NCBI RefSeq assembly: GCF_017815135.1 | Contig: NZ_JAGJCF010000002.1 | Coordinates: 372,001 to 436,000 of the forward strand | Direction of reading: 5' to 3' | DNA: 64,000 bases | Source of the DNA: Jiella mangrovi | Lineage (GTDB): Bacteria > Pseudomonadota > Alphaproteobacteria > Rhizobiales > Rhizobiaceae | Part shown: in pieces, positions 1-64,000 of the stretch | Layout of the letters: every line of letters starts with the position of its first letter | How positions within the stretch are numbered: position 1 is the first letter of the stretch | The notes under the pieces: model-generated | The model's database searches: none | The model's input: the letters and a program-made list of their open reading frames with translations, nothing else | What the model was told of the DNA's origin: nothing | Position numbers and translations under genes: made by a program

Positions 1-84
1 GCGCTCCGCCAGCTCCAGCGCAAGGCCCGACTTGCCGCTGGCAGTGGGGCCGGCTATCAGGATCGCCTCGATCTCCCCCGTCAT
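1..84 (-). CDS. miaA: tRNA dimethylallyltransferase, N-terminal part only
   Basis: This is the first 28 codons of a minus-strand gene that runs off the left edge. The translation holds the P-loop GPTASGKS close to the N-terminus, which is the signature of MiaA, the enzyme that transfers a dimethylallyl group to A37 of tRNAs reading UNN codons. The ATG lies at 84-82. Divergent from serB with only 27 bases between the two starts, so the promoters must overlap or lie inside the genes. Only the nucleotide-binding start is visible; the catalytic and tRNA-binding parts are outside the window. Confidence 0.88.
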   Translation of the reverse strand, partial: MTGEIEAILIAGPTASGKSGLALELAER

Positions 85-111
85 GGCATCCCCTTCTTCG
101 GCAGTCGTCTC

Positions 112-1002
112 ATGTATCTCGCAACCCTGATCGCCCCGACCAATGGGCCCCGCTTCTCCCAGCGCGAGATCGACCAGATCGCGACGACGCTCGGCGCCAA
201 CGCAGCCGATGCGGACTGGCTTGCCGAGGGCATGGCCGCCGATCTGCCGCTCGGAAAGGTCCCAGCGGCCGACACCATCGCCGCCGCCCGCTCGAACGCG
301 GCCGAGCTCGGTCTCGATCTCGTCGTGCAGGAGGCGGCCGGCCGTCGCAAGCGCTTTCTGATCGCCGATATGGATTCGACCATGATCGAGCAGGAATGCA
401 TCGACGAACTCGCCGCCGAGGTCGGGATCAAGGACAGGATCGCGGCGATCACCGCGCGCGCGATGAATGGCGAGATCGCTTTCGAGCCGGCGCTGCGCGA
501 GCGGGTCGGCCTGCTTTCCGGCCTTTCCGAGATGGTCGTCGAGAAGGTCATCGCCGAGCGCATCACCTATGCGGCCGGCGGCAGGACGCTGCTGGCTACG
601 ATGCGCAAAGACGGCGCCCATACCGCGCTCGTTTCCGGCGGTTTCACGGTGTTCACGGGCCCGATCGGAGCTGCCCTCGGTTTTCACGAGAACCGGGCGA
701 ACCGCCTGATCGCCAAAGACGGCAAGCTCACCGGCGAAGTCGGCGAGCCGATCCTCGGCGCCGAGGCGAAAGTGACGGCGCTCCACGAGATCGCTGCGGC
801 AAACGGGCTGTCTCCTGCTGACGCGATCGCAGTCGGTGATGGCGCCAACGATCTGCCGATGCTCAAGCTCGCCGGAACCGGCGTCGCGCTCCACGCCAAG
901 CCGACTGTCGCGGCCAGTGCGCCCCACCGGGTCGATCGCGGCGATCTGACGGCGCTTCTCTATATTCAGGGCTATCGGCAGAACGAATTCGTCGCCGCCT
1001 GA
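112..1002 (+). CDS. serB: phosphoserine phosphatase
   Basis: 296 residues, the usual length for alphaproteobacterial SerB. It hydrolyses O-phosphoserine to serine, the last step of serine synthesis in the cytoplasm. The HAD motif I DMDST is at about residues 87-91 (IADMDSTMIEQECIDELA), motif II is the Ser of VSGGFTVF, and motif III/IV is the GDGANDLPML segment near residue 243. The N-terminal 80 residues are the variable regulatory-type region. It is convergent with the PuhE-CobW gene, and a hairpin with a short T-run follows the stop. serB next to and divergent from miaA is common in Hyphomicrobiales. Confidence 0.95.
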   Translation: MYLATLIAPTNGPRFSQREIDQIATTLGANAADADWLAEGMAADLPLGKVPAADTIAAARSNAAELGLDLVVQEAAGRRKRFLIADMDSTMIEQECIDELAAEVGIKDRIAAITARAMNGEIAFEPALRERVGLLSGLSEMVVEKVIAERITYAAGGRTLLATMRKDGAHTALVSGGFTVFTGPIGAALGFHENRANRLIAKDGKLTGEVGEPILGAEAKVTALHEIAAANGLSPADAIAVGDGANDLPMLKLAGTGVALHAKPTVAASAPHRVDRGDLTALLYIQGYRQNEFVAA

Positions 1003-1021
1003 CAGAGCGGACAGGCTTCAC

Positions 1022-1062
1022 GCCGGCGGCCGGGAGCATAGTGCCGGGCGCCGGCCTTTATT
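1022..1062 (+). terminator. probable terminator of serB
   Basis: On the plus strand GCCGGCG pairs with CGCCGGC, followed inward by a G/G mismatch and CCGG/CCGG, with a ten-base loop. A CTTTATT tract follows. It lies 20 bases after the serB stop and touches the stop of the convergent PuhE-CobW gene. Confidence 0.55.
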
Positions 1063-3175
1063 CGGCCGGCAGGATGTTGACGGCCGGCGCATGGACCGAA
1101 AGCGCCGGCTCCTTGCGCGCAGGTTCCGCCACGGTGGCCGAAACCACCTCCCCGGTCAGCGCGGCGAACGCCCGATCGAGCCATGCATTGTCCGGACCTG
1201 CGCCGATCGCCAGGGCTCGGGGGGTCTCGCCGGCCTTCGGCACATGCGCCGCCAGCGAGGCCCGGCCGCCGGCAACGTCAAAGCGCAGCCAGCCGCTCTT
1301 TGTCTCGACGATGCCTTTCATCCGGTCGATCTCGCCGGCTTCGCCAGCGACCACCTCTGCCAGAACCTGTCGCAGGGCATCGGCATCGACCCTGCCGGAG
1401 AAGCACCGGCTCCAGGACGCAAGGCCAAGGCCCGGCTCGTCGTGGTGGTGATGCCCGTGATGATCGTGCCCCTGATGATCATCGTGTGAATGGGCATGGT
1501 GGGCGTGATCATGCCCGTGATGGTGGTCATGATCATGACGTCCGGCATGCCCGTGATCATGAGCATGATGATCATCGAGCCCGTGAGCGTGGTGCTCATG
1601 CTCGTGGCGGGCAGCAACCGCCGGACCGGTCGCTGCATGGTCGTGCCCATGCCCCGTATCTTCGTGCCGGCCATGCTTGCTTGTCTCGTTGGGCGCGTGC
1701 TCGACCACGCGGGCGGTCCCGGCGGCGGCGTGAGCACTTGAACCCTGGCCCCGAGCTTGAGCCTGACGCGGTGCCGTCTCGTCGTCCATCATGTCCCGGG
1801 TCTCGCTCTGCCAGAGCGAGAGTGCGAGCGCTGGATCGACGCCACCCTCGACGATGCCGTAGCGCGCCGTCAGGATCTTGGCCGACGGATTGAGAGCGAG
1901 CAGCGTCTCTCGGACGGTCTCGATCTCGCCTGGCGAGACGAGGTCGGTCTTGTTGAGAATGAAGACCGGGGCAAGCCGTGCCTGAATGCGGAAATAGTCC
2001 GGCATGCGGGCGAAGTCTCTCAGGAACGCTCCGGCGTCGATCACCGTGTAGAGCCGTAGCGCCTTGGTCAGGCCGGCGATTTCAGGCTCGTGCAGGACGC
2101 GCAGAAGCGAGGCGACGTCGGCCACGCCCGACGGCTCGATCAGGACGCGCTGCGGCTTGATCTTGGCGACGACCTCACGCAGCTGCGCCGACAGATCCTT
2201 GCGCAGCGAACAGCAGATGCAGCCGTTCGACAACTCGACGACGTCGGCGCCCTGCCCTTCGAGCAGCGAGCCGTCGATGCCGAGCTCGCCGAAATCGTTG
2301 ACGAGGACGACGGTCTTCACGTTCGGATCGGCCTCCGACAGCATGTGGCGCAGCGTCGTCGTCTTGCCGGCGCCGAGGAAGCCGACGACGATCTCGGCCT
2401 CGAAGGGCGTGCGCTCGCCGCGCGACTTCAAGCCAGGGGACCACAGCGTCGCCGTCGGCATCGGCAGGACCAGCATCCAGTGTTCGAGGATCGCGAGAGC
2501 CATCAGAACGGCCAGGAAGGTGTAGCCGGCGCGCTCGAAGCTGGTCGCCGCTTCGGCCATCGCGGCCGTGACGAGCAATGCGGTGATCACCGTCGAGATC
2601 GTCACGGAGAACGGGAAGAGCAGGTTCATCGACTTCTTGTTGAGGAACCCTTTCAGGAACTCCAGATGCTCGGGCAGGAATTCCTCGTTGAGGTTTCTGA
2701 CGCCGAGAAAGACGTTCAGCTTGGCGCTCTGATGCATCCACCAAAGCACCATGAAGGTCCACATGCCGATCTGGTTCGGCGCGCCCCAGGTGAGCCAGAC
2801 CACCGCCACGGCGGCGACGATGATCGCCAGCTCGTGATAGAGGCTGGTCTGCACCGCATGGACGAAGTGCGGCCAGCCGCGACAGTTCTCCGGGCAAGGC
2901 TGTTTGCGCGAGCCGGTGACGTAGCCCATATAGAAGCTCATCTCCTGCCAGCCCCAGGCCAGAAGCCCCCAGGTGAAGGCGAGATAGGCGCCCGTAATTG
3001 TCGCATCCTGGGCGGATTTCTGCAGCCCGATGAGCGAGATCGCAAAGACGAAGGTCGCCCCGATCATCGAATATTTGAAGGTCTTCTTCGGCAGCCCGTC
3101 GAGATAGATGATCGCGACGGTCGAGGCCCACCAGACGACGAGCGCGAACAGCGCGGGGTAGAGATATTCGGTCAT
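1058..3175 (-). CDS. puhE: PuhE photosynthetic-complex assembly protein fused to a His-rich CobW/COG0523 GTPase
   Basis: A 705-residue open frame with no internal stop joins two proteins. Residues 1-250 are PuhE (DUF3623), with about seven membrane segments (roughly 4-25, 33-53, 59-83, 112-132, 136-156, 188-210, 215-239) and the conserved end LPMPTATLWSP. Residues 260-675 are a complete COG0523 GTPase: Walker A GFLGAGKTT at 265-273, metal motif CICC at 319-322, NKTD at 408-411, a His/Asp-rich metal-binding loop at about 501-578, then a CobW C-terminal domain (about 586-675). Family knowledge: PuhE helps reaction-centre assembly; COG0523 proteins are GTP-dependent metallochaperones. Inference: a membrane-tethered metal chaperone, perhaps serving AcsF (di-iron) or pigment metallation. 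It is the last gene of the bchF-to-puhE run, 302 bases after acsF. The linker is only about 10 residues. A sequencing error fusing two genes cannot be excluded. Confidence 0.9.
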   Translation of the reverse strand: MTEYLYPALFALVVWWASTVAIIYLDGLPKKTFKYSMIGATFVFAISLIGLQKSAQDATITGAYLAFTWGLLAWGWQEMSFYMGYVTGSRKQPCPENCRGWPHFVHAVQTSLYHELAIIVAAVAVVWLTWGAPNQIGMWTFMVLWWMHQSAKLNVFLGVRNLNEEFLPEHLEFLKGFLNKKSMNLLFPFSVTISTVITALLVTAAMAEAATSFERAGYTFLAVLMALAILEHWMLVLPMPTATLWSPGLKSRGERTPFEAEIVVGFLGAGKTTTLRHMLSEADPNVKTVVLVNDFGELGIDGSLLEGQGADVVELSNGCICCSLRKDLSAQLREVVAKIKPQRVLIEPSGVADVASLLRVLHEPEIAGLTKALRLYTVIDAGAFLRDFARMPDYFRIQARLAPVFILNKTDLVSPGEIETVRETLLALNPSAKILTARYGIVEGGVDPALALSLWQSETRDMMDDETAPRQAQARGQGSSAHAAAGTARVVEHAPNETSKHGRHEDTGHGHDHAATGPAVAARHEHEHHAHGLDDHHAHDHGHAGRHDHDHHHGHDHAHHAHSHDDHQGHDHHGHHHHDEPGLGLASWSRCFSGRVDADALRQVLAEVVAGEAGEIDRMKGIVETKSGWLRFDVAGGRASLAAHVPKAGETPRALAIGAGPDNAWLDRAFAALTGEVVSATVAEPARKEPALSVHAPAVNILPAE

Positions 3176-3286
3176 TGTCTGGTCCTTCTACCTGTGTCGA
3201 CGGTTCGTCCGCCAAGACGTCTGCTTGTGTCTGAGGCATTCCCGCCTGCGTCGGTCGAAGCGCCATAGGGACCCACCTCGAGCGCT

Positions 3287-3318
3287 CGTCATCCCGGGCT
3301 TGACCCGAAATCCATTCC
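3287..3318 (+). repeat. left arm of 32-base perfect inverted repeat
   Basis: The arm begins CGTCATCCCGGGCTTGACCC and is repeated exactly in inverted orientation at 3395-3426. Sequences of this kind (GTCATCCCGGGCTTGACCCG...) are common dispersed intergenic palindromes in alphaproteobacterial genomes. In RNA the two arms would form a 32-bp stem with a 76-base loop. Confidence 0.85.
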
Positions 3319-3394
3319 TATGACGGCGGCAGGTCCGTCCGCGGCTGGAACCACATTCGACTTGATCGAACCGTCTGAGCAGCTTCGACGATTT

Positions 3395-3426
3395 GGAATG
3401 GATTTCGGGTCAAGCCCGGGATGACG
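3395..3426 (-). repeat. right arm of 32-base perfect inverted repeat
   Basis: Exact reverse complement of 3287-3318. Together the arms bracket 76 bases of unique sequence between acsF and puhE. Confidence 0.85.
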
Positions 3427-3476
3427 ACGTCGAAAGGTTTCGCTTCGCCGCAATTTGCGAACCCGGCCGCCCCGTC

Positions 3477-4553
3477 TCACCACACGGGAACGAGCTTGCT
3501 CTCCTTCGGGATCTCGTTCTTGATCACCGGCAGTGTGTAGAGCCGCGCGAAGGCGAGCGCCGCCGCCGCCTTGCCACGCCAGACCTTCAGCTTGCCGGAA
3601 ACTCCGCCCTGTTGCGCCGCCGCGTCGATGCCGCGGCTGATCTTCAGGAGGCGCTCGAGCCCGGCCTTGAAGCGCGGATCGTCGATATCGATCATCACCG
3701 GGAAGACCTGTCTGGAAATCTCGTTGGTGATGGCGAAGACCTTGAAGCCGTATTCCGACGGGTCGAGGCCGAGGGCCTTGTGGAACTCCGGCCGGGCATG
3801 GTCGCGGACATACATCGTCGCGTAGACCGCCAGCAGGAAGAAGCGGATCCACAGCTTGTTGCGGCCTTCCAGCGTATGCCGCTCGGCGCGCATCAGCAGC
3901 GAAAAGGCCTCGCCGTGGCGGAACTCGTCATTGCACCACTTCTCGAACCACTTGAAGATCGGGTGGATGCGCCGTTCCGGATGCTGTTCCAGATGCCGGA
4001 AGATGGTGATGTAGCGGGCGTAGCCGATCTTCTCGGATAGATAGGTGGCATAGTAGATGAACTTCGGCTGGAAGAAGGTGTACTTCTTCTCCTTGGTCAG
4101 GAAGCCGAGATTGACCCCGATGCCGAATTCTTTCAGCGCGTCGTTGATGAAGCCGGCATGGCGGGCCTCGTCGCGGCTCATATAGGAGAAGAGCTCGCAG
4201 ATATCGGGATTGGATCCGCGCCGCTTCATCTCCTTGTAGAGAACGCAGCCGGAAAATTCCGCCGTCAGCGAGGAGACGAGAAAATCTACGAGCTCCTTGC
4301 GCAGGCCCTCGGGCAGATCGTCGAGCTCGATCTTGTCCCAGTTCTCGTCCCGCTTGAAATGGCCGCGGTTCGGATCGGACTTCATCTCGGCGATCAGCGC
4401 GTCCCACTCGCGGCGAACGCCGGAGACGTCGACCTTGTCCAGCTTGTCGAAATCGGTGGTGTAGAAGCGCGGCGTCAGCAGCGTGTCCTGCTGGGCCGTC
4501 CTGGTCGTCTCGTTCGGCGCTTCGGCAGCGGCGATCCTGGCGTGCGCGTTCAT
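3477..4553 (-). CDS. acsF: aerobic Mg-protoporphyrin IX monomethyl ester cyclase
   Basis: AcsF forms the fifth (E) ring of bacteriochlorophyll, converting Mg-protoporphyrin monomethyl ester to protochlorophyllide with O2. The 358-residue protein has the two di-iron DExRH motifs DEARH (128-132) and DEFRH (209-213), each in the expected helix context ([10 protein letters not shown] and [11 protein letters not shown]). The start chosen is the ATG at 4553, which overlaps the TGA of the upstream orf100 as ATGA, with AAAGGG upstream; the frame stays open upstream but that stretch is the orf100 gene in another frame. The presence of AcsF and the absence of bchE here point to oxygen-dependent pigment synthesis. 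Confidence 0.96.
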
Positions 4554-4852
4554 AGCGTTGCCCTTTCCGAGAATGAGAATTCGCAAAGTTCCATGAATTC
4601 GAAGTCGCCGGTCGCCCGCGTCCAGGCGCGCTCCAGCCATCCGGCCCGGCGGATCGTCGCACGGCGCCTGATACAGGCGGTCTCGCCATAGGGCACTTCC
4701 ACCGGCGCGCCGTGAACGAGAACCTCGTCGCCCGGCTCCACCGTCACGCCGCCGTCGAAGCGCACATGGGCATGGAGGCTGTCGAAGGTGTTGGAAACCT
4801 CGACGGTACAGCCGACGTCTTCGGATCGTTTCTTGAGCAATCGTCCGATCAT
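4550..4852 (-). CDS. conserved small protein of the puh-acsF operon, function unknown
   Basis: 100 residues ([20 protein letters not shown]...), soluble, no signal peptide. The middle reads [22 protein letters not shown], a beta-rich segment. It overlaps puhC (ATGA at 4852-4849) and acsF (ATGA at 4553-4550), so it must be translated coupled to both. A small ORF at this place is a recurrent member of photosynthesis clusters, which argues that it is real and linked to pigment-complex assembly or to the cyclase. I do not recognise a domain. A role as cyclase accessory factor is only a guess from position. Confidence 0.75.
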
Positions 4853-5361
4853 TTCACGCCTCCCAGATTGGCGGCATCGGCGGCCGGCATCATATTGGCA
4901 AAGGCCTTGGCCTGCCTCTCGCCGAATGCCCGCAGTTCCACCTGCTGGTGGGTCTCGGGATCCTCGACCACCAGCCTGCCGTCGGACTTCAATGCGAGAA
5001 CGAACGGCCCACCCACAGTAGCACCCTTGCGCAACCTGTCACGCGCCAGATTGCGCAGGGCTTCGATGGCAAAGGCGCCGGATCCGGGCTCGACGGTCAG
5101 GAGCACCTCGCCGTTTTCGGCATCGACGACGGAAGCCGAGCCGTCGTCATGCTCGGCAAGCTGCAGATCGCGGTGGGCGACGGTGGCGATATGCGGCGTG
5201 TCGGCCATGCCGACGCCGGTCGTGCGACCCATGCCGATCGCAACGAGGGTGACGAGGGCGAGCGCCCCGGCGCTGATCAGGATCGGCCTGGGGATGGGCT
5301 TTTCCGGATCGGGAGCGATCTTGATCGATCCGTTGCGGATGGCGGCGGCGAGAGCTCGCAT
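4849..5361 (-). CDS. puhC: photosynthetic complex assembly protein PuhC
   Basis: 170 residues starting [20 protein letters not shown], with one membrane segment at about residues 23-43 ([19 protein letters not shown]) and a periplasmic domain with the motif [22 protein letters not shown], typical of PuhC. The ATG at 5361 was chosen over upstream codons because GAAGGAAA sits at the right distance and the upstream extension overlaps puhB and is Arg/Pro-rich shadow sequence. PuhC affects reaction-centre and light-harvesting complex organisation. It starts 13 bases after the puhB stop and ends overlapping orf100. Confidence 0.9.
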
Positions 5362-5374
5362 GATCCGGTTTCCT

Positions 5375-6055
5375 TCACATCGCAGCCGGCTGAGCGCCGG
5401 CAAAGCCGGTTTCGGCGCGTTTTTCGTCGGCCGGCCGGGCATTGCGAACGGCGCCGCGCGCTCCCCCTTGCGAGGCGACGAGTGCGTCGGCAACCAGCCG
5501 CGCCGCCTCGCCGGCACCGGGAACGGCACGCAGCAGCGGCTCGGCCGAGCCGAACTTCCACGGCCGGGCATAGGGCCACAGCTGGAAGTAGGACGGCCGG
5601 CCCTTCTTGGGGATCGACAGGACGATGTCCCCGGAACCGTCGCCATTCACCTTGAGCCCGGCGCTGTCGATGTCCGACAGCGGAATGTTGAGCTGCGCGG
5701 GAAGGGCGACGCCGTAGCGCATCACCAGCCGCCTGTTGGTGAGCGTGAAGCTCGTCGACCGCGCCATCAGGAAGGCCAGCAGCATGATCACGCCGACACC
5801 GAAGCCGATCGCCGGCAGAAGCGTCGCGGCATCGGCGAAGCCCAGCGCCCACGACCCGGTGTCGTGGTGGGTCGAGCCGACCTTCCACACGGCGAAGCCG
5901 AGGAACCAGACACCGATCCATTTCAGGCGGAACGCCGTCAGGGCCAGCCGCCACCAGTCGGGCCGCTCCTGCCACAGGATGGTCTCGCCCTTGGGCAATT
6001 CCTCACGGCCGACGACGGGCTTGATGTCGTCGAATTCGTCCATCTGAGCGCTCAT
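5375..6055 (-). CDS. puhB: photosynthetic complex assembly protein PuhB
   Basis: 226 residues. Two or three membrane segments (about residues 40-60 and 80-100: FRLKWIGVWFLGFAVW, IGFGVGVIMLLAFLMA) precede a bacterial PH-like domain (FTLTNRRLVMRYGVALPAQLNIPLSDIDSA), the arrangement of PuhB, a factor for reaction-centre assembly. The ATG at 6055 overlaps the puhA stop as ATGA. The C-terminal tail after residue 195 is Ala/Arg-rich and poorly conserved. Confidence 0.92.
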   Translation of the reverse strand: MSAQMDEFDDIKPVVGREELPKGETILWQERPDWWRLALTAFRLKWIGVWFLGFAVWKVGSTHHDTGSWALGFADAATLLPAIGFGVGVIMLLAFLMARSTSFTLTNRRLVMRYGVALPAQLNIPLSDIDSAGLKVNGDGSGDIVLSIPKKGRPSYFQLWPYARPWKFGSAEPLLRAVPGAGEAARLVADALVASQGGARGAVRNARPADEKRAETGFAGAQPAAM

Positions 6056-6846
6056 GACAGGGCATCCTCGATCGGCGAGCCATCGTAGAAGGCACCGCCG
6101 GCGAAATAGGCGTTGAGGCGGTCTTCCTCGCGCATCGTGATCTGATCGGGGCTTGCCAGCGGCGGAACCCGCGAGAACTGCGCCCGCGTCAGCTGCCCGA
6201 AGCGGATCACCCCGAGGCTGTCCTTGATCGTCGCGAAGGCGACCGGCGCCAGAACGCGCTTGCCGCCGCTCTCGATATTCGTCTCGATTTCGAGATAGCG
6301 GGGGAAATATTCGTGGGCGTTGACCCAGACGTCGACGACCTTGCCGACCTCGGAGCCGTCTCGCGACATCACCGGCATGCCGATCGGATTGGTGCCCGTC
6401 TCCTCCAGATGGTACTCGGTGTGGTTTCGCAGCGGCACCAGCTTGAGCGAACCGTCATTGGTGAGATCGGGAGTGTCGGATTTCAGCGCATAGGCGGCCG
6501 GGCCGACGCCATCGACCAGCGGATCACCGGAGGGCATGATCGGCGAACCGGGGAACTCGTAAGCAGAGAACGCGGCGAGCTCGCGCTCCGGCTCGTGCCT
6601 CGGCGCCGTCACCGTCCCACCATGCATCAGCCTGAAGGTCTTCGGCGAGGGTATCGGCGGGAAGCCGACGACCTTCATCCGCCCGCCCGTGCCGAGGGTG
6701 CGATCGCTTTCAAGCGGATAGCCCTCCCGCTTGTCCTCGCCGCGCAGGTAATAGACCAGCCCGAGGAAAAACAGGAAGAACAGGATGACGAGCAGCAGAG
6801 GAATATCGAGCTGCTCCGTGAAGGAATATCCTGGCAAGACACGCAC
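6052..6846 (-). CDS. puhA: photosynthetic reaction centre subunit H
   Basis: Membrane-anchored H subunit with a single N-terminal transmembrane helix (about residues 15-33, LLLVILFFLFFLGLVYYL), the diagnostic YLRGEDKREGYPLESDR just after it, and a cytoplasmic PRC-barrel domain (GEVGKVVDVWVNAHEYFPRYLEIE region). 264 codons counting from a GTG at 6846. No ATG is available: upstream is closed by TAA. A TTG at 6837 has AAGGGA nine bases upstream, while that sequence directly abuts the GTG, so the TTG (261 residues) may be the true start. First gene downstream of lhaA. Confidence 0.93.
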   Translation of the reverse strand: MRVLPGYSFTEQLDIPLLLVILFFLFFLGLVYYLRGEDKREGYPLESDRTLGTGGRMKVVGFPPIPSPKTFRLMHGGTVTAPRHEPERELAAFSAYEFPGSPIMPSGDPLVDGVGPAAYALKSDTPDLTNDGSLKLVPLRNHTEYHLEETGTNPIGMPVMSRDGSEVGKVVDVWVNAHEYFPRYLEIETNIESGGKRVLAPVAFATIKDSLGVIRFGQLTRAQFSRVPPLASPDQITMREEDRLNAYFAGGAFYDGSPIEDALS

Positions 6847-6863
6847 TCCCTTTGCTTAAGCTT

Positions 6864-8354
6864 CTAGTTCGGTAGATCGGCGAGGCCGAAGCGAGCCGAT
6901 GGTTCGGCCCGCGGTTCGATCCGTCGCGGCTTGACGAGCGGCCCGAGGCTGGCGAGAGCCGCGAAGACGAGAAGAATCTCGACGCAATAGGCGATGGAAT
7001 AGCCGCTTGCGGGGCTGGCAAAGGCCGGGCCGAGCCAGCCGGCATCGGCGAGGCCGCTGACGGCGTCCCGCACGAAGCCGCCGAACGCCACCGCGAGACC
7101 GAGAGCCACCGCCTGCACGGCGCTCCACGCGCCGAGGGCGAGGCCGCCGCGCCCCGAAGTGACCATCGCCATCGCCGCGATCAGCATGGAGACCGCAAAG
7201 AGCCCGCTGCCGAGCCCGATCAGCGCCGTGCCGAGGCAGAACACGACGACGGAATCGAACGGCGCCGACATGATCACGGCCGCAAATCCCGGCAGGCCGA
7301 GCAGCAGCCCGATTGCGGCGACGACATAAGGATTGGCGCCCTTGCCCATCAGCCGCGCGGAGAAGAAATAGCCGACGAGGCTTCCCGCCGCGAACAGCGC
7401 CGTCAGAAGCGTCGTCGCGCCGACGGCCATCTTGAGGACCGCACCGCCATAGGGTTCGAGCAGCACGTCCTGCATGCCGAAGGCGGCCGTGCCGATGGCA
7501 AGGGCGATCAACAGACGATCGAGGCTCTTTTGCTGCCGGAGCGCCCTCAGTGCCGCGCCGAAGGATTCTTTCGGCTTGCCGTCGGGCGCGAGATCCCGGC
7601 GTCGCGGCTCCTGTTTCCAGATCGCGATCATCGTCAGCGCCAGCGTCAGCATGGCTGAGCCCTTCAGGACCTCGATCAGCTTGAGCGGCGAGAAATCGGA
7701 CAGCATCCGCCCGATGACGATCGCCCCGGCCACCATGCCGACCAGGAGCATCGTATAGAGCATCGCAACGACGCGGGGACGCTTCTCCGCCGGAGCGAGA
7801 TCGGTGGCCAGCGCAAGGCCCGCGGTTTGCACCGTATGAAGGCCGAAACCGGTCATCAGGAAGGCGATCGTCATTCCCGCCTCCCCGTAGATCACCGTGC
7901 CGGGGCGCCCCTCGGAAATGATCAGAAGCGAGATCGGCATCAGCGCAAGGCCCCCGAACTGGGCGATCGCGCCAAACCAGATATACGGCACCCGGCGCCA
8001 GCCGAGATAGGAGCGGTGGGTATCGGACTTGTGGCCGATCAGCGCGCGGGCCGGCGCGACGACGAGCGGCAGCGCCAGCGCAACCGCAATGAGCGAGATT
8101 GGGATGCCGAGTTCGACAGCCATGACGCGGTTGAGCGTGCCGCCGAGAAGCACCATCGTGATGCCGACCGAGATCTGGAAGAGCGACAGCCTGAGGATCC
8201 GGCTGAGAGGCAGTTCCACCGTCCCCGCGTCCGCAAACGGCATCAGCGCCATCACGAAGCGCCGCATCTGCTCTCTGGCGGCCACCTCGCGCGCCGACAT
8301 CGGGGCCGATGTGCCGCGGGCCAGAGCGGAGCTTTTTTGGCGGAAAAGCCTCAT
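6864..8354 (-). CDS. lhaA: LhaA, PucC-family light-harvesting complex I assembly protein
   Basis: 496 residues, 12 predicted membrane segments, BCD/PucC branch of the major facilitator superfamily. The conserved block LNRVMAVELGIPISLIAVALALPLVVAPARALIGHKSDTH.. is at about residues 70-125, including the GHKSD loop. LhaA acts in the inner membrane in assembly of the core antenna. The ATG at 8354 overlaps the bchM stop (ATGA). It precedes puhA by 17 bases. A second family member (20976-22319) shares the NRVMVVEL motif but is clearly a different branch. Confidence 0.93.
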   Translation of the reverse strand: MRLFRQKSSALARGTSAPMSAREVAAREQMRRFVMALMPFADAGTVELPLSRILRLSLFQISVGITMVLLGGTLNRVMAVELGIPISLIAVALALPLVVAPARALIGHKSDTHRSYLGWRRVPYIWFGAIAQFGGLALMPISLLIISEGRPGTVIYGEAGMTIAFLMTGFGLHTVQTAGLALATDLAPAEKRPRVVAMLYTMLLVGMVAGAIVIGRMLSDFSPLKLIEVLKGSAMLTLALTMIAIWKQEPRRRDLAPDGKPKESFGAALRALRQQKSLDRLLIALAIGTAAFGMQDVLLEPYGGAVLKMAVGATTLLTALFAAGSLVGYFFSARLMGKGANPYVVAAIGLLLGLPGFAAVIMSAPFDSVVVFCLGTALIGLGSGLFAVSMLIAAMAMVTSGRGGLALGAWSAVQAVALGLAVAFGGFVRDAVSGLADAGWLGPAFASPASGYSIAYCVEILLVFAALASLGPLVKPRRIEPRAEPSARFGLADLPN

Positions 8355-9055
8355 GGCCGGACGAGCTCCATTCCGTGGCTCTTGTAGAACCCGCTCGTCA
8401 CCCGGCGCTCGCTGCCGATCTGCCAGCCGGCGAGGCCGCGATGGCTCTCGAGCTCTTCGCTGAAACGCCGCGTCGCGACGGGAACGATCGCCGGAGCCCG
8501 ATCTCCTCGCGGGAACAGCCGGCCGACCCGGTGCATCGCAGCCAGCATCGCCGTCTTCGGCGCGACGGAGAAGGCGATCGAACGCGATGTGCGGGCTGCG
8601 AGCGTCGCAAGGGCAGCGGCGGCATCCGCCGGCTCGTAGTGGATCAGCGAATCCATCAGGACGACATGGTCGAAGCGGCCGTAGGACGGGGCCAGCATGT
8701 CACCCGCGGCGAAACGGATGGCGTGACGAACGCCTGCGGACGCCGCAAGATCGGCAGCGTGAGCAACGAGCGTCGGCGACAGATCGATGGCGACGACTTC
8801 CGCGCCGCGCTCGGCGAGCGCGATGGACAGTGCGCCGGTGCCGCAGCCGGCATCGAGCACCCGCAACCCGGTCAGGTCGGTGGGCAGCATGGCGAGGAGC
8901 GCGGCGCGCATCTCGTCGCGGCCGGCCCGGACGCTGGCGCGGATCCGGCCGAGCGGCGCGTCGGAGGTCAGCTTCTTCCAGGCATCACTTGCCGTGCGGT
9001 CGAAATAGGTCTCGATCTCGCCGCGCCGGGTCTCGTAGGTGGCACCATCGCTCAT
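8351..9055 (-). CDS. bchM: Mg-protoporphyrin IX O-methyltransferase
   Basis: BchM methylates the 13-propionate of Mg-protoporphyrin IX using SAM, just before the AcsF step. 234 residues. SAM motif I is VLDAGCGTGALSIALAERGA (about residues 62-81), followed by VVAIDLS. The ATG at 9055 has GAGG at six bases; an in-frame GTG at 9067 would overlap bchL and is less likely. The end overlaps lhaA. Confidence 0.93.
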   Translation of the reverse strand: MSDGATYETRRGEIETYFDRTASDAWKKLTSDAPLGRIRASVRAGRDEMRAALLAMLPTDLTGLRVLDAGCGTGALSIALAERGAEVVAIDLSPTLVAHAADLAASAGVRHAIRFAAGDMLAPSYGRFDHVVLMDSLIHYEPADAAAALATLAARTSRSIAFSVAPKTAMLAAMHRVGRLFPRGDRAPAIVPVATRRFSEELESHRGLAGWQIGSERRVTSGFYKSHGMELVRP

Positions 9056-9063
9056 CGCCCGCC

Positions 9064-13695
<4,632 letters not shown>

Positions 13696-13724
<29 letters not shown>

Positions 13725-15546
13725 AAAGCGTCTCCACGGTGATCTCGGAGAGACCCCGTTCCGCGGCGAATTTTTCGGTGTTGCGGCGGGCTTTGCCCCG
13801 CACGAAGAAGGGGATTTTCCTCAGTTCGGCTTCGGCCTCGACGTGCCAGATTTCAGGGGTGGTGAGGGTGTCGGCGGGCGCGGATGCGAGCGTTGCCTCC
13901 GCCATCTGCGGCGCCGCGATGACGGCCGGTTCGGCCGCGACGCGCACGCCGGAGCCGAGATGCGACGGCACCGCCGCGTCGTTGAATTCGAAGTCGTCGC
14001 GGAACATGCCGAGGAGGTGCTCCTCGAGCCCCATCACCAGCGGATGGACCCATGAGTCCCAGAGGACGTTGGCGCCCTCGAAGCCCATCTGCGGCGAGTA
14101 GCGGGCCGGATAGTCCTGCACATGCACGGGCGCCGAGATCACCGCGCAGGCGACGCCGAGCCGCTTGGCGATGTGGCGCTCCATCTGGGTGCCGAGCACG
14201 AGCTCCGGCTGGGCAGCGGCGATCGCGGCCTCGACGTCGAGATAGTCGTCGGAGATCAGCGCCTCGACACCGTATCTTTCGGCGGCCGCGCGGATGTCGC
14301 GGGCAAATTCGCGGCTGTAGGTGCCGAGGCCGCAGAGGGTGAAGCCGAATTCCTCGGTGGCGACCCGGGCGGCGGCGAGCGCATGGGTGGCATCGCCGAA
14401 GACGAAGACCCGCTTGCCGGTCAGATAGTTGGAATCCACCGAGCGGGAGAACCAAGGCAGCCGAGACGCAGGTTCGGCCGCCTCGTCGGCCTCCTCGGTC
14501 GGCAGGCCGGCGAGCTTGCGGACCTCGGCGACGAAGTCGCGGGTTGCGCCATGGCCGATCGGGACGACGGTGGTGAACTCCTGGCCGAAGGTCCGCTTCA
14601 GCCATTTCGCTGCGACACCGGCGATCTCGGGATAGAGCACGACGTTGAAATCGGCCTCGCCGAGCCGCGCAATGTCCGCCGGCGACGCGCCGAGCGGCGC
14701 GACCACGTTCACCGCAACGCCGATTTCGCCGAGCAGCTTGCGGATTTCGGCCACGTCGTCGCGGTGGCGAAAGCCGAGGGCGGTGGGGCCTAATATGTTG
14801 CAGCTGGGGCGGCGGGCGTTCTTTTCGGTAGGCCCCAGCTGGTCGCCCTGGCCTGATCGGAGGGAGGCAGCGTCACCCCCCTCTGCCCTGCCGGGCATCT
14901 CCCCCACAAGGGGGGAGATCGAGCTTGCGCGAACGCCGCTGTCATCCTGCGCTTTCGCGTCCTGCATCGACGATTGGGGAGCGGCACCCACGTCAACGAT
15001 CTCCCCCCTTGTGGGGGAGATGCCGGCAGGCAGAGGGGGGTTCCCCGGCACGCCGTCCGACCCGAGCGGCTTCAAAGCATCGGCATCCGCGACAGCGGCC
15101 CGACCTGAACCGGCCAACGTCCGCACCACCTGATAGAACGTCTCGGCCGCGCCCCAGTTTTCCTTGCGCTGATAGGAGGGCAGCTCCAGCGGGATCACCG
15201 GAACCGGCAGGTTCGATGCTTTCGCGAGCCCCGCCGGATCGTCCTGGATCAGCTCGGCCGTGCAGGAGGCCCCGACCAGCATCGCCTGGGGCTGGAAGCG
15301 CTCATAGGCGGAGATCAGCGTGCGCTGGAAGAGTGCGGCGGTGTCGGTGCCGAGATCGCGCGCCTCGAAGGTGGTGTAGGTGACCGGCGGGCGCTTGGAG
15401 CGCCGCTCGATCATGGTGAAGAGCAGGTCGGCATAGGTATCGCCCTGCGGCGCGTGGAGGACGTAATGGACGCCCTCCATCGCGGTCGCGACGCGCATCG
15501 CGCCAACATGGGGCGGTCCTTCATAGGTCCAGACGGTGAGCTGCAT
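13696..15546 (-). CDS. bchB: light-independent protochlorophyllide reductase subunit B, with a repeat-derived insertion
   Basis: BchB forms with BchN the catalytic half of the dark-operative reductase. 616 residues, roughly 90 more than usual. The cluster ligands D36 (HAPQGD) and C95 (VGASCTAE) are intact, as is [20 protein letters not shown] (residues 245-262). The excess is an in-frame insertion at about 147-246, between YQVVRTLAG and RRPSC. It contains two inverted copies of an intergenic-type palindrome, read as [15 protein letters not shown] and [15 protein letters not shown]. The ATG at 15546 has GGGAGGC upstream and is 11 bases from bchN. Inference: the insertion is a surface loop that leaves the enzyme functional. 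Confidence 0.95.
14876..14921 (-). repeat. palindromic repeat copy A inside bchB
   Basis: About 46 bases ending in ATCTCCCCCACAAGGGGGGA followed by GATCG, itself containing a short palindrome. It is a near-exact inverted copy of 14997-15040. In the bchB frame it reads [15 protein letters not shown], a peptide seen wherever this class of rhizobial intergenic palindrome is translated. Confidence 0.85.
14997..15040 (+). repeat. palindromic repeat copy B inside bchB
   Basis: About 44 bases, inverted relative to copy A with two single-base length differences, separated from it by 75 bases. In the bchB frame it reads [15 protein letters not shown]. The two copies could pair into a long stem in the bchB message. 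Confidence 0.85.
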
Positions 15547-15557
15547 GGCCGCCTCCC

Positions 15558-17398
<1,841 letters not shown>

Positions 17399-17428
17399 GG
17401 CCGGAATGTGAGACCGGCGCACCCAATG

Positions 17429-17446
17429 TGTCAAGTAAAATTGACG
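17429..17446 (-). promoter_or_regulatory. PpsR/CrtJ-type operator overlapping the bchF -35 box
   Basis: TGTCAAGTAAAATTGACG is TGTCA-N8-TGACG, one base off the palindrome TGT-N12-ACA bound by PpsR/CrtJ. Read toward bchF its end gives TTGACA, and TCACAT follows at 17 bases, then the bchF ATG. Repression by occlusion of the -35 box is the expected mode. It lies in the divergent bchF-ppaA region. Confidence 0.7.
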
Positions 17447-17606
17447 TTCGGCGTTTTTTACATTTTTATCACGGCAACCCTGATTGCATTCTCGTCCAGT
17501 TTGGAGGAAGCTTAATGTACAACAAGCGTCGAGAACCGGCGACCGCTGCGTTTCCAAGGGATTGGAGCCGTTGTGGTTCTTGGCGAACACACGGGAGAGG
17601 CGAACA

Positions 17607-18470
17607 ATGCCGGGCATCCCTCAAGTTGCGGATTTGTACAGCCGAGAGTTTCGGTCGGCATCGTCCGGCTCCGATCTGTCAAAAAGTATTGACAGCTGCG
17701 AGGAGGGTAGCTGGAAGGGTCGCCTGTCAGAAGCGATTGTCGCCAAAGTGATCCCGTCGCTTTACGCCGCTCATTTCGAGCCTGGGCCGGACAACCAGAA
17801 CAAGAGACCGTCCTTCGACATGCGCCGCCGGGCCGAAGCGGACCGCTTCCTCGGACTGGTTCTCTCGAGCAGTCCCGACGCGCAATGGCAGCATCTCCTC
17901 GGCCTCAAGGCCAAGGGTATGGACCTCGAAACCCTGCTGATGGAGATCATGGCTCCGGCCGTGCGCGAGCTGGGGGAAATGTGGCTGAACGACCGCATGA
18001 GCTTCGTCGAGGTCACGACGAAATCGGCTCGGCTGCAGCACATGATCCGCTCTCTCGGCCGCTCCGATTCCTATGCGCTGGCCGATGGTCGCGCCAGCAT
18101 CCTCCTGGCCGCGGCGCCGGGGGAACAGCATACGTTCGGCCTGTTCGTCATGGCGGAGTTCTTCCTCGCCGCCGGCTGGAACGTCTCCGTCGAAGCGAAT
18201 GCCACTCTCGACGCGCTGTGCGATCTCGCCAATGGCCAGCGCTACGACGCGATCGGCATGAGCGTCGGCAGCGAGCGCTTTCTGCCGATGGTCGGCGAGC
18301 AGGTAGCGATGCTAAGGCAGGCGTCGCAATCACCGGAAAGCCGCATCTTTCTTGGGGGATGGGCTTTCACGATGGAAGGACTTTCATTAGATGACTACGG
18401 AGCCGACCTGATCGCGATAGACGGACGAAGCGCAGTCGAGAGAGCAGAATCCCTGCTCATCGCACGCTGA
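17607..18470 (+). CDS. ppaA: PpaA/AerR, cobalamin-binding antirepressor of PpsR
   Basis: 287 residues. AerR/PpaA proteins bind cobalamin through a SCHIC-type domain and modulate PpsR/CrtJ. The start chosen is the ATG at 17607 with GGGAGAGG six bases upstream. The B12-binding cap is at about residues 70-150 (MDLETLLMEIMAPAVRELGEMW), and the core starts with ILLAAAPGEQHTFGLFVMAEFF, where H165 matches the cobalamin-ligand histidine position of AerR. Divergent from bchF and followed by ppsR after 65 bases. A perfect PpsR palindrome lies within its codons 24-30. Confidence 0.88.
   Translation: MPGIPQVADLYSREFRSASSGSDLSKSIDSCEEGSWKGRLSEAIVAKVIPSLYAAHFEPGPDNQNKRPSFDMRRRAEADRFLGLVLSSSPDAQWQHLLGLKAKGMDLETLLMEIMAPAVRELGEMWLNDRMSFVEVTTKSARLQHMIRSLGRSDSYALADGRASILLAAAPGEQHTFGLFVMAEFFLAAGWNVSVEANATLDALCDLANGQRYDAIGMSVGSERFLPMVGEQVAMLRQASQSPESRIFLGGWAFTMEGLSLDDYGADLIAIDGRSAVERAESLLIAR
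17677..17694 (+). promoter_or_regulatory. perfect PpsR/CrtJ palindrome inside the ppaA coding region
   Basis: TGTCAAAAAGTATTGACA fits TGTCA-N8-TGACA exactly. It lies 70 bases into ppaA and its centre is 248 bases from that of the site next to bchF. Rhodobacter CrtJ is known to act cooperatively on widely spaced palindromes. Confidence 0.7.
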
Positions 18471-18535
18471 GAGTGCGCAGCGGGCAGGTTCGATATTAAA
18501 TCCGGGGGGATTGGCGAGAGATAGGCGCACTGAGG

Positions 18536-19963
18536 ATGGAACATCCCAGCACCGGCCGGCAGTTTTCCGATCCGAGCCGTTCATTCGCGAATCTCGAGGC
18601 CGCCCTCGTGGCGACGATGGTCACGGCAGCGACCGACATCGCGCTTCTTCTGGACGGCGACGGAACGATCGTCGACGTCGCGATCCGCGAGCCGTTTCTG
18701 TTCGGTGAAATCGAAAAGACCTGGATCGGACGCCAGTTCGGCGATGTCGTCACCGTCGAAAGCAAGCAGAAGGTCCAGCGGATGCTCTCGGAGCGGCCGG
18801 ACCAGGAAGCCCCGGCGCGCCGCGAGATCAACCACCCCATGCCGGGCGGCCCCGATCTGCCGGTCGGCTATTCGATCATGCCGCTGAGCCAGACCGGAAT
18901 GCGCCTTGCGCTGGGCCGTGATCTGCGAACCATGGCCTCGCTTCAGCAGGATCTCGTCGAGACCCAGCTCGCCCTCGAAACGGACTATGCGCGGCTGCGC
19001 AGCACCGAAACGCAATATCGCGTTCTCTTCGATACGGCGCTCGAGCCGATCGTCGTTCTCGATGCCGGCACCAACCGCATCATCGACGCCAATCTCGCGG
19101 CCCGGCAGAGTTTCGAGAAGGAGGGCCGGCGTCTCTCCGGCGCGGCGCTCGCCACCCTGTTCCATTCGTCGAGCCATGCCGGCATCGAGGCTCTCGCCCA
19201 GGCGGCGCGGGCATCGGGCGAATCGGAAACTGCAAATCTCATCCTCGTCGGCGGCGAAAGGAAGGTCCCGGTCGCGGCGCGGTTCTATCGCCAGCATGGC
19301 AGCAGCCGGATCATCCTGCGATTTGCCATCGACGAGCAGGCTCCTTCGGAGCCGATCGAGATCGATCTCGTCTCGCGCCTGGGCTCGACGATCCCCGACG
19401 GCATCGCCGTCATCGGCCCCGATCGCCGGATCCAGGATGTGAACGAGAGCTTTCTCGATCTGACCGAGATCGCCAGCCGCAACCAGGTCGTCGGTCATCC
19501 GCTGGACGAGATCCTCGGACGACGCGGGGTGGAACTCGCCATCTTGATGAAGGCGATCGACACGGACGGCTTCGTCCGCAATTTTTCGACGCATCTTCAC
19601 AGCCGCTATGGCGGCATCGTCGAAGTCGAGGTGAGCGGTTCGGCCATCACCAAGGACGATCAGCGCTTCTACGGCTTCACCGTCCGGCAGGCGACGCGCG
19701 CGCAGCCCCGCCCTGCCCCGTCGGAGCCGTTCCGCTCCGCCAACGACATGACCGGACTCGTCGGCCGGGTGCCGCTGCGCGAGATCATTCGCGAGACCGC
19801 CGACATCATCGAACAGCTCTGTATCGAGGCTGCGCTCGACATCACCCGCAACAACCGCGCCTCGGCCGCCGAAATGCTCGGCCTCAGCCGCCAGAGCCTC
19901 TACTCCAAGCTGCGCAGGCACGGCATCTCCGGCAACTATTCGGACAACGACGAGACGCACTGA
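18536..19963 (+). CDS. ppsR: PpsR/CrtJ photosynthesis transcriptional repressor
   Basis: 475 residues. Layout: N-terminal PAS-like domain (about 20-120), Q-linker helix (125-160), PAS (about 162-265), PAS (about 285-392) and a Fis-type helix-turn-helix at the C-terminus (about 430-470, ASAAEMLGLSRQSLYSKLRRHG). PpsR represses bch, crt and puc genes under oxygen or light. Only one cysteine occurs in the whole protein, C429 just before the helix-turn-helix (IIEQLCIEAA); the second Cys that makes an intramolecular disulfide in Rhodobacter is absent. The ATG at 18536 is used; GAGG abuts it. It follows ppaA and precedes bchG. Confidence 0.95.
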   Translation: MEHPSTGRQFSDPSRSFANLEAALVATMVTAATDIALLLDGDGTIVDVAIREPFLFGEIEKTWIGRQFGDVVTVESKQKVQRMLSERPDQEAPARREINHPMPGGPDLPVGYSIMPLSQTGMRLALGRDLRTMASLQQDLVETQLALETDYARLRSTETQYRVLFDTALEPIVVLDAGTNRIIDANLAARQSFEKEGRRLSGAALATLFHSSSHAGIEALAQAARASGESETANLILVGGERKVPVAARFYRQHGSSRIILRFAIDEQAPSEPIEIDLVSRLGSTIPDGIAVIGPDRRIQDVNESFLDLTEIASRNQVVGHPLDEILGRRGVELAILMKAIDTDGFVRNFSTHLHSRYGGIVEVEVSGSAITKDDQRFYGFTVRQATRAQPRPAPSEPFRSANDMTGLVGRVPLREIIRETADIIEQLCIEAALDITRNNRASAAEMLGLSRQSLYSKLRRHGISGNYSDNDETH

Positions 19964-20006
19964 GCTCGCCGCATCATCTCGCGATCAAGCCGTCTTGACA
20001 GCCATC

Positions 20007-20024
20007 TGTCAATTTTGATTGACA
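20007..20024 (+). promoter_or_regulatory. PpsR/CrtJ-type operator upstream of bchG
   Basis: TGTCAATTTTGATTGACA is an exact TGTCA-N8-TGACA palindrome. Its right half provides TTGACA (20019-20024); TAGCCT follows after 17 bases (20042-20047) and the bchG ATG six bases later. Just upstream, TTGACA (19995-20000) and this site form a further outward pair of half-sites, TTGACA-N6-TGTCAA. Confidence 0.75.
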
Positions 20025-20053
20025 CATCTTCGAGCGACGCCTAGCCTCCTGGC

Positions 20054-20971
20054 ATGAGCCGTTTGATCGTGGAATCTCCCGCATCGTCACGTCCCAGCCT
20101 TTCGGCCGGGATCGAGCTTTTGAAGCCGATCACCTGGTTCGCGCCGATGTGGGCCTTCGGCTGCGGCGCGATTTCGGCCCGATCGATGGCGGCGACCGAT
20201 CAGCAGACGGTATGGGTCGTTCTGGCCGGCGTCGTGCTGGCGGGCCCCCTCCTCTGCGGCGCAAGCCAGGTCGTCAACGACTGGTTCGACCGGCATGTCG
20301 ATGCGATCAACGAGCCGAACCGGCCAATCCCGTCGGGCCGCATGCCGGGCCGCTCGGCCTTCTACATGGCCGTCGTCTGGACCGCGCTCTCGCTTGCCGT
20401 CGCCTTCGCCCTCGGCCCGTGGGTCGGCATCGCCTCGGCGATCGGCTGCCTGCTTTCCTGGGCCTACAGCGCACCCCCGCTCCGGCTGAAACGCAACGGC
20501 TGGTGGGGTAACGCCGCCGTCGCCATCGCCTATGAGGGGCTGGCCTGGTTTACGGGCGCGGCCGTCGTCGCCGGCGGCCTGCCGGACGTGCGGATCATCT
20601 TCGTCGCCTATCTCTACAGCGTCGGGGCCCATGGCATCATGACGCTCAACGACTTCAAGGCGATCGAGGGAGATGCCGAGCTCGGGGTCCGCAGCCTGCC
20701 GGTCCAGTACGGCGTCACCACGGCGGCGCTGATCGCCTGTCTCGTCATGGCGCTGCCGCAGGTTCTGGTCGCCGGGCTCCTCTTCGTCTGGGGCACGCCG
20801 TTCCACGCTCTGGCGATCCTGGCTCTCCTGGCATTCCAGATCGGGTTGATGCGCCGCTTCGTCGCCGATCCCCGTGGCCGGGCGCCCTGGTACAACGCCA
20901 CCGGCACCAGCCTCTACGTCCTCGGGATGATGGTCTCGGCCTTCGCCCTCGGCAGCGTCGTTGGAGGTTGA
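20054..20971 (+). CDS. bchG: bacteriochlorophyll synthase (geranylgeranyl/phytyl transferase)
   Basis: 305 residues, UbiA superfamily, about eight to nine membrane segments. BchG esterifies bacteriochlorophyllide a with geranylgeranyl or phytyl diphosphate. The Mg-diphosphate motif NDWFDRHVDAINEPNRPIPSG is at about 76-96 and the second Asp-rich loop, HGIMTLNDFKAIEGD, at about 194-208. The ATG at 20054 has no ribosome site and lies six bases from a possible -10. Ends five bases before the PucC-like gene, with which it and bchP form a translationally linked set. Confidence 0.95.
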   Translation: MSRLIVESPASSRPSLSAGIELLKPITWFAPMWAFGCGAISARSMAATDQQTVWVVLAGVVLAGPLLCGASQVVNDWFDRHVDAINEPNRPIPSGRMPGRSAFYMAVVWTALSLAVAFALGPWVGIASAIGCLLSWAYSAPPLRLKRNGWWGNAAVAIAYEGLAWFTGAAVVAGGLPDVRIIFVAYLYSVGAHGIMTLNDFKAIEGDAELGVRSLPVQYGVTTAALIACLVMALPQVLVAGLLFVWGTPFHALAILALLAFQIGLMRRFVADPRGRAPWYNATGTSLYVLGMMVSAFALGSVVGG

Positions 20972-20975
20972 GGAG

Positions 20976-22319
20976 ATGACGGGCAAAGGCCTCACCTGGC
21001 TGCAGATCGTCCGGCTCGCCGTCGTCCAGACGGCCCTTGGCGCCATGGTGGTGCTCACCACATCGACCATGAACCGGGTCATGGTCGTCGAACTGGCCCT
21101 GCCGGCGATCGTCCCCGGCGCTCTTGTCGGCATCCACTATGCCCTGCAGATGATGCGCCCCCTCTTCGGTCACAGCTCGGATGGCGGCAGGCGCCGGACG
21201 CCTTTCATCGTCGGCGGCATGGCCGTCCTCGGCCTCGGCGCGGTCGGCGCGGCGGGTGCGACGGCGCTGATGGGGTCGCACCAGACGGCTGGGCTGATCG
21301 CGGCGATCCTCGCCTTCGTCGTCATCGGCGCCGGCGTCGGCGCGGCTGGCACGAACCTCCTGACGCTCGTTGCGACCCATGTCGCCGACCGCCGACGCGG
21401 CCCCGCCGCGACGCTGATCTGGATCATGATGATCGCCGGCTTCGCGGTGACGACCGGGCTCGCCGGCCAGTTCCTCGACCCGTATTCGCCGCAGCGCCTC
21501 GTTATGGTGACGGCGGTCGTCTGCGCCATCGCCTTCGTCGTCAGTCTCCTCGCCGTCTCTGGCATCGAGGCCTCCGGGCAGGCACCAGCTCCGGTGAACA
21601 CGAAGCCGAAGCTCGCCTTCAGGACCGCCGTCGCCGAAATCTGGGAGGAACCCCAGACCCGGCGGTTCACCGTCTTCATCTTCGTCTCGATGCTGGCCTA
21701 CAGCGCCCAGGATCTGGTGCTCGAGCCTTTTGCCGGGCTGGTCTTCGGGATGACACCCGGCGAGACGACGGAGCTTTCCAGCGCCCAGCATGGCGGCACC
21801 GTGCTCGGCATGGTGCTGGTCGCCGTGCTCGGGCCCATCCTCGCCCGGCGGCTGCCGGGTATTCTTACGGGCCTCTCGGTCGCCGGCTGCGTCGGCTCGG
21901 CGGCGGCTCTGGCCGCGCTCGCCTATGGGGGCTTTGCCCCGCATGTCTTCCCGCTCCGCTCGGTGGTCTTTGCCCTCGGCGTTAGCAATGGCGTCTTTGC
22001 CGTCGCCGCGATCGCCCGGATGATGGGCCTTGCCCGCGAGGGCGCTGCCGGCCGCGAGGGCGTGCGCATGGGCGTGTGGGGCGCGTCGCAGGCCATCGCC
22101 TTCGGCGTCGGCGGCTTCCTCGGCACCGTCGCGGTCGATCTCACCGGCCTGATCGTCGGCACGAACGGGGCGGCCTATGCGATCGTCTTTGCCGCCGAGG
22201 CTATGCTGTTCGTGATCTCGGCGCGCCTTGCGGTCCGCGCGGTCTCGAGGCTTTCGGCAGCTTCCGCCGAAAGCCGCAACGAGCCAAAACTTTCCTCCAG
22301 CGACGTGGTGACGGCATGA
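20976..22319 (+). CDS. PucC/BchG-linked BCD family transporter-like protein
   Basis: 447 residues, about 12 membrane segments, PucC branch of the major facilitator superfamily. It contains TMNRVMVVELALPAIVPGALVGIHYALQMMRPLFGHSSD. The position between bchG and bchP is that of the Rhodobacter orf428 (bch2-type) protein, thought to act in pigment delivery or antenna assembly. The ATG at 20976 has GGAGG eight bases upstream; an earlier in-frame TTG overlaps bchG and is rejected. The 3' end overlaps bchP as ATGA. Confidence 0.9.
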   Translation: MTGKGLTWLQIVRLAVVQTALGAMVVLTTSTMNRVMVVELALPAIVPGALVGIHYALQMMRPLFGHSSDGGRRRTPFIVGGMAVLGLGAVGAAGATALMGSHQTAGLIAAILAFVVIGAGVGAAGTNLLTLVATHVADRRRGPAATLIWIMMIAGFAVTTGLAGQFLDPYSPQRLVMVTAVVCAIAFVVSLLAVSGIEASGQAPAPVNTKPKLAFRTAVAEIWEEPQTRRFTVFIFVSMLAYSAQDLVLEPFAGLVFGMTPGETTELSSAQHGGTVLGMVLVAVLGPILARRLPGILTGLSVAGCVGSAAALAALAYGGFAPHVFPLRSVVFALGVSNGVFAVAAIARMMGLAREGAAGREGVRMGVWGASQAIAFGVGGFLGTVAVDLTGLIVGTNGAAYAIVFAAEAMLFVISARLAVRAVSRLSAASAESRNEPKLSSSDVVTA

Positions 22320-23545
22320 GTTCCAACGACATTCCGCGCTTCGACGTCGTCGTCGTCGGTGGCGGCCCCGCGGGTGCGACGGCGGCGGAGAGCCTGGCAA
22401 GAGCCGGCCATTCGGTCGCCCTGCTCGACAAAGCGGGCCGGATCAAGCCCTGCGGCGGCGCGATCCCGCCGCGCCTCGTGCGCGACTTCGACATTGCGCC
22501 AGACCTCCTCGTCGCGCGCATCGCCAGCGCCCAGATGGTGGCGCCGTCAGAGAAACGCGTGCCGATGCCGATCGAGAACGGCTATGTCGGCATGGTCGAC
22601 CGCGAAGATTTCGACGAATGGCTGCGGGAACGGGCGGCCGCTGCCGGCGCGACCCGCCTGACTGGCCGGTTCACCGCCATCGAGCGCAACGGCAGCGAGA
22701 CCCTCGTGCGGTTTCGATCGACGGGCGATGCTAAAGGCCGCGAAGGGGATGGCGACGCCGGCGGTCGGGACAAGCTGCTTTCGACGCGGCTCGTCATTGG
22801 CGCCGACGGTGCCCGCTCGGCCGTCGCTCGCCAGGCGATCCCCGGCGCCGACAAGATCCCTTGCGTCTTCGCCTATCACGAGATCGTCAAGGCAAGGCCG
22901 GCCGCGCCGCAGGCGGATTATGATCCGGTTCGCTGCGACGTCTATTACCAAGGGCGGATTTCGCCCGATTTTTACGGCTGGGTTTTCCCCCATGGCGAAA
23001 CGGCCTCGATCGGAACCGGCAGCGCCATCAAGGGCTATGGCCTTCGCCCGGCGGTCGAAAGGCTGCGCGCGACGGCCGGGCTGTCGGACGCCCAGACGAT
23101 CCGGCGCGAGGGTGCGCCGATCCCGCTCAAGCCTCTCAAACGCTGGGACAACCGCCGGGACGTCATCCTCGCGGGTGATGCTGCCGGCGTCGTCGCGCCC
23201 GCATCCGGCGAGGGCATCTATTACGCCATGGTCAGCGCGAGAATGGTCGCCGACGCCGCCTGCGCCTTCCTTGCGACGGGCAATGTGAAGGCTCTTTCAG
23301 CCGCGCGGAAAGCCTTCATGCGCGAGCATGGCAAGGTGTTCTGGATCCTGGGGATCATGCAGAGCTTCTGGTACCGATCCGATGCCCAGCGCGAGCGCTT
23401 CGTCTCGATCTGCCGTGACAAGGACGTGCAGCGGCTGACGTGGGAATCCTACATGAACAAGAAGCTGACGCGCCGCGATCCGGCCGCGCATCTGAAGATC
23501 TTCTTCAAGGATCTCGCCCATCTGTTCCGGCTGGTTTCGCCGTGA
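22316..23545 (+). CDS. bchP: geranylgeranyl bacteriochlorophyll reductase
   Basis: 409 residues. BchP reduces the geranylgeranyl tail to phytyl with NADPH. The FAD-binding Rossmann motif VVVGGGPAGATAAESLARAG is at about 11-30, CGGAIPPR follows (substrate-linked Cys at about 45), and the second FAD motif is GDAAGVVAPASGEGI near residue 287. The ATG at 22316 overlaps the upstream stop. It is the last recognisable photosynthesis gene of the window; the idi gene often found next is absent. Confidence 0.95.
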   Translation: MSSNDIPRFDVVVVGGGPAGATAAESLARAGHSVALLDKAGRIKPCGGAIPPRLVRDFDIAPDLLVARIASAQMVAPSEKRVPMPIENGYVGMVDREDFDEWLRERAAAAGATRLTGRFTAIERNGSETLVRFRSTGDAKGREGDGDAGGRDKLLSTRLVIGADGARSAVARQAIPGADKIPCVFAYHEIVKARPAAPQADYDPVRCDVYYQGRISPDFYGWVFPHGETASIGTGSAIKGYGLRPAVERLRATAGLSDAQTIRREGAPIPLKPLKRWDNRRDVILAGDAAGVVAPASGEGIYYAMVSARMVADAACAFLATGNVKALSAARKAFMREHGKVFWILGIMQSFWYRSDAQRERFVSICRDKDVQRLTWESYMNKKLTRRDPAAHLKIFFKDLAHLFRLVSP

Positions 23546-23639
23546 ACCAGGGATGACGGACGGCTCCCTCTCGCGCGAAAATCTGCGCTACGGGAAAAGA
23601 CCGGTTGTCGGGCAGACGCCGCCCCCAACCCCATGCCGC

Positions 23640-24290
23640 TCAGCCGGGAATGGTCATGCCGCGGTAAGAGGCGATGGCAAGGAGGATCGCCGCACCGAGC
23701 ACGGCGCCGATCATCAGCCAGACGAGCGCGATGGCAAATTCGGTGGTCTTCGTGCGCGGACGCTTCTCGTCCTTCTTCTGCGGCTCGTTGATCCGCAGCG
23801 GCTCGTCGCTCGCATGGGACGGCTTGGAACTGCGCCCCTGCTGACCGACGTCACCGTCACCGAGAGCATCGTCGGCCGCATAGGCCTTCTCGCGATCGAC
23901 GATCCGCTCCGCGACATAGTTCGTCACATGGTCGGCGATCACGCGCGGTTCGGTCGATTCGGCGAGCGTCAGGCGGCCAAGGCGGGTCTCGCGGACGAAG
24001 CGATAGGTCCGCCGGTCACGCGCCATCATGACGTTGGCGGTTCCGTCGATCCACAGGCGCGGATGCGCGCCGCCCGAGACCGTGAAATCGAAATAGTCGT
24101 CGGCCGGATCGAGTTCGCGGGTGATCGGCTGGAGTTCCTCGGCCAGGATATCCAGCCGGGCGCGGTCGGCCTCGCGGATATCGACGACGACATCGGAGCG
24201 CTGCGCCGCAGCGATCTTCGCCTGACGCACCGCATCTGCCAGCCGTTTCGTCCCCATCAGATGCGGGATCGTTTCCTTCGTCTCGCTCAT
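23640..24290 (-). CDS. conserved Rhizobiales membrane-anchored protein, function unknown
   Basis: 216 residues from the ATG at 24290, which has GAGGTGGGA upstream (an earlier GTG at 24296 is less likely). The N-terminal 130 residues are soluble and charged (MSETKETIPHLMGTKRLADA..., then LWIDGTANVMMARDRRTYRFVRET). A low-complexity linker with Lys/Arg follows, then a single C-terminal membrane helix at about 187-208 (IALVWLMIGAVLGAAILLAI), so it is a tail-anchored protein facing the cytoplasm. Convergent with bchP. I know this as a conserved hypothetical of the order, with no assigned job. Confidence 0.7.
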   Translation of the reverse strand: MSETKETIPHLMGTKRLADAVRQAKIAAAQRSDVVVDIREADRARLDILAEELQPITRELDPADDYFDFTVSGGAHPRLWIDGTANVMMARDRRTYRFVRETRLGRLTLAESTEPRVIADHVTNYVAERIVDREKAYAADDALGDGDVGQQGRSSKPSHASDEPLRINEPQKKDEKRPRTKTTEFAIALVWLMIGAVLGAAILLAIASYRGMTIPG

Positions 24291-24380
24291 TCCCACCTCG
24301 AATCGACCCGCTGAACCGAAAATTAACCGTAACGGCGTTTCGCATCGAAAGAAACTGGAACGATCGCCCGCAAGGGCATT

Positions 24381-25154
24381 TCAGGCGCCCTCGCCCCGCG
24401 CGATCGCCCGGCGAATTGCGGCGACACTCTCGCTAGGAGCTTCCAGTGTCAGCATGTGGCCGGCATCTTGAAGTCGCCTGACATAAAATTGCGGCGGAAG
24501 TTGCTTGCTCTGGGAAACCGGGGTGACAGTGTCCGCCTCGCCCCAAAGCACCTCAATGGCAACACCAGTCGCCGCGACCGCTTCGAGCGGCAGGACGCCC
24601 TGCTCACCGGTCGAAAAAAGCAGATCGAAGACCGTGCGAATTTCGGCCCGCCCCGCCCGATCGCTGCAATGCCTGGCCATGTCCGGCGAAACGGTAAATC
24701 CCTCGGCCACCATTGCCCGGAGCGCGGCGATCAGGTTCGCCTCGCTCGTTGCGTCCATCATGGCGCGGATCTTCTCGGCGTCGATCTCGGGACCGAACCC
24801 GCCCGGTGCAAGAAGCGTCAGCGAGAGCGCGCGCGCCGGCTCGAACAAGGCGCTCAGGCAGGCGACCGCGCCGCCCATCGAATGACCGACGAAATGCGCC
24901 TTCGCGATCTTGCGCGCCGCGAGCTCGGCGAGCACGGCCCGCGCCGCGACCTTCGGTGGGCCGAAGCCGGGAAACTCCCGCGACCGGCCATGACCGGGCA
25001 GGTCGAAGGCGAGGCATCGCCGGCCCTCTTCGGCAAAGACCTGGACGATGTCCCTGAAGGCTTCCGCCTGCCCGTCGAAGCCGTGCAGGAAGACGAGCGG
25101 CGGCTTCTCGCCGCCACCCCTCTCGATCGCATGAAGCCGCGCCGCCTCGCTCAC
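24381..25154 (-). CDS. alpha/beta hydrolase
   Basis: 257 residues. Oxyanion motif LHGFDG at about 22-28, nucleophile elbow GHSMGG (Ser at about 92), Asp in WGEADTVTP and His in DAGHML near the C-terminus, so the catalytic triad is complete. The fold is that of esterases and acyltransferase-type hydrolases such as the acetoin dehydrogenase E2-linked group; substrate unknown. It starts seven bases after leuA, so it shares that transcript. Confidence 0.85.
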   Translation of the reverse strand: MSEAARLHAIERGGGEKPPLVFLHGFDGQAEAFRDIVQVFAEEGRRCLAFDLPGHGRSREFPGFGPPKVAARAVLAELAARKIAKAHFVGHSMGGAVACLSALFEPARALSLTLLAPGGFGPEIDAEKIRAMMDATSEANLIAALRAMVAEGFTVSPDMARHCSDRAGRAEIRTVFDLLFSTGEQGVLPLEAVAATGVAIEVLWGEADTVTPVSQSKQLPPQFYVRRLQDAGHMLTLEAPSESVAAIRRAIARGEGA

Positions 25155-25161
25155 CGGCCCC

Positions 25162-26892
25162 TCACTCGGAAAGGATGCGGTTCACCGCCGAGACGATCGC
25201 CTCGAGCGAGGCCGAGACGATGTTCTTGTTGATCGCCGCGCCGAACAGTCGGCCGTTCGCATGGGCGATTTCCATGTAGCAGATCGCCCGGGCATCGGAG
25301 CCCGCGCCGAGCGAGTGCTCGGAATAGTCGAAGACCGAGAACTCGATGCCGAGATGGCGCTTCAACGCATCGATGAAGCCGTCGATCGGCCCGGTGCCGT
25401 TGCCCTCGATGGTGATCTCCTGGCCGCCATCGACGATCATCGCCTCGACGATGCGCTCGCCCTTCACATTCTGGTTCGGCCGGGTGAAGTGGTCGACGAA
25501 CTTGATGCGCCCGGCGGGCTGCTCGACATAGCGCTCGATGAAGCGCTCGTAGATCGCCTTGGCCGGCAATTCGACGCCGGTCTCGTCGGTGATGTGCTGG
25601 ATGTCCTCGCGGAACTCGATCTGCAGATTGCGCGGCAGGTTGAGGCCGTAGTCGGCCTGCAGGATATAGGCGATACCGCCCTTGCCCGACTGCGAGTTGA
25701 TGCGGATGATCGCCTCGTAGCTGCGGCCGACATCCTTCGGATTGATCGGCAGATAGGGCACTTCCCAGACTTCCGAGTTGGCCGCCCGCCTCGCCTTCAT
25801 GCCCTTGTTGATCGCGTCCTGATGCGAGCCGGAAAAGGCGGTGTAGACGAGTTCGCCGACATAGGGGTGGCGCTCGGGGATCGCCAGCTTGTTGCAGTAC
25901 TCGTAGACGTCCTTGATCGCGTTGATGTCACGGACGTCGAGGCCGGGGTCGATCCCTTGCGTGTACATGTTGAGCGCCAGCGTCACGAGATCGACATTGC
26001 CGGTGCGCTCGCCATTGCCGAACAAGGTGCCTTCCACGCGGTCGGCGCCGGCCATCAGGCCGAGTTCGGTGGCGGCGATCGCCGTGCCGCGGTCGTTGTG
26101 GGGGTGCAGCGAGACGATCAGGCTGTCGCGATTGTCGAGATTGCGGCACATCCATTCGATCTGGTCGGCATGGACGTTCGGCGTCGACATCTCGACGGTG
26201 GCCGGCAGGTTGAAGATCAGCTTGTCGTCGGGCGTCGGCTGGATCACCTCGGCGACCGCATTGCAGATCTCCACGGCGAAATCGAGCTCTGTACCGGTGA
26301 AGCTCTCGGGCGAATATTCGAAGCGGTAGCCGCCACCGGCCTTGGCCGCCATGTCGGCGATCATCTTCGCAGCGTCGACGGCGATCTGCCGGATCCCCGC
26401 GCGGTCCTTCTGGAACACCACGCGGCGCTGCAATTCGCTGGTGGAGTTGTAGAAATGGACGATCGGCCGGACCGAGCCCTCGAGCGATTCAAAGGTCCTC
26501 TGGATCAGCTCCGGCCGGCACTGGACCAGAACCTGCAGCGAGACGTCGTCCGGCGTGCCGCCCCGTTCGATGCACCAGCGGGCAAAGTCGAAATCGGTCT
26601 GCGAGGCCGACGGAAAGCCGATCTCGATTTCCTTGAAGTTCATGGCCAGCAGCATCGCGAAGAAGCGGGCCTTGCGGTCGTGGCCCATCGGGTCGACGAG
26701 CGCCTGGTTGCCGTCGCGCAGATCGACCGAGCACCAGATCGGCGGTTCGGTGATGGTCTTTGACGGCCATGTGCGGTCGGGCAGATCGATGGTGCCGTAG
26801 GGCCGGTATTTCTTCGGCGCGTCGGGCATGGTGCGGCGATCGGGCTCGGCGGTCTCTCGGGCGACGGAGGAAGCCTGGGGCATGGCGGACAT
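25162..26892 (-). CDS. leuA: 2-isopropylmalate synthase
   Basis: 577 residues, the long LeuA form. It condenses acetyl-CoA with 2-oxoisovalerate, the first committed step of leucine synthesis. The DRE-TIM catalytic start is WCSVDLRDGNQALVDPM (about 52-68), the metal-binding HPHNDRGTA segment follows at about 237-245, and the C-terminal 150 residues form the Leu-binding regulatory domain. The ATG at 26892 has AAAGGTT upstream; a GTG eight codons earlier is not needed. A leader peptide with six consecutive Leu codons lies upstream. Confidence 0.95.
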   Translation of the reverse strand: MSAMPQASSVARETAEPDRRTMPDAPKKYRPYGTIDLPDRTWPSKTITEPPIWCSVDLRDGNQALVDPMGHDRKARFFAMLLAMNFKEIEIGFPSASQTDFDFARWCIERGGTPDDVSLQVLVQCRPELIQRTFESLEGSVRPIVHFYNSTSELQRRVVFQKDRAGIRQIAVDAAKMIADMAAKAGGGYRFEYSPESFTGTELDFAVEICNAVAEVIQPTPDDKLIFNLPATVEMSTPNVHADQIEWMCRNLDNRDSLIVSLHPHNDRGTAIAATELGLMAGADRVEGTLFGNGERTGNVDLVTLALNMYTQGIDPGLDVRDINAIKDVYEYCNKLAIPERHPYVGELVYTAFSGSHQDAINKGMKARRAANSEVWEVPYLPINPKDVGRSYEAIIRINSQSGKGGIAYILQADYGLNLPRNLQIEFREDIQHITDETGVELPAKAIYERFIERYVEQPAGRIKFVDHFTRPNQNVKGERIVEAMIVDGGQEITIEGNGTGPIDGFIDALKRHLGIEFSVFDYSEHSLGAGSDARAICYMEIAHANGRLFGAAINKNIVSASLEAIVSAVNRILSE

Positions 26893-27045
26893 GGGTTTTG
26901 AACCTTTCGGTCTCACGGACGGCCGCGGCGCGCTGTCACGAGCGGCGCAGATGGCGGACGCATCCGATATTTCGATGGATTTGTGAAGACCAAGGGACTG
27001 TGGCCGGCATCGCGCCGAGCCCGCTCGACCGCCGGACGCCCCTTG

Positions 27046-27165
27046 CTACCGGGCCCGACGGTCGCCGCTAAGAAGGAGGAGCAGTAGCTTGGAGGACGCG
27101 CGCAGAGCCGCCCCGCCGCAACGCGGCAGGCTGGTCTCATTCAGCGGGGTCCTCGAAAATTCCAT
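27046..27165 (-). CDS. leuL: leucine leader peptide controlling leuA
   Basis: A 39-codon frame, ATG at 27165 to TAG at 27048-27046, has a run of six leucine codons, all different or rare-type (CTA CTG CTC CTC CTT CTT), giving KLLLLLLSGDRRAR before the stop. It lies 153 bases upstream of leuA on the same strand. This is the layout of a transcription-attenuation leader in which ribosome stalling at Leu codons senses charged tRNA-Leu. Just 3' of the run GACCGTC can pair with GGCGGTC after the stop, a possible part of the switching stems. A -10-like TATTTT is only seven bases before the ATG, so the message may be leaderless. Confidence 0.75.
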   Translation of the reverse strand: MEFSRTPLNETSLPRCGGAALRASSKLLLLLLSGDRRAR

Positions 27166-27172
27166 GGTGCGC

Positions 27173-27200
27173 AAAATAGCCGACAGCTTTCGCAATGCAA
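27173..27200 (-). promoter_or_regulatory. probable promoter of the leuL-leuA transcript
   Basis: On the minus strand TTGCAT (27200-27195) is followed after 16 bases by TATTTT (27178-27173), and seven bases later comes the leuL ATG. No ribosome-binding site lies in between. Confidence 0.5.
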
Positions 27201-27242
27201 GCGCTTTGATCGATCGCCAGCCCATCCTTCGGCAGAGCGGTC

Positions 27243-28145
27243 TTACAAAACCGGCACGCCGGTCTGCTTGGCCTCGTCCTCGGGCTCGACATGGATCAGC
27301 ACGCGGGCGCCGGTGAACAGCTCCTGCAGCGCATCCTCGATCCGGTCGCAGATCCTGTGGGAGTCAGCGACGGTCATCTTGCCCGGCACCACCAGATGGA
27401 ACTCGATGAACATCGCCCGGCCGGCAAGCCGTGTCCTCAAGTCATGCACTTCCAGCGCGCCTTCGGCGTTGCAGGAGATCGTTTCGCGCACCTTCGCTTC
27501 GGAATCGGTGTCGATCGCCTCGTCCATCAGGCCGGAAAGCGAACTGGTGACGACGCGTGCGCCCTCCCAGAGAATATTCAGGGCGACGACAGCGGCCAGC
27601 AGTGGATCGAGGATCGTCCAGCCGGTCAGCGTCGCGACGACGAGGCCGAAGACGACGCCTGTCGAGGTGACGACGTCGGTCATGATATGCCGTCCGTCGG
27701 CAGCGATGGCCGGCGAGCGGTGCCCCCTTCCGAAGCGGATGAGATAGACCGCCCAGACGGCGTTGATGACCGTCGCCACGCCGCTGATGAGAAGCCCCTC
27801 GACCGGCGCGTCGATGGCGCGCGGCTCGAGATAGGCGCCCCAGGCCTCTCGAAGGATCAGGAGCGCCGCCAAGACGATCAGGACGCCCTCGACGACGGCG
27901 GAAAAATACTCCGCCTTGGTGTGGCCGAAGGGATGGTCGTTGTCGGCCGGCTTGTAGCTGACCGTCACGGCCCACAAGGCGATTAGCCCGGCGACGACGT
28001 TGACGATCGATTCCAAGGCGTCCGAAAACAGCGCCACCGAGCCGGTCAGGATATAGGCGACGTATTTGATCGCGAGCACGACGAGCGCGATCACGACGCT
28101 CGCGGCCGCTACGCGCTTGGCGATCGGGGCATTGGCTTCAGGCAT
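27243..28145 (-). CDS. cation diffusion facilitator (Zn2+/Fe2+/Mn2+-type exporter)
   Basis: 300 residues, six membrane segments in the first 200 and a cytoplasmic metal-binding domain at the end. Metal-site residues: SDALES in helix 2 (about 42-47), PFGHTKAE in the loop after it, and HIMTDVVTS in helix 5 (about 158-166). The C-terminal domain has FIEFHLVVPGKMTVADSHRICDRIEDAL. Helix 2 has the DxxxD-like SDALES where zinc exporters of the HxxxD class have His, so iron or manganese is a fair alternative; this is inference. Between leuL and trpEG, same strand, 23 bases from the trpEG stop. Confidence 0.9.
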   Translation of the reverse strand: MPEANAPIAKRVAAASVVIALVVLAIKYVAYILTGSVALFSDALESIVNVVAGLIALWAVTVSYKPADNDHPFGHTKAEYFSAVVEGVLIVLAALLILREAWGAYLEPRAIDAPVEGLLISGVATVINAVWAVYLIRFGRGHRSPAIAADGRHIMTDVVTSTGVVFGLVVATLTGWTILDPLLAAVVALNILWEGARVVTSSLSGLMDEAIDTDSEAKVRETISCNAEGALEVHDLRTRLAGRAMFIEFHLVVPGKMTVADSHRICDRIEDALQELFTGARVLIHVEPEDEAKQTGVPVL

Positions 28146-28168
28146 TCTGAAAAACTCGACCGCCCGAG

Positions 28169-30358
28169 CTAGGCGGCCTTCTCCCTGGCACGGCGGGGCA
28201 GATGGGCGACGATGTTCTCGATCATCCGCATACCGGCATCTCCACCCAGCGTCATGATGCTTTCAGGGTGGAACTGCACGGCCGCGACGGGTTCGCTGCG
28301 GTGTTCGAAGGCCATGACGATGCCGTCCTCGGTCTCGGCCGTGACCTCGAAGTCGCGCGGCAGGCGCACCGGATCGGCAAAGATCGAATGATAGCGGCCG
28401 ACGGTGATCTCGGCAGGCAGGCCGGAAAAGATGATGCCCGGCTTGTCGATCCTTATGCGCGAGGGTTTGCCATGCATCGGAACATGCAGCGTCCTCAGCG
28501 CACCGCCATAGGACTCGGCGAGAGCCTGAAGCCCGAGGCAGACGCCGAAGATCGCCGCCCCGCGCTCGCGCGCCGCGGCGATCGTGCCCTTGCAGTCGAA
28601 GTCCGACGGCATGCCGGGACCAGGCGAGAGGACGACGAGATCCGGGTCGATCCGCTCGAAGATTTCGGGCGCGACGGGGGTTCTCACGGTGGCGACCGTT
28701 GCGCCAGTCTGGCGGAAGTAGTTCGCCAGGGTATGGACGAAGGAATCCTCGTGGTCGACGAGAAGAACCCGCAGGCCCTCGCCCACCTTCGCGGCCTCCC
28801 GCGCCCCGGACGTGGCGTTGGCGGCGCCCGCCTCGCGGATCGCGCCGAGAAGGGCGGAGGCCTTGAGTTCGGTCTCGGCCTCTTCTTCCTCGGGGTTGGA
28901 ATCATAGAGCAGCGTCGCGCCGGCGCGCACTTCGGCGATGCCGTCCTTCAGCCGAATGGTCCTCAGCGTCAGGCCGGTGTTCATGTCGCCGTTGAAATGG
29001 ACCATGCCGACGGCGCCGCCATACCAGGCGCGCGGGCTCTTCTCGTGTCTTTCGATGAAGCGCATGGCCCAGAGCTTCGGCGCGCCGGTCACAGTTACCG
29101 CCCAGGCGTGGGAGAGGAAGGCGTCGAAGGCGTCCATGCCGTCCCGCAGCCGGCCCTCGATGTGGTCGACCGTGTGGATCAGCCGCGAATACATCTCGAT
29201 CTGCCGGCGGCCGATCACCTTGACCGAGCCCGGCTCGCAGACCCGGCTCTTGTCGTTGCGATCGACGTCGGAGCACATGGTGAGCTCCGACTCGTCCTTT
29301 TTCGAGTTGAGCAGCTTGAGGATCTGCTCCGAATCCGAGATCGCGTCCTCGCCGCGCTTGATCGTGCCGGAGATCGGGCAGGTCTCGACCCGGCGGCCAT
29401 TGACCCGGACGAACATTTCCGGCGAGGCGCCGATCAGGAATTCGTTGTCGCCGAGATTGATGAAGAAGGAATAGGGCGACGGGTTCACCGCCTTCAGCCG
29501 GCGCGAGATCTCCGAGGGCATATGCTCGGCCCGCTCGTAGAAGACCTGGCCGGGAACGACCTCGAACAGATTGCCGCGGCGAAACTCTTCCTTGGCGGCG
29601 CGCACAAGCTCGGAATATTCGCCGGGATTGTGGTCCCCCCGCGCCGGGATCTTGTCAGAGGCGGCGAAAGCCGCCTCCGGGCCGCCGCGCTCGAGCCCTT
29701 CGGTCGACGCCCCGTCGACGGCAAAGTCGTAGCGGGTGAGGAAGGCGGAAGCGGAGTAGTGGTCGACCTCGAGAATCTCGTCGGGAAGATAGAGCACGAG
29801 GTCCCGGCGGGCGGGGTCGCGAGCCTGCGATTCCGTCACCGGGTCGAACTGGAAGGCGAGGTCGTAGCCGAACGCACCGTAAAGGCCGATCGCCGGATCT
29901 TCCGGCGAACGAAACAGGGAGACGATAGTGCGAAGGACCGAGAAGACCGTCGGGATGCGCGAGCGTTCCTCTTCGGTCACCGCGCCCTTCGGCGAGGCGA
30001 TCGTGACGTCGATCCGCGCGTCATCCACGGCCAGCGATGCGACATCATCGCAGCCTCGCAGAGCTTCGGCGATAAAGCCGGCAAGCACCCGCCCCCGCTC
30101 GTTCAGCGCCTCGATCCAGAGATCGCGACCGCGCGACGCAATGGCGAGCGGCGGATCGACGAAGGCGACGTCCTGGCGGGTGTAGCGGCCGGGATATTCA
30201 TAGTTGGAAAACAGAATCGCCCCGCGGCGATTGTCGAGCTTGTCGAAATACGGGTCGATCGCGCCTTCGTAATCGACCTTCTCGCGCCGCCGCGTCACGA
30301 CCACGCCGCCTTGCGTGGTGTAGCGCTCGGCGCCGTCCTGAAGATGCTCGCTCACCAT
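28169..30358 (-). CDS. trpEG: anthranilate synthase, fused TrpE-TrpG
   Basis: 729 residues. The rhizobial one-chain anthranilate synthase converts chorismate and glutamine to anthranilate. TrpE part to about residue 505, with [29 protein letters not shown] and the AWYGGAVG block; glutaminase part from about 550, with nucleophile GVCLGLQAL and HPESIM. The ATG at 30358 has GGGAGA upstream; the frame continues 14 codons further but into the attenuator. Expression is controlled by the trpL leader and terminator immediately upstream. Confidence 0.96.
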
Positions 30359-30402
30359 CCCAAGTCTCCCGGGTTTTGCCCGTTGGTCCGGACGCCACAA
30401 GC

Positions 30403-30432
30403 AAAAAGGCCGCCCGGATTTCGAGGCGGCCT
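30403..30432 (-). terminator. trp attenuator terminator
   Basis: Read on the minus strand GGCCGCC (30431-30425) pairs with GGCGGCC (30414-30408) around a ten-base loop, followed by TTTTT. It lies between the trpL stop and the trpEG start, where a rho-independent attenuator belongs. Confidence 0.85.
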
Positions 30433-30470
30433 ATATTCGAGATCACGACATGCGTCGGCCCGGCCGCTCT

Positions 30471-30518
30471 TTAGAGCGCCCACCACCAGTTCTTCATCGT
30501 GACGATCGTGTGTTCCAT
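30471..30518 (-). CDS. trpL: tryptophan leader peptide
   Basis: A 15-residue peptide, MEHTIVTMKNWWWAL, with three consecutive Trp codons and a TAA stop at 30473-30471. It resembles Sinorhizobium TrpL, also a 14-15 residue peptide with WWW. Ribosome stalling at the Trp codons when Trp is scarce prevents formation of the terminator downstream. The promoter -10 box ends six bases before the ATG, so the transcript probably starts at the AUG, as it does in Sinorhizobium. Confidence 0.9.
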   Translation of the reverse strand: MEHTIVTMKNWWWAL

Positions 30519-30524
30519 GGCTGA

Positions 30525-30553
30525 TCGATAGCCGCTGGCGGGACAAAGGGCAA
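30525..30553 (-). promoter_or_regulatory. promoter of trpL-trpEG
   Basis: TTGCCC (30553-30548), 17-base spacer, TATCGA (30530-30525), then six bases to the trpL ATG. Spacing is ideal for sigma-70 and predicts transcription starting at the A of the ATG. Confidence 0.6.
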
Positions 30554-30776
30554 TGGGCCGAAAGCCGCTTTCGGGCAACAGACGGCGTGGCGGACGAGCG
30601 GCGGCTATCGCGGACCCTCGCCGGATCGCCAGAGCAAACAGTCATCGCGAACAGGACGTCAAAGCCGAGCGGCGCCTGCCGCCGCAACAATATTTGTGCT
30701 TCTGATCTTTTGCCATGGTTACGCTATGGAACGCGATGGGATACTGACGCCCTAGCAATTATCGTTGTGGGATGCT

Positions 30777-32606
30777 GTGACAGTGGAGCATGGACCGATC
30801 CTGGCCGACCTGGAGATCTTCGGTTCGCTCTCGCCGGAAGAGCGCAGCGAGATCCTCAGCGAAGTCGAACATCTGCGCGTGCCCCGCGGCCGCTATCTGA
30901 TCCGGCTCGGCGAAGAAGCCGACGTTCTGTATTTCGTCCTCCGCGGGCGGTTCGAGGTCTTGCGCAGCGGCGGGCAGCTCGTGGCGGAGATCGGGGCCGG
31001 CGAACCGATCGGCGAGATTGCGTTCTTTGCCGGGGAGCGCCGCACCGCCGACGTCAGGGCATCGCGCGACAGCGAGCTCCTCTCTTTGTCGCGAAGCGCA
31101 TACGAGGCGGTGTCGGCGCGGGTGCCGGCCTTCGGACAGGCCGTGCTGCGCGCCTTCGGGCGCCGGCTCGCCGCCGCCGCGACGACGGCGCCTGCCCTGT
31201 CGCCGCGCGTGCCCGGCCATATCGGAATCTGTGCCGCCGGGCCGACACCGCCGCCCGCCGACCTCGTTTTCGACCTTTGCGAAAAGCTCGCGGCCACGGG
31301 CGCCGACGTCGTGAGGCGAAAAGACGTGCCGAGCGGGATCGACATCGGCGACGAAGGCGCCTTCGCGACGTGGATGCTGTCGCGCGAAACCCAGTGCGAT
31401 CGCCTCGTCCTGTTGACCGGCGACGGCGACCCGGCCTTCGACCGCGCGGCGCTGCGCCAGTCGGACTTTCTCCTGCTTCTCGGCGAAGGTCGGATTGCGG
31501 GCAACGGCCCCGTGCCGAAGGGCGAACTGGAGACCTATGCGCTCAGCCTGTTTCCGGCGCGAAACACCGGCCTCGCGCTCTGGCGGAAGCGAGCCGGCGA
31601 GGCGATTCATTCGACCAGGGACTGGCTCGCGGACCGCTCGGTCCAGCTCCATCATCACCTCGCGATCGACCGGCCTGCCGATATCGATCGCCTCCTGCGC
31701 TTCCTGACGGGACGCGCGCTCGGGATCGTGTTCGGAGGCGGCGGCGCGCTCGGTTCGGGCCATCTCGGCGTGATGCGTGCACTTCTGGAAGCAGGCGCGA
31801 CATTCGACATGTATGGCGGCGCGAGCATCGGCTCCAGCGTCGCGGTCGAATATGCCAGCGGCCGGGACAGGCAGGATTTCATGGATCATTTCGAGGCGTT
31901 CTTCCTGCGCGAACGCGCCCTCAGCCGCCTGACGGTGCCGATCTACAGCGTCTTCGACCATCGCCATTTCGATGCCGCGCTCGTCAGGCGCTATGGCGAC
32001 CTCGCGCTCGAGGACTGCCCCACCAGCGTCTTTGCCGTCTCGACGAACCTGTCGAGCGCAAAGCTCGAGCTGCATCGCCGGGGGCTTGCCTGGCATGCGA
32101 TCCGGGCTTCGAGTTCGATCCCCGCCGCGCTGCCGCCCTTCGTCACGGAGACCGGCGAGGTGCTGGTCGACGGCGGCATTCTCGATAACCTGCCGCTCGA
32201 CGTGATGCGCTCGCTGAAACCTGGCCCGAACGTCGTCATCGCCCTGTCGGTCGAGAGCGACTGGACCGTGGAGACCCGCTACGACGCGCTGCCGCCGCGC
32301 GGCACGCTGGCCCGGCAGCTGGCGCTCCGCCGGCACGACAGCAAGGATTTTCCGCGGATCATCGAGACCGTCACCCGCGCCATGACGGTGTCGAGCAGTC
32401 GTGTCGCCCGGGTCATGAAACTGTCGGAGGACGTTCTCATCGAACCGAAGTCGGTGCCCGGGATGGGCATTCTCGACTGGCGCCTCGTGCGCGAGCAGGA
32501 GGCCGCCGCCTACGACCATGCCGCTCGGCGTCTGGAAGCGGCCGGCGGCTTCGAAGCGCTGCTGGCCGAGGCGCGGAACGGATGCGAAAGTCCGGACGCT
32601 CTTTGA
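30777..32606 (+). CDS. NTE-type patatin lipase with N-terminal cyclic-nucleotide-binding domain
   Basis: 609 residues from the GTG at 30777 (GGGA upstream; a TTG four codons earlier lacks any site). Layout: cNMP-binding fold at about 8-125 (PRGRYLIRLGEEADVLYFVLRGRFEVL, GEIAFFAGERRTADVRA); middle Rossmann-like segment (about 145-300); patatin domain at about 315-500 with oxyanion loop GGGGALGSGHLG, nucleophile GASIGSS and the Asp of VDGGILDNLP. It is expected to hydrolyse phospholipids or lysophospholipids at the membrane. The R-x-A motif ERRTADVRA fits a functional cyclic nucleotide pocket. Convergent with queC. Confidence 0.9.
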   Translation: MTVEHGPILADLEIFGSLSPEERSEILSEVEHLRVPRGRYLIRLGEEADVLYFVLRGRFEVLRSGGQLVAEIGAGEPIGEIAFFAGERRTADVRASRDSELLSLSRSAYEAVSARVPAFGQAVLRAFGRRLAAAATTAPALSPRVPGHIGICAAGPTPPPADLVFDLCEKLAATGADVVRRKDVPSGIDIGDEGAFATWMLSRETQCDRLVLLTGDGDPAFDRAALRQSDFLLLLGEGRIAGNGPVPKGELETYALSLFPARNTGLALWRKRAGEAIHSTRDWLADRSVQLHHHLAIDRPADIDRLLRFLTGRALGIVFGGGGALGSGHLGVMRALLEAGATFDMYGGASIGSSVAVEYASGRDRQDFMDHFEAFFLRERALSRLTVPIYSVFDHRHFDAALVRRYGDLALEDCPTSVFAVSTNLSSAKLELHRRGLAWHAIRASSSIPAALPPFVTETGEVLVDGGILDNLPLDVMRSLKPGPNVVIALSVESDWTVETRYDALPPRGTLARQLALRRHDSKDFPRIIETVTRAMTVSSSRVARVMKLSEDVLIEPKSVPGMGILDWRLVREQEAAAYDHAARRLEAAGGFEALLAEARNGCESPDAL

Positions 32607-32661
32607 GCACTGACCGGAGACTTGCGAAGGTCGGCGAGTGCCGGATGTGCAGAACCGGCCG

Positions 32662-33384
32662 TCAGGCCGGTGCCGTTGCCGCCCTGCCCTTCTTGAACCG
32701 CTCGAAGCCGGCCGCCCGCAGCTCGCAGGCCGGGCAGCTCCCGCAGCCATAGCCCCAGTCGTGGCGATGGCTGCGGTCGCCGTGGTAACAGGTGTGGGTT
32801 TCCTCACAAACGAGATCGACCAGCGCGGTGCCGCCCAGCCTTTCGGCCATCTCCCAAGTCGCCGCCTTGTCGATCCACATCAGCGGCGTGTCGATAACGA
32901 AGCGCGCCTCCATGCCGAGATTGAGCGCGAGCTGCATCGCCTTGATCGTGTCGTCGCGGCAGTCGGGATAGCCGGAGAAATCCGTCTCGCAAACGCCGGT
33001 CACGATGTGCTTGAGCCCGCGCCGATAGGCCAGCGCGCCGGCAAAGCCGAGGAACAGAAGATTGCGACCGGGCACGAAGGTGTTGGGCAGGCCGCCTTCC
33101 TCCATCGCGATCGCCGCGTCCCGCGTCAGCGCCGTCTCGCTGATCTGGCCGAGGACGCCCATGTCGATCATGTGATCCTCGCCGAGCCGCGCCGCCCAGT
33201 CGGGAAAGCCGGCCCGCAACTGCGCCAGGATCACCGGCCGAACATCCAGTTCCACATGATGGCGCTGGCCATAATCGAAGCCGATCGTCTCGACGTGATC
33301 GAATCGCTCGAGCGCGTAGGCGAGGCATGTGGTGGAATCCTGCCCGCCGGAGAACAGGACGAGCGCCCGCGTTTCATCGGCCAT
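32662..33384 (-). CDS. queC: 7-cyano-7-deazaguanine synthase
   Basis: 240 residues. QueC converts 7-carboxy-7-deazaguanine to preQ0 with ATP and ammonia, for queuosine in tRNA. ATP-pyrophosphatase motif SGGQDSTTC near residue 12; zinc site CYHGD...CGSCPAC at about 200-225. The ATG at 33384 has GAGG six bases upstream; the frame remains open for 25 codons more but without support. Its stop overlaps a small hairpin (ACCGGCC-GTCA-GGCCGGT, 32654-32671). Confidence 0.96.
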
Positions 33385-33567
33385 GGCAATCCTCATCGGT
33401 CGAAGGGTGGACTTCGTGACGGCGCATCGTCGCAATCGCCAGAAACGCCGAGCGGACACCGAAAGGGAAGCGCGTCGATCGACGGGAGACGAGCCGAGCG
33501 TCCAGGCGCTGCTTCTTCGCCATCGGGTCGCCCATCCATGCGATCAAGAGAACCTGCAAAAAGGCGA

Positions 33568-33644
33568 TGGTACGGTTGGGTGGTCTCGAACCACCGACCT
33601 CCGGAGCCACAATCCGACGCTCTAACCAACTGAGCTACAACCGC
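33568..33644 (-). tRNA. tRNA-His(GTG)
   Basis: A full cloverleaf can be drawn: acceptor GCGGTTG/CAACCGT, D arm AGCTCAGTTGGTTAGAGC, anticodon stem CGGA/TCCG with loop TTGTGGC (anticodon GTG), T arm GGTGG-TTCGAGA-CCACC, encoded CCA. The acceptor opens with a G1:U72 pair and A73, with T rather than G before position 1, which is the known alphaproteobacterial tRNA-His form lacking G-1. A run of five T follows the CCA. Confidence 0.95.
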
Positions 33645-33950
33645 ACACGGGAACGCGGCGTTCGATCGAATGTCGCGCACCCCGTTCCGCAAAAGACCGG
33701 ATAGTGATTTTCGCCGGGCGATGCAAGCCCGCTCGTCGCATCGCCGGACTGGTTTTCACCGATCCGAGGAAAGACGCCGCCGCCATCCGGCCAACCGTCC
33801 CGGCTCCCGCGTTTCATCGAGACGCCGCAAGCGGTCTTTGAGCGGCCGTGGCGCCCAAAAACAAAAGGGCCGCGGCAGGCGCGCCCCATGAAACCTTCGC
33901 CGCGTCTTACCGCGAGGGGGAGACGCAGCGACGCTGCAAGCCGGTTCGGC
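33645..33950. other. gap between tRNA-His and the phasin gene
   Basis: 306 bases. It should contain the tRNA-His promoter on the minus strand and holds the probable phasin terminator (33857-33887). No coding region with a convincing start was seen. Confidence 0.5.
33857..33887 (-). terminator. probable terminator of the phasin gene
   Basis: On the minus strand GGGCGCG pairs with CGCGGCCC with one bulged base and a five-base loop, followed by TTTTGTTTTT. It lies 64 bases after the phasin stop. Confidence 0.6.
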
Positions 33951-34403
33951 TCAGCTCTTGGTCGCCTTCTGGAAAGCCTCGCGGCCCGGCTTCATCATGT
34001 CCTTGGCGACGGACTGGGACAGGGACTGCATTTCCTTGGCCTGATCGGTCGCCATCTCGACCTGCTTGCGCACATAGGCGGTCTGCATCTCGATGACTTC
34101 CGCGAAGGACTTGGCCGACATCATCGAGTCGAGATGGGCAAAGCCGAGCTCGGCATTGGTGCGCATCGCGTCGATGGCCTTCTTCGAGAGCTGAAGCGAG
34201 CCCTGATGGGCGCTTTCCATCGTCGTCTCGAGAGCCTTCGTCGCCTCGTCGGCCGCGGCCTTCATCCGGCCGTAGGCTTCCTTCGACTGCTCCATCGACT
34301 TCTGGGTCATGGCGCGGAAGGTCTCGTTCATCTGGCTCGGATCCATCCCGAGCATCGACTGCGGGTTCGGCATGGCGAACGGATCGCTGTTGGCTGCGGC
34401 CAT
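33951..34403 (-). CDS. phasin family protein
   Basis: 150 residues, almost entirely helical with a coiled-coil pattern, Met/Gln/Ala-rich, no signal peptide. The central region SKEAYGRMKAAADEATKALETTMESAHQGSLQLSKKAIDAMRTNAELGFAHLDSMM is the phasin_2 signature. Phasins coat polyhydroxybutyrate granules in the cytoplasm. The start MAAANSDPFAMPNP at 34403 has a GGAGA site. A TGC/GCA near-palindrome about 80 bases upstream resembles operators of PhaR-type regulators. Confidence 0.9.
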   Translation of the reverse strand: MAAANSDPFAMPNPQSMLGMDPSQMNETFRAMTQKSMEQSKEAYGRMKAAADEATKALETTMESAHQGSLQLSKKAIDAMRTNAELGFAHLDSMMSAKSFAEVIEMQTAYVRKQVEMATDQAKEMQSLSQSVAKDMMKPGREAFQKATKS

Positions 34404-34679
34404 CTGGCTATCTCCTCAGGGTCTTGTTCTTGGTGTCGGGGAAAGCCTCTTCATCCCCTTCGGTTCCTGAGGTAACACCGATTATGCTGCGCTGCAACAT
34501 AAGTCGATAGATTTTTTCGCAATTGCTCAATCGTTAACCGTTTCGAAAGTCCGTGGTGCGTGACGGGAAGTGCTCCTTTATTCCGAACCGTCGGAACACT
34601 ATGAATGAAAGCTTAAAACGATACGGATTGAACGGGCCTCACCGACGATGCGCGTGTGGCAGAGGCAACGAACGAACCC
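34404..34679. other. divergent region between phasin and the large PAS protein
   Basis: 276 bases. AT-richer than its surroundings around 34501-34535. It holds the TGC/GCA near-palindrome at 34482-34502 and must supply promoters for both flanking genes. No short gene was recognised. Confidence 0.5.
34482..34502. promoter_or_regulatory. near-palindrome upstream of phasin, possible PhaR-type operator
   Basis: The core TGCGCTGCAACA (34488-34499) lies in a 21-base sequence in which eight of ten symmetric positions pair (TTATG...CATAA at the ends). PhaR-type regulators of polyhydroxybutyrate genes bind TGC-N3-GCA-like sequences upstream of phasin genes. Confidence 0.4.
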
Positions 34680-37600
34680 ATGGCGACGATCTTGATGCGA
34701 CAGACGCTGGCCCTCATGGCAAGCCCCGCCATTCGCGATGCGAATGACGGGCTCACTGCGCTTGTCGTCCTGTCTGCGGATCTGTCGGCCATCGTCTGGG
34801 CCAACAGCGCGGGCGCAGAGACGTTCGGCCTTGCTTCGACAGGCCCGCAAGACCACGCCGAAACACCCGCCAGGATCCGCGATCAGCTGGCCGGATCACG
34901 CGGGATTTTTGCCCGCAAGGGCCGCGCGTCCCTTTTGCTGCGCATCGGCGGCGGGTTTCGGGCGGCGAGCATTCCGGGTGAATTGCGCCTGATCGCCTGG
35001 AACGATCCGGACGGGGACGGCGACCGAGACGTCGCGCTTTTGACCGTCCCCGCCTCCCGCGCCGCCTATGGCCCGGCGGAGCGCGACGCTGCGCTTTTGA
35101 CCGAAGCCGGGCTTTCGGACACGGCGGAGGCGCGCCTCCTGCCGACGGAAACGGCCGCCGGCGAGCTGTCTGGTGGAGACGATCTCGCGGCGAGCGCCAA
35201 AGCGGCAAGCTTCGTTTCGAGCGAAAGTGACCTTGCGGAGTTCGAACCCGCCTCCGGCGGCCGCGCCCTGATGGCACGGATCGCGGCAGATCGCCTGCTG
35301 ATCCTGCCGATCGACGAGCCGGCAGATGAGCTCCCGCCCGTTGCCGAAGCCGAAGCCGAAGCTGACGCAGCTGTTCCCGCTGCGGAGGAGCTGGTTTCCT
35401 CTCAGTCAGCACCTGCCAAGCCCGCCGCACGGCGCGTTCGCCGTCTGCATTCCGTCTGGGGCAGCGCCGCTCCCGCTCCCGTCTCAGCAAAACCGGAAAC
35501 GGACGAACCATCCGCGGCCGCAATCGCATCCGGGGAGTATGCCGCAGAACGGGACATGGCGGCGCCTGCGCAGTCCGGGGATCCCGCAGATGACGATTTG
35601 CCGCAAGCGCCGGATGAAGATGGCGCGGCGACCGATGATGTTTCCGCTGAGGCTGGGAAGGAAATGCCCTCGCCGCCGAAGCCTCTAGCTGGCGAACCCG
35701 AAGACGCCTCGTCAGAGCCGAAGGAAGAGGCGCCCCCCTCCCCTGCGGGGGCGGATCAAGGCCCGCCGCAGGGCCTGTCGGCCGAGACCGCCACAGCGCA
35801 GCCAGCCGACGACGAAGACGACGACGACGACGACAGCGTCGAGCCGGTCGCCGAACCGGAGGCAAGTGGCGCGGCGGAGGATCAAGACGGTTCGAGGCCG
35901 GAAGAGAGCGAGAGCTCCGTCCGCGAAGACGCCGACCCGCCGGAAGACGGCCATAAGGAGGATCCGGCTCCCGAGACCGAGGAGCCCGTCGATGGCGTCC
36001 GGCCTCTCGCCGCTTCGGATTTCGAACCCTCTGCCGATGCCGGCGACGAACCGGCAAAGAGCGAGGCATTTTCGCCCCAACTCGGCGGCGAGCCGGTTCG
36101 CTTCGTCTGGCGCATCGACAGCGAGGGGCGGTTTCGCTCGCTGTCGCCGGAATTTGCCGCCGCCGTCGGCCCCGTCTCCGCCGCGATCCTCGACCGCAGC
36201 GTCGACGAGGTGGCGCGCGCCTATGGCCTCGACGGGGACGGCGCGCTTCGCCGGCTTTTGTCGCGGCGGGAGACCTGGTCGGGGCGCACGGTGATGTGGC
36301 CGCTGGAAAAGACCGCCAAGACAGTGCCGGTCGATCTCGCGGCCCTGCCCGTCTATGCGCGCGACCGCTCCTTCGACGGCTTTCGCGGCTTCGGGATCGT
36401 TCGTCTCGCCGATGCCGAGGACGATCCCGCCGCGATCGGTCTCGACCCGAACGCGGCGTTCGAAACGCTGGCGGAACCCGAGGCGGTCACCGGTGAGAGT
36501 GAGAGCGACAGCGAGACCCTGCCGGCCTTCATCCGCACCATCGGTGCCTCGCCGCCCGTCAATTTCGGTCGGCGCGAGCCGGAGCGGCGGCCGGAAGCCC
36601 CTCAGCCCTCACAGGCCGAGGGCGCTGCCCGGCATGACATGCCGCAGGAGGAGCGCCGCGACGAAAAGGTGATCCGCCTCGAGGAACGACGCCGCCCCGC
36701 CAATGCCGGCCTGAGCCAGACCGAGGAAGCCGCCTTCCGCGCGATCGGCGAGACGCTGGCACAGGGCTCCGATCCGCGCGACCTCGTCGAGGCCGTGCGT
36801 GCCGCATCGGAACGGATCGAGGAGTTCGAGAGCCGGCAGAGCGGCGAAGCGGACGCGCCGGATGCCTCGTCCGCCGAGGACCAGGGCGCGGACCCGGCGC
36901 TCACCGCCACCGAACCCTCCGGCGAGCCTCGGGCCGGATCGCGCGATCTCGCATCCGTGCTCGATCAGGTCTATGGCACGCTGCCACTGCCGATCCTGGC
37001 CCAGGCGGGCACCGATCTCGTCTATGCCAATCGCGAGTTTCTCGATCTGACCGGCCATGACGATCTCGCCGGACTTCGCTCGGCAGGCGGGCTCGACGGC
37101 CTGGTTCTCGACCGCATGGAGGGCGATGCCGACCGCCTGCGGCTACGCCGGGCCAACGGAACGAGCGTCGCCATCCGCGCCCGTATGCAGCGAACGAGCG
37201 TCGAGGGCGTCGGCTGTCTCATCTTCTCCTTCTTCGCATCGCCGCGCCTTGCGTTCATTTCGCACGAAAAGTTCGATACCGCGGAGGGCTCTCTCCCCGG
37301 GCCTTCTGCCGAAAGCCTTGCGGACCCCATTCTCGATCTCGCCGCCGATGGCATCGTCCTCGTCGACGATGCCGGCATGACAACGGCGATGAGCGGTGCG
37401 GCCCGTGAGCTTTTCGACATTGCTCCGGCGGACGTCGCCGGGCGCCCCTTCGTGACGCTGTTTGCCCATGAGAGCCAGAAAGCCATCAAGGTGCTTCTGA
37501 CCGACAAGGGTCGCGGGCAGGACACGCCGGCCAAGGTCGTGGAGCGCGAGGCCAAGTGGTTCTCGCGGATCGATGTCATCGGCCGCGTCGCGGGCGGTGG

Positions 37601-38435
37601 CTTTCTGCCGCTTGCAGTGTCGCTCGGCCAGGTTCCGGGCAGCCGCGGATATTGCGCCGTCATCCACGACATCACCCGCTGGAAACGCGCCGAGGAAACG
37701 GCGGTCAGGGCCCGGGCCCACGCCGAAGCGTCGAACCTGCAAAAAAGCACCTTCCTGTCCGAGGTGGCCCAGGAGATCCGCGATCCGGTCGATGCGATCA
37801 TCGGCTTTGCCGACCTGATCGTGACCGAGAGTCTCGGCTCCGTCGGCAACGAGCGGTATCTGGAATATCTCGAGGACATCAAGCGCTCGGGACATCAGGT
37901 CATCGACCTCGTCACCATCCTGCACGACCTTGCACAGGTGGAATCCGGCGAGAAGACCGTGTCCTTCGAAGCGGTCTCGCTCGCCGAGATCGTCGCGGAG
38001 GTCACGGCGGTCATGGCGCCGAAGGCAAACCGGCAACGGGTGATCGTGCGCACCCATCTGCCCTCCTCGGTCCCGCCCGTCGTTGGCGATCACGACACCA
38101 TTCGCCAGATCACGACCAATCTCGTGGCCAATTCGATCCGCTCGACGCCGGCCGGCGGACAGTTGATCGTTTCGCTGAAATATGAGCCGGAACTGGGCGT
38201 TTCCCTGCGCTTTCGCGACACCGGCGTCGGCATGCGCCAGGACGAGATAGAGACCGCCCTGCGCGGGCCGGGCACCGGCCGCACCAGCGCCGCCGCCGAG
38301 ACCAGCCGCCTCGGCCTGCCGCTCACGAAAGCGCTTGCGGAAGCAAACCGCGCGGAATTTTCCATCGCCTCCACCCCCGGCGAGGGAACGCTGGTCGAGG
38401 TGCGCTTTCCGCCCGCACGGGTGCTGCTCGACTGA
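34680..38435 (+). CDS. large PAS-domain histidine kinase-like protein with His replaced by Gln
   Basis: 1251 residues from the ATG at 34680 (a GTG eight codons earlier, at 34656, is also possible). An N-terminal PAS-like region (to about 140) is followed by a very long acidic, Pro/Ala/Glu-rich disordered stretch (about 150-470) including a run of Asp. Then come three or more PAS-like domains (about 475-600, 770-860, 890-1010), a dimerisation helix and an ATPase domain. The phosphoacceptor motif, normally SHEIRTPL, reads AQEIRDPV, with Gln at codon 37770-37772. The ATP-binding N-box (NLVANSIRST), DTGVGM and LGLPLTKAL are kept. This recalls DivL/PdhS-family cell-cycle kinases of alphaproteobacteria, in which DivL uses Tyr. 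Function unknown; a regulatory pseudokinase is the likely reading. Confidence 0.8.
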   Translation: MATILMRQTLALMASPAIRDANDGLTALVVLSADLSAIVWANSAGAETFGLASTGPQDHAETPARIRDQLAGSRGIFARKGRASLLLRIGGGFRAASIPGELRLIAWNDPDGDGDRDVALLTVPASRAAYGPAERDAALLTEAGLSDTAEARLLPTETAAGELSGGDDLAASAKAASFVSSESDLAEFEPASGGRALMARIAADRLLILPIDEPADELPPVAEAEAEADAAVPAAEELVSSQSAPAKPAARRVRRLHSVWGSAAPAPVSAKPETDEPSAAAIASGEYAAERDMAAPAQSGDPADDDLPQAPDEDGAATDDVSAEAGKEMPSPPKPLAGEPEDASSEPKEEAPPSPAGADQGPPQGLSAETATAQPADDEDDDDDDSVEPVAEPEASGAAEDQDGSRPEESESSVREDADPPEDGHKEDPAPETEEPVDGVRPLAASDFEPSADAGDEPAKSEAFSPQLGGEPVRFVWRIDSEGRFRSLSPEFAAAVGPVSAAILDRSVDEVARAYGLDGDGALRRLLSRRETWSGRTVMWPLEKTAKTVPVDLAALPVYARDRSFDGFRGFGIVRLADAEDDPAAIGLDPNAAFETLAEPEAVTGESESDSETLPAFIRTIGASPPVNFGRREPERRPEAPQPSQAEGAARHDMPQEERRDEKVIRLEERRRPANAGLSQTEEAAFRAIGETLAQGSDPRDLVEAVRAASERIEEFESRQSGEADAPDASSAEDQGADPALTATEPSGEPRAGSRDLASVLDQVYGTLPLPILAQAGTDLVYANREFLDLTGHDDLAGLRSAGGLDGLVLDRMEGDADRLRLRRANGTSVAIRARMQRTSVEGVGCLIFSFFASPRLAFISHEKFDTAEGSLPGPSAESLADPILDLAADGIVLVDDAGMTTAMSGAARELFDIAPADVAGRPFVTLFAHESQKAIKVLLTDKGRGQDTPAKVVEREAKWFSRIDVIGRVAGGGFLPLAVSLGQVPGSRGYCAVIHDITRWKRAEETAVRARAHAEASNLQKSTFLSEVAQEIRDPVDAIIGFADLIVTESLGSVGNERYLEYLEDIKRSGHQVIDLVTILHDLAQVESGEKTVSFEAVSLAEIVAEVTAVMAPKANRQRVIVRTHLPSSVPPVVGDHDTIRQITTNLVANSIRSTPAGGQLIVSLKYEPELGVSLRFRDTGVGMRQDEIETALRGPGTGRTSAAAETSRLGLPLTKALAEANRAEFSIASTPGEGTLVEVRFPPARVLLD

Positions 38436-38824
38436 GAGCGCCGGGACGTCAGCCCCCCTCCGAACGCCTTCTTCCGAGAGCCGGCCACCTCGATAGCAGC
38501 GATTCGTCGCGAGGCGACCTGAGGCCACGAATATGTGATCGTGAATGTCCGGTTTTCCCGCGCAACGTTTATGACCGCTAACAGCCTGAAACCGCTCGGT
38601 TCGATGGCCGCGAGGCCGCAAAGCCAGTTTAGAACCCTTCCAAGTCATTGATTGTACTGGCGAAAGAGATGATGCTATGGCATTCGGCATACTCGCGGCC
38701 CGTCCTCTTTCGGGTTGCAAAGTGTTCCAAATCGCGGGACCGCCACGCGAAGCTGAAACGTCAAAACAGATCGACCTTGCCGACGGACGTCGCGCGGCTG
38801 GGGCGACACGGGAGGAAGAGTTCG
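38436..38824. other. upstream region of the iron-transport operon
   Basis: 389 bases without a convincing gene; the frame of the next gene is open to 38648 but the upstream codons look non-coding. It contains the candidate Irr-type box at 38628-38644 and a strong ribosome site GGAGGAAG before the ATG at 38825. Confidence 0.5.
38628..38644. promoter_or_regulatory. candidate iron-responsive (Irr/ICE-type) operator
   Basis: TTTAGAACCCTTCCAAG matches TTTAGAA-N3-TTCTAAA, the pattern reported for Irr boxes, at 12 of 14 fixed positions. It lies about 180 bases before the ATG of an iron-binding protein gene, and an irr gene is present at 62504-62968. Confidence 0.4.
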
Positions 38825-39874
38825 ATGACGACCATGCGCACCGCCATCAACACGGCGATCTGCTCGATCGCGATGCTCGGCTCTTCTGTCGTTTCGGGCG
38901 CCGCCCTGGCGGCGGACGTCAACATCTACACCTCCCGACAGCCCGATCTGATCCAGCCCGTGCTCGATGCCTTCACGAAGGAGACCGGGCTTTCCACCGC
39001 GACGATCTTCATCGACAAGGGCCTCGAAGAGAGGATCAAGGCCGAGGGAGCGAATTCGCCGGCCGACCTGATCATGACAGTCGACATCGGGCGTCTCGAC
39101 GCCGCCAAGCAGGCCGGCGTCGTCCAGCCCGTCACGAGTGACGTCCTCGAAAACAACATCCCGCAGAGATTTCGGGACGGCGATGAGGAATGGTTCGCAC
39201 TGACGAGCCGGGCCCGCGTCGTATACGCCTCCAGGGAGCGGGTCGATATCGACGCGATCAGCTACAAGGACCTCGCCGATCCCAAGTGGAAAGGCCGTCT
39301 TTGCACGCGCTCCGGCCAGCACCAGTACAACATCGCGCTGATCGCCGCCTACATCGCCCATCATGGCGAGGACGCCGCGCGCGAATGGGTCGCCGGCCTT
39401 CGCGACAATCTCGCCCGTCGCCCGGAAGGCGGTGACCGCGACCAGGCCAAGGCGATCTATGCCGGCGAATGCGACATCGCTCTGGGCAACACCTACTATG
39501 TCGGCAAGATGGCGACCGACGAGAAGGAGCCCGAGCAGAAGGAATGGGCCGCCGCGATCAAGGTGATCATGCCGACCTTCGACAACGGCCTCACCCATGT
39601 GAACATTTCCGGCGTTTCGCTGGCCTCGAATGCGCCGCACAAGGACAATGCCATCAAGCTGATGGAGTTCTTGTCGAGCGACGAGGCCCAGAAGATCTAT
39701 GCCGAGCTCAACTACGAATATCCCGTCGAGCCGGGTATCGAGACGTCGGAGCTCGTCCAGTCCTTCGGTGAACTGAAACCCGATACGCTCGGCCTCGACG
39801 AGATCGCCAGACATCGTGCCAAGGCGTCGGAAATCGTCGACGAGGTGAATTACGACGGCGGGCCGCAGAGCTGA
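38825..39874 (+). CDS. fbpA: periplasmic Fe(3+)-binding protein of an ABC transporter
   Basis: 349 residues. A signal peptide (about 1-29, ending SGAALA-AD) precedes VNIYTSRQPDLIQPVLDAFTKETG, the start typical of FbpA/AfuA/FutA. The iron-binding tyrosine pair is in LGNTYYVGKM (about 224-233) and the N-lobe Tyr in NIYTSR. ATG at 38825 with GGAGGAAG. Followed after 38 bases by the permease. No ATPase gene follows. Confidence 0.93.
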   Translation: MTTMRTAINTAICSIAMLGSSVVSGAALAADVNIYTSRQPDLIQPVLDAFTKETGLSTATIFIDKGLEERIKAEGANSPADLIMTVDIGRLDAAKQAGVVQPVTSDVLENNIPQRFRDGDEEWFALTSRARVVYASRERVDIDAISYKDLADPKWKGRLCTRSGQHQYNIALIAAYIAHHGEDAAREWVAGLRDNLARRPEGGDRDQAKAIYAGECDIALGNTYYVGKMATDEKEPEQKEWAAAIKVIMPTFDNGLTHVNISGVSLASNAPHKDNAIKLMEFLSSDEAQKIYAELNYEYPVEPGIETSELVQSFGELKPDTLGLDEIARHRAKASEIVDEVNYDGGPQS

Positions 39875-39912
39875 CACTTCGATACGATCGCGCAAAGACG
39901 GCTGCCGCTTCG

Positions 39913-41604
39913 ATGTCCGCGGTGCGTCCCGTAGGAACTCTACGCATACCAGCGCGTATTCGCCGACGGGGCAAGGGCGACGGTGGCTATCTCGCCACCG
40001 CTTTCGCCCTTGCGGCTCTCGTCGCGATGCCCTTCGTGGCGCTGGTCTGGCTGGCCCTGTCGGGCAGTTCCTCGAACTGGTCGCATCTCGCCACGACCAT
40101 CCTGCCGGAAGCCAGCATCGTCACGGCACAGCTGATGCTCGGCGTCGCGCTTGTCACGGGCACGGTCGGCGCCGTTACGGCCTGGCTCGTCGCGAGCTTC
40201 GAGTTCCCGGGAAGGCGGTTCTTTTCCTGGGCCCTGGTCCTGCCGCTCGCCGTCCCCACCTACATCGCCGCCTATTGCTTCGTGGAGTTCCTGCATTTCG
40301 CAGGACCCGTCCAGTCGGCGATCCGCGCGGTTTTCGGCTACAAGTCGAGCCGGGACTACTGGTTTCCGGAAATCCGCTCCCTCCCGGGTGCGGTGCTGAT
40401 CCTGTCCTCGGTCCTTTACCCCTACGTTTATCTGACCGTCCGCATGGTCTTTCTGATGCAGGGGCGGAAGGCGGCGGAAGTCGCACGCACGCTCGGCGCC
40501 TCGCAGGCGGCGATCTTCGCCAAGATCCTGCTGCCGCTGGCCCGGCCGGCCATTGCCGTCGGTGTGACGCTGGCGCTGATGGAGGCGGTGAACGACATCG
40601 GCGCGGTGGAGTTTCTCGGCGTGAGGACGCTGACCTTCGCGATCTATTCCACCTGGCTCAACCGCGGCGATCTCTACGGCGCAACCCAGATTGCGCTTTT
40701 GATGCTCGCGGTGATCCTCGTGCTCGTCGCCGTCGAGCGACTCGCCCGGCGCCGCCAGCGTTTCACTCTCGGCAGAGCCGACCGCCCGCAGCCGGGATCG
40801 GAAAGGCTCACCGGCGGCAAGGCCGCGCTCGCCTCGCTTGCCTGCGCCATGCCGATCATCCTCGGCTTCGCGATCCCGTTTCTCGTCCTTGGCGACTATG
40901 CGGTGCGACGCCTCGATCAACTCGCCGACCCGCAGCTCTGGCGGGCCCTGCGCCACACCGTTGCCCTCGCCTCGATCACCAGTCTCGCCACCGTTCTGGC
41001 CGGCTTCATGCTGGCCTATGGCGTCCGGCTGACGGGTTCGAGGCGCCTCGTCCTGATGACCCGTCTTGCGGTCATCGGCTATGCCGTTCCCGGGACGGTG
41101 CTCGCCATCGGCATTCTCATTCCGCTCGCGGGCCTCGACAACTTCGTCGATGCGCACATGCGGGCCGGCTTCGATGTTTCCACCGGCCTCGTCCTGTCCG
41201 GTTCGGGCTTTGCCATCGTCTATGCCGGCTTCGTGCGCTTCATGGCGATGGGGCACGGCTCGCTCGAGAGCGGCTTTGCCAAGGTCTCGCCGCATCTCGA
41301 CATGGCCTCGCGCACCCTCGGCAGGACACCCGGTGCGACGCTGCTCGAAGTTCTCCTGCCGCTGATGCGCCCGGCGCTGCTGACGGCCTTCCTCTTGGTC
41401 TTCGTCGAGGCCTCGAAGGAGCTTTCGGCGACGATCCTGCTGAGACCCTTCGACTTCGAGACGCTGGCGACCTTCGTCTATGCCCAGACCTCGCGTTCGG
41501 CGTTCGAGGACGGCGCGGTCGCGGCCTTGCTCATCGTGCTGGTCGGAATCCTGCCCGTTGCGATCCTCAATCGTTCGATTCTGGCCGAAACGACCCGCAG
41601 CTAG
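39913..41604 (+). CDS. fbpB: Fe(3+) ABC transporter permease
   Basis: 563 residues, about 12 membrane segments as two fused halves of six. Each half has an EAA-type loop (EVARTLGASQAAIFAKILLPLARPAI at about 191-216; MASRTLGRTPGATLLEVLLPLMRPAL at about 463-488), so it needs only one polypeptide. It is the partner of the upstream iron-binding protein. The expected ATPase (fbpC) is missing from this operon and from the whole window; the only ABC ATPase here belongs to the polyamine system. Confidence 0.93.
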   Translation: MSAVRPVGTLRIPARIRRRGKGDGGYLATAFALAALVAMPFVALVWLALSGSSSNWSHLATTILPEASIVTAQLMLGVALVTGTVGAVTAWLVASFEFPGRRFFSWALVLPLAVPTYIAAYCFVEFLHFAGPVQSAIRAVFGYKSSRDYWFPEIRSLPGAVLILSSVLYPYVYLTVRMVFLMQGRKAAEVARTLGASQAAIFAKILLPLARPAIAVGVTLALMEAVNDIGAVEFLGVRTLTFAIYSTWLNRGDLYGATQIALLMLAVILVLVAVERLARRRQRFTLGRADRPQPGSERLTGGKAALASLACAMPIILGFAIPFLVLGDYAVRRLDQLADPQLWRALRHTVALASITSLATVLAGFMLAYGVRLTGSRRLVLMTRLAVIGYAVPGTVLAIGILIPLAGLDNFVDAHMRAGFDVSTGLVLSGSGFAIVYAGFVRFMAMGHGSLESGFAKVSPHLDMASRTLGRTPGATLLEVLLPLMRPALLTAFLLVFVEASKELSATILLRPFDFETLATFVYAQTSRSAFEDGAVAALLIVLVGILPVAILNRSILAETTRS

Positions 41605-41747
41605 GCGAAAGTTTTCGGGCGTTTGCAAAGCAATCCCCCGCTCCCCTCTCCCAAAGAAGGCTGCAAGCCCTAGCTCACGCGTCAGTGACGCCCGCCGTTT
41701 CCGGCGCGATCGGCGGGTCTGCAATCGTCAAGAGGGGTGCTCTGTCC

Positions 41748-42113
41748 ATGTCCGAAATTTCCGAGCCGAAAACCGCCGGGGGCGCCTGGCTGATCGTCGC
41801 CGCGAGCGCCATCGGCGCACTCATCGCCGCATTCAACGTCGTCAATCTCGGCAACGGCATCGCTTTCACCTTTGGTGCCTGGCTGGTTTTCGTATCGAGC
41901 CTCCTGGTTCTCGGCGCCGGCCTGATCCTGGCCCTGCATCTGGCTTTGTCGCGCGGCATGCGCGGTCTTCTCGCGGTTCTGATCCTGCTCGGGATCGTCG
42001 GCACGGGGGTCGCCGCCTATTTCCTTCTCGCCTGGATCCTCGTCGTCGCCATGGGCGTCGCGCTGGTCGGCTGGCTCATTCATGTGACGGTCGATCCGTC
42101 ACCACTCGACTAA
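41748..42113 (+). CDS. small four-helix membrane protein, probable anchor of the PQQ dehydrogenase
   Basis: 121 residues, beginning MSEISEPKTAGGAWLIVAAS, with four hydrophobic segments (about 11-33, 40-62, 66-88, 92-112) and short loops. It ends 68 bases before the PQQ enzyme gene on the same strand. Membrane-bound glucose and quinate dehydrogenases normally carry about 130-150 N-terminal residues forming membrane helices on the same chain. Here that part is missing from the enzyme and a protein of matching size and topology lies just upstream. Its role as anchor or quinone site is inference. ATG at 41748 with GAGGGG eleven bases away. Confidence 0.6.
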   Translation: MSEISEPKTAGGAWLIVAASAIGALIAAFNVVNLGNGIAFTFGAWLVFVSSLLVLGAGLILALHLALSRGMRGLLAVLILLGIVGTGVAAYFLLAWILVVAMGVALVGWLIHVTVDPSPLD

Positions 42114-42181
42114 AACCCGATCGGGCAGAGCAAGGCATCACGCCGCCCGCCCCGAACATCACTCGACGGGACGACATACCC

Positions 42182-44425
42182 ATGAACACAGCCAGACTGG
42201 CAGCTTCGACTGCCGCCTTCGCCCTTCTCCTCGGGCTCTCCCTTCCCGCATTGGCTCAGGACGCCGCTTCGCCCGACGCGCAGCCGCAGGCCACAGAGCC
42301 CGCGGGCGACAGCTCCGCCGATGCACAATCCCCGGCCGACGCGCCTGCAGATCAGGCAGCGCCCGACCAGGCGGGCAATCAGGAGACGGGCAGCAATGCG
42401 GCCGCGACCGCGGCGCCGGACGCAAATGCCAGCGCAACGCAGACGACCACCGAGCCGACCAAGGGCGGCGGCAGCGTCGAGCGTCCGGCCGGCGCGGCTG
42501 ATGCGACCGAGGGCAGCGCAGGCGAGACCGCCGGCGGCGAGAGCCAAAGCGCGACCACCGAGGCCCGCAAGCCGCAGAAGCCCGACGCCTGGATGGAGGA
42601 CACCAACAGCTGGGCGACCTTCAATGGCGACATCAGGGCGCAGAAATATTCCCCGGCCGACCAGATCACGCCCGACAATGTCGAAAATCTCGAAAAGGTC
42701 TGGGAGTATCACACCGGCGACGTCTCGGATGGCTCGGGCGACGTCCCGACCACCGTCTGGTCGGCGACGCCGCTGTTCGTCAACGACACGCTCTATCTCG
42801 GCACGCCCTTCTACAACATCATCGCGCTGGAGCCGGACACCGGCAAGGAGAAGTGGCGGTTCAACCCCCACGCCAAGCTCGAGGCGCTGACCCAGCCGGC
42901 GATGAAGAATCGTGGCGTCGCCTACTGGCAGGCCGAAGAGCCCAAGCAAGGCGAAGCCTGCCAGAAGATGGTCTATATCGGCACCATGGACGCCAAGCTC
43001 TACGGCGTCGACGCCGACACCGGCAAGCCCTGCGCCTCCTTCGGCAAGGACGGCATGCTCGACGTCAACCAGTGGAACACGGTCAACGACAAATGGCCGC
43101 TGTCGCTGCTCCAGGCCGCGACCGTCTATCACGACACGCTGTTTCTCGGCTGGGCCGGCAAGGACTGGACCAACTCTGCCGCCCCTCCCGGCACCGTCTT
43201 TGCCCTCGACGCCAAGACCGGCAAGCTGAAGTGGATGTTCCACGCGCTGCCCGAGGACGTCATCTCCAAGACCGGCACGGCAAACGTCTGGGCGTCCATG
43301 TCGGTTGATCCCGAGCGTGGGCTCCTCTACATCCCGATCTCCTCGCCGAGCCCGAACTATTACGGCGGCGACCGCAAGGAAAAGCTGCCGCTGGCGACGT
43401 CGGTGACGGCGCTCGACACCGACACCGGCAAGGTGGTGTGGAGCCGCCAGCTCGTCCATCACGACATCTGGGACTACGACACCGATGCCCCGCCGACGCT
43501 GGTCGACATAAAGAAGGACGGCAAGACCATCCCGGCCCTCGTCCAGACCTCCAAGCAGGGCTTCATCTACGTCCTCAACCGCGAGACCGGCGAGCCGGTC
43601 TATCCGATCGAGGAGCGGCGGGTGCCCGCCTCCGACGTTCCGGGCGAGGAAGCCTCGCCGACCCAGCCCTTCGTCGACAAGCCGGCTCCGGTGATCGACG
43701 AAGGCTGGCCAGGCGTCTCGGCGCTGGCCGATGCCGTCGGCTTCGGCGAATGCTCGCGGCGGGCCAAGGAGTATCGCTGGGAAGGCCGCTTCACCCCGCC
43801 GAGCCTTCAGGGCACCATCGCCTATCCGCCGACCACCGGCGGCTCGCAATGGGGCGGCGGCGCCATCGATCCCAATACGGGGATCTACGTCGTCAATTCC
43901 AACTCCGTCGTGCAGATCTACACGCTGATCCCGCGCGAGGAATTCCAGCAGAAGAGCCAGGACGGCGAGACCTCGGGCTATTACGCCCAGGGCGACGCCA
44001 AATACGCCTTCAAGCTGGAGACCTTCCTCAACTGGGCCGGCATGCCCTGCTGGAACGGCCCCTATGGCAAGATCGCGGCCTATGACCTGAAGACCGGCGA
44101 GCGGCTGTGGAACGAGCCCTTCGGCCAGGTTCAGAAATACGGCTTCTACATGCCGGAATCCTGGGGCTCGGTGACGATCGGCGCGCCTGTCATCACCAAG
44201 TCCGGCCTGATCTTCATCGGCGCCTCGATGGACTCACGCGTGAGGGCGCTGGATCTGAAGACCGGCAAGGTCCTGTGGAAAGCCCTCGTCGACGCCCCCG
44301 CCGTCGCCATGCCGGCTGTCTACACCTACAAGGGCCGGCAATACGTGACCTTCGTCGCCGGCGGCAACACGATCCTGTTGCCGACAGTGAGCGATCAGGT
44401 GGTGACCTACGCGCTGCCGAAGTAG
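42182..44425 (+). CDS. PQQ-dependent dehydrogenase, glucose/quinate/shikimate family
   Basis: 747 residues. A signal peptide (1-25, LSLPALAQ) sends it to the periplasm, followed by an Ala/Asp/Thr-rich linker of about 115 residues and an eight-bladed propeller. Diagnostic blocks of the GCD/quinate branch: HHDIWDYDTDAPPTLVDI with the catalytic Asp, GFIYVLNRETGEPVYPIEERRVP, SPTQPF and RFTPPSLQGT. It oxidises a sugar, alcohol or cyclitol and passes electrons to ubiquinone or a cytochrome; substrate not predictable. A signal peptide replaces the usual membrane domain, which seems to be encoded separately upstream. No pqq synthesis genes are in the window. Confidence 0.9.
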   Translation: MNTARLAASTAAFALLLGLSLPALAQDAASPDAQPQATEPAGDSSADAQSPADAPADQAAPDQAGNQETGSNAAATAAPDANASATQTTTEPTKGGGSVERPAGAADATEGSAGETAGGESQSATTEARKPQKPDAWMEDTNSWATFNGDIRAQKYSPADQITPDNVENLEKVWEYHTGDVSDGSGDVPTTVWSATPLFVNDTLYLGTPFYNIIALEPDTGKEKWRFNPHAKLEALTQPAMKNRGVAYWQAEEPKQGEACQKMVYIGTMDAKLYGVDADTGKPCASFGKDGMLDVNQWNTVNDKWPLSLLQAATVYHDTLFLGWAGKDWTNSAAPPGTVFALDAKTGKLKWMFHALPEDVISKTGTANVWASMSVDPERGLLYIPISSPSPNYYGGDRKEKLPLATSVTALDTDTGKVVWSRQLVHHDIWDYDTDAPPTLVDIKKDGKTIPALVQTSKQGFIYVLNRETGEPVYPIEERRVPASDVPGEEASPTQPFVDKPAPVIDEGWPGVSALADAVGFGECSRRAKEYRWEGRFTPPSLQGTIAYPPTTGGSQWGGGAIDPNTGIYVVNSNSVVQIYTLIPREEFQQKSQDGETSGYYAQGDAKYAFKLETFLNWAGMPCWNGPYGKIAAYDLKTGERLWNEPFGQVQKYGFYMPESWGSVTIGAPVITKSGLIFIGASMDSRVRALDLKTGKVLWKALVDAPAVAMPAVYTYKGRQYVTFVAGGNTILLPTVSDQVVTYALPK

Positions 44426-44457
44426 GGCGGCGCGAAACGTCTGACGACGGGAACTCA

Positions 44458-44491
44458 GGCGGGTTCGGCGATATGGCCGGCCCGCCTTTTT
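44458..44491 (+). terminator. rho-independent terminator of the PQQ dehydrogenase gene
   Basis: GGCGGG (44458-44463) pairs with CCCGCC (44481-44486), with an inner GGC/GCC, and is followed by TTTTT. It lies 32 bases after the stop. Confidence 0.85.
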
Positions 44492-44647
44492 CGTGTGCTG
44501 TCGGCCGAGAGCTTCGTTTCACGTCGATCGACGACTCTCGCGCCTTGCAGGACACTCGGTCATCTGACCGGCCCGGTCCAAACGCGGATATTCCACCCTC
44601 ACTTGGCATGGGGTAGGATCCGGCGAACAAGCTGGATCGCAGCGCTC

Positions 44648-45550
44648 ATGGATATCGAAACGGATCCGCACGGCGAAGCCTGGAAGCGGCTCCTGCCGCT
44701 GGCGCGACGTGACACGCGCTCGCTCGGCCGGGAGGACGACGTGCCGTGGATCTACGCCTTCGTCGCCCGCCAACGCGAACACTTCAAGGCGATGACGCTG
44801 CCGAGCGACGGGCTCGTGCTGCTGCTCGAAGGCACGAAAGAGGTCTGGTTCGGCATTGAGCAGACGACCTTTGGCGCGGGAGAGGCATTCGTCGCCAGCG
44901 CGGGCGTCACGATGGACGTCACCAACCTGCCTAATCCGACATCGGGTCACTACCGTGCCCTTTTCGTCCGGTTGCCGCGCCCTCTCCTTGTGGAGGCTGC
45001 CCGACGCTGGCCCCAGTTCGTCGGTCAATCGACGTTTGGGCCGAGGTCCCTTGCGGTGGATCCGACCCTGGTCGATGCGCTGCTCCATGCGTTCGGCGGG
45101 GACGATCGAGCGGTCCGCCGTCTCGTCTCCCCGCAACTTGCCCAGCATCGCTGTCTCGAACTCGTTCTCGTGCTTGCCGAAAGGGGAGCCCTGTCGCTGA
45201 CCCCCAAATACGCCGGTCAGTCGACCGCCGATGCCGTGCGTCAGCTCTTGCGGCACCGCCTGCACCATCCCTGGACCGTGAGCGATGTCGCTCGGCGGCT
45301 CGATTGCTCGCAGGCTACCCTGCGGCGCCGGCTGCGGGCCGAAGGCGAGAGCTTCGCAAAGCTCCTGTTGTCCGAACGTCTGGCGGCGGCTCGCATCCTT
45401 CTGGCCGAGCGCGGCGCCGAGGTCGCCGACACGCTGGCCGCGACGGGCTTTGCCTCGCGCTCGCACTTCGCTGCGAACTATCGCCGCCTCTATGGCGAAG
45501 TGCCGTCGAGTGCCCGCCATCGCCATAAAGGGCCACCAGCACCGGCTTGA
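44648..45550 (+). CDS. AraC-family transcriptional regulator
   Basis: 300 residues from the ATG at 44648. The N-terminal cupin-like sensing part (about 30-180) is followed by two helix-turn-helix motifs at the C-terminus (TVSDVARRLDCSQATLRRRLRAEGESF at about 203-229; VADTLAATGFASRSHFAANYRRLYGEVPS at about 252-280). The C-terminal part fits the AraC/XylS DNA-binding domain. It lies between the PQQ enzyme and the PEBP gene, all on the plus strand; targets are unknown. A longer frame upstream to 44495 is open but overlaps the region just after the terminator. Confidence 0.88.
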   Translation: MDIETDPHGEAWKRLLPLARRDTRSLGREDDVPWIYAFVARQREHFKAMTLPSDGLVLLLEGTKEVWFGIEQTTFGAGEAFVASAGVTMDVTNLPNPTSGHYRALFVRLPRPLLVEAARRWPQFVGQSTFGPRSLAVDPTLVDALLHAFGGDDRAVRRLVSPQLAQHRCLELVLVLAERGALSLTPKYAGQSTADAVRQLLRHRLHHPWTVSDVARRLDCSQATLRRRLRAEGESFAKLLLSERLAAARILLAERGAEVADTLAATGFASRSHFAANYRRLYGEVPSSARHRHKGPPAPA

Positions 45551-45643
45551 TCGTTTTCGGCGCATTTTCGATCGCCTCGGGCCGTCTCGCGGGGCTCCCG
45601 GCAGATAGCTCTTCTCGGTGCGCAACCGACAAGGAGCCCGCCC

Positions 45644-46339
45644 ATGCGCTACTCGACCCCCATACGCTGCTCGATTTACGCATTCGTCGCCCCCATTCTC
45701 TTCGTCACGGCATGTTCGGCCGCGGATCTGACCGTTTCGATGGGCGACGCTGCGCCGGACACGATCATGCCTGACCGCCACGCCTTCTGTCCGCCGAACG
45801 GCACGAACCCGGCCAACATCAGTCCTGCCGTCACGTGGTCCGCAGGGCCGGAGGGAACGCGATCCTATGCCCTGCGCATGCAGGACCAGGATGTACCCGC
45901 AGCGCTCGACCAGATCGAGAAGCCCGGCGTCGTCATTGCGAGGGACGCGCCCCGGATCGCCGTCGACCATTGGATTCTGGCTGACATCCCGGCCGACAGG
46001 CGATCGCTCGCGGAAGGAGAAGACAGCGACGGCTTCACCAAGGGCGGCAAGCCGACCGGGCCGACAAGCCATGGCGTGCGCGGGGCGAACGTCTATGCCA
46101 GCTTCTTCGCCTCCAAGCCCGACATGGTGGGCCCATATGGGGGCTACGACGGCCCTTGCCCCCCGCGCAACGACGAGAGACCCCATCGCTATACCGTCAA
46201 GGTCTTCGCGCTCGACATCGAGCAACTCGCGCTGCCCGAAGGATTCACGGGCGACGTCCTGGCGGACGCGATGCGGGGGCACATCCTCGCCGAGGGTTCC
46301 GTCACCACCACCTACAGTCGTTGGGAGGGTCCGAAATGA
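45644..46339 (+). CDS. YbhB/YbcL-type PEBP family protein, exported
   Basis: 231 residues. The N-terminal signal sequence ends VTAC-SAAD; the VTAC could be a lipobox, making this a lipoprotein, or a plain signal peptidase I site. The PEBP core has MQDQDVPA (ligand-site Asp), VDHWILADIP, KPTGPTSHGVRG and YGGYDGPCPPRNDERPHRYTVKVFALD. The bacterial family binds small anionic or lipid ligands; its role is not established. ATGA overlap with the downstream methyltransferase. Confidence 0.9.
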   Translation: MRYSTPIRCSIYAFVAPILFVTACSAADLTVSMGDAAPDTIMPDRHAFCPPNGTNPANISPAVTWSAGPEGTRSYALRMQDQDVPAALDQIEKPGVVIARDAPRIAVDHWILADIPADRRSLAEGEDSDGFTKGGKPTGPTSHGVRGANVYASFFASKPDMVGPYGGYDGPCPPRNDERPHRYTVKVFALDIEQLALPEGFTGDVLADAMRGHILAEGSVTTTYSRWEGPK

Positions 46340-47100
46340 GCCGCAGCCAGCACGAACTCGTCAACGCCCAGTTCGGTCCTCAGGCCAATGCCTATGTGGC
46401 CAGCCCCGTGCACGCAACCGGCGCAGATCTTGAGCGGATCGGGGCCCTTGCCGCCGCGAACCGTCCGGTCCGCGCACTGGATCTGGGAACCGGCGGCGGG
46501 CACGTCGCCTATGTCCTCGCGCCCCATGCCGGAACGGTCGTCGCCTGCGACCTGTCCTCCGACATGGTCGCAGCCGTGGAGCGGGAAGCGGTGCGCCGGA
46601 GCCTTCAGAATGTCACGGGAACGGTCGCGCCCGCCGAACGACTGCCTTTTTCAGATGCCGAGTTCGACCTCGCTGCCAGTCGCTTCTCGGCGCATCATTG
46701 GGCCGATGTGGCGCGCGGGCTGCGAGAAACGCGCCGCGTTCTGAAAGCCGGCGGAACGGCCGTCTTCGTCGACGTCGTCGGACCGCCGGTGGCCGCGCTC
46801 GACAGTCATCTGCAAGCCGTGGAGCTCCTGCGAGACCCCTCCCACGTCCGCGACTACCGCCCGTCCGAATGGACCGCGATGCTGGAGGAGGCCGGCTTTC
46901 GCATCAATGAGGTTCAAACCTGGAAACTGCGCATGGAGTTTGCCTCTTGGACGACACGCATCGCCACGCCGCCCGCCTCCGTCGCCGCGATCCGATCGCT
47001 ACAGACCGGCGGCGCGGCCACGACCACGGCCTACTTTGCGATCGAGCCGGACGGCTCGTTCGAAATAGATGTTGCCTGGTTCGGGGCGACCGCCATCTAG
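46336..47100 (+). CDS. SAM-dependent class I methyltransferase
   Basis: 254 residues. Motif [21 protein letters not shown] at about 46-65, then [11 protein letters not shown]; motif post-I and [20 protein letters not shown]; motif [19 protein letters not shown]. The UbiE/Methyltransf_11 type with unknown acceptor. GGGAGGG lies eight bases before the ATG, which overlaps the PEBP stop. The end is 91 bases from the convergent aacS stop. Confidence 0.88.
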
Positions 47101-47191
47101 GCGTCGTGAAGCTCTGCTTCCGCTCCTGCCAACCGGAGGCGGCCTGACTGCTCTCCGCTAATCACAGCCGCCTCATGCCTGAGACACAAAC

Positions 47192-49144
<1,953 letters not shown>

Positions 49145-49332
49145 TTCCAGAACTCCCGCCAGCCGCCTTGCTGGTGCCATACCCATGTAACAAAGGCAAC
49201 GAAGCCGTCTATCCCCCGGCAGCGTCGACGGGAAAACCGCGCAGTCGGGCCGCTAGCCGCTTTCGCGGATGCCGGCGCGGGGCTAGTGAGGACCGGACAG
49301 ATTGCCGGACAGATTGATGGAGACCCCACGGC

Positions 49333-51174
49333 GTGCGACCTGACTGGCCAGCCCCGACCACCCAGGCGGATTTGCCGGGAAAACCGCGCCGGCGCGCGTT
49401 GTGGCGGTGGCTGACGGTCGGGGTCGGCTCGGCCCTTGCCGTCTTCGTCCTGCTCGCGGCCCTGCTGCCCGGCCTCGTCCTTGGCTCCGATGCCGCCCGC
49501 GCCCTCGTCGTCGATCGTCTCGAGGCGCTGACGGGCCAGCACGTTTCGATCGACGGCCGCATCGACTTCGCCGTCCTGCCCCGCGCGCGCCTCAGCCTCG
49601 ACCACGTCCGGTTCGGCGACGGCGAGTTCACCATCGATACCCTCGTCGCCAATTTCAGTCTTCTCGACGTGTTTTCCGGCGATGGCGACATTTCGCGTCT
49701 CGTTCTGGTGCGGCCGGAATGGCGGGTCTCAGAGGCCGAGCCGCAATCCGAGAGCGTTTTGCCGGGAACCGGCGGCAGTCTTCTCGCCGGGCTCCACTCA
49801 TTGCTGTCGCGGATGCAAGGCATTCACGACGTCGAAATCCGCGACGGGCTGTTCCGGCCCACCGGACAAAGATTTGCGCAGCGGCGCGGTGTCAGCAATG
49901 CCAATGTCAAGATCGCCCAGTCGGGCTCGGCGGACCGATTGAGCGTTTCCGGCAGCTTCGTCTGGAACGGCCAACCGACCACGGTGGATCTCGACGTCGA
50001 AGCCGACCGGCCGCTCCGGCAGGGCGGCCAGAGCAATGTCGATTTCAGCCTCGATTCGCCGGCCCTTGCCGCCAAGTTTTCCGGCGTGGTCCAGCTTCAG
50101 AACTTTCGCCAGGCCCAAGGCCGGCTCAGCCTCGTCACCCAGTCCTTCAGCCGTGGGATCGAATGGCTCTTCGCCCCGGAAACGCAGATCCCCGAACTCG
50201 GTGCCGTCGATCTTGCGGGCGATCTCTTCCTCGAAGGCGGCAATGCCGAACTTCGCCAGGCCGATCTGCGGATCGGCGGGTCCGAAGGGCGCGGCGCGAT
50301 GGAGGCTCGCTTCGAAGGCGATACGCCCGTCATCGGCGGAACCCTCGCCTTCAACGATCTCAATCTCACGCCGATCGCCCGCTCGATCGCCCCCTATCCC
50401 CGCAACGCCCTGGATTTCGAGCGCCCGTTGGGTGTCGATTTCGCCACCGCCATCCAGATGGAGATCAGGCTCTCGGCCAGCGAACTCACACTCGGCACCG
50501 TGCCGTTCCAGGACGTCGCAGCCGTGATCAGCGCCGCGAACGGCGTCGCCAAGCTCGATGTGGGAGACGCAACGCTGTTCGGCGGGCGCGCGCAGGCCGC
50601 CATCACCGTCGACGGGCGCGCCAGCGAGCCGCGGGTGGAAGGCTGGGTCAACGCCAGCGGCATCGACGCGGCACCCCTGATGTCCGTTCTGTCGATCCGT
50701 TCGATCGCCCTCACCGGCACCTCGACGATCCGGGCGAAACTCGAGGCGCCGGCGGAGAATTGGCACGCGATACTTTCGGGGCTCGATGTCACCGCCCATC
50801 TGGAAGCGAACAACGGCGCGATTTCGGGTTTCGATCCGAGTGTCTTCGCAGAACCGGGCGCGCGGCCGCTCCGGGCAGGAACGCAGGACGGATCGATCCC
50901 CTTCTCGGCCCTCGATGCGGAAATCACTCTGAACGGCACGACGATCGACTTCGACCGAATGACGCTCGCAAATGACGGCGGCAAACTGAGCGCCAGCGGC
51001 AGATATTTCGCGCAGACCAACGACATCGACGTTGCCGGCAATTTCGAGGCTCTGACCGCAGCTCTCGCTTCGACCGCCCCCTCACCGGCCGCCGCTCCCA
51101 AGCGGATCGAATTCACGATGAGGGGCGAATGGCCGGACCCCGCCGTCACGACCGCGCCAAGCGCGGTCGAATGA
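49333..51174 (+). CDS. AsmA family outer-membrane biogenesis protein
   Basis: 613 residues. A single N-terminal signal-anchor helix (about 26-50, LTVGVGSALAVFVLLAALLPGLVLG), then a long periplasmic beta-rich part with the AsmA start LEALTGQHVSIDGRIDFAVLPRARLSLDHVRF. AsmA-like proteins are related to VPS13/TamB lipid-transfer proteins and affect outer-membrane lipid balance. GTG start at 49333. Its last 46 bases overlap an upstream-open frame of the next gene, whose own start lies further on. Confidence 0.88.
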   Translation: MRPDWPAPTTQADLPGKPRRRALWRWLTVGVGSALAVFVLLAALLPGLVLGSDAARALVVDRLEALTGQHVSIDGRIDFAVLPRARLSLDHVRFGDGEFTIDTLVANFSLLDVFSGDGDISRLVLVRPEWRVSEAEPQSESVLPGTGGSLLAGLHSLLSRMQGIHDVEIRDGLFRPTGQRFAQRRGVSNANVKIAQSGSADRLSVSGSFVWNGQPTTVDLDVEADRPLRQGGQSNVDFSLDSPALAAKFSGVVQLQNFRQAQGRLSLVTQSFSRGIEWLFAPETQIPELGAVDLAGDLFLEGGNAELRQADLRIGGSEGRGAMEARFEGDTPVIGGTLAFNDLNLTPIARSIAPYPRNALDFERPLGVDFATAIQMEIRLSASELTLGTVPFQDVAAVISAANGVAKLDVGDATLFGGRAQAAITVDGRASEPRVEGWVNASGIDAAPLMSVLSIRSIALTGTSTIRAKLEAPAENWHAILSGLDVTAHLEANNGAISGFDPSVFAEPGARPLRAGTQDGSIPFSALDAEITLNGTTIDFDRMTLANDGGKLSASGRYFAQTNDIDVAGNFEALTAALASTAPSPAAAPKRIEFTMRGEWPDPAVTTAPSAVE

Positions 51175-51296
51175 ACGGCCGGTCAGGTGCAAGGCCGGGC
51201 GAGTGCGACGGGCCAGACATCGCGCCGCCGCCGATCTCGGCTCGCTCAAGCTCCAGAGCGCAAACTCGCCGGGATCGCCAGAGGATCAAACCTTCA

Positions 51297-52625
51297 ATGC
51301 CGAACACGAAACGAATTTGGCCCATGCTGCGCGCCGGATCTGCCATCAACGCCATCGTCGATCATGACGCGCGCCGAAGAAGCCCAGGGACAGCTCGTGC
51401 GCGGCGCCTGATCGCCGGCCTCGCCCTTGCGGCCGTCAGCCTCATCGCCTCGCAAGCGCCGCTCGCGGCCCAATCGGTCATCAAGCTCGGCTCGACATCT
51501 GCCGGAACCACGGCAAGCGCCAAGACCGAGACAGGCTGTGACACCGCCGACTATCACGCCGCGCTTTCGGCCATCCGGGCAGGCGAGTATGCCGCGATCG
51601 CAAATGCGCGCAACGAGGCAGGCAAGCCGGACGCCAGACTGCCCGGACGGCTGCTATTCAATCCGATCATGGCTCCGAAGACCCGAGAAGCCCGACAAGC
51701 GCTGATGGCGGCAAACAAGCTCGCGCGCTCGAAGAACCGTCCGAGCTGGATGGCGAGCAGCGATTCGCGCTGGATCATCAAGGAAGTCTCCAACGAGCTG
51801 GGCCGCTATCTCGCCCAGGACGAGACGCCCTATCTGTGTTACGGCGTGCCGGATTATCTCAAGACGATGCGCAGCTATCTCGCGCGGGCCGGCGGCGACG
51901 CGGCCTCGCTCGATGCTTTGAAGACAGTGCAGGCCGCCATCGCCTCAAACAAGATCAATGCCGCGCTCGAAGAGATGCGCCCCGTCCCGCTGCCGAAGCC
52001 CGCGCCCGAAAAGCCCGACGACAGCCTGATGGCGGCCGGAGAGTTGCGGCCGGCAATGGGACTGTCGCAGACCGACGCGGTCACCGCTCCCGCCGACAAG
52101 CCGCAGGGTGCGAGCGACGGGACATCCCCCTCGAGCGACGACGCTGCAATGTCGTCGAACGGCAATGGGCCGGCGCCAGTCGTGAACGCCGACCTGCCGC
52201 CCTTGACCGCGCCCGAACCGATCAAGCTGTCGAGCGACGCCGATCGACTTGCAGCCCTCGATCAGGTGATGGAGGCCGCGCGCCAGAGCGGCGCGCTGTT
52301 CGGTGAGACGTCAGACCGGGCACCGAACCAGACGGCCGCCCTGTCGACACCGGGCGCGGTGACCGCGACCGACGAGACGGCCGATCCCCGGCCGGTGCTC
52401 GACGAACTGGCCGCCCTGCGGCCTCTCGTCTACGGGGCACGGCCGGCGATCACCGACATCTCCGTCCGTCGCCGGCTGATCGACACCTTCTCCGCGATCG
52501 AAGTGCTCGACTATCTCGACCACCGTCCGGCGGAATACGAGACGTCTGTCCCGGCGGCGATCGGGCGTACCCTCGACGCCATCTCCAGCGCCAATGAAAA
52601 GACCTGCGGCTGTGCGTCGAACTGA
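51297..52625 (+). CDS. secreted protein of unknown function
   Basis: 442 residues from the ATG at 51297 (MPNTKRIWPMLRAGSAIN...). A positively charged start and a hydrophobic stretch at about 36-55 (LIAGLALAAVSLIASQAPLAA) look like an export signal. A helical folded part with four cysteines (ETGCDTADYHAALSAIRAGEY; PYLCYGVPDYLKT) is followed by a disordered Pro/Ala/Asp-rich part (about 215-330) and a C-terminal helical piece ending TCGCASN. I do not recognise a family. The frame is open upstream to 51129 but that stretch is Arg-rich and looks non-coding. Convergent with potI. Confidence 0.65.
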   Translation: MPNTKRIWPMLRAGSAINAIVDHDARRRSPGTARARRLIAGLALAAVSLIASQAPLAAQSVIKLGSTSAGTTASAKTETGCDTADYHAALSAIRAGEYAAIANARNEAGKPDARLPGRLLFNPIMAPKTREARQALMAANKLARSKNRPSWMASSDSRWIIKEVSNELGRYLAQDETPYLCYGVPDYLKTMRSYLARAGGDAASLDALKTVQAAIASNKINAALEEMRPVPLPKPAPEKPDDSLMAAGELRPAMGLSQTDAVTAPADKPQGASDGTSPSSDDAAMSSNGNGPAPVVNADLPPLTAPEPIKLSSDADRLAALDQVMEAARQSGALFGETSDRAPNQTAALSTPGAVTATDETADPRPVLDELAALRPLVYGARPAITDISVRRRLIDTFSAIEVLDYLDHRPAEYETSVPAAIGRTLDAISSANEKTCGCASN

Positions 52626-52655
52626 CCGGCGCCTCCAGCGAGCAGGCCGGCGCGT

Positions 52656-53474
52656 TCAGCCCATCGCGGCCATGCGCTCGTTGCGGGCTTCGCGCACCAG
52701 CCGCCGCTTGTTGATCAGCGCGGCGATGACGACACCCGTCGAGACGATCGCGATCAGGATCGTACAGACGGCGTTGATTTCCGGAGTCACACCCAGCCGG
52801 ACCTGGCTGTAGATCTTCATCGGCAGCGTCGTCGCCCCCGGCCCGGTGGTGAAGGAGGCGATGACGAGGTCGTCGATCGAAAGGGTGAAGGCGAGCATCC
52901 AGCCGGCCGCGACGGCCGGCCAGATCAAGGGCAGCGTGACCTTGAAGAAGGTCACCGTCGGCGTTGCGCCAAGATCCATGGCCGCGTCCTCCAGCGACCG
53001 GTCGAACGAGGTCAGGCGCGACTGCACGACCACCGTGACGAAGCACATGGTGAAGCTGATATGGGCCAGCGTGACGGTCACGAAGCCGCGGTTGAGATCG
53101 AGGGCGACGAAGAGCAGAAGCAGCGACAGGCCGGTGATCACTTCCGGCATGACCAGCGGCGCGTAGACCATGCCGGTCATCAGCGTCCGGCCATGAAAGC
53201 GCTTGTAGCGCGACAGCGCGATGGCTGCCATGGTGCCGAGGACGGTGGCGATGGTCGCCGACAGCAGCCCGACCTTCAACGTGACCCAGGCCGCGTCGAG
53301 AAGGCCGCGATTGTTCCATAACTCCCGGTACCAGACCGTGGAGAATCCCGCCCAGACCGTCACCAGCCGCGAGGCGTTGAAGGAATAGATCACCAGAAGC
53401 AGGATCGGCAGATAGAGGAAGGTAAAGCCGAACACCATCGAGACGACATTGAACTTCGACAGCCGCCAGGTCAT
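52656..53474 (-). CDS. potI: putrescine/spermidine ABC transporter permease
   Basis: 272 residues, six membrane segments, EAA loop LEDAAMDLGATPTVTFFKVTLPLIWPAV at about 166-193. The start MTWRLSKFNVVS at 53474 overlaps the potH stop by one base (TGATG), so the two are translated together. A longer open frame upstream is the shadow of potH. Last gene of the pot operon. Confidence 0.93.
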   Translation of the reverse strand: MTWRLSKFNVVSMVFGFTFLYLPILLLVIYSFNASRLVTVWAGFSTVWYRELWNNRGLLDAAWVTLKVGLLSATIATVLGTMAAIALSRYKRFHGRTLMTGMVYAPLVMPEVITGLSLLLLFVALDLNRGFVTVTLAHISFTMCFVTVVVQSRLTSFDRSLEDAAMDLGATPTVTFFKVTLPLIWPAVAAGWMLAFTLSIDDLVIASFTTGPGATTLPMKIYSQVRLGVTPEINAVCTILIAIVSTGVVIAALINKRRLVREARNERMAAMG

Positions 53475-54433
53475 CAGCCCGCCCTCGCCTGCTGGCGCTG
53501 GAAGAGCGCGATCGGAACGACAAGCAGCGCCACGAGGACGACCGCGACGGCCGACGCCACCGGCCAGTCGCGATTGGTGAAGAACTCGAGCCACACCGTC
53601 TTGCCGATCATCAGGGTCCGCGATCCGCCGAGGAGGTCGGGGATGACGAATTCGCCGGTCGCCGGGATGAACACCAGGAAGCAGCCGGCGACGACGCCCG
53701 GCAGCGACAGAGGAAAGGTGATCGTCCAGAAGCTCTTCAGCGGCGGCGAGCCGAGATCGGCCGCGGCTTCCGTCAGGCTGTGATCCATGCGCTCGAGGCT
53801 GGCATAGATCGGCAGCGTCATGAATGGCAGATAGGAATAGACGATGCCGATGAAGATCGCGACCGGCGTGTTGAGGATGACCAGCGGCTGGTCGATCACG
53901 CCGAGAAAGAGCAGCAGCTGGTTGAAGAGGCCCTCGGGCTTCAGGATCGCGATCCAGGCATAGACGCGGATCAGGAAGCTCGTCCAGAACGGCAGGATGA
54001 CGAGCATCACCAGCGTGGTCCGCCATGCCGGCGAAGCCTTGGCGATGCCGTAGGCCAGCGGATAGGCGATCAGCAGCGTCAGCAGCGTCGCGCCGGCCGC
54101 GATGGCGAGGCTGAGGACATAGGCGTCGAAATAGAGGTCATCGCCGGCGATCCAGCGATAGTTCTCGAGCGAAAGCTGCTTCAGCCCCGCCCACCAGCTT
54201 GCAACGTCGCCGAATGTCGGCTGGTAGGGAGGCATCGCCACCACCACCTGCGACAGCGAGATCTTGACGACGATCAGGAACGGAACGAGGAACAGGGCGA
54301 CGAGCCAGAGATAAGGCACGCCGATCACCACCGCGCGGAACACCCCGCGCGGACGAAGACGCCACCCGCGTTTGCCTTCGGCCGCGTCGCGAGACTTGAT
54401 GCCGATGATCTCGTCGCCAGGGGCCCCGCTCAT
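53474..54433 (-). CDS. potH: putrescine/spermidine ABC transporter permease
   Basis: 319 residues. A cytoplasmic start of about 28 residues precedes six membrane segments, with EAA loop LTEAAADLGSPPLKSFWTITFPLSLPGV at about 219-246. It pairs with PotI to form the channel. Starts nine bases after the ATPase gene. Confidence 0.93.
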   Translation of the reverse strand: MSGAPGDEIIGIKSRDAAEGKRGWRLRPRGVFRAVVIGVPYLWLVALFLVPFLIVVKISLSQVVVAMPPYQPTFGDVASWWAGLKQLSLENYRWIAGDDLYFDAYVLSLAIAAGATLLTLLIAYPLAYGIAKASPAWRTTLVMLVILPFWTSFLIRVYAWIAILKPEGLFNQLLLFLGVIDQPLVILNTPVAIFIGIVYSYLPFMTLPIYASLERMDHSLTEAAADLGSPPLKSFWTITFPLSLPGVVAGCFLVFIPATGEFVIPDLLGGSRTLMIGKTVWLEFFTNRDWPVASAVAVVLVALLVVPIALFQRQQARAG

Positions 54434-54442
54434 CGCCGTTCC

Positions 54443-55579
54443 CTAGACCGTCATGACGAGGCCGGCATCCTCGTCGAACTGAACGAAAACGCGGTCGTGC
54501 CAGGTCAGCTGCAGAGGCCCCTCGCGGGTGGCGTTGACCATCGCGACCTTGACGATCATGCCGTTGTCGAGGCGGATGTGGAACGAGGTCACGGGGCCGA
54601 AATAGGCGATGTCCCAGACCTCGCCCTCCATCACATTGGGCCCGCCGATCGGCTCGACCGCGATCTTCAGCTTTTCGGGCCTCAGGACATAGGCGACGTT
54701 GTCTCCGGCCGTCACCGGGGCTTCGCTCTTCGCCGCAATGTCGAGCCCCGCTGTCGTCTCGATGGTGATGCACTCGCCATTGACCGAACGCACGGTTCCC
54801 TCGAACACGTTCACATTGCCGACGAAATCCGCGACGAAGCGGGAATTCGGCGCCTCGTAGATCTCGGTCGGGGTCGCGACCTGGAGGATCTGCCCCTTGT
54901 CCATGACGGCGATCCGGCAAGCAAGGGTCATCGCCTCTTCCTGGTCGTGGGTGACCATGATGAAGGTGGTGCCCAACTGGTTCTGCAGATCGGCGAGCTC
55001 GAACTGGGTCTCCTCACGCAGCTTCTTGTCGAGAGCGCCGAGCGGCTCGTCGAGAAGCAGCACCTTCGGGCGCTTGGCGAGCGAGCGGGCGAGCGCGACG
55101 CGCTGGCGCTGGCCGCCGGAGAGCTGGTCGGGCTTGCGCTTGGCGTAATCCTCGAGCTTGACGAGCTTCAGCACCTGCTCGACCCGCTCGGCGATGTCGG
55201 CCTTCGCCATTCCCTCCTGCTTGAGGCCGAAGGCGATGTTCTTGGCGACGCTCATATGCGGGAACAGCGCGTAGGACTGGAACATCATGTTGACGGGCCG
55301 GCGATAAGGCGGAATTCCGGCCAAGTCCTCGCCGTCGAGGATGATGCGTCCTTCGCTCGGCGCCTCGAAACCCGCCAGCATGCGCAGAAGCGTGGACTTG
55401 CCGCAGCCAGACGCGCCGAGCAGCGCGAAGAATTCGCCCTCGTAGATCGACAGGCTGAGGTCGTCCACGGCCTCGAAGCTACCGAACCGCTTGGTGACCC
55501 CTTCAAAGCGGATGAAGGGAACGGCGGACTTATCGAGCCAGGGCGCAAAGTCGCTTCGGATGCTGCCGAGCGATTTCAT
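54443..55579 (-). CDS. potG: polyamine ABC transporter ATPase
   Basis: 378 residues. Walker A GASGCGKST at about 55-63, signature LSGGQRQRV, Walker B VLLLDEPLGALD and the H-loop His of VTHDQEEA; the C-terminal 120 residues form the TOBE domain (PEKLKIAVEP...). It powers uptake through PotHI. The tight order potF-potG-potH-potI on one strand makes polyamines the most likely substrate. Confidence 0.94.
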   Translation of the reverse strand: MKSLGSIRSDFAPWLDKSAVPFIRFEGVTKRFGSFEAVDDLSLSIYEGEFFALLGASGCGKSTLLRMLAGFEAPSEGRIILDGEDLAGIPPYRRPVNMMFQSYALFPHMSVAKNIAFGLKQEGMAKADIAERVEQVLKLVKLEDYAKRKPDQLSGGQRQRVALARSLAKRPKVLLLDEPLGALDKKLREETQFELADLQNQLGTTFIMVTHDQEEAMTLACRIAVMDKGQILQVATPTEIYEAPNSRFVADFVGNVNVFEGTVRSVNGECITIETTAGLDIAAKSEAPVTAGDNVAYVLRPEKLKIAVEPIGGPNVMEGEVWDIAYFGPVTSFHIRLDNGMIVKVAMVNATREGPLQLTWHDRVFVQFDEDAGLVMTV

Positions 55580-55646
55580 GACGCCGACGGCCTCCTCGGC
55601 CGCGCAACCAACGCCGCGGCCATCGTCTCGACCTGCATGTTGCTCC

Positions 55647-56753
55647 TTACTGCCCCGTTACGATGCTGGTCCACAGCCGCGTCTGCATTCGCTGCGCCTT
55701 CGGGCCCTTTGGCAGGATCGCAGTGAGCCGCTTCTGCGTTTCTGCCGGCGGATAGACGCCCGGGTCATCGAGGATCGCCTCGTCGACATATTTCTTCGCG
55801 GCGAGGTTTCCGCTTGCATAATTCACGAAATTCGTCGCCTTGGCGATCACCTCCGGCCGCATCAGATAATTCATAAATTCGAGAGCGGCTTGCGGATGCG
55901 GCGCGTCGGCCGGGATCGCCATGTTGTCGAGCCAGATCACCGCCCCCTCGCGCGGGATGACATATTTGATCTCGACGCCCTGCCCCGCCTCCTTGGCCCG
56001 GTCCCGCGCCTGCAGCATGTCGCCGGACCAGCCATGGGCCATGCAGATGTCGCCATTGGCCAGCGCCTGGATGTTTTCCGAGGAGTGGAACTTGCGCACA
56101 TAGGGGCGGATCTTGACCAGGAGATCCTTCACCTTCTCCAGATCCTCCGGCTTGTCGGAATTGGGATCGAGGCCGAGATAGATCAGCGCCGCCGGCACCA
56201 CCTCGTCGGCGGTATCGAGGACGTAGATGCCGCAATCTGCCAGCTTTTCGGCGAGCTTGGGATCGAACAGCAGCGCCCAGGTGTCGAGCGGCTGGTCGTC
56301 GCCGAGCCGCTTCCTGACCTCCTTGACGTTGAGCCCGAGCCCCGTCGTGCCCCACATGTAGTTGATGGCGTACTGGTTGCCGGGATCGTAGGTCGCGAGG
56401 CGATCCATGATCTCCGGATCCATGTTCTTCAGATTCGGCAGCTTCGACTTGTCGAGCTTCTGGAACACGCCGGCATTGATCTGGCGGGCGAGGAAGCTGC
56501 CGGTCGGCACGACGACGTCGTAGCCGGTTCCGCCGGTCAGAAGCTTGGTTTCTACGAGCTCGTTGGAATCGAACACGTCGTAGACGACCTTGATGCCGGT
56601 CTCCTTGGTGAAGTCCGTCAGGATCGTCTCGTCGATATAGTCCGACCAGTTATAGACGTTGACGACCTTGTCCTGGGCCAGCGCCTGCCCGCCCGAAGCA
56701 AGCGCCGCGACGAAGCCGAGCCCCGTCAGAAATCTGGTCAGAATTGCTTGCAT
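55647..56753 (-). CDS. potF: periplasmic polyamine-binding protein
   Basis: 368 residues. Signal peptide 1-27 (VAALASGGQALAQ), then DKVVNVYNWSDYIDETILTDFTKETGIKVVYDVFDSNE, the PotF/PotD hallmark with the conserved YNWSDYI. Further ligand-pocket residues lie in YMWGTTGLG and MAHGWSGDM. The ATG at 56753 starts the signal peptide; the frame continues upstream without support. First gene of the operon. Confidence 0.95.
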   Translation of the reverse strand: MQAILTRFLTGLGFVAALASGGQALAQDKVVNVYNWSDYIDETILTDFTKETGIKVVYDVFDSNELVETKLLTGGTGYDVVVPTGSFLARQINAGVFQKLDKSKLPNLKNMDPEIMDRLATYDPGNQYAINYMWGTTGLGLNVKEVRKRLGDDQPLDTWALLFDPKLAEKLADCGIYVLDTADEVVPAALIYLGLDPNSDKPEDLEKVKDLLVKIRPYVRKFHSSENIQALANGDICMAHGWSGDMLQARDRAKEAGQGVEIKYVIPREGAVIWLDNMAIPADAPHPQAALEFMNYLMRPEVIAKATNFVNYASGNLAAKKYVDEAILDDPGVYPPAETQKRLTAILPKGPKAQRMQTRLWTSIVTGQ

Positions 56754-56876
56754 CGTCGGAACCACCCCAGTCCTCAATCTCGTCAACAGCCGCCGCCGGC
56801 TGACAGGCCGCAAACGCAACCATAGCGGCAATGATCAGGGACTGCCTAGTCCCGACAAGCCGAGAAATGAAACAAA

Positions 56877-57431
56877 TCAGGTGGCTGCACAATCGGGCGT
56901 CAGACGCTGCATGAATCGGGCATCCTCGCCATAGGCCGACAGCGCGCCGGAAGGAAGGACGGCGGCCGCGTCCGAAAAGCCGAAGCGCTGCCAGAACGCT
57001 GCCGTGCCGTAGACCGAGACGAGGCAGGCGCGGGGAAAGCCTGCCGCCAGCTGCAGCAGGTGCCCGATGACGGCCCCGGCCTGTCCCTCGCCCCTCGCCT
57101 CCGGCGAAAGGGCGACGTCGTGGATGTAAAGGGCGTCGCAGTCGGGCGGCAGCGAGCCGATCCGCATGTTCAAGGAGGGAGGGTCAGGATAGCGGATCGG
57201 ATGGGCGATCGCGTAACCCGCGATTATCTGCCGGCGTTCGAGCACGAAGCAGCCGGCGGGATAAAGCGCCAGCCGCTCGGCGAAGATCGCTGGGTCTTCG
57301 CGAAGGCCCGGATGGACACGGTCCGCCAAGACACAGACCGCCGCGAGATCGTCGGGGCGCATCGCCCGCCAAGATGGAGGCGCCGCCGTCACAGCAGGTC
57401 CGTCCACCGCGCTTCGGGGCCGGGCCGGCAC
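56877..57431 (-). CDS. GNAT family N-acetyltransferase
   Basis: 184 residues. MRPDDLAAVCVLADRVHP is the usual GNAT first strand-helix, and YIHDVALSPEARGEGQAGAVIGHLLQLA contains the acetyl-CoA motif A (Q/RxxGxG/A-like, EGQAGA). The start is uncertain: a GTG at 57431 gives this length and an ATG at 57362 would remove 23 residues. Substrate unknown. It lies 13 bases after the LpxO-like gene and is probably co-transcribed. Confidence 0.82.
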   Translation of the reverse strand: MPARPRSAVDGPAVTAAPPSWRAMRPDDLAAVCVLADRVHPGLREDPAIFAERLALYPAGCFVLERRQIIAGYAIAHPIRYPDPPSLNMRIGSLPPDCDALYIHDVALSPEARGEGQAGAVIGHLLQLAAGFPRACLVSVYGTAAFWQRFGFSDAAAVLPSGALSAYGEDARFMQRLTPDCAAT

Positions 57432-57444
57432 CGCCGAGAGAAGC

Positions 57445-58239
57445 TCAGCGGTGCTTGGTTCCCTCGCCGTAGAACAGCTTTTCCCATTTCTTGTGCGCCT
57501 TGTAGCCCTCGCGAATGAAGGGCGTGAACACCGCCATGTTGAGAACTGCCTTGTTGGTCTGCCTGGCGGGAAATTTCAGCGGCTTCTCGAAATCGACGAA
57601 GAGCACGACCCGGACACTGTCGGAGTGGTTCCAGGCCTCGTGCTCATAGGCGTCGTCGAAGATCAGCGCCTTGCCCTCTTCCCAGTGGCAGGTGCGGTCG
57701 TCGACGCGGATGCCGATCTTGTCGGGCTCGTCGGGCACGATCAGGCCGAGATGGAAGCGCAGGACGCCATTATAGGGCCCACGATGCGGCGGCAGGTGCT
57801 TGCCCGGCTCGAAGATCGAGAACATCGCCGATTTGAGGCCCGGGATCTTCTGCAGGATCCGCCAGGTCTCGGGGCACTGGGCAATGGCGTTTTCGGAGGT
57901 GATGCCATAGCCGCAGAGGAAGAAGGTCTTCCAGTTGCTGTCCGACGAGATCGAGCGGACCTCCGAGGAGATCTCGTGAAACGCCGGCAGATCGCCCTTG
58001 CGCACCAGCACCTTGTCGAGTTCGGCGCGGATCAGGTGCCATTCGGCCTCGACCTCGCGCGCCCAGGGGAAGTCGTCGGTCTCGAAGACCGGCGGGTTGC
58101 CGACCGCCGAATGCTTCAGATTGAGCGCCTCGGCGCCGTCGACGAGCTTCTGGACCGTGCGGGCGACGAAACCGTCGCGCGTCATCGTATCCTCGAGGCC
58201 CTCGGTCTTCAGATTCTGCTGGCTGACTGGCTTGTCCAT
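57445..58239 (-). CDS. aspartyl/asparaginyl beta-hydroxylase family protein (LpxO-like)
   Basis: 264 residues. The Fe(II)/2-oxoglutarate site is visible: GKHLPPHRGPYNGVLRFHLGL (first His at about 160) and DDAYEHEAWNHSDSVRVVLFVDF (second His, followed by Arg for 2-oxoglutarate). The family hydroxylates aspartyl residues or, as LpxO, the 2-position of a lipid A acyl chain; the bacterial size favours the latter. LpxO usually has a membrane segment, and none is obvious here. The ATG at 58239 is chosen; an upstream extension is unsupported. Confidence 0.85.
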   Translation of the reverse strand: MDKPVSQQNLKTEGLEDTMTRDGFVARTVQKLVDGAEALNLKHSAVGNPPVFETDDFPWAREVEAEWHLIRAELDKVLVRKGDLPAFHEISSEVRSISSDSNWKTFFLCGYGITSENAIAQCPETWRILQKIPGLKSAMFSIFEPGKHLPPHRGPYNGVLRFHLGLIVPDEPDKIGIRVDDRTCHWEEGKALIFDDAYEHEAWNHSDSVRVVLFVDFEKPLKFPARQTNKAVLNMAVFTPFIREGYKAHKKWEKLFYGEGTKHR

Positions 58240-58394
58240 TGCTCTACGCTTCACATTGTACGTCGGGCCCGATCGCCGCCCGAAAGGCCATGCCCCGTGC
58301 GGCACAGGACGGCCGCCGGCGATGCATCGTGACGGTTCGGTGACGGAGTGAACTCCCTCGATCGAACGCTTTGCGAGCCGATTTGGACCTCACG

Positions 58395-59816
58395 TCACTG
58401 GAAGTCAAACGCCGAGAGCCCCGTCACCATCTCATCGAGGCCGAGCGGGCGCGTCAGCGGCGGCTCGGCGCGGGCAAGGCAGGCCTGGCGCTCGCACAGC
58501 CGGCAGGCCGGGCCGATCTTCACGATCGACGGTTTCTCGCCGATATGGCGGCCATAGACGGTCTCGTCCTTGAAGCCGATGTCGCAGCCGATGAGGATCG
58601 CCGTACGGCGCGGCCGTTCCTCAAAGCCTCCCGAAAGCCCCTCGAGCGTTCGCGCGATCAACAGGAACTCCGCCCCATCCGGCATTTCGGCCCGCTCAAC
58701 GAGGATCTGGCCGGGCTGGGCGAAGGCGGCATGGATCGGCAGTTTCGGACAGCCTCCCCCGAAGCGCTGGACCGGAAAGCCGCGAGCGCCCGCCCGGCGG
58801 AAGCGGTTGCCGGCATTGTCGACCTCGAGCATGAAGAACGGCACCCCCGGCGCGCCCTGGCGCTGAAGCATCGTCAGCCGGTTCGCCACCTGCTCGAAGG
58901 ACGCCTGGAAACGGCCCTTGAGGACGTCGATGTCATAGGCCGCTCGCTCGGCCGCGCTCTGAAAGGCAGCATAGGGCATCATCAGCGCATGTGCGGCATA
59001 GCGCAGCAGCTCGAACCTTGCGAGCCGACGCGCCTCGTCGCTTTCGAAGGTGAAGGTGCGCCCTTCCGCCTCGATCACGTCGCCGATGGCGAGGTGGCAG
59101 ACCTCCATGGCGACTTCGCGGATGCGGTCGGCGGTCGAAAGCCGCTCGGACAGGAACAGACGGCGGGAATGACGGTCGAAGCGGCGGCGCCAGAGCGGCA
59201 TCGTTGCCAGCGGCAGGATGCGCACCGAGATTTCGTGATCCTTGCGCAGGAACCCGCGCATGGCGCCCAGAAGATCGTCGCCGGGACTAAGCCTGCCATG
59301 CAGCGCCTCGGCCGCCGTCTCGATGGCGGCGAAGAAATTCGGCCGGGTCTCGAAGACCTCATGCACCTCGTCGATCGGCAGGCGCGTGCCCGACGAGCCG
59401 AGGATCCGGCCCTCGCGGGCGAGCAGCTGCGACAGGTCGGAGAGGCGCGCCTGCTGCTCGCGATAGGCCCGATAGAGCTTCGCCACGCCGGCGGCGGCGT
59501 TCGGCGCGGCGTCGGCGAGTTCGACCAGCTCTTGATCGCCCGCCAGTTCGCCGGCGAGCAACGGATCGGAGAAGATGCCCTTCAGCTCGGAAAAGACGCC
59601 CTTCTCGCGTCCGGCCTGCAGGTCGGCGAGATCGACCTGATAGGTCTCGGACAGCTTGAGCAGCAGCTGGACGGTGAGCGGGCGCTGATTGCGCTCGATG
59701 AGATTGAGATAGGAGGGCGAGATGCCGAGTTCCTCGGCCATTGCCGTCTGGGTCAGCGACAGCCCGTTGCGGATGCGGCGGATGCGCGGACCGGCGAAGA
59801 TCTTGTTCTCGGCCAT
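58395..59816 (-). CDS. ScfR/RamB-type XRE regulator of acetate/short-chain acyl metabolism
   Basis: 473 residues. An N-terminal XRE helix-turn-helix (about 10-62, RIRRIRNGLSLTQTAMAEELGISPSYLNLIERNQRPL), an IrrE-like middle (about 150-300) whose zinc-protease HExxH is not preserved (EVAMEVCHLAIG), and a C-terminal DUF2083-type part with PACRLCERQAC. This architecture is that of RamB/ScfR, which control glyoxylate-cycle and propionate genes and sense acyl-CoA. It is divergent from aceA, its expected target. Confidence 0.88.
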   Translation of the reverse strand: MAENKIFAGPRIRRIRNGLSLTQTAMAEELGISPSYLNLIERNQRPLTVQLLLKLSETYQVDLADLQAGREKGVFSELKGIFSDPLLAGELAGDQELVELADAAPNAAAGVAKLYRAYREQQARLSDLSQLLAREGRILGSSGTRLPIDEVHEVFETRPNFFAAIETAAEALHGRLSPGDDLLGAMRGFLRKDHEISVRILPLATMPLWRRRFDRHSRRLFLSERLSTADRIREVAMEVCHLAIGDVIEAEGRTFTFESDEARRLARFELLRYAAHALMMPYAAFQSAAERAAYDIDVLKGRFQASFEQVANRLTMLQRQGAPGVPFFMLEVDNAGNRFRRAGARGFPVQRFGGGCPKLPIHAAFAQPGQILVERAEMPDGAEFLLIARTLEGLSGGFEERPRRTAILIGCDIGFKDETVYGRHIGEKPSIVKIGPACRLCERQACLARAEPPLTRPLGLDEMVTGLSAFDFQ

Positions 59817-60482
59817 GGCGTCAAATCGCAGCCATGATCAAACAGAAAGCTACGCTTGATGCAGACGCACGGCCGATCGCATCGCGACCGGGATCGACCT
59901 GTCGGATCAGCCTCAGAGCGCCAGCGAGCGCGCCGATTTGCGGGCGCAGGCAGGACCCGGCCCGCGCATGTAATGGCGCTCCGGGCGATAGCTCGGACGC
60001 AAGAACTCGGTGACGGACCTGATCACGGACAGAATGAGATTTGTGCCGTTCATGACACCCTCGACGGTTTCGGTTCTCCACCTCCCAATGGAACCACAAG
60101 ACTACTTCCCGAAGCTTGAGAAAGTGCGAATGAAAAGAGCTGCTTAGATGCATCTGATAACCGTCTGTCGGGCTGAATTTGGGCGCGATGGCGGCCGGCT
60201 GCCGAAATGGCCCGGCTGCGGCAATTCGGCGACAGTCCGCCTGACCGTCAGCAAAGCCGCCCACGTCTTTTACAATCTTCACAAGATTACAAAGCAGACC
60301 TGTCAAAGACAAGACATCGCGACTTGAAAAACCGCACCCCGAGCATCGATCCGTCTCGCTTCTCATGACCGAAATGGCTGATATCGCCGGGCGGACACGG
60401 AGCGGGCGGCAATTGCGCACCGCCCCCCGTGTCCTGATCGTCCCCCGATCGTCCCCGATCGTCATTGAGTGGAGAGCGTGCC
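59817..60482. other. long divergent regulatory region between scfR-like gene and aceA
   Basis: 666 bases with no convincing gene; open frames here lack ribosome sites and family-like sequence. It holds a perfect short palindrome at 60274-60288, AT-rich stretches around 60040-60150 and 60270-60310, and GGAGAG before aceA. Such length suggests complex control, or an undetected small RNA. Confidence 0.5.
60274..60288. promoter_or_regulatory. palindrome upstream of aceA, possible operator
   Basis: AATCTT-CAC-AAGATT is a perfect inverted repeat embedded in TTTTACAATCTTCACAAG and TTACAAAG. It lies 195 bases before the aceA ATG. Binding by the divergent XRE regulator is inference. Confidence 0.4.
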
Positions 60483-61790
<1,308 letters not shown>

Positions 61791-61992
61791 GCCGAACGCG
61801 ACGACCATCACACAAAGCCAGCTGGGAACCGGAGCGACGGTTCCCGCCGGCGATCGGGCGGATCTCGAAGAGACGGCCCGGCCCCTTACCGGCTTCGCTA
61901 AGGGTCAGGACGAGACGAAATCGCCGCCATGCGGCTCATCAGATCGGCGCGCTGCCGCGAAGGCCCGCCGCCGGTAGACAGGGAGAAAGACC

Positions 61993-62250
61993 ATGAGTGC
62001 AGTTGCCAACGAAGACCGCCCGCGCACCCGCGTCAAGGAACGCGCCGAGGAGCAGTCCTCGGCGATGGACGAGGCGCAGCAGCAGGCGATCCGCATGCTC
62101 GCCAACGACCTCCATCGCCTCAATCAGTCCGTGATGAAGGCCGTCGAGGCCGGCGTCTCGGTCGAGCTCGTGCGCTCGGCACGCCACCATGGCGGCAACG
62201 GCAACTGGGGCGATCTGCTCATCCCGGTGGTTCTGAAGAGCGAGGTGTGA
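61993..62250 (+). CDS. small conserved protein downstream of aceA, function unknown
   Basis: 85 residues with no signal or membrane segment. The first 25 residues are charged (MSAVANEDRPRTRVKERAEEQ), the middle is amphipathic helix (QQQAIRMLANDLHRLNQSVMKAVEAGVSVELVRSARHH) and the end is GGNGNWGDLLIPVVLKSEV. GGGAGAAAG stands six bases before the ATG at 61993. I believe this is a Rhizobiales-conserved hypothetical, but I can assign no role. 202 bases after aceA, same strand. Confidence 0.65.
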   Translation: MSAVANEDRPRTRVKERAEEQSSAMDEAQQQAIRMLANDLHRLNQSVMKAVEAGVSVELVRSARHHGGNGNWGDLLIPVVLKSEV

Positions 62251-62427
62251 TGCGGCCGGAGCGCCGCCCGTCCCGCCGGACGCGCGAGGGATGCTCCGAT
62301 CCTTCGTGCATGGGGATCGTGACTGCCGGCTGACGACTAACAGCCGGAATGTCCGCTGTGCCGTCAGCCGGCCGGCCGTGCAGTGAAAGGCCGCCACTGC
62401 GCTTGCAGCGCGCTACGAAAACATGAA

Positions 62428-62460
62428 AAACCCCGGTGCGAGCATCTCGCGCCGGGGTTT
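62428..62460 (-). terminator. bidirectional-type terminator downstream of irr
   Basis: AAACCCCGGTGCGAG pairs with CTCGCGCCGGGGTTT around CAT, with one wobble. On the minus strand it is followed by TTTTTC-type bases, giving a good terminator for irr, 44 bases after its stop. It could also serve the small plus-strand gene ending at 62250. Confidence 0.8.
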
Positions 62461-62503
62461 GAACCATTTACCAGCGAAGCATCGGCCCGATGCGCGAAGG
62501 CGT

Positions 62504-62968
62504 TCAGCCGTTTGCGTCGGCCGAAGCATTCTTCGTGCGCCTGACGCGCACGACCACGTCGACATTGACGATTTCCATGCCCTCCGGGGCCTTGGGCAAT
62601 TCGCCGAGCTTCAAAGCGCCGAGCGGAATGTCGACCATCTCGTTCTCTTCCTCGATGAAGAAGTGATGGTGATCAGACGTATTGGTGTCGAAATAGGTGC
62701 GCTGGCCTTCCGCCGAGAGCGGACGCACGAGGCCGGCATCGGTGAACTGGTGCAGGGTGTTGTAGACGGTGGCGAGCGAAACCGTCTCGCCTGCCTTGTG
62801 CGCCTCTTCATAGAGCTCCTCGGCCGACAGGTGCCTGTCGCCGGAGCCGAACATCAGATTGCACAGGGCAACCCGCTGCCGGGTCGGCCTCAGCCCCACC
62901 GAGCGAAGCCGCTCGAACACACAAAAACCTTGCGTCCGCGTCTGCTTTTCCATTCCCGAAAGTGCCAT
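62504..62968 (-). CDS. irr: Irr, heme/iron-responsive Fur-family regulator
   Basis: 154 residues from the ATG at 62968 (GAAGA upstream); an internal ATG at 62953 and an upstream extension are weaker. Winged helix: RSVGLRPTRQRVALCNLMFGSGDRHLSAEELYEEAHKAGETVSLATVYNTLHQFTDAGLV. The HHH heme/metal motif of Irr is in TSDHHHFFIEEENEMVDI. The N-terminal CPWHD heme motif of Bradyrhizobium Irr is absent, as in many rhizobial Irr proteins. Irr represses heme and activates or represses iron genes at low iron. Divergent neighbourhood with fabA nearby is usual in the order. Confidence 0.93.
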   Translation of the reverse strand: MALSGMEKQTRTQGFCVFERLRSVGLRPTRQRVALCNLMFGSGDRHLSAEELYEEAHKAGETVSLATVYNTLHQFTDAGLVRPLSAEGQRTYFDTNTSDHHHFFIEEENEMVDIPLGALKLGELPKAPEGMEIVNVDVVVRVRRTKNASADANG

Positions 62969-63127
62969 TCTTCGTTTTTCGTTCGTCCGACATATGAATG
63001 CCGGTACGGCCCATGCAAGATGCCATAGCATGGCGGGAGACGGGAATCATCAAAAAATGGGCATATGCCTGATGCTTTCACTCAACTTTACTGCTGAGAT
63101 AAACGTCATGCGCCCCATTCAAGCCGC

Positions 63128-63601
63128 TCACGAGGCTGCGGGACAGGATGCCCCCATCGCTCCGAGCGCCTTCGACGAGCCTGCAAGGGGCAGGTCGTAG
63201 CGACCCGCCGGCGCTGCGATTTCGGCTTTACGGCCGCGCCTGAGGGCATCGATCAGGGTAGCCGCCTCCCCGCCGGAGATCGATGCGACAAGCGCGGAGC
63301 CCGGCGCGCCAGGCCGGGTGCCGGCTTTGGCTCGAAAGCGCCGCGCCGTGCCGTCGATGGTGACAACGACGGAATAGACCATGCCTGTCTCCAGCCTCGC
63401 CGGGAAGCCAAAAAAGCTGAGGGTAACGGCCGATCCGGAACAGCCGACGACGAACCCGTTAAATTGGCCGTCGACCCAAAGCCCGGCTTCGCCTGCGTCG
63501 AAACGCCATGCCGCCGCGGCTGCCGGCATGGCCGAAAGGAGCAGCACGAGCAAAATGGCAAGGGCGCGGAGAAATCGGCTTTGTCGCATCATCGTGACCA
63601 T
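63128..63601 (-). CDS. secreted small protein of unknown function
   Basis: 157 residues. A signal peptide (about 1-31, RALAILLVLLLSAMPAAAA-AW) is followed by a beta-rich domain (WRFDAGEAGLWVDGQFNGFVVGCSGSAVTLSFFG) with two cysteines, one near each end, which could form a disulfide. No family recognised. The start among M1, M4 and M5 is uncertain and no strong ribosome site is seen. It lies between irr and fabA, an insertion into the usual irr-fabA neighbourhood. Confidence 0.7.
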   Translation of the reverse strand: MVTMMRQSRFLRALAILLVLLLSAMPAAAAAWRFDAGEAGLWVDGQFNGFVVGCSGSAVTLSFFGFPARLETGMVYSVVVTIDGTARRFRAKAGTRPGAPGSALVASISGGEAATLIDALRRGRKAEIAAPAGRYDLPLAGSSKALGAMGASCPAAS

Positions 63602-63876
63602 CGAGACATCGGGGCGAAACCTGGCAATTGCCGCTCCTGCCTACTGGCCGGAGCCACCAGAGGCAAACGGCCCGGCCTTTACAACAAGGCCTCCTCTCCA
63701 CATTTCTACACCGGCTCCTCGCCGGTTGCGCCCCACCGACACGGGTCGGTTCAGGCTCGAACGAGCAAAGATCGGGCGCGGCATGGTTTTCAGCCGAGCA
63801 GGCGGCATGCTAAGGGCGCAGGCGACAACGACCGGCCACGAGCCGGCCACTTCTATAGGGCGGAATCTAGACAGCC
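63602..63876. other. upstream region of fabA
   Basis: 275 bases, probably holding divergent promoters. A GGCCTT-N6-AAGGCC inverted repeat is at 63674-63691 and a TATAGG (63854-63859) near the fabA start could be a -10 box. No gene seen. Confidence 0.45.
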
Positions 63877-64000
63877 ATGACAGCACGCAAAACCTCTTTC
63901 GACTACGACGATCTCCTCGCCTGTGGTCGAGGCGAGTTGTTCGGTGCAGGCAACGCCCAGCTGCCCCTTCCGCCGATGCTGATGTTCGATCGAATCACGC
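63877..64000 (+). CDS. fabA: 3-hydroxydecanoyl-ACP dehydratase/isomerase, N-terminal part
   Basis: The first 41 residues, cut by the right edge. [34 protein letters not shown] is the conserved FabA start. FabA introduces the cis double bond of unsaturated fatty acids. fabB would be expected next. irr and fabA as near neighbours is a known Rhizobiales arrangement. Confidence 0.93.

Follow-up and report, generated by a model that had tools for sequence, protein, structure and literature searches.

What is a GTPase of the CobW/COG0523 metallochaperone family doing at the end of PuhE, a protein that is widespread in photosynthesis gene clusters and yet, to our knowledge, biochemically blank? The question arises in the window, by which we mean the whole stretch of 64,000 nucleotides of Jiella mangrovi DNA analysed here, where both proteins are encoded in one open frame (Table 1). 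The initial annotation, made from the letters alone, had described the frame, without naming its strand (minus), as PuhE followed by a full CobW protein, and profile searches bore this out. Pfam matched DUF3623 (PF12291) at residues 1-253 (E 9.7e-108, 359.7 bits vs a cut-off of 27) and cobW (PF02492) at residues 262-435 (E 4.1e-42, 144.2 bits vs 20.7), and the NCBIfam PuhE model TIGR03055 reached 316.9 bits where 164.05 is required. CobW_C (PF07683) was not reported by Pfam when the whole 705-aa protein was scanned, and was detected when the C-terminal piece was scanned alone (E 3.9e-8, 33.5 bits vs 22). The GTPase motifs lie at the residues originally proposed.

Table 1. The puhE-cobW gene, the parts of its product and the gene upstream of it, in window coordinates
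Feature	Residues	Position	Strand	Remark
puhE-cobW fusion gene		1058..3175	minus	705 aa, ATG start; architecture repeated in relatives
PuhE (DUF3623) domain, seven predicted membrane helices	1-250	2426..3175	minus	
CCHH loop (C-x3-C-x4-H-x2-H), between helices 3 and 4	94-106	2858..2896	minus	
Linker	246-261	2393..2440	minus	length near-constant across 45 aligned fusions
Walker A GFLGAGKTT	265-273	2357..2383	minus	alignment
CICC, COG0523 metal-binding motif (predicted here)	319-322	2210..2221	minus	alignment
NKTD guanine-specificity motif	408-411	1943..1954	minus	alignment
His/Asp-rich low-complexity loop	501-580	1436..1675	minus	alignment
CobW_C domain	~586-674	1154..1420	minus	Pfam PF07683; strands/helices in AlphaFold2 model
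acsF, upstream neighbour of the fusion		3477..4640	minus	TIGR02029, 502.3 bits, cut-off 192.5

The N-terminal half resembles other PuhE/DUF3623 proteins (TIGR03055, PF12291) over the whole domain, in its seven helices and in its place after acsF. It departs from them in that the usual C-terminal tail is replaced by a COG0523 protein, and in that all fused members carry the CX3C-X4-HX2-H loop and W146-x-H148. The C-terminal half shares Walker A, CxCC, NKxD and CobW_C with the COG0523/CobW G3E GTPases, CxCC being the hallmark of that family according to a passage in PMC9164220; unlike them, it is attached to a membrane protein and forms a clade of its own on a long stem. Across 45 aligned fusions (L056, L071, L118, L077 and L073 were left out), the form of Walker A was intact in 45, NKxD in 45 and CxCC in 42. 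The His-rich stretch noted initially is present in the window protein, with 36 His within residues 441-580. It is not essential across relatives, as the loop is near-empty (0 or 1 His) in four of the 45 fusions, and a further two contain 1 or 2 His (L046, L062, L064, L074, L076 and L145 together).

The nearest solved structure is Escherichia coli YjiA (1nij, 4ixm, 4ixn; profile match E 4.1e-27). Glu37 of YjiA, which was changed together with two Cys in 4ixn, aligns with V292 of the fusion, and a V-N-E/D-F motif has Asp in 41 of 41 fused rows vs Glu (NE) in 26 of 29 free proteins. ZigA (NF038288) and CobW (TIGR02475) were the NCBIfam models that matched the GTPase part best, at levels far from membership: 96.9 bits where the ZigA zinc metallochaperone model asks for 600, and 91.5 where the cobalamin-synthesis CobW model asks for 332.1. 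Likewise, the YjiA equivalog (PRK11537, NF008578) scored 79.7 against 361 bits. Covalent attachment of a G3E GTPase chaperone to the protein that it serves is known from IcmF, in which, as part of PMC9164220 describes it, the metallochaperone MeaB is fused to its client mutase. IcmF differs from the present case in belonging to another G3E subfamily, in handling cobalamin instead of a metal ion and in being a soluble enzyme.

For the whole protein, AlphaFold2 (mean pLDDT 72.0, pTM 0.55) predicts seven long helices, a GTPase of Rossmann-like fold and an end resembling CobW_C; pLDDT falls below 50 over residues 469-581, which cover the His-rich stretch, and the pTM means that the relative placement of the PuhE and CobW halves is not to be trusted. 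Modelled alone, the PuhE domain reached a mean pLDDT of 79.7 and a pTM of 0.80. Three E. coli YjiA entries were the best PDB fold matches of the whole model, among them the zinc-bound 4ixn (E 2e-11) and 4ixm (E 5e-11). The CCHH loop and the CobW half are both predicted to be on the cytoplasmic face: loop sides were assigned by hand, and the positive-inside charge count agrees, with a mean over 48 fused PuhE domains of 10.0 Lys plus Arg in the predicted cytoplasmic loops vs 1.1 on the other side.

Which residues of PuhE could meet such a partner? E78, E115 and E231 were invariant in 117 PuhE domains, and H114 and H232 were found in 115 and 116 of them, respectively; E78 sits in helix 3, H114-E115 in helix 4 and E231-H232 in helix 7. 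These residues are common to PuhE at large, whereas others go with the fusion. W146, H148 and Q149 were present in all 48 fused domains, and H148, which helix 5 carries close to its cytoplasmic end, was found in 7 of 84 unfused domains (the 84 include 22 rows added after the 117-domain comparison). The complete C94-x3-C98-x4-H103-x2-H106 loop was present in 48 of 48 fused domains, 2 of 2 copies at contig ends, 13 of 84 unfused domains and none of the five domains with CobW_C as their sole CobW part. That CCHH is universal in fused PuhE is a new observation. The unfused domains with CCHH fall both inside the fusion clade described below (L011, L012, L130, L142, L148 and L161) and outside it (L013, L091, L128, L129, L139, L151 and L154), so the motif is probably older than the fusion. 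L080, which lost its GTPase inside that clade, has CCRY instead. The association between CCHH and fusion is largely that of one clade, and its independence from descent is not established: supported branches offered two independent contrasts, both in the expected direction, a number with which the sign test cannot reach 0.05.

The initial annotation suggested a search for proteins combining DUF3623 and CobW, and the architecture proved to recur across genera and phyla. Scanning genome contigs at 50 fetched loci, chosen as close relatives so that the proportion is no frequency, we found PuhE and CobW in one frame in 44. The rest comprised three PuhE genes lacking a CobW GTPase in frame (L078; L079, cut by a contig end; L080) and three loci with CobW only. 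Three of the fusions (L071, L073 and L077) end at contig ends, and 43 of the 44 had no frame break in the sequence examined. The exception is L056 from Jiella pelagia HL-NP1, whose genome is listed as complete and in which the GTPase part of the frame from position 5950 on is shifted; this is either real decay or a sequencing error. Another oddity is MAG G5_19, with two different full fusions (L058 and L059), one in a puh-acsF row and the other on an 8.7 kb contig with no homologues of the window's puh or acsF genes, which reflects either a second copy or a mixed bin. Carriers include Jiella, Aurantimonas and Fulvimarina, Lichenibacterium, Acidiphilium, Acidocella and relatives, and Kouleothrix of the Chloroflexota.

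Broader samples, which overlap one another, place these fusions among ordinary PuhE genes. The class sample held three fusions among 27 genomes with PuhE over the cut-off (385 genomes), and the phylum sample two among 30 with PuhE (398 genomes). The family of G434, to which the KSS8 genome named Acetobacteraceae belongs, had PuhE in 51 of 150 genomes: 14 fused, 30 unfused, four with PuhE plus CobW_C, one cut by a contig end inside Walker A and two unclassified; loci were taken from all but G555 and G547, whose PuhE is partial. Among the matches listed for 101 genomes of the window's own family, at least five were fused and at least six unfused. Altogether 139 PuhE domains were compared (48 fused, 84 unfused, five with CobW_C, two at contig ends), and the 84 indicate that PuhE can work without a fused CobW. 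Both halves of the fusion bear the mark of purifying selection. Over 11 hand-picked pairs with intact CxCC, dN/dS was 0.031-0.097 for the GTPase, and it was 0.038-0.127 for PuhE in the 10 pairs that were not saturated. The PuhE-CobW fusion is thus confirmed as real, conserved across genera and phyla, and under selection.

In a PuhE tree, all 48 distinct fused domains fell in one clade of 58 rows (SH-aLRT 95), together with seven unfused, two contig-end and one PuhE plus CobW_C rows. This was a quick IQ-TREE run without bootstraps; identical copies were merged (16 groups), and L073, with 110 PuhE residues, was left out of the tree and of the motif counts. The PuhE of G020, a genome of the window's genus, is identical to the one in Jiella flava (L008 and L041). 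The non-fused rows of the clade are best read as later losses. The fused GTPase halves likewise separated as a single clade, each time with SH-aLRT 100, from 29 free COG0523 proteins in one tree and from 57 in a second, where the stem measured 3.39. One of those 57 rows, L189, had been taken in a wrong frame and filled 13% of the columns; the same split appeared in the 29-row tree, from which L189 is absent. Against a profile of the fused GTPases, the best free relatives in the class scored 196 bits, the window protein 490 and the first part of another fusion 280. Given the clades and this gap, the simplest story is that the GTPase half arose once, long ago, and was then inherited vertically, with losses and a probable transfer to Kouleothrix. 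Nevertheless, four PuhE plus CobW_C rows lie outside the fusion clade in two places (L135 and L138; L143 and L147), so attachment of CobW may be older than the clade or may have moved more than once.

We propose that the fusion is a membrane-tethered metallochaperone with PuhE as its client and zinc as the most likely cargo, a reading to which we give a probability of roughly 0.4. At CICC, the C-terminal GTPase would bind a transition metal, zinc being the likeliest, assisted in most members by the His-rich loop, and GTP binding or hydrolysis would gate the release of the metal. The linker would keep the GTPase at the cytoplasmic face, near the CCHH loop and H148 of PuhE, allowing the metal to pass to a putative PuhE site made up of that loop, H148, E78, H114-E115 and E231-H232. 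PuhE thus metallated would then do its own job; it is said, in the title of a 2005 paper by Aklujkar, to be a modulator of bacteriochlorophyll production. The identity of the metal, its transfer, PuhE as the client and the effect on pigment are what we infer. The earlier proposal of a GTP-driven carrier tethered in the membrane thus survives in part: the covalent in-frame join, its conservation and the selection on it stand, the sequence supports a metal carrier tethered in the membrane, and metal delivery to AcsF is weakened, as discussed below.

Zinc appears most likely, over iron, in view of the fold matches to zinc-bound YjiA, the His-rich loop, the Cys2His2 loop, the occurrence of the fusion in Acidiphilium rubrum and a neighbouring ZIP gene. 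The last is a ZIP-family transporter gene 28 bases past the fusion frame on the Thiodictyon MAG contig L073, its ZupT score (57.6 bits) being well under the cut-off of 252, and it was absent from all other fetched loci. The contig itself may be mis-binned, given that PuhE is unfused in Ca. Thiodictyon syntrophicum. Against zinc, COG0523 proteins also serve iron and cobalt (stated in part of PMC9164220), the His loop is missing in some members, and few of the carriers are known makers of zinc-bacteriochlorophyll.

A different use of the same parts would be sensing: the GTPase would report the status of a metal, presumably zinc, and alter the modulation of bacteriochlorophyll synthesis by PuhE, no metal being transferred. 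This is unlikely, though far from fanciful, and it draws on members in which the GTPase has decayed or gone. CxCC is lost and the domain kept in L074, L076 and L145, which also weighs against the chaperone reading, and between L074 and L076 the CobW_C domain is constrained (dN/dS 0.18; PuhE 0.16) and the GTPase relaxed (0.39). Five of the 139 domains (L080, L135, L138, L143 and L147) consist of PuhE, a His-rich or short linker and CobW_C, with no GTPase; two tails were checked with Pfam, L138 scoring 34.5 bits (over the cut-off of 22) and L147 14.7 (under it). The repeated retention of CobW_C suggests that it docks on PuhE or on a partner independently of the GTPase, as a docking or regulatory module of a sensor might. 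Nevertheless, the constrained CICC, Walker A and NKxD would fit a carrier equally well, and the CCHH loop suggests an acceptor, as the chaperone reading would have it.

Distinctly unlikely is that the fusion serves as a tether for supplying or excluding zinc locally where bacteriochlorophyll is synthesised or inserted, feeding zinc-bacteriochlorophyll in Acidiphilium. An intact fusion is present in A. rubrum ATCC 35905 (L061) and at two other Acidiphilium loci; zinc-bacteriochlorophyll is found in A. rubrum, and how zinc enters the pigment is stated to be uncertain in a section of PMC12654162. Pigment genes also adjoin the fusion elsewhere, namely bchI in one Ferrovum-labelled MAG and bchP in Kouleothrix. 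However, zinc-bacteriochlorophyll is not a known product of most carriers, and the fusion occurs outside acidophiles as well.

We give little credence to the view that AcsF, the di-iron cyclase, receives iron or another metal from the tethered chaperone, with PuhE being just a membrane anchor. In the window, the fusion gene comes last in the minus-strand row bchF-bchN-bchB-bchH-bchL-bchM-lhaA-puhA-puhB-puhC-acsF-puhE (no NCBIfam model recognised the lhaA frame, 6864-8354, which takes its name from its position and from the corresponding PUCC gene in L077). acsF adjoins the fusion in most Aurantimonadaceae and Acetobacteraceae loci whose contigs extend that far. Of 47 genomes searched, two of them those of the unfused or partial L078 and L080, 45 had AcsF. 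The adjacency, on which the initial annotation had based its case for AcsF, nevertheless tells nothing about the fusion, because acsF-puhE is the normal order for unfused PuhE as well, according to part of PMC3176799. Moreover, some carriers have the fusion away from acsF. The Lichenibacterium fusion has no homologue of the window's acsF or puh genes within 6 kb, acsF being located on a different contig, and a Kouleothrix contig, itself of the kind expected from phototrophic Chloroflexota, reads pufM (best match to an L/M fusion model), pufC, PUCC, bchG, bchP and then the fusion. No match to puhA was found in either Kouleothrix genome (L051, L077), so the fusion, if functional there, works without RC-H, the absence of which is expected for Chloroflexota. 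AcsF was not found in the drafts of Kouleothrix aurantiaca COM-B and the Thiodictyon MAG, both of which gave BchE matches (above the cut-off in COM-B only); AcsF is present in the other Kouleothrix MAG, so its absence from these drafts may reflect incompleteness. AcsF maturation as a general role is thus not supported as specific, and a better fit for the client is PuhE itself or the pigment pathway. Past the fusion, a frame in several Acetobacteraceae loci is presumably 5-aminolevulinate synthase, judging by its motifs.

Could the two halves be separate proteins after all? The window junction has no ATG between M239 and M278; residues 240-264 contain one TTG (L249) and neither ATG nor GTG. 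Of 49 fused genes, 4 had a start codon with a Shine-Dalgarno-like match in the 20 codons ahead of Walker A, a result at odds with CobW being made from a strong internal start in all relatives. Another 26 codons upstream of Walker A, inside the end of PuhE, an ATG recurs in 16 of 49 junctions, nearly all from the Jiella/Aurantimonas/Fulvimarina group, and the pattern search gave a Shine-Dalgarno-like match for none of the 16. An assembly artefact, a pseudogene or a transcript that yields two proteins is scarcely credible and is rejected, for all that the L056 break, those ATGs and the decayed GTPases of L074, L076 and L145 speak for it: the identical join in relatives' genomes from many projects means that the window's junction is no sequencing error, dN/dS is low in both halves, starts with a suitable match are scarce, no break was seen between the two halves (that of L056 sits inside the GTPase), and no independent cobW frame turned up in the sequence fetched around the unfused puhE genes listed.

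PuhE-CobW joins two known families in a new domain architecture, one that seems to have gone unreported in open papers. The open-licence papers searched held no description of it, and one may exist elsewhere; papers matching PuhE with CobW were on unrelated subjects by title, and Haas 2009 (PMC2770081) has no mention of photosynthesis, fusion, chlorophyll or transmembrane. The fusion, the Cys2His2 loop and the near-universal Glu and His residues of the helices together offer a first concrete hypothesis for the chemistry of PuhE, namely metal binding or handling, and the fusion points to a role for metal handling in how the photosynthetic apparatus is made. Its presence in A. rubrum provides a candidate gene for how zinc reaches zinc-bacteriochlorophyll. 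It is attractive to speculate, as a long shot, that PuhE is a membrane metalloprotein with its own GTP-gated zinc chaperone, which would build zinc handling into the site of bacteriochlorophyll synthesis and insertion. The chaperone would supply the zinc of zinc-bacteriochlorophyll in Acidiphilium and elsewhere would set or guard which metal the pigment, or the cytoplasmic Cys2His2 site of PuhE, contains.

Some other features of the window and its genome deserve mention. The 4.9 Mb genome also encodes free CobW-type proteins. A CDF cation efflux transporter is encoded at 27243-28145 on the minus strand (TIGR01297 above its cut-off), the best match being MntE manganese efflux at 437.7 bits, below the cut-off of 500. 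Between acsF and the fusion, an inverted repeat (3287-3425) with arms of ~31 bases would fold as RNA at -95.3 kcal/mol (z -10.4); its arm has 24 matches in the genome with up to 3 mismatches, often as facing pairs ~100-140 bases apart. The repeat could be a dispersed palindromic element that uncouples acsF from puhE. Finally, a minus-strand frame of 100 aa lies between puhC and acsF (4550-4852), overlapping the listed start of acsF; it had no Pfam match at E <= 0.1, and its position is conserved in most fusion loci.
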